Positions 1-64,000 of a stretch of DNA of 64,000 bases are shown one piece after another (position 1 is the first letter of the stretch; each line of letters starts with the position of its first letter). A model generated the notes under the pieces. The model saw only the letters and a list, made by a program, of their open reading frames with translations. It searched no databases and was not told where the DNA came from. Position numbers and translations under genes: made by a program. Source of the stretch: Boletus sp. NGJ (lineage: Eukaryota > Basidiomycota > Agaricomycetes > Boletales > Boletaceae); the NCBI GenBank assembly GCA_019096195.1, contig JAGTXK010000026.1, positions 62,001 through 126,000 of the forward strand, written 5' to 3'.

Positions 1-473
1 GCAGTCGTCGCAAGTGGTTCCTCACGTATGAAAACAATGCTCGACGAAGTGGTCAGTCTATACGCGTTCCAATTGTACGTCTTACCACCCTACCTTTTTC
101 GAGGTAAATCCTTGGTTCGAAGCTAAAGTTGCAGCAACAGGTGGCCACACTTTATCCTCGTTTTCCGCGTCATCAAGGTGTCGCTTGGTGGTTTTCTATT
201 TCTACATGCCTTTGTTGTAGTTTTACAGTTGTGCGTGAGATGACAGATATCGGTGAGGCGTTCTCTCGCTCGTTGTCCTCTTCATTTGGAAAAATTGGGA
301 GTCGAGTGTTCAGAGAGAAAGTATCAGTCGCAACGAATGACGGCGACGGGTTAAACTACAACGAACTAACATGACCAAAGCCTCCTAAGGGGGAGACCGA
401 CTGAAAACAAATCGTACACTTCAATCGTCAACGTCGGGTACTGCTCCATGACTCTGCGTTCCAAGCCCACTGC
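1..473. other. Intergenic, nothing recognised
   Basis: Mixed-composition DNA downstream of the first questin-oxidase-like gene. A short open frame of about 81 codons on the plus strand (129-374) has no family resemblance or intron pattern that I recognise, so it is not called a gene. Confidence 0.5.
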
Positions 474-2202
474 TCACGTAAAAAAACCTTCGAAACTGAA
501 CTGCTGCGGCTCCTTGCCCTCACGGACCCATCCAGTGTAATCCGCCGTCAACAACGCAGCCCTCAAGAACAGCGTTCCGTCCAGCAACTCTGCGTCCTCC
601 AACTCGGTGCCTTTGAAGTACCCTGCCGGACGCGTACCGTAGAGGGTGTCAAAGTGCGCAAAGGCACGTTGGATCTTGATGAGGTGATCGATGGGATGAG
701 CGATGGCCGACTGCAAGACTGGCAGGAATGGATTCGGGGTCGGGGTCGTTTCCGTGGTGAAGGGGGTCCCCGGAGCGGCTGTTGTTGGAACCTCGGGTTC
801 TACCGACGTGGTCGTCATGAAAGACTTGATGTTCAAAGCAGGTCGACCACGCATGACCCACAGTGTGAGAACTGTATAGAGATAGCCACGCAAGAGAAGG
901 ACTTGAGATCGTGGAGAGAGATAGGCGATCAGCGAAGGGAGAAAGAGACTTGATGTCACCAGGTGCATCCTATCCAACAAACGAACCAGTTGAATCTGTT
1001 TATCATGAGTCTTGTAGAGGACGGGTCACGTACAGGAAGAAGTCGGATCGGTGGCCATTTGGTGTCAATCCGCCGGGTCCATAAACCAAGGAGCTTAACC
1101 AGACGAGCTCTTCTATCTTGCGCCCGACCTCGCCTGGCTGGTTCAGATCGACGGTCCATTGCTCGGCATGTTCCCTGATCGTGGGCGAATACTCGACGAG
1201 TAGTTCTTTGAATCGTTCGGCATAGTCTGCAGGTGCCCTGCGATTCAATTTATCATCTTTCAGTACGCGTGCCACAATGTCGAATGCGTGCATGCCGCCA
1301 GTCTTGGATACAATAGGAGTATTGGTGGACGCCGGTGCATCCAACGCGAAAGACGAAAGATGGTTTGTGATGTGATCCACGCTATCCGTCCCAACGGTAG
1401 AAAAAAGAAGAGGGAGATGCGATCCCTTGACATCTGCATCGTGAACTGCCGTCATTGCGAGACCTTGAGAAGTTGACTTAGGGTACTCGTCCCAGTGGCA
1501 GTATTTCGCATGACATACCTTCGACGAGCATCCCTTTCAAACCAAACTCGACTCCATATCCGATATGGATCAAAGGATGCAGGAAGCCACCAAAGAAACG
1601 GGCCAACATTTCGGGTTGAGTGTTCGCATCTCTTCCTTTCTGGAAGTTGTACTTCTCAGAAAAGACAAACTCTTCAAGAGTGCTTGCAGCACCCTTTTCA
1701 GAGATTTGCTTGGAGAAGAAGGAGACATAGCCTTGATAGAAACTTGGCAGAGGTTCGATATAGTGAGCCGTTGCGGGGAGTACAACACCTTACTTTTCAT
1801 CCCCCAAGTGGTCGACGAGATTCTCTTCGGTGATGGGCTCAGGAGCCTCGAATGCAGGGCGCTGAATCTCGCCATCGCGCTTATAGTAATCTCTGATGAT
1901 TGCTGCAGATCCACCTAGAGCATAGATCGCAAGTATGCGATGCGTAATATGACTGACCACGGGTCAGCATTAGTTCTCATCATGATGTTCGATGGTGAAC
2001 AAGGAGACACGTACTTGTGGAAATGCAGATGGTTGAAGTAAATATGATAACGCTGGTGATTATCTTTGAGGACGTCCCGGAGAGCAGCGAGTGACTCCAG
2101 GTTCGCCCCTGGTAGTCTCTGTGGGGAAAGTTGAGAAGGAGGAAGGGATGGTGCGGGGAAGAGTTCGTCAAGCTTCTGTCGTGTTGTAACGTTGGGCGAC
2201 AT
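474..2202 (-). CDS. Questin oxidase-like protein (DUF4243/AflY-type), tandem copy A
   Basis: Probably an oxidoreductase of the questin oxidase family (AflY/HypE-like, formerly DUF4243). Known members carry out Baeyer-Villiger-type or ring-opening oxidations in polyketide and anthraquinone metabolism; the substrate here is unknown. The start is placed at MSPNVTTRQKLDELFPAPSL because copy B begins with the equivalent MSSNAMTQQKLDELF; an ATG 23 codons upstream is also in frame. Family-like blocks appear in order across several exons: the N-terminal block ending RYHIYFNHLHFHKYV, a block with IYALGGSAAIIRDYYKRD, FYQGYVSFFSKQISEKGAAS, TGGMHAFDIVARVLKDDKLN, EELVWLSSLVYGPGGLTPNG, and a last exon containing AHFDTLYGTRPAGYFKG. 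No break is evident. It lies head-to-tail with copy B about 280 bp away. The family assignment is from recognition of conserved blocks; specificity is not inferable. Confidence 0.8.
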
Positions 2203-2275
2203 GATCAGCGTAGTCGGTGACTCGGATATCTTAGAAATTGTGTCTCTCGGTGTATTTGTAATTTGTAGCATGGAC

Positions 2276-2281
2276 CTTATA
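2276..2281 (-). promoter_or_regulatory. Possible TATA box of questin oxidase-like copy A
   Basis: The minus strand reads TATAAG about 75 bp upstream of the chosen ATG. The equivalent position in front of copy B also carries a TATA-like motif. Position and sequence only. Confidence 0.35.
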
Positions 2282-2482
2282 CTACCCGGATAACCTCATT
2301 CGGGCTGCCTGGAGGTATATGCTGTGGACTGTATTTTTGAACAGGTGGTCATACTAATGAATGACGACAAACGGGGTATTTTTCAACTACCACACTAAAA
2401 TGACTGAGCGGTGGACTAAACTAAAACCAATATCGTACGCTTCAACCGTCAACGACGGGTATCCAGGTCACTAGTGTGTGGC

Positions 2483-4181
2483 TCACTCATAAAATTCTTC
2501 GAAACTGAACTGCTGCGGCTCCTGGCCCTCACGGACCCATCCAGTATAATCCGCCGTCAACAACGCAGCCCTCAAGAACAGCGTTCCGTCCAGCAACTCT
2601 GCGTCCTCCAACTCGGTGCCTTTGAAGTACCCTGCCGGACGCGTACCGTAGAGGGTGTCAAAGTGCGCAAAGGCACGTTGGATCTTGATGAGGTGATCGA
2701 TGGGATGAGCGATAGCCGACTGCAAGATTGGCAGGAATGGATTTGGGGTCGGGGTCATTTCGGTGGCGAGGGTCTTTGGAGCTGGAACCGTAGGGATCGA
2801 GGTTCCTACCGACGTGGTTGTCATGAAAGACTTGATGTTTAAGGCTTGTCGACCGCACAAGACCCACCATGTGAGAACTGTGTAGAGATAACCACGCAAG
2901 AGAAGGACTTGGGAGGGTGGAGAGAGGTAGGCGATCAGCGAAGGGAGAAAGAGGCTTGATGTCACCAAGTGCATCCTACCCAATATGTGAATCAATATTT
3001 GTTCATCATTAGAGGAGGAGTCACACACAGGAAAAAGTTGGATCGATGGCCGTTTGGTGTCAATCCGCCGGGTCCATAAACCAAGGAGCTTAACCAGACG
3101 AGCTCCTCCATCTTACGCTCGACTTCACCTGGTTGGATCAGATCAATGGTCCATTGCTCGGCATGTTCCCTGATCGTAGGCGAATACTCAGCGATTGATT
3201 CCTTGAGCTGTTCAACAAAGTCCACGGGTGCCCTGCGATTCAATCTGTCGTCTTTCAGCATACGTGCCACAATGTCGAATGCGTGTATACCGCCAGTCTT
3301 GGATACAATAGGAGTACTGGTGGACGCCGGTGCATCCAACACGAAAGACGAAAGGCGGTTTGTAATGTGGTCTACACCATTTGTCGAGCTGGGGGCAAAA
3401 AGGGATGTAGTAAGGGATCCCCTGATATAGACTTCGTGAACTGCCGTCATCGCGAGACCTTGAGAATTGACTTAGGATACTCATCCCTGTGCATTATTCC
3501 ACATCACGTACCTTCGACAAGCATCCCTTTCAAACCAAACTCGACTCCGTACCCAGCATGGATCAAAGGATGCAGAAGTCCGTCAAACATACGGGTCAAC
3601 ATTTCGGGTTGGGTGTTCGCATCTCTTCCTTTCTGGAAGTTGTACTTCTCAGAAAAGACAAACTCTTCGAGAGTGCTTGCAGCACCCTTTTCAGAGATTT
3701 TCTTGGAAAAGAAGTTGACATAGCCTTGGTAGAAACTTGTGCATGTGCTCAGCAAATGATCCGATGGAGGGAATACGGTAACTTACTTTTCATCCCCCAG
3801 GTGGCCAACGAAATTCTCTTCCGTAATGGGCTCAGGAGACTCGAACGCAGGGCGCTGAATGTTACCATCACGCTTATAGTAATCTCTGATGACTGTCGCG
3901 GGTCCGCCTAAAGCATAGATCGCAAGCGCGCGATGTGTGATGTGGCTACTCAGAGTCAATGTCACTTCTCGTGTCCGATGGTGGCATACGTACTTGTGGA
4001 AACCCGTATAGTTGACGAAAACATGGTAACGCCGGTGATTATCTTTGAGGACATCTCGGAGGGCAGCGAGGGATTCCAGGTTCGCTCCCGGTAGTCTCTG
4101 TGGGGAAAGTTGAGAAGGAGGAAGGGATGGTGCAGGGAAGAGTTCGTCAAGCTTCTGTTGCGTCATTGCGTTGGAGGACAT
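2483..4181 (-). CDS. Questin oxidase-like protein (DUF4243/AflY-type), tandem copy B
   Basis: A close paralogue of copy A with the same exon order and conserved blocks: MSSNAMTQQKLDELFPAPSL at the start, IYALGGPATVIRDYYKRDGN, FYQGYVNFFSKKISEKGAAS, TGGIHAFDIVARMLKDDRLN, LVWLSSLVYGPGGLTPNG and AHFDTLYGTRPAGYFKG near the end. The two proteins agree over most of their length. They diverge mainly in introns, in the variable Thr/Pro stretch after NIKSFMTTTSV, and at the extreme C terminus (FEEFYE here, FEGFFT in copy A). This points to tandem duplication with both copies kept under selection. The likely role is oxidation of a polyketide or quinone-like metabolite, but no polyketide synthase lies in the window. 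The start is supported by the match to copy A and by a TATA-like box 56 bp upstream. Confidence 0.8.
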
Positions 4182-4236
4182 GGTAGAGATGGTCGGTGGC
4201 CTGCTAATAATGTCCCAGAAATCGGGCCTCCCCGTC

Positions 4237-4243
4237 TTTTATA
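4237..4243 (-). promoter_or_regulatory. TATA box of questin oxidase-like copy B
   Basis: The minus strand reads TATAAAA about 56 bp upstream of the ATG at 4181, a good match to the eukaryotic TATA consensus at a plausible spacing. Confidence 0.45.
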
Positions 4244-4648
4244 GGTTATGGATGGCGACTGCACCTATCCGTCAGGCTACTGCATTTCAACCAGTGACAT
4301 CAACCGCCGTCCGCGAAAACCGCATCCTTCTCGCACAGGCCAGTCGTTTGAAGGAATTGCTCAGCAATCCTGAGCTGAACTAGGCGAGCACAATTATAGA
4401 TTGACAATAATCAGGGAACGTGATACGTTCCGGTTAATTATGTGGAACTCGATTGCGTTATTGCTGACTGTTGAGTGTTCGTGGAGGTGAGGCGATGAGG
4501 TGTACGGACGGCATGGGTGAGTTTCTACACGACGCACCTGAGTCAAGCTGCATTACTATGGCACTACCGTTCGTCGGCTACTTATTTGCGACACCTTGTA
4601 ACTCCGCTCGTTTTTATATACACTTGCATTTGTTCCGCGACACCCGTT

Positions 4649-5632
4649 CTACTCTACCCCGGCCAAAAACTCTTCAAGAACATCACCCAGGTGGTACAAA
4701 ACACTGATATGCCCGCCACGAAGAGTCTTGACCTTGGTGTTCTTGTAAGTGACAGCTAGGTACTGCGTCCACGCCTCAGGGGCCTCTTTATCCCCAGAAC
4801 TCGTCACCAGCATAACAAATGGACGAGAATGCTCCTCGTCCAATGCGTCTGGCCGAAATCCCCAGTCCGAATGCAAGATCAAGGGCATGAACCTGAAACC
4901 CTCCCAAGAATTCGCGACACTGCGCACGGCATTGGTAGCAAACTTCCTCTCCGCTTCACCCTCCGCTATACCCCCTTTCGCCTTCCACTGGGCGTACTCC
5001 TCCTTCTCTGCCTCGTCCATCTTGTCAAAGACGAATCCCTGGAAGAATTTCTCCGCGTTGTCGACCGTGGACATTTGTGTCATCATCCAAAATTTCACGA
5101 GATGGACGACCAGGTTTGGAAACGGGAGCCACTGGGTGATGGGGCCGGTCATAAAGTAACTGCTCCAAGTCATATGCTTTGCATAGTCTTTGTGAAAGCG
5201 AAAAGGCGGGACTGCTCCCATGAGCAACACGCCGACGATGCACCGCCCGTACGGAAACTTGTCGTATGGGGCACCGTACAATATCTGGGCTGGCACCGTG
5301 CCAAAAGACCCCCCAGAGACGTAGAGTTTGATATCTCTCCCGTTTTCGGGATAGAGGTGGTCAAGGAGGGCAGTCATGTCACTGGTGAGACAGTCAACGT
5401 ATGGGGTGGGTGGGGAAGGGGGTGAAGTGTTCCCCCAGCCAGGAAGCGTGGGGGAAATGTAGTGGATGTCCTTTAACGCGATGGCACGGGAGACTTTGGA
5501 CGTCTGTCCGACTGTGAAGGAGCCATGGAGGTAGAGGAGAACGGTCGTGCTGTGTGGATTGCCAGAAGTGGCGTAGGCCAGCGTACGACCACCTGGCAAC
5601 GCGAGGGTGCTCTCGTGAGTGGATTCGTCCAT
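4649..5632 (-). CDS. Alpha/beta hydrolase-fold protein
   Basis: A single-exon protein of 327 residues with the alpha/beta hydrolase layout. Near the N terminus is the oxyanion-hole strand LLYLHGSF (about residues 32-39), then PGWGNTSP. The nucleophile elbow is GGSFG (about residue 107, Ser in a GxSxG-type context). A late strand carries VTSSGDKEAP with a candidate acid Asp, and GGHISVLYHLGDVL near the C terminus supplies the candidate catalytic His. All three members of the triad are therefore plausible. No signal peptide is evident, so it is probably intracellular. Substrate and pathway are unknown; esterase, lipase and epoxide-hydrolase-like functions all share this fold. It points away from the 52-bp palindrome that lies about 100 bp upstream of its start. 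Confidence 0.85.
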   Translation of the reverse strand: MDESTHESTLALPGGRTLAYATSGNPHSTTVLLYLHGSFTVGQTSKVSRAIALKDIHYISPTLPGWGNTSPPSPPTPYVDCLTSDMTALLDHLYPENGRDIKLYVSGGSFGTVPAQILYGAPYDKFPYGRCIVGVLLMGAVPPFRFHKDYAKHMTWSSYFMTGPITQWLPFPNLVVHLVKFWMMTQMSTVDNAEKFFQGFVFDKMDEAEKEEYAQWKAKGGIAEGEAERKFATNAVRSVANSWEGFRFMPLILHSDWGFRPDALDEEHSRPFVMLVTSSGDKEAPEAWTQYLAVTYKNTKVKTLRGGHISVLYHLGDVLEEFLAGVE

Positions 5633-5732
5633 GTAGTGCGTCGTTTCACAGTGGCTTTGATGTTAACGTGGTGCGCGGTATTTGAGGTGGACATAGTGCG
5701 CAGTCAGCACTCGCAGCTTGGAAGTCGAACGA

Positions 5733-5784
5733 GTCACTGCGGGATCGGTCTGAATCAATTGATTCAGACCGATCCCGCAGTGAC
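5733..5784. repeat. Perfect 52-bp palindrome without spacer
   Basis: Two 26-base arms are exact reverse complements, centred on AATT; the first arm starts GTCACTGCGGGATCGG and the second ends CCGATCCCGCAGTGAC. Flanking bases do not continue the symmetry. It lies between the divergently placed hydrolase gene (start 5632) and glycosyltransferase-like gene (start 6437). It could form a hairpin, be a dimeric regulator site, or be an assembly artefact. Confidence 0.9.
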
Positions 5785-6436
5785 GATCCGCAGCGTAAGC
5801 GTCAAGTGGTCAGTTGGCCCAAGCGTGTCCCCGGAAAAAGAGTACCACCATCAATACCGAGCGTACACTGCTTGATAAGAGAAAAGATATCTATTGGACT
5901 CGTAGATTCCAAGGGTCTATCCCTTCGTAAGTAGGTGAGCGGTGACCATCTATTTGGCGTAAACGTTCCGAGTCGCCGACACCCCGCTTGCAGCCCATGC
6001 TCTCGCATGGTCCGATTCGAGCCTCGTCAAATCGCAGAACATACATTTGCCTGAGATGCACCTGGAGAGGTCAAACTTTAATGTTCTCTAGTCTACATTT
6101 TGTGTAATCCCTGTAGGGCATGGCAGTGATAACCAGGCGTGATGGAGCTTGTGGGATAGGAATTCCTGTCCGCAGAAGCGTCTGGCACCTACTCTCCGCA
6201 AATTCTCGAAAGAAAGAACGAGTAGATGACCATGCTGTTGGTTGTCAATCCAGCCGCCGGCGTTTGATTGCACCGCACCTCGTGTCATGCGGGCGAGTAA
6301 GGTGTTCACGTTTTCTTGACAGTATAATTATCATGGTGCAACCCGTTGATGGCCCTCTGAGATGTTGATTTATCTCTGGCCGGGTCTGCGTAGGTTCGGT
6401 ACCGCTGCAATGGGGCCGTGGAAAAGCTACTGAACC
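5785..6436. other. Intergenic region upstream of the glycosyltransferase-like gene
   Basis: No coding pattern is recognised. It presumably contains the promoter of the plus-strand gene starting near 6437. Confidence 0.4.
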
Positions 6437-8165
6437 TTGTTTCACTTTGCTATCGATGGGAAGAAAATGACCTGGGTCACTGGCCAACGCAGGGTAACAT
6501 CAATCACCAATGCCGTCTTCGCGGGAACTATACTCCTTCCTCTTTCCCTTCCGTTTGCCAGCCCACTTTTCCGACTCCCCGAGTTTGCGCCGCCGCAAGT
6601 AATATATTCAAAGGACCTTATCCCGCTGCTGCTCGCACCATGGGCATCCCCGAGTAGCATGTATCACGTCCTCTCTCGTCTACTCCAATCGGCTCTGCTT
6701 TTCCGTCTCCCAAAAGACGCCATACTTCCATGTTATCTCTTTTGGGTTGCCATTGGGCTGTCGCGGACTCTGATCGGTTTCCTGTTGTCCCGAAGCGTAG
6801 GCTGGGCCTACCCACACTTGTTCAATCACTGGGCACTCTACGAATCGAGTGGTGGATGTGGGCCTCCTCTCGTGGCCTATCTGATTTCTTCCGGAGCGCG
6901 TCCAGATCTCAATGTGTTACTCACGCATCTCAGAGGGTACAGATGGGAAGTGACCGACTCATTCGTCTTGTTGGTCATATTTACGCTTCTTGCCGGGCTG
7001 GATCACGCGCCATGGACGTATAGTATAGCAATCGGGCTCGCTATCCTCGCTGTCACCTGTCGCACAGTCTTTGCCGCCCATCATTCACCTGAGAACCCCT
7101 ACTCCCATCCTGGCCCAGATTCGCACCAAAGGTCCCCCCAAAATCGACTCCGTGCAGACATCCAGACGGCCCTCTTACTTCTCGTTCTCATTTTACTGCC
7201 CAACATCCTATCCGACTTCCTGACAAGCCCACCCACCTCCCAGATGCCATCCCCATCAATGGACGGCGCGCCATTCCTTGAAATCCTCCTCCTCTCGTAT
7301 CCCAGACCGAACGATACCCCTTCCTCTCCCGACCACAACTCGATTCTCTCCCAGACGATCGTCTCGTACCTGCCCTACGTATCACCTTCCACGGCGTTCT
7401 CCGTCTTCACGCATGCAAGATTGTCTACACACCCTTCCTTCACGGACGCCCAACAACGTTTCAAAGATGCACCCGTCACGTTTTACGCGGATGGAGATAC
7501 GCATCCCGACGCGTATGAAGGCCAGTATCTCCACCTCACGGAGGCTTTCAGATGGATCGTCGAAAAGGGCGCGATGAGCGCCGAATGGGTCATGCTCGTC
7601 GAGGACGACTTCCCCATCTGCGGCGAGTTGGGATGGCAGGGGGTACTACGCGTCATGCAGGCGCTTGAAGAGGGGCATAACATCCCCTCTCCTGAAACCA
7701 CGAAGATGTGGGGCGGGTTCGTAGGAACTGGGGGTAGGTGAGTAGTTTTTTTTTGGTCAGGCTCTCGTCGGGGAACTCTGGCGTTGAACCTCATTACTCG
7801 ACAGCGGTTTGATCATCCACCGTACACTCCTCCCAATCCTTGCGCATACACTTCGCTCACACGCCCTTACCAATTCCTCACTTCCCGCGTTCATGCCACG
7901 TCGTCCGGCAGATATTATCATCCAGGACTGTCTCCTTGGAGTCGATCCGCTTTGCCCCACTGCAATATCCTCCAAAGACATGGCTGAAGGTGTGTGGTTC
8001 GCCCCTAGGCAGCCAACTATGGTGATCACGTCGCGGCTCGTCATGAACCACATTGGAGGACATGCAAGCACCATAAAGTGGAGGGTATACGACTCGAACA
8101 AGTGGAGGTGCGGATGGAGACATCCCTTTCATGGTCGTCCAGAAGTAATTGTCGTGCCCGTCTGA
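6437..8165 (+). CDS. Membrane-anchored glycosyltransferase-like protein (fungal, function unknown)
   Basis: Two exons: 6437 to about 7734, then about 7803 to 8165. The join reads GTGGGLIIHRTLL across a GT-AG intron of about 68 bp. The N-terminal 250 residues hold several hydrophobic stretches (for example AVFAGTILLPLSLPF, FVLLVIFTLLAGL and TALLLLVLILLPNILSDFL), suggesting a multi-spanning or Golgi-anchored part. The C-terminal part carries WVMLVEDDFPICG, which resembles the acidic metal-binding motif of glycosyltransferases, followed by MWGGFVGTGGG and a conserved-looking tail with IIQDCLLG and MNHIGG. The sugar-transfer role is inferred from this motif. An alternative start is the Met at 6467. 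I cannot name a family with confidence. Confidence 0.6.
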
Positions 8166-8376
8166 TAAACGCCGCCCAAAACATTACCTAGTAACTTGAA
8201 TTTGTCCGTCGTGCTGTCCATAGCTTACATCTATTGTGTACACAGCCTAAAGCCATATCCTATCGGAACTCTGTTGTTGCTCCATTGTGGCTCGTTCACA
8301 GTGATAAATCTGAATCTAGCATACTAAACACTGAGTAGAAATATTTGGATGATAGGCCGAGACTGACATCACTGCT

Positions 8377-11200
8377 TTACTCCTTTGAGTCTCTCCAGTA
8401 ATTGTCTCCATAGTTCAGGAACAGCTCCTCCCCTGCCTTGACTTTTTTTTCTAGAAAATTATTCCGACATCTACACATGACATCAGCTATGAATACTCAC
8501 TTGTGAGAAATCCAATTTGGTGCTCCCCAATAACCAGCATAGCTTTCCACATGTATGTGAGTCATTCTACTGTGCAAAATATTAGAAGACATACACTTTG
8601 CTTCCACATTGGCTTTGCCATCTGGCATGTGGTTTAAAAATCTTGTTGCATTACCAAGGTGGGCTGCATCAAATACTGGTAATTGAACATCCACTTTGTC
8701 TGGTGTGACTTCAAACACATAGTTGAGTTTGGTATGCTTGGCAAGTTCACTGTGAAAAGAGAATATGAAGACATCAAAAGAGAAGCAATGAGATGGAAAC
8801 CACACGTCATTGGCTCAGCAAGTTGGTTGTTTATTATATGGCCAACATAACCTGTTGAATGTCATCCTCATAATGTCAAAACATGGTACACATAGCACTT
8901 ACTACCAAGGAATGCTCCCTTGTTCATATTTTGACATGCAAAGGCACCCAAGCCATATGTTCCACATTTGACTTCAATAGGCTGCATAAAATATGAGTAT
9001 ATTTATTCCAAAGTTGTACCATTGACTATACCTTGCTAGCTAAGCATTGGATTTTGGTATTTTGACATGGTCTGCCAGTATGACCTAGATGACAAATGTA
9101 CTTCACTATTAATTACCTTCATAATTGCCTCTCCTTACCTCTACAATTCATCCTCAATCAGCATCCAGGATGTAATATATTATCTCACTTACCCAGCATC
9201 ACAGCTGATACATATGCCTGGAATACATTCTCTATTATGTTTCAAACAAAGACAGGTTTCAGGTACACATTTTCCATTGGTACAATTGCAGCTTGGCCAT
9301 TGTCTCTTGCCTAAATGGATAGGTAAATTCAACATACCACACATGCCAACCTGAGATAAAATGATTGAAAAAATACTCACATTGCACTCCACATCTACAC
9401 ATCAATGAACAGTGCTGCTTTTCAACATAACAAGGGCAATTATTACTTGTGCATGAACCAGGATGAGCACAAGCAGCCAGCCTAAAAATATGTCAACTGG
9501 AAGTAATAATCTGGAATAATCAAATAATATTTCTCACACTTCACAGTGAAGGACAGATACTGCATCAGCTGTATTTCTATTCAGACCACATTCAAAGCTG
9601 ACTGGAATAACAAAGGCTCACCAAATGGTAGTTTTTCTTTGATTCTCCTCCTTTGTTGTGGATGGTTGCCTTCATCAGCATCTGTCAATGAGCTACCTGA
9701 TGTACTTGAAAGAATTGTATGATCTGGAAACAAATGTAATCTTTGTACAAAAACCTAGAAATTCCATCAATATGTCAGAATACAAAAACTGCAATTTGAT
9801 GGAAACAATATGCCTGTTTGCATGGTTTAAGACATATTGTTGCTAATTGACAGGGAAACAAATCTGGAGCAATGCCAAGGACAGTTTCTAATGTGTCCAT
9901 GGAGCCTGTGTGATGAGGCTTGCTAGGAGAAGGTGGTAGAGTCTCCTGTTATCCAAGTTAATCATGATCAGCAACCCTGATGTGGCAGCACTCACCATAA
10001 ACCTCTCAAAATCCTGTATGTGCCTGAAACAATCTGGACCACAAGGAACTCCTTCAGACAGTATCATGTCTTGTGCAGTCAAGTGTGGCTTCCTAGAAGG
10101 AATATAGTTGCTGACATGCATCTGGCCTTTTCATATTTTCCAAATGTAAATTATTTGAAAATGATGGTATCAACATACCATGGGTTTCACAAACTGAGTG
10201 TAGGCAGTTTATGCTTGGACAGAAAGCCCTCAGATTAGACATCAACCTTTGCCTTAGATCATCTGGATCAGGTGTATAAACAGGTAACTGTTCCTCTTGG
10301 GTGGCATCAAATCCGAAGGCACCCGGCCAATGAAGCACATCTCTGATTGTAGTATCATGTGTGATTCTGAAAGAAATTTGGTATAGGTACATGAACTAAC
10401 CTCTGCGACTGCTCCCGTAGCAACCCTGAATTGTGTGTGTGACGGAATTCCTTGAACATATGCATGCGGTCGATATCCAGTATATCAACTTTATTCTTGG
10501 CATGTGCTAGTCTTCTGACGGTCTCTATCTGGATCATCTCCACTACCGCACCCAAGAGGTTCTTACTCGTGACGCGAGTGCACAAAGAAGACCGCTCACC
10601 ATCGGGATCAAACGGGGTTTCCCACTCCAAAAAGTCAAATCTGGCTTGATATTCTTGAGCTGGAAATTGGTCGTCATCCGCGTATGGCAAAAAGGGTAGG
10701 GTTTGCTCATGAGCGACGTCCACGAGGACGCTTCTGGATACTGGGGGACACGATTCGTATCGCGGGTGAGGCGAGTACGCGTCAATGGTGATGACGGGTA
10801 TCGACAACTCCGTCGTCCTTTCATGGGCACCACGATGTCCACCGGCGGTGAAATGGGTGACGGATATGCCCACGGCATCCGTTCCGTCTGCCAACCTGCC
10901 CGGTACCCTCTCCTCTGCGTCGTTGAGGAGCTTTGTCACCATCGTCTTGGCGACGCGAGCGACTTGCCGTTTGGATGCGAGGATCGACTGGGTGACAGTC
11001 CTGAGAATATCTTCGCAATAGCCAGGTTCCCAGTCGTAGAATTCGTTCCAGACGTCCTTGTAGGTGGTCCGTCCGAGTTTTTTGAGTTCGGAGAAGGTTC
11101 GGGAGGAGGGATCTTCGAAGGGGGGTACTGAGCCTGAGGCGGGTGTCGCCGAGGTTGGGGAACTGGGTTCGGTGCGGTCGATGTAAGCGAAAAGATCCAT
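8377..11200 (-). CDS. E(z)/EZH2-type SET-domain histone H3K27 methyltransferase
   Basis: A multi-exon gene. From N to C terminus: a GC-rich first exon (MDLFAYIDRTEPSS...) of about 280 residues with no named domain; AFCPSINCLHSVCETH, matching the Cys/His pre-CXC motif of EZH2; CGPDCFRHIQDFERF, matching EZH2 CGPxCY; then a CXC region with CAHPGSCTSNNCPCYVEK and CNCTNGKCVPETCLCLK. The SET domain contains YGLGAFACQNMNKGAF, GYVGHIINNQ, GNATRFLNHMPDGKANVEAK, VIGEHQIGFLT and AGEELFLNYGDNYW, ending at a TAA. SET is open across its introns (for example about 52 bp between NVEAK and MLVIGEH), so it looks intact. The RFxNH core and NYG tyrosine are present; the usual NHS is NHM. In PRC2, E(z) methylates H3 lysine 27. 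The exons after about 10,390 are AT-rich and CpG-poor, unlike exon 1. An upstream start in another frame is possible. Confidence 0.8.
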
Positions 11201-11540
11201 TGCCAGTGGGGAGGTGCTCGTAGGGGAAGCGGGGGCGGTGATCGCTCTAGGTAAGAGTGCAAAGCCACGAGCTTGGAAGTATGCGCGGTCGCAGAGCGCC
11301 CAAGAAGCACTGGAATGTTTGAATCTGAATCAGGACTTATAGTCCAAATGATGATGATCCCACGAGACGTCGCAAAAGAAACGGCGAGTATGTCAGACTC
11401 GCTGTGGAAGTAAGGATCCCCGAACACGCGATGTTGTATTCCGAGTGGGAGTGGAGTGGCGCAGTGGCTGTTACTCGCCTGCTCGCCAGCGTACCGAGTA
11501 TATCATCTAGTGCCAGTGACTCTCCACCCTGATCGCAGGC

Positions 11541-14393
11541 TCACCACACCACCGCTCTTGCCTCGCCCTGCGATTCTTCCTTCTGCTTCGCGTCTTTCAC
11601 GACTACATGCCCACCACGCTTCCCAAACTGACTGTCCCTCATCTCCCTGACCCTCTTGATGCCTGCATAAATGTCATCTTCCGTCGGGGCCTTCTTCTCG
11701 CCTACCCACTCGCGAATCCACCCGCGCAAGGCACCATACTCCGTTTTCGGAGGTGCGTCTGCACGCTCGGTCGTCTTTGCCTCCCTGTCCGGAACGCACG
11801 CGCTCGTGCTCCCAGTCGCATTCGCATTCGGCAGGATTGTCTTCGGACTCTCCGGTCCCGCTCCGCGTCCCCATCCCACCCACCCATCCTCAAACACCGG
11901 TCCCCGCAGCCCGACTTCCATCCAAAAGACGAGCGCAACCGCGAGTGTCTCCGTCTTTGGCACCACACTCAGCGCCCGCATCCACACGAGCACCTCCGGA
12001 ATCTCTTCCGCGCGCGACGAAAGCCCAAGGAGGGATATGTACGCAGTGAATGTGCTCTCCGAGGGCATCACCGTCGGGAGTGGGGGACCCATCCGTTCGT
12101 CACCGACATCGGATCGGACCATCGTTGGTCGCTCCGCACCGAGAAGCGTTGGATGGGGTGGAAGGAAGCGGTTCGGGCGGCTTGCAAAGACCCGCGCTAG
12201 TTCCTGAAAAACGCTCTCGCCACCCTTGGCACGTGCACTCGTCACGCCGCCTCCGAAAGGTCCGGCTGCACCTCGTAGTGCTGGCCAATTCCCAAAGATC
12301 ATTCCCCTGAATATGGACCTTGCGACTTCTGTCGAGCGACGGTTTGCCCAGATGCCCACAACGGGTGGGGGAGTTGGTGTTTGAAGGAGGGTGCGAAGGC
12401 GAGCAGCGAGCGTTTCGTGGGACGGAGGGGGATCGTCGGTTTCGGTCTCTACGCTGGTCTGCCCTTTGCTCTCGGGGTTATGATCGGAAGCAGATGTGTC
12501 TTTCCCGATCTCATAGTCCCCGCTTTCTGAGAGCCCTGACATCTTGTATGGGGTCATAGTCGGGGCAATAGGTCCAGCTTCCTTCTTGAATAGCCTGTTG
12601 CCATTGATGTACCAACTCATGGCTCCCTTCAAGCTCTCCCCGTCCATTTTTGAAGCCTGCATCGCTGCCTTGAGCAACAGGCGAAGCATCAAGTTAGTGG
12701 GGGGGACAAAATACAAAGATGTCAAGTGCGTCCAGATGTAGAAGATCGCATCTGGGCGGCGGATGCGAAGGAGGGCAGTAAAGAGAGCATGGATCGGGTG
12801 GACTTTGAGGTAAGGGGAAGTTGAAGTTCGAATGAACTTGGACCCGGAAGATGCGTTTGGTGTCGATGAGGCTGTAACTTCCTCGATATCCCTCTTGACG
12901 GCCTCATCGAGTAAATACAAGGCCTCCTCGGTACGCCCGCTCTGAACGAGTACGTCGATACCCACACAGAGCGCCTTTCTATCCATCCTCATCTCGTTTT
13001 CCTCGCTGTCGCCCCGCGCGCTGACCACCTCCCCAACGAACTCGTCCCATAGCTTCTGGGCGTCTTCCAGAGCGTTCTTCCACAATAAGCCTTGTATGAC
13101 CACCGTATAAGTAGCCCTAGTTGGCTTGTATGCGTTGGTTCCTTCCCTTGTTGCCTTGAAAAGCTCAAGCAAGGAGCTGGCAGAGAATGCGTGGTCATGA
13201 GCGCCAGCATAGAGGGCTGTGGTCCAATCATAGATATCTATGTTTGACTTGTTGGCTGCACCGGGCAGGGATGGAGGGGGAGAAGGAGGGGGAGACTGGC
13301 GAGATTTGGTGAGATCAAGCTTGAGCAGATGGTGGAAGTATCGGAAAGCGGACTGACGATCATCTCGCATGGCACGGAGGTAGTGTGTATTGGCCTTGTG
13401 AGCTGTCCCTTGAACGCGTTCGTCGGCCGCATCACTATCAATCAGGTTGTTGTCTCCGCTGGTATAGGGCGGGGTGATGCCATTTTCTAGACACTGCTTC
13501 CTGATGGTGCGTAGGTAATACGCGCTTGATTGCACCCTGCCTAATGATGCACATGCCCTCAGTCGTGATTCCGATTTTTCCTGTTTCTCAGCGTGCCCAG
13601 GAAGGAAGGAACCATGGCGGTGAAAATAATCCAACAATTGCGGCGAGCGGAAATTGTCCCTGATCAGTACCCTCTCGGTGTTCGGCCAAAGGGTCAAATC
13701 TCTGTTTTCCATCTCTCTCAACACGTCGACAGCGACGTCGGCGGCCACTCGTGATCTATCAAAAAGAGAGATGGCCTGAAGGAACGTGTTGAAGTGAAAC
13801 GATTCGTATGTATGCGAGTGCGGAGGAAGGCCGAGGAGGTGTGACGTTAGTGGACGAAGCGGAGATATAAGTGAAAAATAGGCGAGGGAGTGGGTTGTGA
13901 GGATGAGCAGGGGAAAGGCGTAGAACTTGTTTATGAGTGGACGAGGTGAGAGGGGGGACGTGAGAGGGAAAGCCAGGTCATACAAGGCTGACTGAGCATC
14001 GCTGGGGGATCTGATTTTGTGCGAAGCGAGAGCAAGGACAACCCAGGACGGCGTATGGTGCGAAGCATGCTCTGCGTGGGTTCGCTGCAAAAGGCCGAGA
14101 GCGCGTTCAAGAGTAGGAGAGTACACAATGGGAGACCATCGCGTCCACTCGTCGGATGATATCCCACAGCGCTGGAGGACATCCCGAAGGGTTGGGTCAT
14201 GCGAATCAATATAACGGAGGAGAGGAACGAGCTCCCACGTGGGTTCTTTTGTAACCCTGTGGGCAAGTTTGGAGAACCCGAGTGTGCGCTTCTCGAGCGG
14301 CGCGACAGTGAGCAGCGACGAAATGCGTTGACTGTGGATAACGACGAGCCGGATGCGGGGACATTGACGCGCTCGACGAGAAAGACTCTGCAT
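11541..14393 (-). CDS. Large pentatricopeptide-repeat-like protein, probably mitochondrial
   Basis: A single open frame of 950 residues. The N terminus (MQSLSRRARQCPRIRLVVIH) is rich in Arg and Ser and lacks acidic residues, as in mitochondrial targeting peptides. The body is alpha-helical, with PPR-like 35-residue patterns such as RATYTVVIQGLLWKNALEDA followed by KLWDEFVGEVV, and KALCVGIDVLVQSGRTEEAL followed by YLLDEAVKRD. A later stretch (STFTAYISLLGLSSRAEEIP) repeats the style. Fungal PPR proteins of this size act in mitochondrial RNA processing or translation, so that role is inferred. The low-complexity C-terminal part is rich in charged residues. It starts 240 bp from a divergent SR-type gene. 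I do not recognise a specific orthologue. Confidence 0.65.
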   Translation of the reverse strand: MQSLSRRARQCPRIRLVVIHSQRISSLLTVAPLEKRTLGFSKLAHRVTKEPTWELVPLLRYIDSHDPTLRDVLQRCGISSDEWTRWSPIVYSPTLERALGLLQRTHAEHASHHTPSWVVLALASHKIRSPSDAQSALYDLAFPLTSPLSPRPLINKFYAFPLLILTTHSLAYFSLISPLRPLTSHLLGLPPHSHTYESFHFNTFLQAISLFDRSRVAADVAVDVLREMENRDLTLWPNTERVLIRDNFRSPQLLDYFHRHGSFLPGHAEKQEKSESRLRACASLGRVQSSAYYLRTIRKQCLENGITPPYTSGDNNLIDSDAADERVQGTAHKANTHYLRAMRDDRQSAFRYFHHLLKLDLTKSRQSPPPSPPPSLPGAANKSNIDIYDWTTALYAGAHDHAFSASSLLELFKATREGTNAYKPTRATYTVVIQGLLWKNALEDAQKLWDEFVGEVVSARGDSEENEMRMDRKALCVGIDVLVQSGRTEEALYLLDEAVKRDIEEVTASSTPNASSGSKFIRTSTSPYLKVHPIHALFTALLRIRRPDAIFYIWTHLTSLYFVPPTNLMLRLLLKAAMQASKMDGESLKGAMSWYINGNRLFKKEAGPIAPTMTPYKMSGLSESGDYEIGKDTSASDHNPESKGQTSVETETDDPPPSHETLAARLRTLLQTPTPPPVVGIWANRRSTEVARSIFRGMIFGNWPALRGAAGPFGGGVTSARAKGGESVFQELARVFASRPNRFLPPHPTLLGAERPTMVRSDVGDERMGPPLPTVMPSESTFTAYISLLGLSSRAEEIPEVLVWMRALSVVPKTETLAVALVFWMEVGLRGPVFEDGWVGWGRGAGPESPKTILPNANATGSTSACVPDREAKTTERADAPPKTEYGALRGWIREWVGEKKAPTEDDIYAGIKRVREMRDSQFGKRGGHVVVKDAKQKEESQGEARAVVW

Positions 14394-14633
14394 AAGCTGT
14401 GGTGGTGTCAGTTGGCAGACAACAGCGGACAGAGAGACATACAGTGCCGGTCACTATGGCGTACAGCACGCAGAGACGGTGTGCTCGACGCGTTCTAGTG
14501 CCACAATGACAATATGGCCAAGCAAAGACGGCATTCATGCTCCGCTGTTTTCGCAGTTAGTGTTCTTTGCTCTCAACCATATTTTCTCCGCGCCAACAAA
14601 CTCGGACAAAAAGCACGAAAAAAAAATTCAGAA
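14394..14633. promoter_or_regulatory. Shared divergent promoter region (PPR-like / SR-type genes)
   Basis: A 240-bp gap between two start codons on opposite strands, so both promoters must lie here or overlap the genes. No clear TATA box is seen. Confidence 0.4.
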
Positions 14634-15768
14634 ATGCCTCGCATTCTCTTCGTTAGCGGTTTTCATCCGTCCACTCGCGCGCGCGACCTCGCTTACGAGT
14701 TCGAGCGGTATGTCTACCCTTGCTACTTTTTTTTTCCCTGGAATTCTTCATGCAGTCGTTCTTGCCCGACAGTTATGGTCCTCTTGTACGATGCGACGTT
14801 CCAGCACCACGCAACCCGCATGCCAGTTCTAATCCGTAAGTGTTTCCCACAATTCGCTTGAACCCCTTGCCCTATCCAGTCGACGCGTGCGTTCCACGGA
14901 CGAGGCCTCGCGGTGCCTCCGTCGCCACAACACGATACGAACGCGAGCGAGACCTGACCTTGAGAATGTGACTTCGTCGATACCGATCCTTATCTCGCGG
15001 GTTCGTCGTCGTTCGCAGCATCACCGTTCGCGATACTTGCGAGTTGCGCGGAGAAAACGTGTCGTCGGCTACGCATCCGTTTGATCATTTCGTCCCGATT
15101 TATCGCTCTTTCGAATCTTACAAACCGTCTTCGAACAATCGCTCAATCTCGCATCTCGTAGCTATGCATTCGTCGAATTCCGCAGCCAACGTGACGCCGA
15201 GGACGCTTACTACGACATGTAAGTTCCCTCCTTCGTCCACCCTCACTCGCTCACCCGACGACGTCACAAAGGCACGGAAGATACTTTGAAGGATCGCGGC
15301 TGGGCATCCAGGTCGGTCCTTTGCCTTGACAATCTGCCTTTCTCTTTTCTCACCCCATGCCAGTGGGCCAAAAATCCACCCTCTTCGGTCTGGCGCTATG
15401 ACCGGCGTTCTCCCCCTGCCCACCGTTCTGGCGGCGGACGCGATCGTTCTCGTAGCCCTCGTCGTCGTCCCGACACCCGTGACGATCGCGATTACCGTAG
15501 CAACGGCGTCGATAGGGAAAGGGACTTGGCGGATAGAGATCGTGAAACCAGAGATGTGAGGGACAAAAGGAGACGCAGCAGGTCTCCTGAGAGGAGGCGG
15601 AGCCCTTCACCTGTTGACAGGAGGAGGGGCGACGATAGAGACCGGGGTGCGAGAACCCCTCCTATGGAGGATGTCAAAAAAGATCTTGATGATCGAGAAA
15701 GGGACAGGGCTCCTGCTCAGACCCCCCCCTTACGATCATTGAGCTTTGGACTTCCAGCATCCCGGTGA
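14634..15768 (+). CDS. SR-type RNA-binding splicing factor (RRM plus RS/RD tail)
   Basis: Exons join cleanly: MPRILFVSGFHPSTRARDLA with YEFER, then YGPLVRCDVPAPRN, then YAFVEFRSQRDAEDAYYDM, then HGRYFEGSRLGIQ, then WAKNPPSSVWRYDRRSPP. This gives one N-terminal RRM with an RNP2-like strand (ILFVSGF) and RNP1-like strand (YAFVEF). A long C-terminal tail rich in RS, RD and RE dipeptides follows (GRDRSRSPRRRPDTRDDRD and SRSPERRRSPSPVDRRR). Proteins of this layout bind exonic enhancers and help spliceosome assembly in the nucleus, with the tail phosphorylated by SR kinases. The gene has five or more exons for only about 250 residues. The last few codons (SLSFGLPASR) may be altered by a further intron. 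It is divergently arranged with the PPR-like gene. Confidence 0.8.
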
Positions 15769-15991
15769 CGGATGATGTCGGTTAGTATCCAGTAGTTCCT
15801 CTGAAAAGTTTTATTTTTTTGTCTTGCGAGTTTTGTCACTGTTATGCACGAGTCTCCTTGTCGTGTAGTACATACCTTCTCCCTGAATGCCATGAGAGTG
15901 TTGGATTGCGCGAGTGGACACAGCAGCACTGCATCGTTTAATTTGCTTGGAGTACTGGTGCTACACTCCGCCTTGCTCTCCTACACCCATC

Positions 15992-17972
15992 ATGCAGCCC
16001 ACACGGCGGATACCGACCATTAACGACCTCAAGGTATGCGAACCTCGCGACTATAACGCACAGCGAGCGCTGACCGACTCGATGACCAGGTCAAGCTCTG
16101 CTACATCTGTCGAGAGGAAGAGCGGTACGACGGTACATCGTTTGACGTTATATTGCACCACGTCAACTCACCAGCGTCATCCCCAGCCCCAGGGACACCT
16201 CGCGCATGGACGCATCCATGCACCTGCACACTCATAGCCCACGAATCCTGTCTCCTTCGCTGGATCCAGTCCTCCCAGTCCACCCGTTCTCGCGCTTCCA
16301 ACGCTCTCAAATGCCCCCAGTGTGGCACCCCCTACGAACTGACGAGCTCGAATCCGTGGTTACTCCGCTGGTTGGATACGGGGAACAAAGGGTTATCCCT
16401 GATCGGGAGAGTCGTCAGCGTGGGGAGCTTGACCGTCGTCGTCATCAGTCTCGGCACCGGTGCGTGGCCCAGTCTGATCTTGGGGTGTCGCTCATATCGA
16501 CATTCCTCGCTCAGGGCTGTATATACTAAGCACTGCATACGGAGCCTATGCCGTCCGTGAGTTCCTCGGAGCAGAGTAAGTGTTACTTTCTCCGTTTCTA
16601 TTCCAATGGTCACTCTAACGCAGCCCATGACCAGAATGTTTGACATCCTCCTGACGGACGATCCATCCAACTGGCCCTGGCACAGCTTCATCAACCTCCC
16701 TCTGATCCCTCTCGCCCTCATCTTCTCCCGACTCCCTCTCAAATCCAATGTCACCCCGCTCATTCCATTATTGCTTGCATGGCCAACGAGTGCGCCAGTG
16801 GTGGGAGATGGCCTGAATATAATTGGGACTGTGTCAAGTTCGAGTAGTTCTTCGCCAACCGGACAGTCTGGGAAAGATTTGTTCCCTCTCCTCCCGCATT
16901 GGCCACCACCACCTTTTATTCTCGGCCTGTTCATCTTCCCGATCGTTCGGGAGGGCTATAAACGGCTGTTCTCACAGTTTTCAAGATGGGTGCTCGATTC
17001 GACGCCCGGGCCTGGTGGTGCAGAAAATGGCCAGGGCCAAAGAGGAGAACGCGATGTGCAACGGGTTTTGATGGGCGCTGTGGCCGACGACGAGCCGTTT
17101 TTGAGGATCCGAGTTAATGCACATCTTGATGAGGAAGATGGACCTGCCCCTCCGGGTGCCCTCCCAGACGGACGCGCGAACCGTGGCGCACGGCAAGGCA
17201 ACAACGGGGATGTTGCCAATGAGGGCGATCAGGACGACGACGCCGCCGCCGGGGATGTTGCAGCTGCGGCCGAGAACACGATTCGCGTCTCAGGCACGTC
17301 GCTTGGCCGGTTGATCGGCGGAGCGCTGATCATTCCTCGGATATCGTCCATGATGGGCTCGTTGCTCTTCTGGTTATCCAAGCATTCAGTGCTTTTGCGC
17401 AAGTTCCTCGCTGTGCGTCCGCCTCTGCGGGCAGGGGCAGCGGGGCGCGTGGGGCCACTAGGGCTGACTACCGGGACAGGTGCACCATTTGGGACGGGTC
17501 TCAGTGGTGTGCTTGGTCCGCGCTCGGTGTTTGGGGGGAGGTCGCTGGCGGAGATGGGATTGTTGAAGAAGCTTGGGGTGGCGGGTATGTTGGGATTGAG
17601 CGTGGCTTGGCGGGGGACGTACGCTTGGGCCGAGTGTGATCCCGTTTGGTGCGCTCTTTCTCTCTCTCTCTCTTGGTTATTTCGTTTTTTCCCTTTTCGT
17701 GGGGCGACTGACGTGTTTATTTGTTTGTTCTTTGTCGGGTAGGTGGCGAAACTCATTGGGGGTTGGTTTGTTCACTATCGTGAGTCTTTACTTTTTTGGA
17801 GTTTATGCGAGCGTTGGTGTTAATGGACGTGTGTTAGGCCAAGGACTGTCTACACCTTCTCCATCTCTATCTTACCAAACGGGAGCTAGAGAGTCGGAGG
17901 GTGAAGAACCGGTCGTTTGAAGGCGTGGACGTTCGAGAACTCGACCTCATCGATCCCCAGGCGCACGTGTGA
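15992..17972 (+). CDS. RING-CH (MARCH-type) membrane E3 ubiquitin ligase
   Basis: The first exon is MQPTRRIPTINDLK; a short intron joins to VKLCYICREEERYDG. The RING-CH pattern follows: CYIC, then CTCTLIAHESCLLRWIQSSQ, then CPQCGTPYEL, with the His in the fourth zinc-ligand position typical of the C4HC3 RINGv domain. Hydrophobic segments follow: LIGRVVSVGSLTVVVISLGT, LYILSTAYGAYAV, a third around FINLPLIPLALIFSRLPL and a fourth around FILGLFIFPIV. This is the usual plan of membrane-anchored MARCH ligases, which ubiquitinate membrane proteins in the ER, mitochondria or endosomes. A long Gly/Ala/Asp-rich loop and a C-terminal exon ending in DLIDPQAHV complete it. Five introns are visible, including one of 54 bp before GLYILSTAYG. 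The organelle cannot be decided. Confidence 0.8.
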
Positions 17973-18479
17973 TGTGATGTGGTCGGCATGGGTTGGAACT
18001 TGGGGAGGAGATGATGAAGTTTTAAAATAATACGCGCTGCTTTCGCTCGCTTTCGTCGATTTTTCTTGTTCCGCATGTTTTTGTTTTTTGCACGCCATAA
18101 TGTTAATGTTGTCCTAGTTTTCCGGTCGCTGGCCTAGTGCATGCCACGTGATTTCGGAGATATCATGGTGCATGCTTGCTCTGCTTGGACTATCACTCTC
18201 GTCGGGACTCGCTCGTTCGATACCCCAGTGTATTTTTATTTTATTTTTGGGCCCTAGACACTGGACCAGTACCACGCATATCTGTGTCGAGCCTCAGACG
18301 CCATCCGTGCGGCACGACGAACTCGAACTCACGATGACCCCACTCAACAAGAACGGGTTGGATATGTTCAAGGCAAACAGGAATGAAGATGGATACAACA
18401 TTGGATGCGCGATCGAGAACAAAAAAAAAGTACATGGACGTGTTGTCGACGAAAAGAAAAGAAAAAACATCACCCGCCA

Positions 18480-20301
18480 TCAATCCAGCTCCAATACCGT
18501 ACCCCGCTGTACGCTTCCCCATCCTATGAGACGAAATCAGAGACACATACATACACGCACGCACATGAAAGGAACAAGGGAAACGAAAGACGAACTCACC
18601 CACAAGCCGCCAATGTTTCTCGATCCGTCGTGACAGTGCAACCTTCTCGCCAACCTCGGTACATGCGGGTGAAGTCAGCTGGATCTTTGCAAGATCACCT
18701 TTGACGCTCAAGACACGTCCGCCGGTGGAGGTCGAGCCGATGTTGATCAAGAGCAGCTCGTTCTTGGTCAGCTTGGACACCTTGGTCTGTTTTTTGTCTT
18801 CCGTCCGGACACCGAGGAGTCGACGGAGCAGGAAGAGGCTGATTTCGAGTTCTGCAGGGAGTCATGGGGTGGGGTTGGCTTTGGAGCGAAGAAGATCGTA
18901 CCAGTGTACACCTTTGGAAGCTTCCCGACAGCGCCTAATACTTGTCCCACCAACCGATCCGCACGGCAGAGGGTCGGGTCGATCTTGGTTCCGACACCGA
19001 TCAACCCACCGGGGACGGCAAACGAGAGGTGATTGCTCTCAGCGTGCAACGAGACGATCTTGCTAAAGATCGGTTTACATCTGTTTCTTCCCGCATTGTC
19101 CTTGGTCACGATCCCTGGTCTGATCTCGACTTCTTGACCGAGGTGGAGGACACCGGACAGGATAGATCCGCCTGCGACACCTCCTTTCAACTCGTCGACT
19201 TCAGCGCCGGGTTTGTTGACGTCGAAGGAACGGATGACGATGAGGCGAGGGTCAGAGGTGAAATCTCGGCGCGGAATGGGGATGCGTTTGACGATGTACT
19301 CGTTGACGGCGTCGATGTTGTATTTCAGCTGGGCAGATATAGGCACAATCGGTGACGACTCTGCAACGGTGCCTAAAGAAGTGATTCGTCAGCCACCTAG
19401 AGAACGACCCATGGGGAAAGATCAGCATGCCTTTGACGAATGCAGCGATACTCTTCTGATGCTCTAATGCCTGTGTCTCCTTGATCAAGTCGACCTTGTT
19501 CTGGAGAATGATGATGTTCTCTAGTTTCATGATTTCGACGGCGGCGAGGTGTTCCGATGTTTGAGGCTGAGGACAGGTTTCGTTGCCGGCGATAAGTAAC
19601 AGTGCGGCGTCCATGACGGCAGCGCCGTTAAGCATGGTAGCCATGAGAATGTCATGTCCTGGACAGTCGACGAAGGAAACGTGTCGAACGAGTTTCATGC
19701 GGTGGCCACAACCGGGTCGTTCGCAAGGCGGATTGTCCTCTTTGTCGGAGCGATATGATCGGTAGCAACCTGGCCGTGGGCATGCTTCGTTTTCGCACTT
19801 ATAGATCTGAAAGGAACGAATCGGTGAAGAAGGTACGAAGGACGAACGCGCGAAGACAAAGTAAAGAAGAGGAAAAAGGCGACGAACCTTGGCATTGGCA
19901 TAACCAAGTTTGATAGTGATGTTCCGCACGAGCTCATTTTTGAATCGGACAGTCATAACCCCGGAGATGGCTTTTACGACCGTCGATTTACCGTGTGCGA
20001 CGTGCCCAATCGTACCTGCGAGCGCATCGGTAGAACATTGGTCAACATCGTCATTACAACATACGCGCTTAGTTTGCATACCCAAGTTGATCGTTGCCTG
20101 TTATTGCGCACGCGTCGTTCAAGCCACCATGTGTGGACGGAAACAGGGAACAGGACGTACCTGCTTTGAGATGACCTCGGGGGACAAGGGCGTGAGGGTC
20201 GATGGATCGATGTCAACCTTGGGGACATCCTCAACGTCGTCGTCAGACTCTTCCGAGTCTGATTCGTCGTGGCGTTTTTGAAGTGTTTCTTCGTCTGACA
20301 T
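18480..20301 (-). CDS. GCD11: Translation initiation factor eIF2 subunit gamma
   Basis: The GTP-binding subunit of eIF2, which delivers initiator tRNA to the 40S ribosome. The start is set at [20 protein letters not shown], an acidic N terminus. Exon joins give [17 protein letters not shown] (G1 P-loop), [19 protein letters not shown] (switch I region), [17 protein letters not shown] with [10 protein letters not shown] (the zinc-knuckle insert of eIF2 gamma), [17 protein letters not shown] (G3) and [13 protein letters not shown] (G4). Domain II follows with [20 protein letters not shown] and [20 protein letters not shown], then [20 protein letters not shown] and [12 protein letters not shown]. 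The final domain has [15 protein letters not shown] and [20 protein letters not shown], with the last short exon ending at 18480. No break is seen. This is an essential single-copy gene with high family conservation. Confidence 0.96.
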
Positions 20302-20983
20302 GGTGGTGGTCTCTGTGCAAGTTTGTGGCACGATTGGTGGTAGATGTAGGACCTTTGCAAAACAATGACTTGATCAGGGCAATACCCCCTATGGAGGGGT
20401 CACGTATTATGTAATACAAATATATTTGACATTTTCGCCCCCCACTATAGCACTTACTCGTCGTACATTTGGGGGTAACGACTCGACTTCTCCCGCGACC
20501 CTTGGAGCGTCTGAATCAGTGCAAGGTGACCATGCACAACGGTCTCGTCCGCGACTCCCAGTGCTGTCACGTAGCGGCCTCAGTGAACCATGCCGGGCAT
20601 ATACCTTAGTGAGTTGATCAGCTCCTCGAGAACGAGGAAGCGTCAACTGGCAACTCCCGATTTCTGGCAAGGTTCGGGAATTGGATGGCGATGCGTATTC
20701 CCCAGAGTAGGTTTAATCTGGCATCCGAAGGGGACGGAGAGGGAGGTGGTCTCTTTGTTGAGTAGTGGATGCACTTTGAAACGGTTTCGGGACAGTACGG
20801 TAGTTGCATAATTCCATGTGTCCAGGCCCACGTCAAGTAATACATTTAACAACGAATTCGAGAACACTTCCATCGTACACAGCCCATGATGGCATATATC
20901 GAGACAACCTAGGAAAACACAAATCACGGAAAAGATACAGGAAATATGGGAAATAGAACACCGCCCGATGTGAAAAGAATACA
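20302..20983. other. Intergenic, nothing recognised
   Basis: A stretch between eIF2 gamma and an unknown gene. Small frames on both strands show no conserved motif. Confidence 0.4.
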
Positions 20984-21986
20984 TCATCTACGTTGTGACG
21001 GTCGCTTATTTCCTGTGCAGAAAATTCCAAAATGCCGGCGCGTGCGAGGGAGCAATCGTGCCGCGATAGGCTCATCGTCGTCATCCCGGGGAGGCAGGGT
21101 CTCGAGCTCCGGCCGTGAAGGGTGCTGCTTGTGCACAGGACGAGAGCGACGCACGACCAAATCCAGCAGGGATCTCTTCGCTCGCTTGTCTTCCGTCACT
21201 TTAGGGGGGAAAGCATCGGGGGCTGAAACAACCCTATTAGGATTACATACACATGATGAGCGTTAGTGAGTCATACGAGGCATGGATGCTGCAATATTGT
21301 CCAAGGACCATGGTGGGACGCGCAGCGGTACAGCTGCACTGGATGGTTGTTCAAGCTGTGGCTGCCTCTGTGGACGCGATCGACTGTTGAGATTTTTCAT
21401 TAGATCGGCTATGCCAAGCTGTGCATAAGGATCATGATTGCGCCAAATAACCAGCTGCGTGGTCAGTGGCAAGAGTAATCTATCCACTCGTCCTAGAGGA
21501 AATTCAAAGATGAATTCACATGCTTCAGAAACGATCCTACCTTGAAGTTCGGTCGAAAATTGGTCCTGGTTCTGGCGAATGATTAAAACGAGCATTTTAA
21601 AATACGCTGATTTGTATGGCTGGAATTTAAGTGGACATGAGGTGAAGAGGTGGAGCTTCACGCCCGCTCGGTTGAGCGTTGTTCGGGCGACCTACGATAT
21701 CGAGTTAGACTACGAGTATCCGAATAGCGGGTGAAATAAATGTACCTCCATCATTGCAAGCAACTGTGGATGTGGATGGTCAGAATATGTATGAATGACA
21801 TGTGATTGGGCAAGGGCCTACCTTTCTGCCATGGCGTTGAATATCTGCGTCAGTCAACCGCTCATTGTAGCGACGAAGGTCTTCCGATGCCTCTAAGAAA
21901 TTTCGTAGGGAAGACAGACGGTAAGCAGTATCGATCGCGAATTTCTGTGCAGGCATGGGTGTAGGTAATTGCGCGTCCTTGGTCAT
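20984..21986 (-). CDS. Hypothetical protein, multi-exon
   Basis: Not recognised. Exon 1 is MTKDAQLPTPMPAQKFAIDT onward to DADIQRHGRK. A GT-AG intron joins to LLAMMEVARTTLNRAGVKLH, then LFTSCPLKFQPYKSAYFKML and LVLIIRQNQDQFSTELQ. The next part is ACEFIFEFPLGRVDRLLLPL with TTQLVIWRNHDPYAQLGIAD, followed by a Gln/Arg/Pro-rich stretch. A basic tail (KRAKRSLLDLVVRRSRPVHK) may belong to the last exon, but the intron before it would be short, so the 3' end is uncertain. The protein looks soluble and mostly helical. The clean exon joins and the housekeeping neighbourhood argue that it is real. Confidence 0.5.
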
Positions 21987-22421
21987 GATGAGAACGAGAT
22001 CCCCTTGGGAACGAAGAACAAATAATCAGATGCGATAGCGAAGACGTGCGCTTGCTAGTTGTTGGAGAAGGAGCGGTGACGAGAAAGAGATGAAGGGGAG
22101 GGGTTATATGTACTAATTGTGGCACGGCGTAGGATTGGTACATTCCGAGAAAGGGTCACCGTCTGTTCGAACGCGAGATGGGATCAATCTGCGCCCCTTG
22201 CTACAAAGATTATTATAAATATGCCATGTTTGAGTAACAATCAACCACCGAATTGTCCCTCATTTGGTCTGGGACAATAAATTTCTTGGCCGTGGAACTT
22301 GGCGCGCTGGCAATGAATTCAAATGACTCCGAGCCATAACGATCCTTGCAAAGTACGTAATCCATAAATAACGCACAAACAGCGCGTCTTCACCACGGCC
22401 AACGCGAGGCCCATCAGCACC

Positions 22422-24950
22422 ATGCAGTCCTCCACCCATAGACTACACACGGAACAACAGAAACAGCTCCAGATACGGAAGCAGATCGAGTGTTTGCAAG
22501 CACAGCTCACCGACATCCCAGATGACGACCCGCGTCTGCAGTCTCCAAAGCGAAACAAGTCAGACGCGACCCTCCTGGCGCCCGCGACACCCTCTCCAAG
22601 TGAGCCCGGTGGTTCCTTGTAAGAATGGCCATTAACCGACTCGCAGGGAAGAAAAGGAGGATCGAACACACTGCTGGTCACGGACGTAAACCCCACGTAG
22701 GCTGTTCGTCCACGTCGGAGCGTCCGCGTGCACACGAGGGCGCGCGCTCGGTTGGAAAACCTGCTACAATCCCTCACCACGCGAAACCAGCACCTTCCAA
22801 TGTACTTAATAAACTCGCCGCCCTGCGTCCTGGACCCACCACTTCCGCCGAGCCAACCCGCGTTACACGATCGTTAGACCTTGCCAAGCCGAAGGTACCC
22901 GAACCTTGCGCGCACTCACACACATTGCCAGAACGTGGCTCTGAGGCTCCTATCGCGTCTACTTCACTGACGACCGCACCACAAAGAGATGAAAACCTCG
23001 CGATAGTGGACGACCTCCAGATGGGACCGGCGGATCACAAACCACCTCCTGATGACCCTTTGTTCGAGCGTCTGGAACCAAACTCTGGTATCCATCTCTT
23101 GTACGTCACGTTTCATGATTCTCGAACCTCTTCATTTCTCTAACATTTACTTCATTCCTGTCACACGATGTTAACTGAAAAATAATATATAAATAATATT
23201 GACATAATGATAGGTCTCGGTCCCTCTCACATGACGACCTTCAAGAGTATCTCCGCGGGCGATATTATCTCTCCCCATCGCGTCTTTACTCTTGCATACG
23301 ACTTCTCCCGAATAAATCTGGATACGATGTACCTGTCGAGGGCGATTGGGTAACCATCGCGGTCGTGGCAGAAAGAGGTCGTGTCAAACATACTCGAGCA
23401 CCAGTGGATATTACTCGCGGAGATGATGGTCGTGCCTCGGACGATGAAACAGGCAGATCAAGGCCTGGTTACAAGCCAGCCGCCCATAAAAAGTCCGACA
23501 AGAACGGTTCAAAGGGTCAAGTAAAACTACACGGCAAAAAGTATGTGAGCATGAAACTGATCGATTTCGGGGCCCGCTCTCGGTCCTCTGCAGGCAGTGG
23601 GAAATCCCCAATCAGGGGCGATGCGTTCTTGACCTTGCTACTGTTCGAGTCCGACGGGTTCGATAAACTTACCGGAGAGGATGGGAGTGTAAAAAAAATC
23701 TATCAGGGCGGGAGCAAAGGTGCGTTTGAGGCGTTGTCCAAGCTCAAGGAGGGAGATGTTGTCGCTCTCCTGAACCCGAAGGTTTTAAAACCTCTCCAGG
23801 TTCGCATGTTTCGCTCCCTCCTTAAATCGTACAATATTCTTCCTTGCTTACTCCTCCCTAGCGCAATGACAAGACACCACATCCTGTGGATAACATCCTC
23901 GCAGTCACCCCGGAATCCGCAACCTCCATCGCGATCATTGGGCGCGCTCGTGATCTCGGCATGTGTAAAGTGGCAAAGAAGGACGGCAAACCCTGCGGAA
24001 GTTGGACCGACAAAAGGGTGAGCGACGTCTGCGAGTGGCATTTGACGAACGCCGTCCAAAGACAACGGGCGGGGCGAGCGGAATTTTCAGCTGGGTTCGT
24101 TTGGGCATCTCATCCCTTTTTTGATGTTTTTTTTTTCTCTGAGTGGTGATGTAATGACCATGGTTTTCTTTCGTCGTCCAGGACATCGGGAATGATGACG
24201 ACCTCTGTCCGCAAGCATAAACCGGAATACGACCCCTCCCGTCAATGGGGTCTCCAACCCGAGCCGGCCGCGGGTAGCTCGGTGTACGTTGTCTCGGGGC
24301 ACGTCGTTGGTGGAGCTGTTGGGGAATATATTCGCGGCCGAGAAGCTGGGCAGAGAGGCACAGGAGAAGGCGAAACGGAGGCTCGGACAGGATGCTGATA
24401 AGGAACTGAAGACGCTTCTGGACAGGGACAAGGAAGGGATGAGGGCTGTCACGAAAGCTAGGGAGGTCGCGGCGGTTATCTTGAAGGCGTCCGAGGGTGG
24501 GAAGAAGAAAGGGAAGGGGAAGAAAGTAGACAAGGGGAAGAGTGAAGCAGTGGAGGACGAGGACGAGGACCTGACGTCGGCGAATGCACCTGCGAAACCG
24601 GCCTATTCTGCGAGTATCATCAAGCATCTTGGGTTCGACCCTGCCGCGAAAGTGGGGCGGAAGCGCACCGAGGATCTTACCATCCAGAAAAAGGTGTGTT
24701 TTATCGCGGTTTTGTGGGGACGTTTTTCTAAGCCATTTATTCCGTTGGATAGCTGGAAGCGCTGGCAGCGGTCCAGGGGTCGAGAAAGGCTATTAACCTT
24801 GCTCGAAAACCAGGTCCAAAGATACGTTCTGGCGTTTCTGTTCCTGCCTTCATGATCGAGGGAGATGCCGGCGCCGAGGACGAGGACTGCGAGTCTGACC
24901 AGGACGTCGTATCAGGGGAAGACAACATGGTCGATCTGGATATGGATTGA
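22422..24950 (+). CDS. MCM10: DNA replication factor Mcm10
   Basis: Mcm10 links the CMG helicase to DNA polymerase alpha at origins and forks. The N-terminal part starts MQSSTHRLHTEQQKQLQIRK with a coiled-coil-like run, followed by a Pro/Ser-rich linker. The OB-fold region includes YDVPVEGDWVTIAVVAERG, KYVSMKLIDFGAR, GDAFLTLLLFESD and GGSKGAFEALSKLKEGDVVA. The signature zinc finger is MCKVAKKDGKPCGSWTDKR followed by VCEWHL. Downstream are SRQWGLQPEPAAGSSVYVVS and GNIFAAEKLGREAQEKAKRR. A Lys-rich stretch and an acidic tail end at VSGEDNMVDLDMD. Between VYVVSGHV and GNIFAAEK (about 24,290-24,340) the frame changes and I find no convincing GT-AG intron; this may be a sequencing error, a real frameshift or an unusual intron. 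Other introns are regular, near 22,620, 23,100, 23,800, 24,090 and 24,700. Confidence 0.88.
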
Positions 24951-25479
24951 TAGTAGTGACGTTTGAATGGTATTGATCACTGCAATTCATCCTAGGCATT
25001 GGGACGATGTCCTTGGTTTATACACTGGATTTTTTGACGGTTTCTCGCCGCCGCCTGTCTACGGGAATGAATGACCAGAACCACTTGGGGTGAGAACCAT
25101 CGTACTACCGTGGTATGAAGAAGTTCCGACATGATGGTTGTAAAGTACCACGGTGATATCGAGATCAAGCCAAGGAACTCGTCACCCCAGTAGGCATTCA
25201 CTGGTACAAAGGTGTACCCGCGATGATGGTATCCATCGCTGACCTTTGATCCGTCTGATCGACTGGCGTCCTATTGAACCAGTGACATCGACCCATACAG
25301 TGTTTGAATTATCTTACTATCTTGTTAGGTGACCTGTTTCTTCTCTGACTAACACGTTTTCGTCTCAGATCCGACTGTGAGGCGTCACAACTGACTCAAA
25401 GTCCACGAGACTAGCCCTCTCTTGAAGGACAGTCAGTGAACTAGTAGTACTGTGCTAGAGCCGATGCCGTCCCACTGCA
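24951..25479. other. Intergenic, nothing recognised
   Basis: Spacer between Mcm10 and a DUF3638 relic; no conserved coding pattern is seen. Confidence 0.4.
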
Positions 25480-25800
25480 CTCGACTTCGAGAGGTGTAAA
25501 GAACATCACGGAATGGCCGCAGTGCCCAGTGGCGCATGCGCACCATCAACCCTCAAGCGAGTCGTGAGATCGAAAGAGAGATTTCCTGAACTAAACGATT
25601 ATTTGGTGCCCAGTGTGACGGCGGCGCGGAATCCGCTCGGGAAGTTGATATCGGTCCTACGCGGATTGATGGGCGTGCCAGTCGAGGTGCTACGGTATAT
25701 GTGACCTATCCGCTGCGCGAACGGCGACGATAGATCAGCAGAAGAGCTCGAGTGGAGTCTGGGTTGTCCGCGGACGTTCTCGACGTGCCAGAGGGATACT
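25480..25800 (-). pseudogene. Degenerate DUF3638/DUF3645 gene relic
   Basis: This stretch aligns by eye with 27,420-27,690 of the neighbouring large gene. Shared runs include GCCCAGTGTGACGGCGGCGC followed by a near match (AATCCGCT, then AACTTGATGTCGGTAC in the large gene), the run around CGAGAGGTG with AAGAACAT, and a match over GCTGTGCGAATGGTGACGATA. The reading is interrupted and many bases differ. It is an old partial copy of the segment encoding HTRGTDIKFPSGFRAAVTLG, in the same orientation as the large gene. It lies just downstream of the large gene's 3' end. Confidence 0.65.
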
Positions 25801-26119
25801 TCTTCGCCAAGATCTCAACTTGACCTGCACCCACGACCGTCCACCTCTCAGGCATCGATACCCTGTTCGACTATTTGCTCAACTTGATCATCACATCAAG
25901 GAATACATCCGTGAAAAAAGCATTATTCGACAGGGCCTCGTCAAGAATACTCTGGGGTGGATGAATTGGGGTGGAAGGGGGAAGGAGGACGCTTCACAAT
26001 CGAACGAGCATGGCCGTCCAGCTTTCCAGACAGTGAAATAGTATTACTACATTGACTCGGACAAGAAGACGCACAAGAATATATACAACCAGAAACATTC
26101 TAGGAATGAAATTCAAGCC

Positions 26120-29100
26120 CTAGTCCACCACCATTGCATGCCAGTAGTCCTTGACACCCTGGATGATAGTGATGTTACGTGCTGGATCATCAATTTCTCC
26201 CAACCATGACTCGAGAGGTAAACTGAAACACACCTCATCATCGAAATCGTCTTCAGAAAGTAGCCGTCCGTCAAGAAGCCTCCCCATGTGCGTCGATGCA
26301 AACCGCATGCCTTTCCTGCGAAGGCCCATCAATGACCTCACCAAAGTCATGGGTGTACGCTGGAATGTGTCCACGGTCTGCAAGTACTTTGGCCGACTCC
26401 TTGGAGGGATGAACCCGTCGGGCCCAACCTTGATGCCCCCTTTGCCTTTCATGTCCCTTGCATAGACGCAAAGGAAACGACACAACCGGATGTATGTTTC
26501 GTAGTCCTTCAGATACAGCTGCCCAGCAAACACGTTCAACTGATCCATAAGAGGCCGGGGAGGAGTCCACTCGGTAGGAATGGCAGGGATGCTGTACAAA
26601 GCAAGGTCATCGCATGGTTTCATGGACTTGGTGACGCGGGATGTGTACAGATGGAGGTGAACGTTCTTGCTTGACCTGATATACGGCATCAAGAGGTTGG
26701 CTTCGCAAGGGCTCAAAATGACGAGCACATCGTTTTGACCTCTTTTCCCGGAAACAACCCAGTGAACAGGGCGCAAGAACTCGTCCAAATTTCCTGACGA
26801 CCTGACGGTCTTCTGAAAATCTGCCGTCACTAACACAAATGGACTCCAAACGTGCGCCTCATTGCCAGTGGTAATTGCAGAAGTTCCATCGAGTGTCCCG
26901 AAAGCTGGACGGAAAGCTGTGGTATTTGTAAGAATGACGCCTGTCGTTACAAAGGTCAATGACATCTTGATGGAGTGAATGGCCCGCTGGTGGCACCCTC
27001 GGGGGTCGTTCCACTTGTCGTTCGCGTTCAATTTCATGGATGACCTCCCGCTCTTGTTCTTCATCCATGCTCACATCGCGGAGTGACAAAACCCCGAGCT
27101 CGGTGCAATGTCGGCGAATCTCCGGGGGCGGCCAACGAGGCAGATTTCGAAGTGTTGTGGTGAGGCCCATAGAGGTCTTCCAACCTCTTGGCTTCCGGCT
27201 GGAGCCACTTTTCCGAAAGCGCTTTCGAGGACAGCTCGCCTCTGCGGAAGCTGGTCCAAGCGGCATATCGGGATGTATGATCCGTCCCTTGCTGTGCCCA
27301 AAGCGGCGCTCGCTGCTGAATATCGTCGCATGTCTCACGGATAGCCCAGTGTAGGATATCCATGGTATCGATGACGTGCAAACGGTCTCTGTCTTTTCCA
27401 GCCACAGAACGGATACGCCGGTCAACCTCGAGAGGTGCGAAGAACATGATGGAATGACCGTGGCCCAGCTTCCGCATCCGCATGCAACCTACGCGCGCCA
27501 AGTAGTTAGACTAGTGAAACGAAATGGCGTACATGTATGTACCTTGAGCCAAACGATCCTTGGTCACTTTGGGGCCCAGTGTGACGGCGGCGCGAAATCC
27601 GCTTGGAAACTTGATGTCGGTACCACGTGTGTGAGCATCGTCGAGGTATACGACGCATTGATCCAACTGCTGTGCGAATGGTGACGATATCAAAAGCTGT
27701 GTAGTTCCGTCTCGTGCGCGCACTGTCAACTCATCGTCCTCGTTGAAATAAATGGCCGCAGAAGCACCCGGTTTGATGTTGAGCCATGCTCTCAGCCAGC
27801 TGATCGTTTTGAAGATCGAGCATTTGAGCACCGACGTCCAACAGGACGCGGATCTCGGGCTGCTGGGCAACCAACATCTTGAGGAATTCGTGTGTGGTTC
27901 GTCGCTCGCCGTTCTCTTTGGTCATGCACATATAGTGCTTGTTCTCCGGCTGTAGCAGATACGATAGAACCTTCGCATTGGTCCCTCGCTGATGATCGGG
28001 ATCACGTTGAGTGATATGGAGGGGTAACAGATGTTGACTGTCATTCGTTCCCGAAAATCCTATAAAAAGGTTGAGCCAGCGAGCTCGGGGATCCTTATCC
28101 TCGACTTACCAGTTAGTAGACGGTCTTTTTTCTCTGCCAAATCCCAACCTGAACACGACAGCTTCGAAGGAAACTCCTTTGCATCCTTCGGGAACACGAC
28201 ACTTGAAAGGTAGAAATCGACTGTTGCCCGATTCCGCGAGAAGAGAGGAACTAAAAACTCGTTCCACTGCTCGGATGACTTGATGTTGACTCCGCTTAGC
28301 GTCCGCAGATTTTCTGGCACGGCAGGGCCACACTCTCGAACCCAGAGATCGTAATCCAGGGATGGGTCGTCCTGTTTCAGCAAAATTTCAAAAGAAACTT
28401 TCAGCTGTCCTTCGCTGAGGCCGCCGTAGTAATAAGATAGGCAGGTGAGGATGATGGCAATGTCTGGATGTCCGAACTCGGCCCTTTGTGCTGGGATGTC
28501 TTTTGCTCTATAGGGGACTGCGAGCATGGTACGCAATGGATGAAGGCCATAGTCTACCCGCCATCGTCGCTCTCTGAAAGCAAACAAAAGAATGCCGGTG
28601 GCCAAGAGGCCGCGCAGCAGTAGCAGACCACCCCACAGAGGGGTCTGCTGACAGTACTCCTTTACCAATTGGACCGTTTCGGGAGAGACATCCGCGCATG
28701 ATATGAAGCTTCGAATCGCGTCCCTGAGGCCCAAGCGGAGCTGTCCAAAGCTGAAGTTTGGAAGCAGTCCATCCATAACGTCTTGCACTATCCATGAGAT
28801 TAACTCTTGCCCAGCGTCTGTATGCAATATACGAAGGTGGGGGAATGATCCGGGCGGACCACGCTCATACTCCACTCCAAGCGGGAAAAGCTCTCGAAGG
28901 GAAGACGCATGTTTGCTCACGAGACTGAGAACTTGTTCCGTGGTGGTCCATCGTTCAGGGAAGCCCTCCATATGTTGCTGATGGCCAATGGTATATACCA
29001 ATTGATACCGAACGTGAAGGATTTCGTCGCTCTCGTCCAGAATATCTCGTGAATGAGAATGGAGCCACTTCTGAAGCTTCAGTAGGAGGTTTGCTACTAG

Positions 29101-32100
29101 TTCACCGTCTTCTGCCTGAGGAAGCTGCTTCTCCACGCTCACCAACCTGAGCGACAAAATGTGCTCCGGTTGGACCACCAGAATCCCGCCTTCCTTCATG
29201 CATTCCTAACATGAGTGTCACGAAGGGCAGCCACTTTCTGACCATCGACCTCCAGGGAACGAGAGAACGGGATGAAGTATATTCGCCTGTTGACGAGCCC
29301 ACCGAGGCGATCCGCAAGAAGGTGGAACATCTGCGCCGTCAACGCCTTCGGTACGATGACGCGGACGAGTTGATCACCATCGGCCAGAGTAACAACAACG
29401 ATTGGGACAATCACAGATGACTTCCCCTCGCCCATATTGAGTTGCATGGCCGTATTGTTAGTACCCGAGCGTGGTGTTATCATCGCTTTGGCAACGTCAG
29501 CTTGAACCCGGCGAACCAAAAAGTTGCCTTGCAGCTGATGTGGGAGAAGGACTGGCGTCAGCTCGTACATACATTCATGACACAGGAAACACACCTGAAT
29601 TAGTAGCCAGTCTGGATGTGCTTCGGCGTTCCAGCCATCACATCCTTCGTTCTGCAGTTCCCTGCGAAGCTCTTCATGAAGGTTGTCGAGGTGTAGTCGA
29701 AGCAATCTTCGCGCACGCTGTAGCTCGAGCACGAGTAGAGCCAACCTTATGAGACATCTCTTCCACTCGTCGGAGAGTGCGATTGATGAATTAGACGCGA
29801 GTAACCGAAAAAGCGCATGTGGAGTGACGCGTGGCCATTGGCCCGACTGCTCGAGAGCTTGTTCACTCTGGCTTCTCGGGCCCAGATACTGCTTGAGGTG
29901 GTGAAGACCCTTAATGTAGCTGGCACTGCACTGATTATAATGTGCCAAAAGTGTCTCGGCAGTCGGTAGCTTCGTCGTACCATGAGCTAAAAGAGACATC
30001 TCATTCCAAAGCATTCTGCACTTGCGCGGAGGGCCGAGACGTATCGTCGCTGGAATGGAGTTACTGCGTTCGCCTCAGCCGTAGTAATTAGCTGATGCAA
30101 CGGGGCGAGACCAGAAAGTGAGGTATCCTCAGCATCGGCAGCGTACCGAGGTAATCTATCGTGTGCTTGTATCGATGGTGCAGGTCTGGCAAATAGCTGA
30201 TCCGCTGCGAACGGCCACGGGATGCAAGAGGGGTTGCTTTTCGAGGGACGGAATGAGTAAGTGGGGGTTGGGAAGACCTGGGAGTGTACATTGTTCAGAA
30301 TCTTCTGCACGCGAGTGAGGTGCTCTTTGAGTTTGAGATTGTGATAACAGCTGGAGAAGTGGCTCTGGACCTTGGATGTCAAACCCGCCACATCATATAA
30401 GGCGGTGCTGAGTGAGCACCGTGGGGGTGTCTCGCATGGCCAAGCCTTCAAGAACGTATTGGACTGTTGTATCGGTGTCCGAGTTCGAGTCTCTTGTTAT
30501 ACATTTCGAGTCGACGTTTTCGCAAGTTCTTGAAACTTTCGCCATTTTGTGCAGGTTTTGTACTTTCAGGGCTACGTTCGAAGGAGTGGGCACAGTCATG
30601 AATATAACTGCGCAGGATGGTCGACGGAGGGACAAAATGCCTTCTGAGGGTTTGTAGGAACCATAGCAGTGGTGGATCCTCCAAACAGAACTGCGAATCC
30701 GCCGCAAAAGCTACGAACGCGGGGACCAGGTCGGTAAGTTCCGATGAGGCGTATGCCATCGCGGGCAGTGAGAAAAGTAACCGAACCCATTTCCTTTCAT
30801 CGCTTCTTCGCAGGAGATTGTATGCCTTGAGCCAAATCGATGGAAGATCCGGAGCCAACCATGATCTGTCATATAGGAGAGACAAAGCAGTATCCCCAGA
30901 TACGGTCCCCTTCCATGATTCCATCATGCTCACTATATTCTTTGGAGTCGTTGAATTGCCGGTCCGACGGTGAACGACAGTCGCCGCGATATAAGCGCGA
31001 TGCTCCCCCGAACCAACCTCAACTAGGTCTCTGGCGCGGTACCGGACATCGAAATCTGCCACGCAAGGCTGCCCAGAAACCTCGGATGGGAAGAGATACG
31101 CAGCTCGTAGCGCACTGCGCTGCAGCAGGTGACTCGTCATGCGATGGAAATTCTTCAAACAAAGTATTCGATTGGCTCTCTTGGAATAATTGGACTCTTT
31201 CGTAGTGTTCCTTGATCCCCTTGGAAACGACGTACAACTCGTGATGCTGAGAATTTACCGGAAGATTGAGCCATTCCACCTTCTGCATAGATTTGAGGTG
31301 TTGAGGGTACCACGTGCGCGAGGGACACACGGATGCGATCAAACTCAAGAGCTCCGCGTCGCGAGAATCGAACCTCATTATCGACCAGCAGCTGGCTGAA
31401 CGAAGCAGAGACAACGCTTCCTCCGTGCCCGATCTGCCTGTAAGCGAATCGGTGCTACACCCGCTGGTCAGAGCGTGCAGGTAAGCACAGTACAGCTTGT
31501 TCGTCAAACTGCCGTTTCCTGTCAAACAGCCCAGGTCGATATCGACTCTGTAGGTCTGGTACGTGACCCGCTGAAGGGCGGGACCACGGGTATCGATCTC
31601 GACGCGACCGTGATGACCATCCATCTGGAACGATATCGCACCCTCGGGGATGAGGACACACCGTTGGACAAGTTCGTCAGCGTCGACGTTTTCTCTGAGC
31701 TTTGGGCGAAGCACAAGCCGATTGACCAAACCAAACAGAGTGCCAATAGATTGGTTCTCGTCATACACCATGCCCCGGATGTTGTGAGATTGGAGGTCCC
31801 CATCCTCATCGACGTAAAAGGACAGGCGATAGCGGGGTAAAGCAACAGACAGTTTGCAATGATGATGAAGGTTTGTCGGAGTGGTTCAAGGACACGGTGA
31901 CAAGGAGATTCCATGGGGCATCGAGTGGCTTCAAGAGGTCCGATACCATGGCCCACGATGGGCTTCGGATGTCTATGAGGCGCTCTCGGCCCTTGTACAT
32001 GTGATATTGCCCAGGAGTACAACCCATCTTCCAATTCTCCGGCGAAGCCTTCCAAAGATTGTCGAGAGGGCGGATCTCCATGACGGATGTAGAAAGGTTT

Positions 32101-35100
32101 AACCAATGAGCGTGTCCCTCAATCAACACACACGGCAAGTCTCCCTTCAGTTTTTCCTGAGGAATGAGCTCGATGGTTTGTGAGTCGACATGTGCTCGTA
32201 TCACGAGATCAGAGCTCTTGCTTCTGAGAGAAAAGTACACCTGGAAATGCCAGTCGAGTTCTCAAGATTATCCCCTACATCCCCGAAAGCGCGCTCACCT
32301 GGTGACCCGAGATCATGCTTCGTGTCGAGTACTCCATCCCTGGGAGATCACTTGGTAAGACCTCAAGCACTTGCTGCACAAGGGGTCAATAACCTGGGTG
32401 ACATTGGGCATGAAGAGACGTACCTCGCCAAATATTAGGTTGTACAGCGGATGCCGTTGAATTTCATTCGGCAATCGTCCAAGCGGTTTCCCGTTGACCA
32501 GAAGTGAGCCATCAAGTAAATTGAAATGCACCACTTGGGAACACTGGTCGACTGTTGGCGCGGTCGTGCACGAGAACCAGCGTGAATTCGGATTCTGCAA
32601 TGGGGTCCACCACGAGCCCGCACGGTAGTGAGGCCAAACCCTGCGAACCGCAAGGTCGATGCCTTCATCACTGCAGGCGGCCTGAATGATGTCGCTTACA
32701 ACAGTTTCCAAGGCCAGAGAGAGACGGCGATCACGATCAAGGAGTAGCTGCGTATACGCGGGGAGGGAAGTGACCTTGCTAGGTGTGTGGTCGTGGATTA
32801 TTATAGCGGAAGAAAGTAAAACTTCAATATCTTGTGCTGAATGAAGAAGCCTTCGGACCATGGCAGGGTCAACATCGAAGGTGCTTCGACAAATGGCGGC
32901 GGCACCCCACAAACACCTACGCAATTCTTCATCTCCTGGTGTTTTCGCGAGCTTAGCTGATAGCTCCTGCACCCAGGAGAATACCTTGCCGCGTGTAGTA
33001 CGAAGAAGCTCCGAGCACTTTCTCTGAGACAGCCTCATCGGGGCTGGACGCAAGGAGACGACGGAGCAAGAGCGAAATGGTATCCATTGTCACAGCTTCC
33101 AGCCAATTGGCTTCGACATCCTGGAGGAGGCTCTCTAGCTCTCCTAGAAGCGCATAGCAAAAGGAGGGCTGTTGGATCTCCTGGTGCCATGTCCACCTCC
33201 GTATTCGCACACGGTCCGACTTGTGAGACTGCCTGAGCCAACAGCAGATGAACTTCGTGACGGTGGAAGCTCAATGATCGACCTCGAAGCTCTCGCAAGA
33301 TGTTGAGCCATTGAAGCAAACCGCCGCTGCGCAGGTGTCCGAACGCCATGAATTCATGGATGGAAAGGTTCTTGTGGCAGTCGGCTTGGTTTGCCACGAC
33401 CTCGTTCGACGTGTGGGAGGTGGCATCAACATACTTCTGCAAATTCTGGTATGGTCCGCTTTGAAGCTTGTACGTGCAATACCTGCTGATGTTGGCACGA
33501 CCAAATGCCTTAGAGACAGGAATACAAGCATGGCTATCGAAGCCATAGAGTTTCAATCCATTGTTGACACAGACCTGTTCCTGCGTGGTGGGAATGGACG
33601 TGTTGCTATAATGCGTGACAGCGAATGGTTTCGTGTCAGAAGCAAGGGAGATCCGCGATCTCGGATGCTTAACAAGGTAAGGCTGGAGCGCGGCATACTC
33701 GCTGAGCTGGATATAGGGATTCTTTGCCTCAACGGATGAGGAACAAAGATCGACCAAGAGATGGAATGTGGCAGTGCGCCACATGTTGAAAGGGATTGGA
33801 CAGTTTAATTCGAACACGACAGCCTCAGCGTGAAGGTGCTCGTCCGGCAACGGCCACTCGTGAACGGCTATCTCCATGTTCCCAAGTTCTTTCTCAAGGG
33901 AGCACTTGCTACAGCGGCGGCGGGCATGGTATTCGTAGCCATCCCGATTGGTGGCGTACTCGTGATCCATCTCAGCAGCCTGTTTGTTCAAGATCGGTAT
34001 AGCGAGCATTCGCTCTCTCGAGTTCAGCACACTTTGCACGAACTTCGCGCCGCGCTACTCCCTCGATTCGAGTCTTCAGACGCTGAAGATGCGAAGAGCT
34101 TCTGTAGAAACGGACGGCAAAACTGTCTGCAGTGACTGTCTGAGAAAACACCGACAATCCACCTTGTGACTTGAAATGGCGATGAGAGAGGTATTCGTGT
34201 GCGCGGTTGAGACGATGGAGACTCCCAGTCTTGCAAAGTAACAGATCCTCCAGAAGACTTGTGGGGACCTCCGGAGAGTACTCCGCGAGCATGGGAATAT
34301 CCTTGATAGCTATTTTGTCGAGTGCAATCCAAAACTCGATCATGGTCAACAGCATGACAGACAGAAGTTCTGGATTGTTCGTGTACGTTCTCAGCGCATT
34401 CGACGAATATTTATTTGCCAAGACCTCCAGTTTCACGCAAGCTTTGTTGTTATTTCTGACCCGATCGACCCAGGTGTCAATACTCTGTTCGACCGCCTGC
34501 TCGACATCATAGAGGGCAACGTGAGGCTCGGTACGGTATGCATCCTCGAAAACGTTAGAGGACAGAAAATCATCAAGAGTACCTCGAGGACGATGTTCAG
34601 GTTTAAAAGGAGGTGTCGGGTAGGATTGATGCTCGTGATTAGCGAGAGCGTTGCGAAGGTAGTCACCACTACCCAAGAGCGACAGCTGAATGTCTCGCGT
34701 TAGATTGAGCTGAGAGGGGCTCCAGTCTGGGGATACACGCTGAGCAGCCTGTACCTGTCCCCACCTCTTCTCAAGGGTCGATCGGAGGGAACTGCATGTC
34801 TGCAACACAGCACGGGAGAGCCAGTCAGGCGCGGAAGAACCCAGCTTCCGTAGGCGTCGGCTGATTTTTGCTGCCATAGAGTGGAGTACAAGGTTGGGGA
34901 GGTCCGCAGATATCTTCTCCCGTGCGAGGTGGCACATGAAGAATAGCATGAATTCCTTGTAGGTACGATGCCCGAGATTAGACCGATCCAGTGAAGTCTG
35001 AAGGGTAACCCTGATAAGGAGCCAGAGCGATGAGCGCCGCCACGGTAACTTCGAGTTGTTCCATACAACGTCATCACCCACACGTTTGCTAATGCGAACG

Positions 35101-35808
35101 ATGTTGGCAGGGCTACCGACACTTCTCAAGATTCCGGTAAGTAACTCGGTGATGTAACGTGGGTGGGTGGTGTCTCGGGTTTCGACAAGGGTTGACTGCG
35201 CTTTTTGGCTTGTTGGAGCGGCATCAAGGATATCGTCGTTCATGTGAACGAGGAAATTGACTAGTTCAGATAGAAAGCTTTCGTCTTCAAACACGACATT
35301 GGGGACCTCGATGGCTGGTCCAGGATATGAGCAGATGAGCTTGCCTTTCGTAGTCATCACATCTTCAGCCTTCGGGGATACCTCGAACGACTCGACGATG
35401 GTGACATCTCTGTGCTTCCTGAATACGACCGCCACATTCTGAGCTCGAATAAGGAATGGGAGGATATCTACACGTTGTGAGTGTCTATGATATTGTGGGG
35501 GTCGAAAGCTTACCTCCAACATGCATGCTGCTCAGGTGAGAAACAGTCTGGGACCGGTCCAGGCTTTCAAACTGAACAGTGACCTGCAGATTATCCAACA
35601 TTCCTGAGATGCGACCCCACTCAGGTAGGTTGGCTTTGTCGACGTGCCCACTGTAGATATGCGCAACAGAGGCGACCGCACCAGCTAGCGAACGATCGTT
35701 GCGGAGAGTGTGGTCATCCCCACCGGGAAGTTTGAGAGGAAGAAACACGTGCGTAACGATATATTCCAATGTGCGAATGTCCCCAGGGTCAAGGACGGAG
35801 TAAGGCAT
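26120..35808 (-). pseudogene. Giant DUF3638/DUF3645 SecA-like ATPase protein, copy A (frame-broken)
   Basis: A very large conserved fungal protein, about 3,100 residues if whole, often annotated as a ubiquitinyl-hydrolase-like protein; its biochemical role is unproven. The start is set at MPYSVLDPGDIRTLEYIVTH. The N-terminal half is helical. The ATPase-like core has MQLNMGEGKSSVIVPIVVVT (Walker A), LGGLVNRRIYFIPFSRS, ILVVQPEHILSLRLVSVEK and DESDEI (Walker-B-like). DUF3645 follows with WRVDYGLHPLRTMLAVPYRA, then EFGHPDIAIILTCLSYYYGG and VYLDDAHTRGTDIKFPSG. The C terminus ends IIQGVKDYWHAMVVD. Compared with copy B at 58-64 kb, this copy carries small insertions near 29,207, 29,220, 30,000, 30,454, 30,490 and 31,130, and the frame is broken several times between 29.2 and 31.2 kb. 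It is therefore probably a pseudogene, unless these are assembly errors. Confidence 0.75.
26187..32086. repeat. Segmental duplication, copy A (partner 58114-64000)
   Basis: About 5.9 kb that is nearly identical to 58,114 to the window end, same orientation, offset about 31.9 kb. Similarity switches abruptly at 26,187 from weak to near-perfect. The true right end lies beyond the window for the partner copy. Most differences cluster in 29.2-31.2 kb. Confidence 0.92.
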
Positions 35809-37989
35809 TTGAAGGATGAACGATAATGAGAATGGGTTTGGTGTTCGGTAGTGTGGCGTTGGAGAGGGGAAGGAGCAAAGCACATGTACTAGGTTCTGCC
35901 CTTATATTCGTTAATCTGTGGCGAATTTTCCGAAGTTCGACGGTCGAGTCCGAACAGCACAGGATGGACCTACAGCGTTGTCAATCGAGAACTTGGGCGC
36001 AACTCGAGGCCCGAAGATGCTGCAGATTATAGGGCCATGACCCTGCAGTTGCGCCAAGTTTCAGTGTCCGCAGTCGGACTGCACCCACCATGAGACCGAA
36101 AGAAGACAAGGTCAAAATGGAACAACTCGCCTGTAAGTCACCAGGTCCACTTGCTTGTACTTAAGGTGTACAGGCCGGAGCCTCATGTAAGCGGAACTCA
36201 AACACTTTGCGAGATTCGGAATGATGATCCCGCGGAGTCAACACGGAGGTGATGGTAAATAGGATGACAAGGCGGAGATTTTGGCAGCTGGGAATTTTGA
36301 CCACTACCACTTTTTATGTCCAGCAAGTTTTTCAGCTCCCTGAGCGCTCGAGTCGATAATTCTCCCCTCCCGCTTCATCGCGGAAACAAAGTCTGCTGCA
36401 TGTTTTGTCGACATGTCCCAAACTCTTCCATTTCTTCCTTCATGGCCTCGCGTACACCAGCAGGCACCTTATTTGAAGACCTACACTGACATCTGATCTA
36501 TTTCGTCAACCTCGCTGTTGACCTCATGTTGCTACGTATGTACCCAGAAATTAACAACGTGACTCGGGGTTGCATTCCCAATGGAGACCGCGCGAATATC
36601 TCTGCATGTTTTTTGAATCGTCAACGAGATTCTGAATCACACAGAACGCGCACCTCCGGGTTGCATCCCGCTGAGGTGAGTTCTGATCCAGCCTTTCAGG
36701 CTGGAACAGTGACTCCGAAGTCCACCAGCATTTTTGCAATAGCGAGCCTCGGACTGAATTATCATTGCATCAGAGTTCCAAATCGACGCAGAGTTGCAAA
36801 CAGCAGCAACACGGGATGTTTGCCATGTTAATTTTATTCAGGGAGGACAAGGCACTAATCCTTTGAGAGTGACAGTGCCCACCCAATTGACGTGCATGGC
36901 ATGCGCAAAATCCCAGAAACTCGCAACCGACAAAGAGAAGCAGATTCAGTCACGGATGTCGGCACTACTCTTTGGGCTTCTGGGGATCCTAATCGTAGAC
37001 CTTTGGGCATCGGCAACCGAATACAACGTCTCCTACCACACAATGCGGGGACTTTCTCGGTCTCACACAACCATGCAACCGAACACATGCTCACCAACAA
37101 ATCCTATCCCTCAATACAGATGACGAGGTCGACTGTATCGATGCTGAGCGCACTCCACACGGAGTCCCAAAATACGCTTGTGACACCCCTCGAATGTTGC
37201 TCGGAGAAATGTTGCAACTCCATGCAATTTGGGCGTCGTGCGCCGGCATCCCTCTGGCACGCTAAGCTCTTGATGGATCCTTTTCATTCTTGTCGTGAGT
37301 TGGAGCATTCCGTTGGTCTCACTCTGTCGGAACTATTACTATTAGCTTCAGACTAACAGTGTTGCAATTCCTGCGCGGTGAGTGCTCGATTCTACTGCGA
37401 TACTTGGTTTCCGACTTTTCGAATCCGATCACTTGGCAGGACGATTAAAGAACAACAGGCAAGGCAAAAAATCCACAATACAAAAAAATAGATACAACTG
37501 CATGCTCGACATCCACGGTTCCGTCCAACCCCACGAGAGCACCGGAGAAACTTGTTCGACTCTCACCGCGTTCGTAGAGCGGTTGACGGGTTGACGTTGG
37601 GAACCCGCAAGATACTTACTAGACATGTGGTCGAACCGGGCCCGGCCGACTCGGAGCGATCAGACGAAACACGACAAGTGCATGACATCTGAGGCCGACC
37701 ATCGGCTGCTCATTTCGATCATTGGATGGCCTCATGATGATGATGATGGATTGCGGTGCAGTAGAATACAACATGCATGACGTGTTAGTAGTAATAGAAT
37801 AATAGAAAAAAAAAGCAAGCCATGTCTATTCATAAACCATATATACGTGTGTGTGTTGTGTATCCTTCTGCCACGTTACATAGTAAGGTGGAATGATAGA
37901 GAATGCTGTGATGTGTGTGCAAGACGAATAACAAATAGTGAATAGCAGAAGCCCTTAGAATACCCTCACGATGGATTGCAGACAGATTG
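35809..37989. other. Intergenic region of about 2.2 kb, nothing recognised
   Basis: No family was recognised. Small frames exist around 36.5-37.4 kb without intron logic or conserved motifs. A short ATG trinucleotide run lies near 37,735-37,750. A decayed gene cannot be excluded. Confidence 0.4.
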
Positions 37990-40900
37990 TTAGAGCCCGC
38001 GCGCCTCGAGACGGTTGCGGAAGATTTTCTGGAAACCAGGAACGTGGTCAAAGTCCATGAGCGTGTAGTGCTGCCCGGGAACATCCGTGTACGCGGGCTC
38101 GCCACGACTGTAACCTGTCCAAGGCTTCAGCTGCTTGTTCAACCAGTCCTCCTTGCTACCACGGAGCGGGTTGGCATAGAACACATCGACCGACGCTGGA
38201 ATCAATGCATCTCAGTACGGATCGGCAAAAGAGCAAAGACGATCGACTCACAAACTGAGCTACTCGGGTCGTATGTCTTACCACACTCGATCAACGAGCC
38301 GGCGATGTCAACCCAATGGTCGAGCTTCTCGGGCGTGAGCTGGAGCTCGAGGAGACGCTCGGGAGGAGACAACTTCCAGACGACGTCGAGCTGCTCCTTG
38401 CGCGTGAGGGGCCTCAATGTCGGTGCGAGGTCGTTGGCATCTTGCTTGCTCACGAGACTAAGGAAGTACGAGAGGTTGAGCATACCACCCGTCCAGTCAA
38501 TCTCATGCATCCGGTCCGCAATGTTGGGAGGAATGTTGATAAGACCGGTGAACTTCACTTCATCGCCCATGGCTTCGAGTCGCTTCGCAACTTCGAAGGC
38601 GACGACACCACCATACGAGTAACCGGCAATGGCATAAGGACCGCGAGGCTGCGTCCGCTTCACAGCTGCTGCGTAAGAAGAAACCATCTCGTCCATGGAA
38701 CCAAAGAACGGGTGCCCGGGTTCGAAACCCCGCGCACGGAATGCGTAAAAGGGCCGCTCGTTCTGGAAGTACTTGGCGAGGTTGACGAAGATGAGAACTT
38801 CACCGACACCGGGGTGAACCATGAAGATGGGGGTCTTGTTGCCGGTGAGGTTGAGGGGAACGATGGGATCGTACTCCTCGGTGCTCGCGTCCTTGCAAAC
38901 CAAAGAGTCAACATATTTAGCCAAGCTGGAGAGGATGGGGTGCTTCAGGATCTGGATAGTGGGGATCTCTGGCAACTCAAACGCAGTCTCTCCCTCGCGC
39001 TTGAGTCTGATAACGTCAATCGAGGTACCGCCGAGTTCGAAGAAGTTGTCGCCAGCAGACATGTCGCTTACGTTGAGGTTGAAGATGTCGGCGTAGATGC
39101 GAGCCAAGGTCTTCTCAGTCACAGTGGATGGGGTAACAAAGCTGGCACCGCGAGCGATGCTCAACAACTCCTCGGCGCGGACGATGTGCTTGGCAAGTCC
39201 CCCCTGCTTGAATTGGTTCACGAGACGAGCCCTAGAGAGCTTTCCAAGGGTGGTCTTCTCCATTTGATCGCCAGGGATGGGGATGATGAGTTGAGGGGGA
39301 AGAGTGATCATCTTCACAGAGACGTCGCGGAGAGCACGGTGCGTGGCGAACAGCTTGCCGGGAGCGTCCTCGCCGTTGAGATCGAACGTCGGCGAGTAGA
39401 AAACGACGAAACCCTCGGTTTCTTGGCCGGGCGCACGATAGGGTGCAGCAGCGAGGAACGAGTGAGTGACACCCTCGACCGTCTGCAGATGTGTCTCCAG
39501 TTCCGGAATACCGTACGAGACACCGTGCACAATGACAGTGTCCTTGATACGCCCACTCAGTCTCATCTTGCCGCTTTCGATGATACCGACATCACCAGTG
39601 CGGTACCAACCACCCTGGACAAAGCTGGAAGACGTCGCTTCGGGGTTGTTGTAGTACCGAACAAATATCATTGGACCGCGGACTTGGAGTTCTCCGCTCT
39701 GACCATCAGGTCGGGGAGTAACACCGTCCTCGGGATTCACGATCCGCGCCTCGCACCCGGGAATGGGCGTGCCGAGCTCCAAGAACTCGTATGCGGGAGG
39801 TGTTGCCAAGACGTCGATGGGGTCATAGATGCATCCAGCGCTGATAAAGTTCCATTTAGATCGCAAACGCCATGATGCACGCCTCTAACTTACCAGGTCT
39901 CTGTCATACCGAATCCAGCGGAGATGACGAACGAGGCATTGCCATTCTTCGCGAGGTTCTTCAGGGTTCTGCTGAAAGCGACGGCGGTGCTGCTGACAAC
40001 TGCTTCACCACCACTGTTAATGCGCCTGAGAGAAGTAAGGTTGAATTTCCCGAAGAGGTCAGTGCGCTTCTCGAGGTCGCGTGTGATTTTAGCAAGCAAG
40101 AAGTTGGGTGCGAATGCGATCTCGATTGACTGAGTTAAACAACAGTTAGACACATCAAACTCGGAGCACCATTCATCACAAACCTTTTCCTCAATCAAGC
40201 GGAGGTATCGCAAGGGATCAGAGAGAATGGCAGACGCGTGAACGTGCAGCTGCGAAGCACCATATATGAGCGGGGTGAAATGCATTTCGAGCGATCCAGC
40301 AACGTGGTCAAATCCGACCCCTGATTCCACGTTAGCACACCCTCTGGCAGGCAATCATAAAACTCACAGTTCATGATCTTCGACTCTGAACTAAGGCCGT
40401 AGCTTCGGCCCTTGGCATAGCACGCAGCGATGATAGTGCGGTGCGTGTGCACGACAGCCTTGGAGAAACCAGTCGACCCGGAAGTCAAGAAAAGGATGGC
40501 TTCATCGTCAGGCTTGGGGACGTGGACAGCAAAGTCCGTGCCCAATGTCTCAGCTGAAGCTTTCAGCTCGGAGAGCAAGTGGATGTCGAGGCCAGGGATG
40601 GACTGCACTTGGTCGGCGCCGCTCTCGTTTGTCAACCAGGTTGCCGAAGAGAAAAGGTTCTTGATGTGAGCGACGTGACCCTCCTTGTGGGCCTGCTGAG
40701 CACTCAAGGCGGGCTGCAAGCAAGGCACGTAGCCAGCGAGGAGACAGGCCCAAACGGCCGCCATGTTGTCCTCATGCTCGGTGAGGTAGACGACGACGAC
40801 TGATCCAGCTGGCTTTCCCCAGGCACGGATAGCTTTTGCCAGGGAGAGGGCATGTTGACTGAACTCGTAGAAAGTCTTTGTTTGAATGGAAGAGTCATGG

Positions 40901-41046
40901 GCTGAGGAGGAGACGAAGCCGAGTTGATGGTGAGGGTATTGGTGGACAGCGCGAGAGAGAACATCAAGAAGGGTCTCTCGGGCGATTGAGCTCGAGAGAG
41001 TGGCATCGACAGGGGCGACAGACGAAGAAACAGCGACGGGGGCCAT
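37990..41046 (-). CDS. Atromentin-synthetase-like A-T-TE enzyme (NRPS-like quinone synthetase)
   Basis: A tri-domain enzyme of about 930 residues with four introns of about 50 bp. Known relatives activate 4-hydroxyphenylpyruvate and dimerise it to the quinone atromentin, a pigment precursor. The start is MAPVAVSSSVAPVDATLSSS. The adenylation domain has ILFLTSGSTGFSKAVVHTHR, FVISAGFGMTET, SGELQVRGPMIFVRYYNNPE, GGWYRTGDVGII and RIKDTVIVHGVSYGIPELE. The carrier domain has NFFELGGTSIDVIRLK, with the Ser that takes phosphopantetheine. The thioesterase has FMVHPGVGEVLIFVNLAKYF, AIAGYSYGGVVAFEVAKRLE (nucleophile Ser in GYSYG) and a C terminus with QHYTLMDFDHVPGFQK carrying the candidate His. All catalytic landmarks are present, so it looks functional. 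The usual cluster partner, an aminotransferase, is not in the window. The exact product (atromentin, furanone or another) cannot be fixed. Confidence 0.9.
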
Positions 41047-41154
41047 GAGTAATGATGAAGGTGTACAAGGGTAGGTTGAGAGGTATGATGAGTGCACGTC
41101 GCCGTCTAGGAGAAAGAACTTGGATTGTATGCATCAGGCTGCTTGAACCCCACC

Positions 41155-41161
41155 CTTTATA
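41155..41161 (-). promoter_or_regulatory. Possible TATA box of the atromentin-synthetase-like gene
   Basis: The minus strand reads TATAAAG about 110 bp upstream of the chosen ATG, leaving room for a leader of about 80 bp. Confidence 0.4.
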
Positions 41162-42845
41162 CGTTACGGGAGAGTCAGTGGATCAGATTTGCGATGATTG
41201 AACCGCCGAGCACGCATAGCTGTGTGAACGACCAGGAGCAAACGGTGAGTAACGTCCCCGGATCAGGCAGTAACCAAAAATCCGCTCACCGTCCGTCGCA
41301 GTGCCACGCCGATTCAAAGATTGGGTTGGTAAATGCACCATGGGCTGTACCAGTGATACCAGGGCAACGGCCGATGATAGAGTGGAGAAGACGGGCACGA
41401 GCTCAGCTTGAAATGAATGGAGGCGATGTTGAAGCGCAGTGATTCGCCGATTCGATTCAGCAAGACTGAGCTAGTGACTCACCAGCTCGCGCGTGTTCGT
41501 CGTCATTTCTCGTGAAGCCTGAGGAGTCACTAAAGTGACGCGGCAATGAGTATGACTTTGTGTAAATTTTAGTCGTACATCGCGGTAGTAGCTTCCTCCG
41601 TTCATTCGCCGCAGGGAATGGACTTGCGCCGACATTGATCGTCGTTCGGTAGAGGCGGCAACTCCATTTGCCCGTTGTCTTTCAATCGGGTTGTAGCGAG
41701 CACCGGCCACTGGCACTGGCACATGGACGATCTAATGGAGGTACGTCAGTGATACACAGGGCCGATGATCATCCTTACACGCCGTAATAACCGCACATCA
41801 TCTTACTCGCATGCTCGTAGCAGCGTATTGCTGTGAAGTGCACTAGCGGACTTGTGGCATGATTAGCGTCCAATGCGCGTCCTCCAATCGGTGGATTTGT
41901 CTGCGAGCTTGCGTCTCCTGTCAAGTTAAAACTATGGTCCAGTTAAACACCTGCCATCCGTCCCAGCTGCTCAGTTGACACCCTCCATGTTAAATGATCG
42001 CGCGCGTAGGGTCAACAATTGAGTTACCGTCAAGGAACCTATGACAGTGGGTCTGGTAGGAAATCATCCGGTGTGCTTTTCTGAGGCCATCTAGTATGGG
42101 TTCCTGCCAACTTCATCACAAGCACGTGAACTTGACTGCTCTCCATACTCTCAAATTATCGAGTCTTTCTGCTGCCCGTTTCCCCTCAAGAACGCTATGT
42201 TTATCGCCCTTACATTCCTCATTTGCCGATGCAAGACACTCCGTGAAATTGACAACGGCATGGCAGAAGAAACAGATAATAATGTGACTGACTTGTTATT
42301 CTGAGCAGGACGATCAGTCACATTGTCGAGCACGACGCCGGAGGGGCGACGTTGAGCTGGGTTTGCGAAATACAACTGAAACGATGTATGAACTCTTCGA
42401 TGGACATCTTGACAATGTAACCACCTTGCAGGATGTAGCATGCGTTCTGAGTGGCGTATTTTCTGCCTTGTGCAGAATATGCGGATTGTAAACTTGTCGT
42501 GAATAGAGTCTTGCAACGTAGACACGACAAGCATTCACAGACTGCGCTTGGAAACGACGGAAGGTTTCGCCGACGTTGACTGTTTACCTGATCGTCGCAA
42601 CGAGGTCACGTAGCTGGGATCTGAATACGAATAAACGCTAGAGATACGAGGCAGTGTGCGAACAGACCACATTGAGAGAGTATAAGTATTTGCGTACCAC
42701 GAGTAAATCGAAACACGTTGTTCTTGCATCCTTCGAAGCCGACAACTGCGTACTAATTGGTGAGGATGTCGTCGACGAATACTGGTGGGTATTCGCAGCT
42801 CCAAGGTGTGATTGAGCAATGCTAACCATTTAGTAAGACCAAACA
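41162..42845. other. Intergenic region of about 1.7 kb with a dispersed degenerate repeat
   Basis: No gene is recognised. The part from about 42,005 to 42,330 shares short runs with 45,895-46,230, for example GAGTTACCGTCAAG and TACTCTC, plus a match over CCAACTTCATC, and so looks like a fragment of an old repeat or pseudogene. Confidence 0.4.
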
Positions 42846-44967
42846 ATGGTACTTGACATCGGTCGCTCTGCTGGAGTGTTCGCAGTTGCGTTCCACCCTG
42901 ACGGGGGGCATCTTTTAGGCGGGAGTGAAGATGGCATTCGACGATGGCGACTTTCAGATGGTCAACAGGTCACAAAGCAAACGGGAATGACGGTGAATGC
43001 CATTTCTGTGTCGAGGGATGGCAAGTGGATAGTTTATGGGACTGCGGAGGGAGCAAGCGTGTGGGACGGAGAGATGCGTGAAAAGGTCATCGACGTGGAG
43101 AGTGGAAACGCGGTGTGGGCAGTGGACGTTGATTCGACTCGGTTTGCCACTGGGACTCACAAAAAAGCGAGCATTTGGAGCATCGAGACGGGAGAGCGAC
43201 TCGTTGGACCACTCGAGCACGACAGCATTGTCAATGGACTCAAGTTCTCCCCGAATGGCGAGCACATCGCCACATGTGCATGTTACGGTCGCTCGATTCG
43301 TGTTTTCGACAGTCGCAACGGCGACGAGCTCATCACCATCGACACCATTATACCCACTTTTACTCCAGCCACTCCGCTTTTGTGGTCAGGCGACGGTCAA
43401 CAAATCTTTACCGCATCTGACGACCACAAAATCAAGTCTTTTGATGTGTCCACTGGGTCCCAGCTCGCCGAACTGCAAATTCCTGGTGTCCAGTCTCTCG
43501 CTCTCGCCTCCAATGGAAAATTCATCGCCACCTTTGGAAACCGTTCGATCTCGTTCATGGACACATTGACTCACTCTCTGACTGGCCCTGTCATCGAAGA
43601 AAGTGAATGGATACAGTCAATCGCCATCTCTCGGGACAGCAGCTATCTCGGGACTGGACAAAGCAACGGGAAAATCGTCATTCGTCATCTGAATGATGTG
43701 CTTGCAGAGTCGTATGGTCCTTTCTGTGTAAGTATCTGTGCCTTTATAGTCCCAGCATGTTGCATAAACCCCATTCTGTCCCTTACATGTAGATATCTAC
43801 TCCTAAAGTACAACAGGACCCGCCGTCTTCAACATCGGGCGACCCCAACACCAAAGCACTGAACTCTGCGGTAAAATATTGTCATTCTCCCACCAAAAGA
43901 GTTATGCTGACTCCATTGTGTACAACAACAGGAAGAATCCAGTCCACTCGACAGCGAAGCCGGCGATGGTGGTCTCCTCGACGTACGAGTTCATTCGTTT
44001 CCCCCTCGAAGCGAGTTCTCACACTAGCATAGCCTGAGGTGCCATCGAGCACCCCCGCTCCTCAATCGTTCGACTATGGCGAGGTTAGTGATCACTTTAA
44101 TCTCCTCTTGCTTCCGTGTTGACGCTACTGGAGTCTCTGTCCACCGCATCCTCTCCCGAGCCCCGGGAGAATGAGATACTGCCGTCTCATGTCATAGCAC
44201 AGCCATCAGTGTACCCGCCAGTGACCTCCCCTGCAGAGGCATATCGTGAGGAAAATCTCGAGTCACCCAAAGGCACTATGGTGGTCAAGAGGTGGCTCCA
44301 GACGAGATTCAGGAAAACTAACAAGGACCCGGTGTCACACAAGCTCGGTCGACTTGCCGGAAAGTCGCGCGAGTCTGTCGATCGCCGATCTCCTTTCCAC
44401 TCCCAACCGAGAGTGGATGACAGGCAAGAGGGACCTTCGAGGATGGCTGCAGGTCAACTTACCCCAGTGGGTGCTCTTCCTTGATACATGATTGGATGCA
44501 GTGTCTCTAATATATCATTCTAGCGAGTGGCTGCAAGATCGTTCAGAAGACAAAAGGTTTGTTATGCCTTGAGTTTGGATGCAGGGCTCTTCACACAGCG
44601 TCGCAGGATAAATCACGCAGCAAGACTACTGTTCCCAAGCAGCCGAATGAAGGCGCTTCTCGTAGTGAACAAGGTGCTGCGGATGCAAGGGAAGCCGACC
44701 CGGTGTGTCTCTTTCCGGTGATGATGGACCTCGTCGCGTCAGCTCATGTCACGGTCCCATCAGACACAACAAGCCACCAATCCATCCCGACCCTCACCCG
44801 CGGGGGTTCATCTATCTGTGCGCATCACTTTCCTTTTCACCTACATTATTGGACTCACAATAAATCAGCATCAGAGAGAACCAGGCTATGGGACCCTCAG
44901 GTTTTCGATCAGATATCCCATGTGGTTGTTGTGTTGTTGCTCAGATACACTTGACGGGACCCATTAG
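42846..44967 (+). CDS. WD40-repeat protein (short Boletales-type family)
   Basis: The first exon (about 295 residues from MVLDIGRSAGVFAVAFHPDG) carries degenerate WD40 blades: VFAVAFHPDGGHLLGGSEDG with IRRWRL, AISVSRDGKWIVYGTAEGAS, GLKFSPNGEHIATCACYGRS with IRVFD, LLWSGDGQQIFTASDDHKIK, ALASNGKFIATFGNRS and SIAISRDSSYLGTGQSNGKI. After GPFC several short exons encode a Ser/Pro-rich tail. Proteins of this type are highly expanded in Boletales-like fungi and often end in a hydrophobic stretch with paired Cys; here SIRYPMWLLCCCSDTLDGTH near 44,960 fits that end. The exon chain between 43,730 and 44,750 is uncertain, and a shorter protein ending at 44,484 (PVGALP) is possible. Function is unknown; WD40 propellers usually mediate protein contacts. 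Confidence 0.6.
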
Positions 44968-45894
44968 CAGTGGATAATCGTTTTCCAAAGGATATTGTAT
45001 GCCAGTGGGTGACAGTCTTAATGTCCTATTTGGGTGACGGAGAGGGTGTAGCCTGTATCAGGCTGCCTTCCAATAATTTACTCATTACTACATAGCAAGT
45101 TTCCCTCGCAATGACTCACATAGCTGGACCTCACAGATCTGCCATCAAATTTCTCCCAATGAGACTACCGCATTCAAACAGATGATTTGGGGCAATTGGG
45201 CACTAAGGACTCGCCGTTCCACAGAGTTCAATGTCCTTTCGGGCGGGCTCTTCGACGGAGGGTTTAGGGACACCTAAGGTCAGAGGACGCCATAGCATCC
45301 TTTTCTTCTTTCCATGAAGCACTGATAGAAGCCAACAGGTCACCGGTGTGTCCTGTTGGACTTGACTCGATGTTTCTACTAATCTGATGCTAGATGATCC
45401 TGCATCTTCCGCCCTACGACCAAGAAATCGTCGAAAAGGATTACCGAGATGCTTTGTGGAAGAAGAGAGCAGTCATCAGCTGCCTTGTAGTTATCCAAGC
45501 ACAATCATGATGCAAAGATTATGAAAGCAAGATGTGCGACCACATCGGTGTGGCAGTCACCGAACTTTTTCTCATCAAGAACTACACCGTCAAAGGAAAG
45601 TACCACGAAGCAGCTTCCAAACTGACTATACGTGATTTCGGTGTATCTTACGACTGTCCGGTAAGTTTCAACCATGCAGCGTTATTTGTGAACTAGTTGA
45701 CGGAGGAACAGTGAGGGCCTTAATCGATCGAAGTGTTTGAATGCATTACATGCAGATATTACACTGTATGTCCCGCGAGCAAGTGAAACATCCGCCATGC
45801 AGTTCGTTGATCGCAGCATAAGTCAGAATGATGATAAACTTGTCCATGATTCAGTGCGAAACCGACCGATGGCTTTGGTAGTTCCATGAGCTCC
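44968..45894. other. Intergenic, nothing recognised
   Basis: AT/GC-mixed DNA with no recognised coding pattern. Confidence 0.4.
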
Positions 45895-46260
45895 TCCCAA
45901 CTTCATCGCAGACTCGTGAACCTGACTACAGTGTCCGTACTCTCCAACGACGGCTTTGGGGTTGTCGTTTGGGTTTCCTTTGACAGAGGCGAAGCCTGCA
46001 CTGGAAGACGTGGTAAAGGAAATTTTGCAGAGTCGGGTGACTGACTTCTCGACCGTCGACGTCGCGTGGATGTCAACGTACTCGACTGGGCACAATACTA
46101 CCTCAAAGAGAGGGCGCAGTGGAAAGCGGAATCATGACAGGATCGCCAAGTGGAATAGCGAGGACGGTTTGAAAAGTTTGTGTAATGGTCATTGGTCAAC
46201 AATCGAGTTACCGTCAAGTAACCTGCGATGGTGTCTCCGTGAATGTCGATCGCTATAGTG
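45895..46260 (+). repeat. Degenerate dispersed repeat related to 42,005-42,330
   Basis: It shares GGTCAACAATYGAGTTACCG, a run around CCAACTTCATC and a run around GTGACTGACTT with the 42-kb region, in the same strand sense, but the order of the pieces differs. It is therefore an old, rearranged repeat or gene relic rather than a simple copy. Confidence 0.45.
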
Positions 46261-46483
46261 TTTGTAGTAGAACGAGAGAATGTATGTATGATGTGAGTAT
46301 CTATACATGGGATGTGAGTGAGAGAAGAGAGGGTGGGCGAAAGCCCGCAGGGCTTTTCCGACCCGAAGCACTTTCCGCAAACCCGGGGGGGAGCAAGCTG
46401 CGATCCCTTGTGTAAGGAGTCTGCGACGCGCGAGGTGAAGTTCGACCCCGGCAATAAGGAGCGGTGCTTACTATTGGAGAAGT

Positions 46484-47115
46484 TTATCGCATGGGGGGCA
46501 TTGCGTGGGAGGTGAGCTTCTCGATGATGTCGGCGCGTTCGACTAGGTATGGGGATAGGATGAGCGCATGTTTCCGCAGGTATTTGGTGAATGATTCGCC
46601 GGACCAGTGTCCCATGGTTTTTACAACGTCGAACGGGGTGCCTAGCAGGAGGTAGTGGAGGGTGCCTCCGATTCGTAGGCTGTGTCCTTTCACTTCCGGG
46701 AGTGCGTGTTGTGTGATGAGTTGTTGTATGCGTTTGGTGACTTCCGTTTTTGTTAACGGGCGCATGCCTGATTTGGGGTGTTTCCAGGCGAAGAGGTGTT
46801 CGTTGGCGCTTGGGTTGTTGATGTGTAGGTGGTTGTCTAACCATCCTACTGGGTCTGTGAGATGGTTGAGTTGGGCGCATTGGGTGGATTCGCCTGTTGG
46901 CGAGCATTTTGTAGTGGGAAGTTGAAAAGAGAGGATGGTGGTGCTGTTTACGTCTAGGACTCTCGTGTAGTGTGCACACATTATGTGTTTCAAAGGTTGG
47001 AACTTCGAGATGGCTGGTACAGTGAATTCTCCGAGGTGTGAGACTGAGTAGAATGTGATGAGGATGCAGGCAAAGATGGCGGCATTGCGTGGATGGTCTA
47101 GGTTGAGGTATGTGT
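46484..47115 (-). mobile_element. Tyrosine-recombinase fragment of a fungal mobile element
   Basis: The minus strand encodes the C-terminal half of a tyrosine-recombinase-like protein of a kind repeated in Agaricomycete genomes. Visible landmarks are NAAIFACILITFYSVSHLGE, GHSLRIGGTLHYLLLGTPFD (HxxR-like box), VKTMGHWSGESF (H/W box) and FTKYLRKHALILSPYL with the candidate catalytic Tyr. Such enzymes belong to Crypton or DIRS-like elements; which one cannot be decided. Only part of the element is present, so it is treated as a fossil. A longer overlapping frame on the same strand is not the coding frame. Confidence 0.6.
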
Positions 47116-47124
47116 AGTGATGTT

Positions 47125-47235
47125 GTGGGCTGGGCCTGAAGCCCTGAAGCCCTGAAGCCCTGGTACCAGGCCAGGCCCAAGCCCTGGGCTCAGTCCCTGG
47201 CTTTTTAGTATAAGAATATATTATTAATTATTAAT
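47125..47235. repeat. Short CTGAAGCC tandem run and AT-rich junction
   Basis: Several copies of CTGAAGCC with interleaved GGCCTGG/CCAGGCC-type motifs are followed by an AT-rich stretch around 47,215-47,240. GC-rich Gly-box-like ends of this style occur at some fungal hAT termini, but no partner end was found. Confidence 0.45.
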
Positions 47236-47374
47236 TATACTATAGTGGATGGTATTTAATAATAGTGTCAGACATGGAAACATCTGGAAAACTATAACAT
47301 TATATCAGCCACACACGTAGTGCACCACCGTAGATTCAGGTCCAAACTTCTAACTACAACACTATACAGCAATC

Positions 47375-47760
47375 ATGCTCTCAGACGACGAAGAAGCACC
47401 AATTCAGCCTTTTCGTGCTTGGCATGTCATCAAACCCTCTGCTCGACTTGCTGATGCCAACAATAAAGCCATTCCTGAACTGCAGAGCCACCAAACAGCC
47501 ATAGGTGAGTCAGAATTTATCAGCAACATGAAAACTTACAACCAAAAACTTGCAGCTGCAACCATAGTACCAACCAACACAGCCACCACCCTGAGCATGC
47601 AGGTTACTACAGGTATGCACCTCCATTGATGAAACATGATGTTGCTCAACACATATAGATGCAGCCACAGGAATGACAGATTCAGCCATTATAATCAGCA
47701 GTACATCCAAAGGTAAAGCAGTTGTTTTCACCTATACATTTAATTTGCTCACAGTTTTAC
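47375..47760 (+). other. CpG-poor open frame, unknown, probably mobile-element derived
   Basis: Starts MLSDDEEAPIQPFRAWHVIK and runs through SARLADANNKAIPELQSHQT with possible short introns. Not recognised. The CpG-poor composition and position next to a Tc1 element suggest a transposon-associated gene fragment. Confidence 0.35.
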
Positions 47761-47764
47761 ATAC

Positions 47765-48000
47765 ATGAATGGCACGACCAACTAATGCATCCAACGCACC
47801 AATGCACCTGACACACCTGATGCACTCAACACACCTCAATGACACACCAACCAACACACATGAACGATGTGCCACACGGAACAGCACAACCAACCGACAC
47901 ACCTGATGCACCTGATGCACCTGAACGACACATGTTAACAATGCACGTGGCACACTCAACACACTCAAACGACACCGACCAATGCGCATGAACAACACAT
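47765..48000. repeat. Degenerate CACC/TGCACCTGA-rich low-complexity repeat
   Basis: Irregular repetition of AYGCACCTGA-, CACACC- and ACGACACA-like words on the plus strand, without a fixed period. It abuts the Tc1 element on its left. Confidence 0.5.
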
Positions 48001-49317
48001 GGTCCACCAAAAGGTAAAGTACATATGTATAGTGGCTCAAAAAAGTGTCCCAATGTTTGACTATTTTGCAAAGACTTGACATTTGCAAAAGAACCAAAAG
48101 GTATTAGCCCTAACCCTTGCTGGGCCATTGATAGCCCTAATCCTTGCCCTGAAGATGAGCCCTTAGTCATGTGAGTTGGTTGTCATGGTACTGAGTTATA
48201 GCCATATTAAAAGGATATGTCATTGGGACACTTATTTGTGAAAGGAACTTGCAATGGACGAAAGAAAGAAACCTAGACCTAATATCTGAAGCATTGCTAA
48301 CCAAAGCAATATGCGACAGAGAGAAAGGCAATTTCAAGACTAAGCGAAACATGGTACTCTACCGGCTACTTATATACTGCCGATAGTGGTGCACGGACCA
48401 TGCTATGCTATGATGTCATGGGTACTGGATATGACATCACAGGAATGAGAGAATGTTAGTGTCCAATAGTGAAAGGAGGAAACAATGGAATGAGATGTGT
48501 GTGGTATGCGCATGTAAGTGAAATGTAGTCCAGAGCATTCTAGACATGGCTACATGTGATATATCAAGGAAGCTAATAGATAGAAATGGAGATGAGAGAT
48601 GAAAGAAGAAATGAAAAGGTAACACATGAGGCATTGCATATGGTGATCGTTGGATCTGGGATCGAGACGAGATTGTATCGGGTGATAGATTGGGTCTTGT
48701 CTATGTCTAAGGGTTAATCTAGCGTGGGCTTGATTAGTACTTGGCGGTACGAGGGGTGATCTATGGTATGAACCAGGGATCGAGGATCGAGCGGGGGATT
48801 CGAGGATCTGGAGGCGGGCTCCTGATTAGTACTTGTGTAGTGTACCGAGCACTGTGTCAGGTATGTCCACAGGGGTGTGGCAGTTTAGAGGCATGTGCGG
48901 CCTGTGCTTGTGGCGATGAATGCCGGGGTTAGCCGTGAGGCTACTTGGTGTCGTAGTGTAATGGGTACGACGAGGGTACAACTAGTGAAAGTGTATGTAG
49001 GTGTGGTCGATGGTATGGTGTATCATATGGGGGAGGATACGATGAGTGACTACTCTAGGTGTATGCGTGGTGGGGTAAGGATGGAGGTTGGTGAGTGTAT
49101 TGTCTATAGGTAGTGCGAAGGTGTAGGTGGGATCATTAATATATAGGTGGTATAAACGGTGATTGTTTCAATTTGACCCTGATATTATCAACTATCATTT
49201 AGTAAATAACATAAGGTTCTGATGGATGCTGTGCTTCAACCCTGTCTGATTATGTCACTTACATAACTCCAAATGGCATAAAGAGCAGAGATACCATTCA
49301 GCCAACCCTACTTCATT

Positions 49318-50679
49318 ATGAAATCCACTCCCTCCTCTGCTAGAGCCAATATTCTTTTTCTCTCTGAATCTGGCCTTTCTACTAGGCAAATATCATTCCA
49401 AACTGGTCTGGGGAAGTCTACTGTGGCCAGGGTTATCAAGGATGATCCACCCAGGCAAGGAAAACATCAAATTAGGATGTCCTTCTAAACTTTCTCCTAC
49501 TGATAAAAGGAGAATTGTCTCTAGTATTACCTCTGGCAAAGTTGAAAATGCTGTCCAGGCTATCCATCTCATCAATTCTGCTCTCTCTTCTCCTGTCTCT
49601 GCTCAAACTGTTAGGAATGTTCTCAAGTCTGCATCTCTCAAGGCTGTAGTCAAGAAAAAGAAGCCACTCTTGTCTGTGAAGCATAGGCAACATAGGCTAG
49701 CCTTTGCTCTCAAGCACCAACATTGGACGGTGGAGGACTGGACAGGGGTTATATGGTCAGATGAAACCAAGATCAACAGGATTGGGTCAGATGGAAGGAA
49801 GTATGTATGGAAATTGGCAGGAAAGTCTTTGCAAGACAAGGAAGTTCAGGGGACAGTAAAGTTTGGAGGAGGTTCTCTTGATGGTTTGGGGATGCATGAG
49901 TTGGAGTGGAGTGGGGATTCTTGCAGAGGTTGAAGGGAGGATGAATGCTGAGCAGTATGTCTCCATTTTGGAGGATAATCGGCTTCCTTCCATGGAAAAT
50001 TCTGGAATTCCTGAAGAGAGCTTTATCTTTCAACAAGATAATGACCCCAAGCACACCTCTAAAAGAGCCAAGGAGTGGCTGAAATCTCAAGGAATCAAGC
50101 TTCTTGACTGGCCAGCACAATCTCCAGACCTTAATCCCATTGAACATCTCTGGCAAATTCTCAAAAAAAAACTCAATAGCTATACAACACCACCAAAATG
50201 AAACAACTCTGACATTTTTCCATAAGATTATTGTAGTTAGCTAAGACTTGACAACCCCATGAAGTGATTACATAGTTATCCCGCACCTAGACCTTAAGTC
50301 TAGATCCTATGTCAGGCTATGTCATAACCCTATACCCATAGAACAGCCTAGACCCCACTATGTTACCGTATGTCATACGGAACTTTCTAGTAGTTTCCAT
50401 GCCGGCCCTGAACCAAAGGCCAAGTAGTATATAGGTAGTCTAGTAACATTTGTATTCGCTAGTCTTGGAATTCCTTTTCTCTCTCTTGGATAGTGCATTT
50501 TGCGCCCCTTGAGATATTAAGGCCTTTTCCCTTTCACAAAAGGAGTATGGGAGCTTTGGAAGAGAATTGAAGTGGAGTGGGGGAAGATAGAGCTTGAGGA
50601 GTGTCAAGGATTGATAGAGAGTATGCCTAGAAGACTAGAGGCAGTGATAAAAGCAAAGGGAGGGCATACAAAGTACTAA
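49318..50679 (+). pseudogene. Tc1/mariner transposase, interrupted
   Basis: The N-terminal helix-turn-helix part is MKSTPSSARANILFLSESGL then STRQISFQTGLGKSTVARVI. The second DNA-binding helix region is CPSKLSPTDKRRIVSSITSG. The DDE catalytic residues are visible in TGVIWSDETKINRIGSDGRK (first Asp), FIFQQDNDPKHTSKRAKEWL (second Asp) and QSPDLNPIEHLWQILKKKL (third acidic residue). The C-terminal end, ELWKRIEVEWGKIELEECQG and ESMPRRLEAVIKAKGGHTKY, lies 3' of the inserted LTR. The gene has two frame changes (near 49,450 and 49,880) besides the insertion, so it is dead. The cut-and-paste mechanism is known for the family. Confidence 0.88.
50199..50536. mobile_element. Solo LTR inserted in the Tc1 transposase
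   Basis: A 338-bp sequence starts TGAAACAACTCTGACATTTT and ends TTTTCCCTTTCA, with matching TGAAA/TTTCA tips, and is flanked on both sides by the 5-bp direct repeat CAAAA (50,194-50,198 and 50,537-50,541). Without it and one repeat copy, the flanking transposase codons join directly (TPPK with GVWELW). This is the footprint of an LTR retrotransposon reduced to a single LTR by recombination. It is younger than the Tc1 insertion. The internal region is absent; Copia or Gypsy kinship cannot be told. Confidence 0.9.
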
Positions 50680-50912
50680 ATTGAAGAATAGAAATGTTGC
50701 TCAAAAAAGTGTCCCAATGACATGTCACTTTAATATGGCTATATCTCAGTGCCATGACAACCAAATTATATGACTAAGGGCTCATCTTCAGGGCAAGGAT
50801 TAGGGCTATCAATGGCCCAGCAAGGGTTAGGGCTAATACCTTTTGGTTCTTTTGCAAATGTTAAGTCTTTGCAAAATAGCCAAACATTGGGACACTTTTT
50901 TAAGCCACTGTA

Positions 50913-51953
50913 TCACTCAGCAGAGATATGAAATGGATGGCTTCCAGGGCCACCAAACTTCAACAACTGGCCCTTGCTCACTGAGCCAATCGGCTGGCTG
51001 CCAAGATTTCACGCTTTCTCACCAAAGCTTCCACATTCCTTCGGTTGAAGAATGATGATGATGTGGAATCAGATATATCAGACAGAGACAGTAATATCAG
51101 AGAGGAAGACATGGTCAATGATCTTGGAGCTAAACAACCTGATCAGGCAAAGCTGCCATTGCTGTCTAACCTGGGTCATGACAAGTGCATGGCGATCGGT
51201 GCTCACCACCTGATTAAATAGGAGCTCAAACTCTGTGTGGGCCAAGCAAATGATGCTTTACATGAAATCCGGCTCGCATTAGCGGACAAGGTAGTGTTGT
51301 TCCGCACCAACATTCGGCATGCTTCAAGCCATGTGAAGACAACCAGGGTTTGGGGAAATGTGAATGCTGTGGATGCCTTACTTGCTTGGCAAGTTGCCAT
51401 ATATCAGAAATGCTGATCTGCCATGATAAATCTTTCAGCCGAGGATGACATGTTGGCCAGATATCAGGTGTTGAAGGATGAGGATCTTAAGGTTAGCATG
51501 GTGGTCACTGAGCCCAACTCCCGCAATTATCACACCAACAACCTGGCCTGGTTCTGGTTGATGGATATACCAGGGAACACTGAGATGAACAACTGGATGT
51601 CCGAATGTAAGCTTCACATTCTCATGAGACCTTTCTGCCGACATCATATATATCTATAGTCTACTGGGTACATTGGTTGCATGCAAAAGCCACAATAGAT
51701 TGGTGGGGAGAGAAGGTAGAGCTACTGATGGCCGAGTTCAGATGGACCATTGGTTACTTCAACCACAAATCAAGGGAATGGGAAGAGCATGCAGTGCAGA
51801 GTCAGCAGAAGGACAGCCAAGGAGAAACATGCTATGCTGCCTGCCAGCAGGCCATCTATGCTTGACTTCGGGAGCAGTGTTGGACGAAGTGAAAAAGCTG
51901 CCACCGGTCACAACTTAGAGAGACATTGGATGGTAGCCTCTTTTTATGAGTAG
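50913..51953 (+). mobile_element. KDZ (Kyakuja-Dileera-Zisupton) transposase C-terminal remnant
   Basis: The plus strand encodes the C-terminal signature of fungal KDZ transposases in several blocks: ELKLCVGQANDALHEIRLAL, DKVVLFRTNIRHASSHVKTT, YQVLKDEDLKVSMVVTEPNS, AWFWLMDIPGNTEMNNWMSE, HWLHAKATIDWWGEKVELLM and FRWTIGYFNHKSREWEEHA. In-frame stops (for example before ELKLC and after YQKC) and separation into at least three frames show it is decayed. The 5' part with the catalytic core is not seen. KDZ elements in Agaricomycetes are known to travel with or expand alongside TET/JBP genes; such a gene lies 1.1 kb away on the opposite strand. Confidence 0.8.
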
Positions 51954-52079
51954 ACATCATATCGTGACAAACATACACAGCCTGTCCAAAATTGTCATGC
52001 ATTGTTGGTGAATCCAGGATATTCTGAGGTCTGAGTGGGCTGAATATATAACCACAGTCTCTCTACACCCTCTGTTTCA

Positions 52080-52870
52080 TCATACTCCCAATTCCTCATC
52101 ATCCTTTCATGAAAACACTTTCTGATGACATGCCTGTCACCACTCTCCACATGATGCTTTGGTATCAGAAGTGCCGGATCAAAGTGGCTGTGGCACATCT
52201 TGCACGACTTCCTGCCGAGCAGTGGCCAGTAACTTGGCACGATAACCTGATGATGGAATCAGCATGTTTTCCCCATTTCACATTGCAAATTGGCCCTTTG
52301 ACATTATTGATTTGCAGAATGTCTTGGCCTTTTACTTAGGCCTATATGTGCCCATGCACACCATAACTCCACCAACCCCATCCTGTGCCTGATTCATCAA
52401 AGTCAGTGCCAGTCTGGAGAAATCTCCAACAGGACATCATCTGTGCCTTCTCCAAAATTGACCTCAATGGCATGAAGCAAACCCCAGAGCTCTTGCCAGG
52501 CTGGCAGCCAAGTGCAGGTGCTCCCACTTGTGGATTTGAGCACCCATGGTGGGTGGCTGACATTCCAGACTACCACCTCAAGGCATCTCAGTTCTTCATT
52601 TCCAATTCCTTTGCAAGGGCAGAAACCTTCTTTCAGGTATGTGGATCGCTTGGATCATGATCATCAGCTAATTCATTACAAGGGCTATTGGCCAATGCAT
52701 GAGTCTCCATTGGACAATGCTCATAATGCTCAGCTGGATGCCCTGGTGACCAGGATTTTGGCTGAGCTTCAGCAAAATATCGCCGAGCTTGCAAAGACAG
52801 AGGCGACAATGATAGAGTCTTGGGTAGATATGATTCAGTTGTAAAAACTGTTTCAGAAGCATTGGTGATG
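52080..52870 (+). other. CpG-poor decayed coding-like stretch, unknown
   Basis: Short frames such as TPELLPGWQPSAGAPTCGFE with HPWWVADIPDYHLKASQFF, and DALVTRILAELQQNIAELAK, look like remains of a protein gene but match no family I recognise. They lie between KDZ and TET/JBP remains and probably belong to the same element or gene neighbourhood. Confidence 0.35.
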
Positions 52871-53032
52871 TGTGCTTGGCCTGCAATCCAGACTCCTTGT
52901 CTGTAGTTAATGGTTGTAATTTGTAATTCAGACTTTACCTGGCGATATCTTGGCCGAGTTCGGCAAAGATGACTAACTGAGCACAGACCAAGGCAATAAA
53001 TCTACTTCTGACTTTGACGGCCTACCTATTCT

Positions 53033-54282
53033 TTACTGTCCTCCCCACCTCTCATATTTCATGTAATTACAGTGGGAAACATCCATGTATTCATGGACAT
53101 TGTCCCACATGTAGTATGAGAGCACCCTCCACTCCCCTTCAACTTGACTGACTCCATGCTCGAGCATTTGCCCTGAGAATGCGATTACTGTCCTGGGGTC
53201 ATACCAAAGCTGATGCTTGATGGTCAGGACCACAAAATCTAACCTGGTGTAGTTGCCAACCGAGATGAGAAGATCCAACCACTGGGGCCTTCTGTTGATA
53301 TCAGTGTGAAATGGACTTGCTCAGTTGGCCATGATGGACACAACATTATAAACCGATGACCACAAGGGAAGTACATCCTTCATGTCAAGGTCCTCCTATG
53401 TGGCCATCCAGTTGCTGAGCTGAACCAATATCTCCTGACCTGACTCATACATTTCAGAATGCAGGATGGTAACTAATGCTACCAAAAGAGCTGAATGCTC
53501 TTTCATGGCCAGCAGCCATTCACATGCTCCACTATCGCTTTTGGTTGCCTTGAGCAGTGCTGAAACCTTGGGTGGCCCATTTTCCTCCTGTTGACTGGTG
53601 TTGGGTTAATGGAAAAGGGGGGAAGCCAAATAAACCGACATTTCAGCCCTGTTGAAACCAAGCAGGAGATAGGTTTATCGTCCCTCACAGCTTTGCTATA
53701 TGGCAGAAGTTTACCTCTGAGATTCGCCAGTGAGTATTCCTGATCAAGCTGCAGGAAAAAGGCCCAGATAGCAGTGGTAGCTGTTCCCAGATGTATTGCT
53801 TGATTGATCTGTTGGTGAGATGGTCACAGCATTTGGGGACATACTCACTTGATTAGGTTGACTGATTGCACTGGGTAAGTACCAAAGTAAGACATAGCCT
53901 GAACAATTGGTAACAACCACGGGTTCGGTGAGCGCAGTATATTCCTAATCATCGGTGTCTGATGGCACCGTTGAATGTCCCCTCCTTTTGATTCGTTCAC
54001 CAAGCCAAATAATGTCAACATTGCCGATCATCACTGGGCGGAAATGAGCAGGGCATCATCAAATGTGAGAGCCATACCCTTGTTTTGATATGCATTTGAA
54101 ATGATGCCAACCATCCTGTTCACCTTGCAAACTGTTTGCACAGGAATGCATGGAGGTGGAATTTTTGGCCGACTGTTGTCATTGGCAGGTGGCAGGGAAT
54201 TCTGAAATCTAGAAACCATATAGGTAGCCAATTTATTGGTGTAGGCAATGGCCCAATTGTCAGGAATTTCGGGAGGGCTCAT
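53033..54282 (-). pseudogene. Fungal TET/JBP-family dioxygenase gene, decayed
   Basis: Homologous to the 2-oxoglutarate/Fe(II) dioxygenases of the TET/JBP family that oxidise 5-methylcytosine. The N-terminal frame starts MSPPEIPDNWAIAYTNKLAT and runs through MVGIISNAYQNKGMALTFDD. The catalytic part near the 3' end has PFHTDINRRPQWLDLLISVG (HxD iron site), YTRLDFVVLTIKHQLWYDPR, TVIAFSGQMLEHGVSQVEGE (distal His) and LSYYMWDNVHEYMDVSHCNY. So the iron ligands survive, but stops interrupt the frame. Two adjacent TGA codons follow LLISAQ (near 54,030), one TGA sits just before ASPFHTD (near 53,320), and one TAG follows NWMAT (near 53,400). The TGA codons are of the type made by CGA to TGA. The gene is CpG-poor. 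It lies beside KDZ transposase remains, a known fungal association. Confidence 0.8.
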
Positions 54283-54439
54283 AGTGAAAGGAAGATCTGA
54301 GAGGATCAGGGGAAGCAGAGATCAGAAAAATATATAGAGTGGTAGGTTCCCATGGAAACTCATATTTCAAGTGTTAGTCTGGATTTGGAGAATTGTTCAC
54401 AGCCGCTGAGAAGAGTAGATTTTGGACAGAGCAATGCAT

Positions 54440-56515
54440 TAGCTGAGCATCTCCCCATATTCAAGGTGCATCGCATGCACTTGCTCAGTCTCTTCTGTAT
54501 CCGTTGCACTAGGTCACACTCGCCCTGCTCAATCCTATTGTATGCATCAAGGTCAATCACACTTACACTGCTCAGTCCTGTCACATAGATTGGCAAGTGG
54601 TCACCCCCACCCTGCTTGGTCCTGCTGTATCCATTGAGGTAAGCCATGCTCATACTGCTTGGTCTGGTCAAATGTATTAAGGTAAGTCACACCCTCGCTT
54701 CTCGGTCACACCATATGCATCAGGGTCAGCCACCCCCATATTGCTCAGTCCTGTCATATATATCGGGACTCGGTCGTCCCACCCTGCCCGGCCTCACCAT
54801 ATCCATTGAGGTAAGCCCCGCTTATACCTCTCAGTGTGGTTGTATACATCAGCACTTGGTCACCTTCACCCTACTCAGTCTTACCATATACATCAAGGTC
54901 AGTCACGCTCACCCTGCTTGGTGTGGTCACATACATTGGTACTTGGTCACCTCTGCCCTACTCGGTCGTACAGTATATATTGAGGTCAGTCATGCTCACA
55001 CTGCACGGCGTGGTTGTATCCATTGATGTCAGCCACCTCCACCCTGTGTGGTGTGGTCATCTCCATCAAGGTCAGCCCCCTCCACCCTACTTGGTGTGGT
55101 CATATCCATTGAGGTCCCTCACCCTCACCCTGCCTGGTGTGGTCATATATGTTGGTACTTGGTATCCACTGCCCTGCTTGATCTGATTGTATCCATCATG
55201 GTCAGTCACACTCACACTACTCAGTGTGGTCATATACATCAGCACTTGGTCATCTCTACCCTGCTTGGTCCCACCATATCCATTGAGGTCAGTCATACTC
55301 ATACTGCTTGGTGTGGTCATCTCCATCAATGTCAGCCCCCTCTACCCCGCTTAGTGTGGTCATATCCATCGAGGTCAGTCACCCTCACCCTGCTGGATGT
55401 GGTTGTATCCATCGAGGTCAGTCACCCTCACCCTGCTGGATGTGGTTGTATCCATCAAGGTCAGTCACACCCACACTGCTCAGTGTGGTCGTATACTGTA
55501 CATCAGCACTTGACCACCTCTGCCCTGCTCAGTCCCACCATATTCATCAAGGTTGGTCATATCCATACTACTCAATGTGGTCATATTCATTGAAGGTCAG
55601 CCACCTCCACCCTGCCCAGTGTGGTCGTATATGTCAGTACTTGGTATCCACTGCCCTGCTCAGTCTGATTGTATCCATTGAGGTCAGCCACCCCCACCCT
55701 GCTCAGTGTGGTCACACACATTGGTACTTGGTCGCCTCCACCCTGCTCGGTCCCACTGTATACATCGAGGTTGGTCATACTCATACTGCTCGGTGTGGTC
55801 ATATACATCGGTACTTGGTTGTCTCCACCCTGCTCGGTCCTACAGTATACATTGAGGTTGGTCATGCTCACCCTGCCTGGTGTGCTCATATACATCAGTA
55901 CTTGGTAACCTTTGCCCTGCTTGGTCTCGTCATATACATTGAGATCAGTCACACTCACACCACTTGGTGTGGTCACATACATCGGCACTTGGTCACCTCC
56001 ACCCTGCTTGGTCCCACCATATCCATCGAGGTTGGTCATACTCATACTGCTTGGTGTGGTCATATACATCAGTACTTGGTCACCTCCACCCTGCTCAGTC
56101 CTACAGTATACATCAAGGTCGGTCATGCTCACCCTGCCTGGTGTGCTCATATACGTTGGTAGGTAACCTCTGCCCTGCTCAGTCTTGTCGTATCCATCGA
56201 GGTCAGTTACACTCACACCACTCGGCATGGTCATATACATCAGTACTTGGTCACCTCTGCCCTACTCAGTCCTACCGTATACATCGAGGTCAGTCACCCT
56301 CATACTTCTTCGGTGTGATCATATACATTGGCCCTCGGTCACCCCCAACCTGCCCAGTCTTGTTGTATACATTGAGGTCAGCCACACTCACACTGCTCAG
56401 TCCTGTCATATATATCAGTACTTGGACACCCCCACCCTGCTCAGTCCCATCATATGCATCAACCTCAATCTTACTCACCCCACTGGGGGTTGTTTTGTAT
56501 CCATCGATCCTTCAT
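54440..56515. repeat. Minisatellite, 87-bp period made of two 43-44-bp half-units
   Basis: About 2.1 kb of tandem repeats. Half-unit A contains GTGTGGTCATATCCATYGAG then GTCAGTCACACTCACACTGC; half-unit B contains ATATACATCGGTACTTGGTC then RCCTCCACCCTGCT. In the better-ordered part (about 55.6-56.2 kb) A and B alternate to give an 87-bp dimer, while at 55,391-55,434 one half-unit repeats with a 43-bp step. Because 87 is 29 codons, long frames stay open on both strands. The array lies just upstream of the TET/JBP start. Confidence 0.9.
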
Positions 56516-56650
56516 CTAGTTACCCTTTCCAGGGCCTTCCATATCCTATGTATATGCATGTTAGGCGGGCCCAGCCATGTCTTACCCATCTCATATATCT
56601 CAGGCCCATCACAGTATCATTCATACATGTCAGGTGTTTTGCAAGCAGGC

Positions 56651-57744
56651 TCACTGTATGCTACGGGCAAATTTGACTGCATTATGTGGAGGAAGTGCAG
56701 TGTATGCAGCACAGTGATGTGATGTGTGATCAGTGTGTGCAGCGCAGTGACATGGTGTGCGGATGTCGTGTGCAGTGCAGTGATGAGATTGGCGTATGGT
56801 GTGAACCATTAGACACAGGGTGTGGTATGACAGCAGTACAACAGGAATGGTTAGGCTTACCTCTTGGATGAATTTGGCTTGTTGTTCATCAGTGGAGTCT
56901 TTGAGGTCATTGAGGGTTGTGAGCAGTGTCATCTCATTGACTACTGCGAGGCTGAAGGCATTGGGGGAGCCAATTGTTTTGTGCCAGTTGAGACGCTGTT
57001 GTCCTTGGTATACAAGGAGCACTCTTTGTTGACAGGTGATGCGTGAGTATCACCATGGATGCTTTTCGATGTTTCCCCAGAAGGATATGAACATTTCGAC
57101 ATGGGAGGGGTCCCAGTTGCAGTAGCGCATCGCTTTGAGCATGCATATGGCTGCTTGGCCAAATTGCTCGAATGTGAGGTCTTCATCAGGGACTCCGGGT
57201 AGCTTGCTGTGAGTGGACATGGATGGGACAAAAGTGGGAGTGCCCTCATCTGAGGTGACGAGGGAGAGAGACACATCGTCTGAGATGTTGGCTTTGACAC
57301 GGTCAGCTGTGTTCAGTCCTTCGTTGGTCCAGTACCATAGTTCAATGAATTGATGGCTTTTTAGCTTGCGAAGGGCTACTTGCACTGGTACAGCAACCGG
57401 TTCTGATGGAACCAGGTGGTCTGGGATGGGCATGAACTTGGATTTGTTTTTCTTTGTTCCTCCCGTAAGGCTTGAGCTTCGTCTTCTTCCTCTTGTTGAC
57501 GAGTTTGTTCTGCTCGTTCTCGCTCGTCAGCGTGCGCTATGAGTTCTTCCTGTCTGGCACGGTCTCTTTCGACATGTTCTTTCTCTTTGGTGGCATGGTG
57601 TATGGCTCCGAGTGATGTGATGGCGAGGACTGCAGTGAGACCTGCATCGACGAGCTCTTGGCATTCTCTTTCGAAAAGGGGGCCTTCGGAATCTGGCTCG
57701 TTGTTGTTGTTGTTGTTGTTGTCCTGGTTGGCGAGCTGATCCAT
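56651..57744 (-). mobile_element. Mobile-element-associated protein of a repetitive basidiomycete family
   Basis: Starts MDQLANQDNNNNNNNEPDSE; the Asn run comes from a GTT-type trinucleotide repeat at about 57,697-57,719. Next comes a charged coiled-coil part with ERDRARQEELIAHADERERA. A globular part follows with KFMPIPDHLVPSEPVAVPVQ, LRKLKSHQFIELWYWTNEGL, FEQFGQAAICMLKAMRYCNW and EMFISFWGNIEKHPW. The 3' part has LLVYQGQQRLNWHKTIGSPN. Proteins of this layout recur in large numbers in Agaricomycete genomes and are thought to belong to mobile elements; the family name is not known to me. It appears to have at least one break and is treated as a fossil. Confidence 0.5.
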
Positions 57745-58040
57745 GGAGAGTGTGTGTGAGCGAGAAAGTGTAATGCAGAGATATGACTACTACGACAACG
57801 CTACGAAGTCGTGAGGTGGGGAGGAACGAAGAGAGCTGCGCCACCTCGCTGACTCATGCACGGACTATATTCTAGGAATGCTTCGTGACTCAGCTAGCCT
57901 AGAATGCCCACTCGGGTCGAAAAGGCTCGAAAGATAGTATGTGAACCCCTTCTGGCAGCTTCTTGAACACAATAGTACTCCTACATTTAAGTTACAACAA
58001 GAACACGAATCTATACAGCCAGGAGCCTAGGCCTCATCAC
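57745..58040. other. Short spacer with weak similarity to the 26.0-26.1 kb flank
   Basis: No gene is seen. The part from about 57,980 shares scattered short runs with the region just downstream of DUF3638 copy A (for example around CCCTAGTCCA), suggesting that both flanks descend from one ancestral 3' flank. Confidence 0.4.
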
Positions 58041-61000
58041 TTACGAATCGAACCCAAACCCTAGTCCAACATCATACAAGCTAGTCGTCACTGGACAATA
58101 ATCACATTCCGAGTCATCAATTTCTCCCAACCATGACTCGAGAGGTAAACTGAAACACACCTCATCATCGAAATCGTCTTCAGAAAGTAGCCGTCCATCA
58201 AGAAGCCTCCCCATGTGCGTCGATGCAAACCGCATGCCTTTCCTGCGAAGGCCCATCAATGACCTCACCAAAGTCATGGGTGTACGCTGGAATGTGTCCA
58301 CGGTCTGCAAGTACTTTGGCCGACTCCTTGGAGGGATGAACCCGTCGGGCCCAACCTTGATGCCCCCTTTGCCTTTCATGTCCCTTGCATAGACGCAAAG
58401 GAAACGACACAACCGGATGTATGTTTCGTAGTCCTTCAGATACAGCTGCCCAGCAAACACGTTCAACTGATCCATAAGAGGCCGGGGAGGAGTCCACTCG
58501 GTAGGAATGGCAGGGATGCTGTACAAAGCAAGGTCATCGCATGGTTTCATGGACTTGGTGACGCGGGATGTGTACAGATGGAGGTGAACGTTCTTGCTTG
58601 ACCTGATATACGGCATCAAGAGGTTGGCTTCGCAAGGGCTCAAAATGACGAGCACATCGTTTTGACCTCTTTTCCCGGAAACAACCCAGTGAACAGGGCG
58701 CAAGAACTCGTCCAAATTTCCTGACGACCTGACGGTCTTCTGAAAATCTGCCGTCACTAACACAAATGGACTCCAAACGTGCGCCTCATTGCCAGTGGTA
58801 ATTGCAGAAGTTCCATCGAGTGTCCCGAAAGCTGGACGGAAAGCTGTGGTGTTTGTAGGAATGACGCCTGTCGTTACAAAGGTCAATGACATCTTGATGG
58901 AGTGAATGGCCCGCTGGTGGTACCCTCGGGGGTCGTTCCACTTGTCGTTCGCGTTCAATTTCATGGATGACCTCCCGCTCTTGTTCTTCATCCATGCTCA
59001 CATCGCGGAGTGACAAAACCCCGAGCTCGGTGCAATGTCGGCGAATCTCCGGGGGCGGCCAACGAGGCAGATTTCGAAGTGTTGTGGTGAGGCCCATAGA
59101 GGTCTTCCAACCTCTTGGCTTCCGGCTGGAGCCACTTTTCCGAAAGCGCTTTCGAGGACAGCTCGCCTCTGCGGAAGCTGGTCCAAGCGGCATATCGGGA
59201 TGTATGATCCGTCCCTTGCTGTGCCCAAAGCGGCGCTCGCTGCTGAATATCGTCGCATGTCTCACGGATAGCCCAGTGTAGGATATCCATGGTATCGATG
59301 ACGTGCAAACGGTCTCTGTCTTTTCCAGCCACAGAACGGATACGCCGGTCAACCTCGAGAGGTGCGAAGAACATGATGGAATGACCGTGGCCCAGCTTCC
59401 GCATCCGCATGCAACCTACGCGCGCCAAGTAGTTAGACTAGTGAAACGAAATGGCGTACATGTATGTACCTTGAGCCAAACGATCCTTGGTCACTTTGGG
59501 GCCCAGTGTGACGGCGGCGCGAAATCCGCTTGGAAACTTGATGTCGGTACCACGTGTGTGAGCATCGTCGAGGTATACGACGCATTGATCCAACTGCTGT
59601 GCGAATGGTGACGATATCAAAAGCTGTGTAGTTCCGTCTCGTGCGCGCACTGTCAACTCATCGTCCTCGTTGAAATAAATGGCCGCAGAAGCACCCGGTT
59701 TGATGTTGAGCCATGCTCTCAGCCAGCTGATCGTTTTGAAGATCGAGCATTTGAGCACCGACGTCCAACAGGACGCGGATCTCGGGCTGCTGGGCAACCA
59801 ACATCTTGAGGAATTCGTGTGTGGTTCGTCGCTCGCCGTTCTCTTTGGTCATGCACATATAGTGCTTGTTCTCCGGCTGTAGCAGATACGATAGAACCTT
59901 CGCATTGGTCCCTCGCTGATGATCGGGATCACGTTGAGTGATATGGAGGGGTAACAGATGTTGACTGTCATTCGTTCCCGAAAATCCTATAAAAAGGTTG
60001 AGCCAGCGAGCTCGGGGATCCTTATCCTCGACTTACCAGTTAGTAGACGGTCTTTTTTCTCTGCCAAATCCCAACCTGAACACGACAGCTTCGAAGGAAA
60101 CTCCTTTGCATCCTTCGGGAACACGACACTTGAAAGGTAGAAATCGACTGTTGCCCGATTCCGCGAGAAGAGAGGAACTAAAAACTCGTTCCACTGCTCG
60201 GATGACTTGATGTTGACTCCGCTTAGCGTCCGCAGATTTTCTGGCACGGCAGGGCCACACTCTCGAACCCAGAGATCGTAATCCAGGGATGGGTCGTCCT
60301 GTTTCAGCAAAATTTCAAAAGAAACTTTCAGCTGTCCTTCGCTGAGGCCGCCGTAGTAATAAGATAGGCAGGTGAGGATGATGGCAATGTCTGGATGTCC
60401 GAACTCGGCCCTTTGTGCTGGGATGTCTTTTGCTCTATAGGGGACTGCGAGCATGGTACGCAATGGATGAAGGCCATAGTCTACTCGCCATCGTCGCTCT
60501 CTGAAAGCAAACAAAAGAATCCCGGTGGCCAAGAGGCCGCGCAGCAGTAGCAGACCACCCCACAGAGGGGTCTGCTGACAGTACTCCTTTACCAATTGGA
60601 CCGTTTCGGGAGAGACATCCGCGCATGATATGAAGCTTCGAATCGCGTCCCTGAGGCCCAAGCGGAGCTGTCCAAAGCTGAAGTTTGGAAGCAGTCCATC
60701 CATAACGTCTTGCACTATCCATGAGATTAACTCTTGCCCAGCGTCTGTATGCAATATACGAAGGTGGGGGAATGATCCGGGCGGACCACGCTCATACTCC
60801 ACTCCAAGCGGGAAAAGCTCTCGAAGGGAAGACGCATGTTTGCTCACGAGACTGAGAACTTGTTCCGTGGTGGTCCATCGTTCAGGGAAGCCCTCCATAT
60901 GTTGCTGATGGCCAATGGTATATACCAATTGATACCGAACGTGAAGGATTTCGTCGCTCTCGTCCAGAATATCTCGTGAATGAGAATGGAGCCACTTCTG

Positions 61001-64000
61001 AAGCTTCAGTAGGAGGTTTGCTACTAGTTCACCGTCTTCTGCCTGAGGAAGCTGCTTCTCCACGCTCACCAACCTGAGCGACAAAATGTGCTCCGGTTGG
61101 ACCACCAGAATCCCGCCTTCCTTCATGCATTCTAACATGAGTGTACGAAGGACAGCTACTTTCTGACCATCGACCTCCAGGGAACGAGAGAACGGGATGA
61201 AGTATATTCGCCTGTTGACGAGCCCACCGAGGCGATCCGCAAGAAGGTGGAACATCTGCGCCGTCAACGCCTTCGGTACGATGACGCGGACGAGTTGATC
61301 ACCATCGGCCAGAGTAACAACAACGATTGGGACAATCACAGATGACTTCCCCTCGCCCATATTGAGTTGCATGGCCGTATTGTTAGTACCCGAGCGTGGT
61401 GTTATCATCGCTTTGGCAACGTCAGCTTGAACCCGGCGAACCAAAAAGTTGCCTTGCAGCTGATGTGGGAGAAGGACTGGCGTCAGCTCGTACATACATT
61501 CATGACACAGGAAACACACCTGAATTAGTAGCCAGTCTGGATGTGCTTCGGCGTTCCAGCCATCACATCCTTCGTTCTGCAGTTCCCTGCGAAGCTCTTC
61601 ATGAAGGTTGTCGAGGTGTAGTCGAAGCAATCTTCGCGCACGCTGTAGCTCGAGCACGAGTAGAGCCAACCTTATGAGACATCTCTTCCACTCGTCGGAG
61701 AGTGCGATTGATGAATTAGACGCGAGTAACCGAAAAAGCGCATGTGGAGTGACGCGTGGCCATTGGCCCGACTGCTCGAGAGCTTGTTCACTCTGGCTTC
61801 TTGGGCCCAGATACTGCTTGAGGTGGTAAAGACCCTTAATGTAGCTAGCACTGCACTGATTATAATGTGCCAAAAGTGTCTCGGCAGTCGGTAGCTTCGT
61901 CGTAACATGAGCTAAAAGAGAACTTCCAAAGCATTCTGCACTTGCGCGGAGGGCCGAGACGTATCGTCGCTGGAATGGAGTTACTGTGTTTGCCTCAGCT
62001 GTAGTATTTAGTTGATGCAACGGGGCGAGACCAGAAAGTGAGGTATCCTCAGCATCGGCAGCGTACCGAGGTAATCTATCGTGTGCTTGTATTGATGGTG
62101 CAGGTCTAGCAAATAGCTGATCCGCTGCGAACGGCCACGGGATGCAAGAGGGGTTGCTTTTCGAGGGACGGAATGAGTAAGTGGGGGTTGGGATGACCTG
62201 GGAGTGTACATTGTTCAGAATCTTCTGCACGCGAGTGAGGTGCTCTTTGAGTTTAAGATTGTGATAACAGCTGGAGAAGTAGCTCTGGACCTTGGATGTC
62301 AAACCCGCCACATCATATAAGGCGGTGCTGAGTGAGCACCGTGGGGGTGTCTCACATGGCCAAGCCTTCAAGAAGTATTGGACTGTTGTATCAGTGTCCG
62401 AGTCGAGTCTCTTGTTATACATTTTGACTCGACGTTTTCGCAAGTTCTTGAAACTTTCGCCATTTTGTGCAGGTTTTGTACTTTCAGGGCTACGTTCGAA
62501 GGAGTGGGCACAGTCATGAATATATCTGCACAAGATGTCCTCGGAAGGACAAAAGCCTTCTGAGGGTTTGTAGGAACCATACTGTGGTGGATTCTCCAAA
62601 CAGAACTGTGAATCCGCCGCAAAAGCTACGAACGCGGGGACCAGGTCGGTAAGTTCCGATGAGGCGTATACCATCGCGGGTAGTGAGAAAAGTAACCGAT
62701 CCCATTTCCTTTCATCGCTTCTTCGCAGGAGATTGTATGCCTTGAGCCAAATTGATGGAAGATTCGGAGCCAACCATGATCTGTCATATAGGAGAGATAA
62801 AGCAATATCCCCAGATACGGTCCCCTTCCATGATTCCATCATGCTCACTATATTCTTTGGAGTCGTTGAATTGCCGGTCCGACGGTGAACGACAGTCGCC
62901 GCGATATAAGCGCGATGCTCCCCCAAACCAACCTCAACTAGGTCTCTGGCGCGGTACCGGACATCGAAATCTGCCACGCAAGGCTGCCCAGAAACCTCGG
63001 ATGGGAAGAGATACGTAGCTCGTAGTGCACTGCGCTGCAGCAGGTGATCGTCATGCGATGGAAATTCTTCAAACAAAGTATTCGATTGGCTCTCTTGGAA
63101 TAATTGGACTCTTTCGTAGTGTTCCTTGATCCCCTTGGAAACGACGTACAACTCGTGATGCTGAGAATTTACCGGAAGATTGAGCCATTCCACCTTCTGC
63201 ATAGATTTGAGGTGTTGAGGGTACCACGTGCGCGAGGGACACACGGATGCGATCAAACTCAAGAGCTCCGCGTCGCGAGAATCGAACCTCATTATCGACC
63301 AGCAGCTGGCTGAACGAAGCAGAGACAACGCTTCCTCCGTGCCCGATCTGCCTGTAAGCGAATCGGTGCTACACCCGCTGGTCAGAGCGTGCAGGTAAGC
63401 ACAGTACAGCTTGTTCGTCAAACTGCCGTTTCCTGTCAAACAGCCCAGGTCGATATCGACTCTGTAGGTCTGGTACGTGACCCGCTGAAGGGCGGGACCA
63501 CGGGTATCGATCTCGACGCGACCGTGATGACCATCCATCTGGAACGATATCGCACCCTCGGGGATGAGGACACACCGTTGGACAAGTTCGTCAGCGTCGA
63601 CGTTTTCTCTGAGCTTTGGGCGAAGCACAAGCCGATTGACCAAACCAAACAGAGTGCCAATAGATTGGTTCTCGTCATACACCATGCCCCGGATGTTGTG
63701 AGATTGGAGGTCCCCATCCTCATCGACGTAAAAGGACAGGCGATAGCGGGGTAAAGCAACAGACAGTTTGCAATGATGATGAAGGTTTGTCGGAGTGGTT
63801 CAAGGACACGGTGACAAGGAGATTCCATGGGGCATCGAGTGGCTTCAAGAGGTCCGATACCATGGCCCACGATGGGCTTCGGATGTCTATGAGGCGCTCT
63901 CGGCCCTTGTACATGTGATATTGCCCAGGAGTACAACCCATCTTCCAATTCTCCGGCGAAGCCTTCCAAAGATTGTCGAGAGGGCGGATCTCCATGACGG
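58041..64000 (-). CDS. Giant DUF3638/DUF3645 SecA-like ATPase protein, copy B (partial, cut by window end)
   Basis: A second copy of the large gene. It encodes the central and C-terminal part; the N-terminal part lies beyond the window. A continuous frame of 1,232 residues (59,987-63,685) spans the helical middle, MQLNMGEGKSSVIVPIVVVT (Walker A), FIPFSRSLEVDGQKVAVLRT then LMLECMKEGGILVVQPEHIL, DESDEI, and WRVDYGLHPLRTMLAVPYRA. Downstream exons encode VYLDDAHTRGTDIKFPSGF, then MRMRKLGHGHSIMFFAPLEV, FVTTGVIPTNTTAFRPAFGT and RTPMTLVRSLMGLRRKGM. Unlike copy A, no break is seen through the ATPase core. Its last 20 or so codons differ: after WLGEIDD the frame reads SECDYCPVTTSLYDVGLGFG. A plus-one frame there (RNVIIVQ) matches copy A's RNITIIQ, so the tail is a decayed paralogous end. 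Substrate and function are unknown. Confidence 0.85.
58114..64000. repeat. Segmental duplication, copy B (partner 26187-32086)
   Basis: Nearly identical to 26,187-32,086 in the same orientation. The left breakpoint at 58,114 is abrupt and lies inside the coding region, about 70 bases before the stop codon. It continues to the window edge, so its full size is not known. Confidence 0.92.

Follow-up and report, generated by a model that had tools for sequence, protein, structure and literature searches.

As described in the available text of Kojima 2025 (PMC12730594), TET+ Kyakuja elements of the KDZ type are DNA transposons that carry TET/JBP genes of the AG type, with Asp337 and with Gly or Ser at position 331. 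The same text gives CA..TG ends, a 7-bp target duplication and no inverted repeats as marks of Kyakuja, calls the transposon TET coding regions mostly undisrupted, and repeats that hypermutation is undetected in Agaricomycotina. The reference enzyme is CcTet of Coprinopsis cinerea (PDB 7vpn, 7w5p, 8jkk), and the accessible part of PMC11040006 covers the roles of His326/Asp328, His376, Arg321 and Arg385. Replacement of Arg321 by Gln or another positive residue left almost no activity, and Arg385 to Ala abolished it, according to the same portion of that paper. As for decay at CpG, the excerpts available from Amselem 2015 (PMC4352252) link basidiomycete CpG signatures to Masc2-like enzymes, and those from PMC4014442 and PMC6980582 report CpG-biased change in Rhizoctonia solani AG8 and Tricholoma matsutake, respectively. 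Both kinds, the TET+ KDZ transposon and the CpG decay process, are already known. Among the literature matches listed, nothing relevant dealt with a CpG-killed fungal TET gene, none described parallel decay of TET+ element copies or arginine weak points, and those on CpG depletion in Agaricomycetes concerned mainly animals; the available part of PMC8889193 makes no mention of TET JBP, KDZ, DNMT or pseudogenes.

The locus reported here lies in the window, the whole 64,000-nucleotide stretch analysed (C41:62001-126000 of a 32.8-Mb assembly in 141 contigs). It is very probably a dead CcTet-like TET/JBP copy of a KDZ-type DNA transposon, decayed at CpG through inferred host methylation. The gene, of the CcTet kind, occupies 53033-54282 on the minus strand and has four exons within a KDZ transposon remnant. 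It matches the TET+ Kyakuja elements, as far as Kojima 2025 is available, in the TET/JBP gene beside a KDZ transposase, the many copies, the likeness to CcTet, Asp337 (in 19/19 distinct copies) and one end in TG. Position 331 is Gly or Ser in 15/19 distinct copies and Arg in four, the window copy included. The window copy aligned to CcTet (PDB 7vpn) with E 8.9e-17, starting only from exon 4. Its Tet_JBP score in the profile search of the assembly was 31.4 bits, below the 34.9 cut-off; Pfam gave weak matches to single fragments of the window (Tet_JBP E 0.0015, below cut-off), which is why assignment to the family relies on CcTet and the own-genome profile. The iron-site motifs FHTD and EHGV, picked out by an earlier note made from the DNA letters, do lie on the minus strand and align to His326/Asp328 and His376 of CcTet, so that the HxD...H triad is present (FHTD, EHG at the 326/328/376 positions). 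By comparison with the CcTet data available in PMC11040006, Asp337, Leu339, Tyr361 and Val378 are also kept, whereas the window copy has a stop for Arg321, Trp for Arg385, Arg for Gly331 and Ser for Thr323.

The profile search gave 25 Tet_JBP matches, window copy included, with 18 above the curated cut-off. A DNA search with the locus hit 34 places, nine of which were partial matches at other sites of the assembly. Near copies were found at 12 other loci, with 86-91% identity in the alignment, and seven copies form a second subfamily with 69-72% identity. Over the aligned stretch, one near copy (L006) equals another (L008) except for one inserted base, leaving 11 distinct near copies; counts of distinct copies exclude L006, and some other counts include it. 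All DNA-level comparisons were made between copies within this single assembly.

The KDZ transposase profile PF18758 had 91 matches in the assembly. For 15/25 TET matches, a PF18758 match was located 2.5-3.6 kb away on the opposite strand, in convergent orientation; the window copy has none nearby, as its transposase survives only in the C-terminal part. This remnant (50911-51900, plus strand, 3′ limit approximate) contains in-frame stops and lacks the core domain. It lies about 1.1 kb from the TET stop, as the earlier note had recognised, and continues the KDZ transposase frame of L070, the core piece of which matched PF18758 with E 2.9e-24. The remnant is collinear with L070, L071, L072 and L073, and BLAST of the whole window against four other copies found nothing of the missing KDZ part left of 50911. 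The assignment is to KDZ as a whole, Kyakuja and Zisupton taken together.

The interval 52000-52900, between the KDZ and TET genes, is kept in the four other copies compared and has open pieces, one of which (52052-52339) had no Pfam match. The upstream part of the element (54283-56688) includes a degenerate tandem array of ~43/87-bp units at 54.8-56.4 kb, and was matched in all four other copies compared. The TET-side end, ...TTTGACTGCATTATGTG, ending in TG, was placed at 56672-56688 (plus strand), where homology between the window copy, L071 and L073 stops. The KDZ-side end and a target duplication were not found in the copies compared. Both candidate ends of a copy on contig C133 carry the 7-bp direct repeat GACCTTG. 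It was dismissed as a target duplication and put down to chance, because two C133 copies remain homologous beyond it. These two inverted element copies (C133:37501-49000 and 56001-67500; L075+L070 and L071+L074) are 95.8% identical over more than 10.7 kb, and their homology runs beyond the stretches compared. Left of the KDZ remnant, a Tc1/mariner-like element (DDE_3; 48028-50913, plus strand; PF13358 E 1.4e-14) adjoins it and holds two inserts; the transposase of this copy is spread across overlapping frames.

The gene model was derived from an alignment of the window copy with the 12 close copies and seven of the second subfamily, and comprises 344 codons plus stop, all features being on the minus strand. 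Exon 1 (54078-54282) starts with the ATG at 54282, which is present in 18/20 copies, and has conserved GT-AG sites. Intron 1 (54034-54077; 44 nt, GTATGG...CCCAG) keeps GT-AG in 18/20 aligned copies, with an AT donor in L012 and O_L018. Exon 2 (53849-54033) is followed by intron 2 (53749-53848; 100 nt, GTGAGT...CTGCAG), the length of which varies between subfamilies and which keeps GT-AG in 19/20. Exon 3 (53659-53748) was modelled from the aligned copies, and intron 3 (53588-53658; 71 nt) also keeps GT-AG in 19/20, with a donor gap in L009. Exon 4 (53033-53587) encodes the oxygenase core. Close copies differ by 2 nt in length in the exon 3-4 stretch, and the downstream frame is nonetheless kept. 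The N-terminal half of the model had no match in CcTet, so the support for exons 1-3 comes from the copies. Under this model, L001 has no stop in any of the 344 codons, and L014 is open up to a stop that comes one codon too soon; the remaining 18 of the 20 rows all stop before that, and 11 of them show a frame-breaking indel or a broken splice site as well. In non-CpG columns, the subfamilies diverge by 0.267 in introns and by 0.200, 0.119 and 0.292 at the first, second and third codon positions. This pattern supports the gene model and shows past coding constraint on the gene during the divergence of its subfamilies.

The stretch is CpG-poor, as first noticed in the earlier note: CpG observed/expected was 18/67.3 in 53033-54282 and 31/115.0 in 50911-53032, compared with 2526/2489 in 10500-46500. 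In this preservation of CpGs at 10500-46500, the window differs from R. solani, where, in the available text of PMC4014442, the bias affects genes and repeats alike. When the differences between copies were classed as CpG or other, CpG-type transitions were strongly enriched, in line with the decay that had been proposed. Between the window copy and the 12 near copies, CA-TG double transitions numbered 340, and the seven other pairs 2-19 each (319 vs 2-19 without L006); they occupied 105 columns, vs 8-20 for the other pairs. Relative to L015, the window copy has 0.15 differences per base at CpG-type sites, compared with 0.032-0.059 in control families and 0.118 in the TA/CA/TG set, which itself contains CA and TG. 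Inferring CpG sites from variable columns makes rates too high, and the main claims were therefore controlled for this circularity with outgroup-defined sites, control dinucleotides and pairwise states. At outgroup-defined CG sites, 10.3% of close-copy readings were still CG, whereas five control dinucleotides were unchanged in 34-50%.

The comparison with the sister copy L072 over 50911-54480 found 9 CpGs in common, 72 in one copy only, and 67 that had decayed oppositely in the two. This corresponds to a CpG loss of ~80% in each copy after they split, whereas non-CpG transitions amount to 0.026 per site. Over five pairs among four copies, we estimated 69-80% CpG loss per copy, 20-31-fold above other transitions. 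Opposite decays exceeded the two-lineage prediction in 4/5 pairs (67 v 45.6, 67 v 58.6, 52 v 43.3 and 56 v 37.7; 67 v 72.0 predicted in the window/L072 pair), indicating that rates were non-uniform or that the split model is too simple.

Coding made little mark on the decay. Retention at 98 inferred CpG sites was 0.174 in exons, 0.165 in introns and 0.184 in flanks, it was 0.164, 0.196 and 0.169 by codon position, and 8-23 of 97 inferred sites were retained per close copy; all these retention figures use inferred sites. Per CpG-type base, the TET gene and the rest of the element differed by 0.149 v 0.157 (L072), 0.121 v 0.169 (L070) and 0.159 v 0.167 (L073). Decay was thus alike in exons, introns and flanks, which argues that the gene was not targeted. 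As the comparison of copies shows, the close copies differ chiefly at CpG-type sites, throughout the element and regardless of coding, and the decay looks like a neutral, parallel process that acted in place and was not directed at the gene. The earlier note had seen a self-referential fossil, a gene for processing 5mC inactivated by methylation. CpG decay as such stands, and its gene-specific side does not, as decay in the rest of the element is no slower and exons decay like introns; what seemed self-referential looks like a side effect of transposon decay in general. Among private non-CpG changes in the window copy, 13/17 are C:G to T:A, and on the coding strand C to T (11) outnumbers G to A (2); these numbers are small.

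The same pattern could come from a RIP-like premeiotic process that mutated repeats in bursts, instead of slow deamination of methylated CpG. We consider this unlikely, although it is the most serious of the alternatives. The mutated sequences are indeed repeats, and CpG hypermutation has been likened to RIP in Rhizoctonia solani and Tricholoma matsutake, in the literature excerpts available. However, TG and CA outcomes are mixed and form no strand-coherent tracts (runs z from -0.8 to 1.4 in eight comparisons of four copies). Moreover, the stretch 8500-9900, which is matched nowhere else in the assembly, is equally depleted, with 1 CpG vs 49.5 expected. Repeated rounds of such a process could erase tracts, and 8500-9900 could be an old repeat, so neither point decides the matter. 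We also observed that 8807-10313 is a run of 1507 bp without any CpG amid normal sequence; two open frames there had no Pfam match.

Slow decay of methylated CpG after insertion, the reading we prefer, also has to be set against an element that was already CpG-poor when it transposed and passed its low CpG on to its copies, as may hold for the Tc1 neighbour. The 1031-bp body of that Tc1-like element has 2 CpG vs 47.4 expected, yet it is matched at 98-99% identity by at least 39 other copies, so low CpG alone is no proof of decay in place. A nearly CpG-free Tc1-like transposon seems to have amplified recently, and perhaps it is beyond the reach of CpG methylation. For the TET element, inheritance of low CpG is very improbable. 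Most differences between its copies fall at CpG-type sites, and the estimated ancestral CpG count was ~225 for window/L072 (50911-54480) and 154-225 over the five pairs, against 182.3 (115.0 + 67.3) expected from the present composition of 50911-54282. The ancestor is therefore estimated to have had about as many CpGs as base composition predicts.

The window copy has three in-frame stops. Codon 98 in exon 2 (53947-53945) is TAG in the window copy and CAG in 17/19 distinct copies, and codon 224 in exon 4 (53398-53396) is TAG in the window copy and CAG or CAA in 17/19. Because nearly all other copies have CAG or CAA there, these two stops are, by this comparison, not CpG changes; the earlier note mentioned neither them nor the loss of the Arg385 codon. 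Codon 249 (53323-53321) is the TGA before ASPFHTD for which the earlier note had expected CGA, and it is in frame. Over the 19 distinct copies it reads TGA in 9, CAA in 6, CGA in 3, sister L015 among them, and TGG in 1; it corresponds to CcTet Arg321, and the TGA is a stop made by CpG decay. On a tree built without CpG columns, with stops assumed non-reverting, TGA arose five times at codon 249 and four times at codon 82. Across the 19 copies, codons 1-343 hold 39 in-frame stops: 17 were classed as CGA to TGA (codons with CGA or CAA in other copies), 12 as CAR to TAR, 3 as TGG to stop, 5 as a CpG column plus a second change, and 2 as others.

The two adjacent TGA triplets after LLISAQ, also proposed as stops in the earlier note, are not stops. 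They lie out of frame at the junction of intron 1 and exon 2, where the acceptor reads CCCAG followed by TGATGATCGG, so that 'LLISAQ TGA TGA' comprises the first exon 2 bases in the wrong frame; past the acceptor, the correct exon 2 frame reads VMIGNVDII. The second TG at this junction is a CpG-type site (TG in 13/13 close copies, CA in 7/7 outgroup copies) and, under the gene model, not a stop. That all the stops are artefacts of unrecognised introns in a living gene, true as this is of the LLISAQ pair, is hardly credible, since the three remaining stops are exonic, at positions where aligned copies are open, codons 224 and 249 fall within the stretch aligned to CcTet, and Arg385 is lost too.

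The codon for Arg385, which binds 2-oxoglutarate, is codon 313 (53131-53129). It is TGG in the window copy, giving Trp, and CGG in some other copies, a comparison suggesting that CpG decay made the change. With its Arg385 codon reading TGG and stops at codons 98, 224 and 249, the window copy is, on sequence grounds, a pseudogene of the TET/JBP family and not a working member. The earlier claim that CpG decay killed the gene holds in part: this decay is the main source of change, provides one of the three stops and removed the Arg385 codon, whereas the other two true stops arose from CAG to TAG changes and not at CpG.

The loss extends over the family. Arg321 (codon 249) is kept in 3/19 distinct copies and Arg385 (codon 313) in 3/19, and both together in none. 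Decay turned Arg321 mostly into a stop or Gln, and Arg385 into Trp or Gln. Under neutral decay, 0.47 copies with both arginines were expected; finding none is what neutral decay predicts and gives no sign of targeting. In L001 and L014, which are fully or almost fully open, the Arg385 codon is TGG. For five further loci, the reading covered exon 4: L016 keeps both arginines and has two in-frame stops (one TAG, one TAA), while L013, L020, L022 and L024 have lost at least one arginine, L022 ending before 385. No copy was recognised as intact in the 24 distinct sequences of the 25 TET/JBP matches, a survey that detects a minimum of copies, may suffer from gaps in the assembly, and does not extend to the nine partial DNA matches. 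The absence of a recognised intact copy and the strong CpG-type change set this family apart from the elements in the available text of Kojima 2025.

Machinery that could methylate CpG appears to be encoded in the genome. A DNMT1-RFD match was located at C22:1102858-1103022 in a 472-aa open frame, and two methylase matches follow 2.6-3.8 kb past it on the same contig and strand, an arrangement as in a DNMT1-type gene, judging by the order of the matches. Further methylase matches are on C45 and C102. Other Pfam matches in the methylase loci were QueH and TIP49, which were set aside. For the basidiomycete cases, the available texts propose a Dnmt1-class enzyme of the Masc2 kind, not RID, and the DNMT1-RFD match is present here. 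Those reports (PMC4352252, PMC4014442, PMC6980582), in the parts available, also share with this locus the C-to-T change at CpG in transposons. In contrast to them, the victim here encodes a relative of 5mC oxidases, and the decay per copy, the exon/intron neutrality and the consequences for single residues are quantified.

We propose that a CpG-replete ancestor gave rise to copies that would each have lost 69-80% of their CpGs independently, to TpG or CpA. The cause would be host CpG methylation followed by deamination of 5mC. In the window copy, this would have produced the stop at the Arg321 codon and the Trp at the Arg385 codon, and the two CAG to TAG stops would come from a slower non-CpG background. 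The living enzyme presumably oxidised 5mC in favour of the element, as Kojima 2025 proposes. As the two needed arginines are coded by CGA and CGG, ordinary methylation decay would disable the enzyme readily. More speculatively, and with the odds well against it, the TET family may have protected its own CpGs in trans until early decays of arginine codons removed the last working enzyme, after which CpG loss ran in parallel in all copies, as an epigenetic self-extinction. If true, this would explain the CpG-replete ancestor, the low retention in all close copies, and the lack of any copy recognised as intact.

For the present genome, these results run against the published view, as given in the available text, of mostly undisrupted transposon TET genes and of no detected hypermutation in Agaricomycotina, a group to which the CcTet-like TET suggests that this fungus belongs. 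They provide a quantified case of a transposon that carried a presumed methylcytosine oxidase and still decayed at CpG, and they name a weak point of such an element, namely needed arginines encoded by CGA and CGG.
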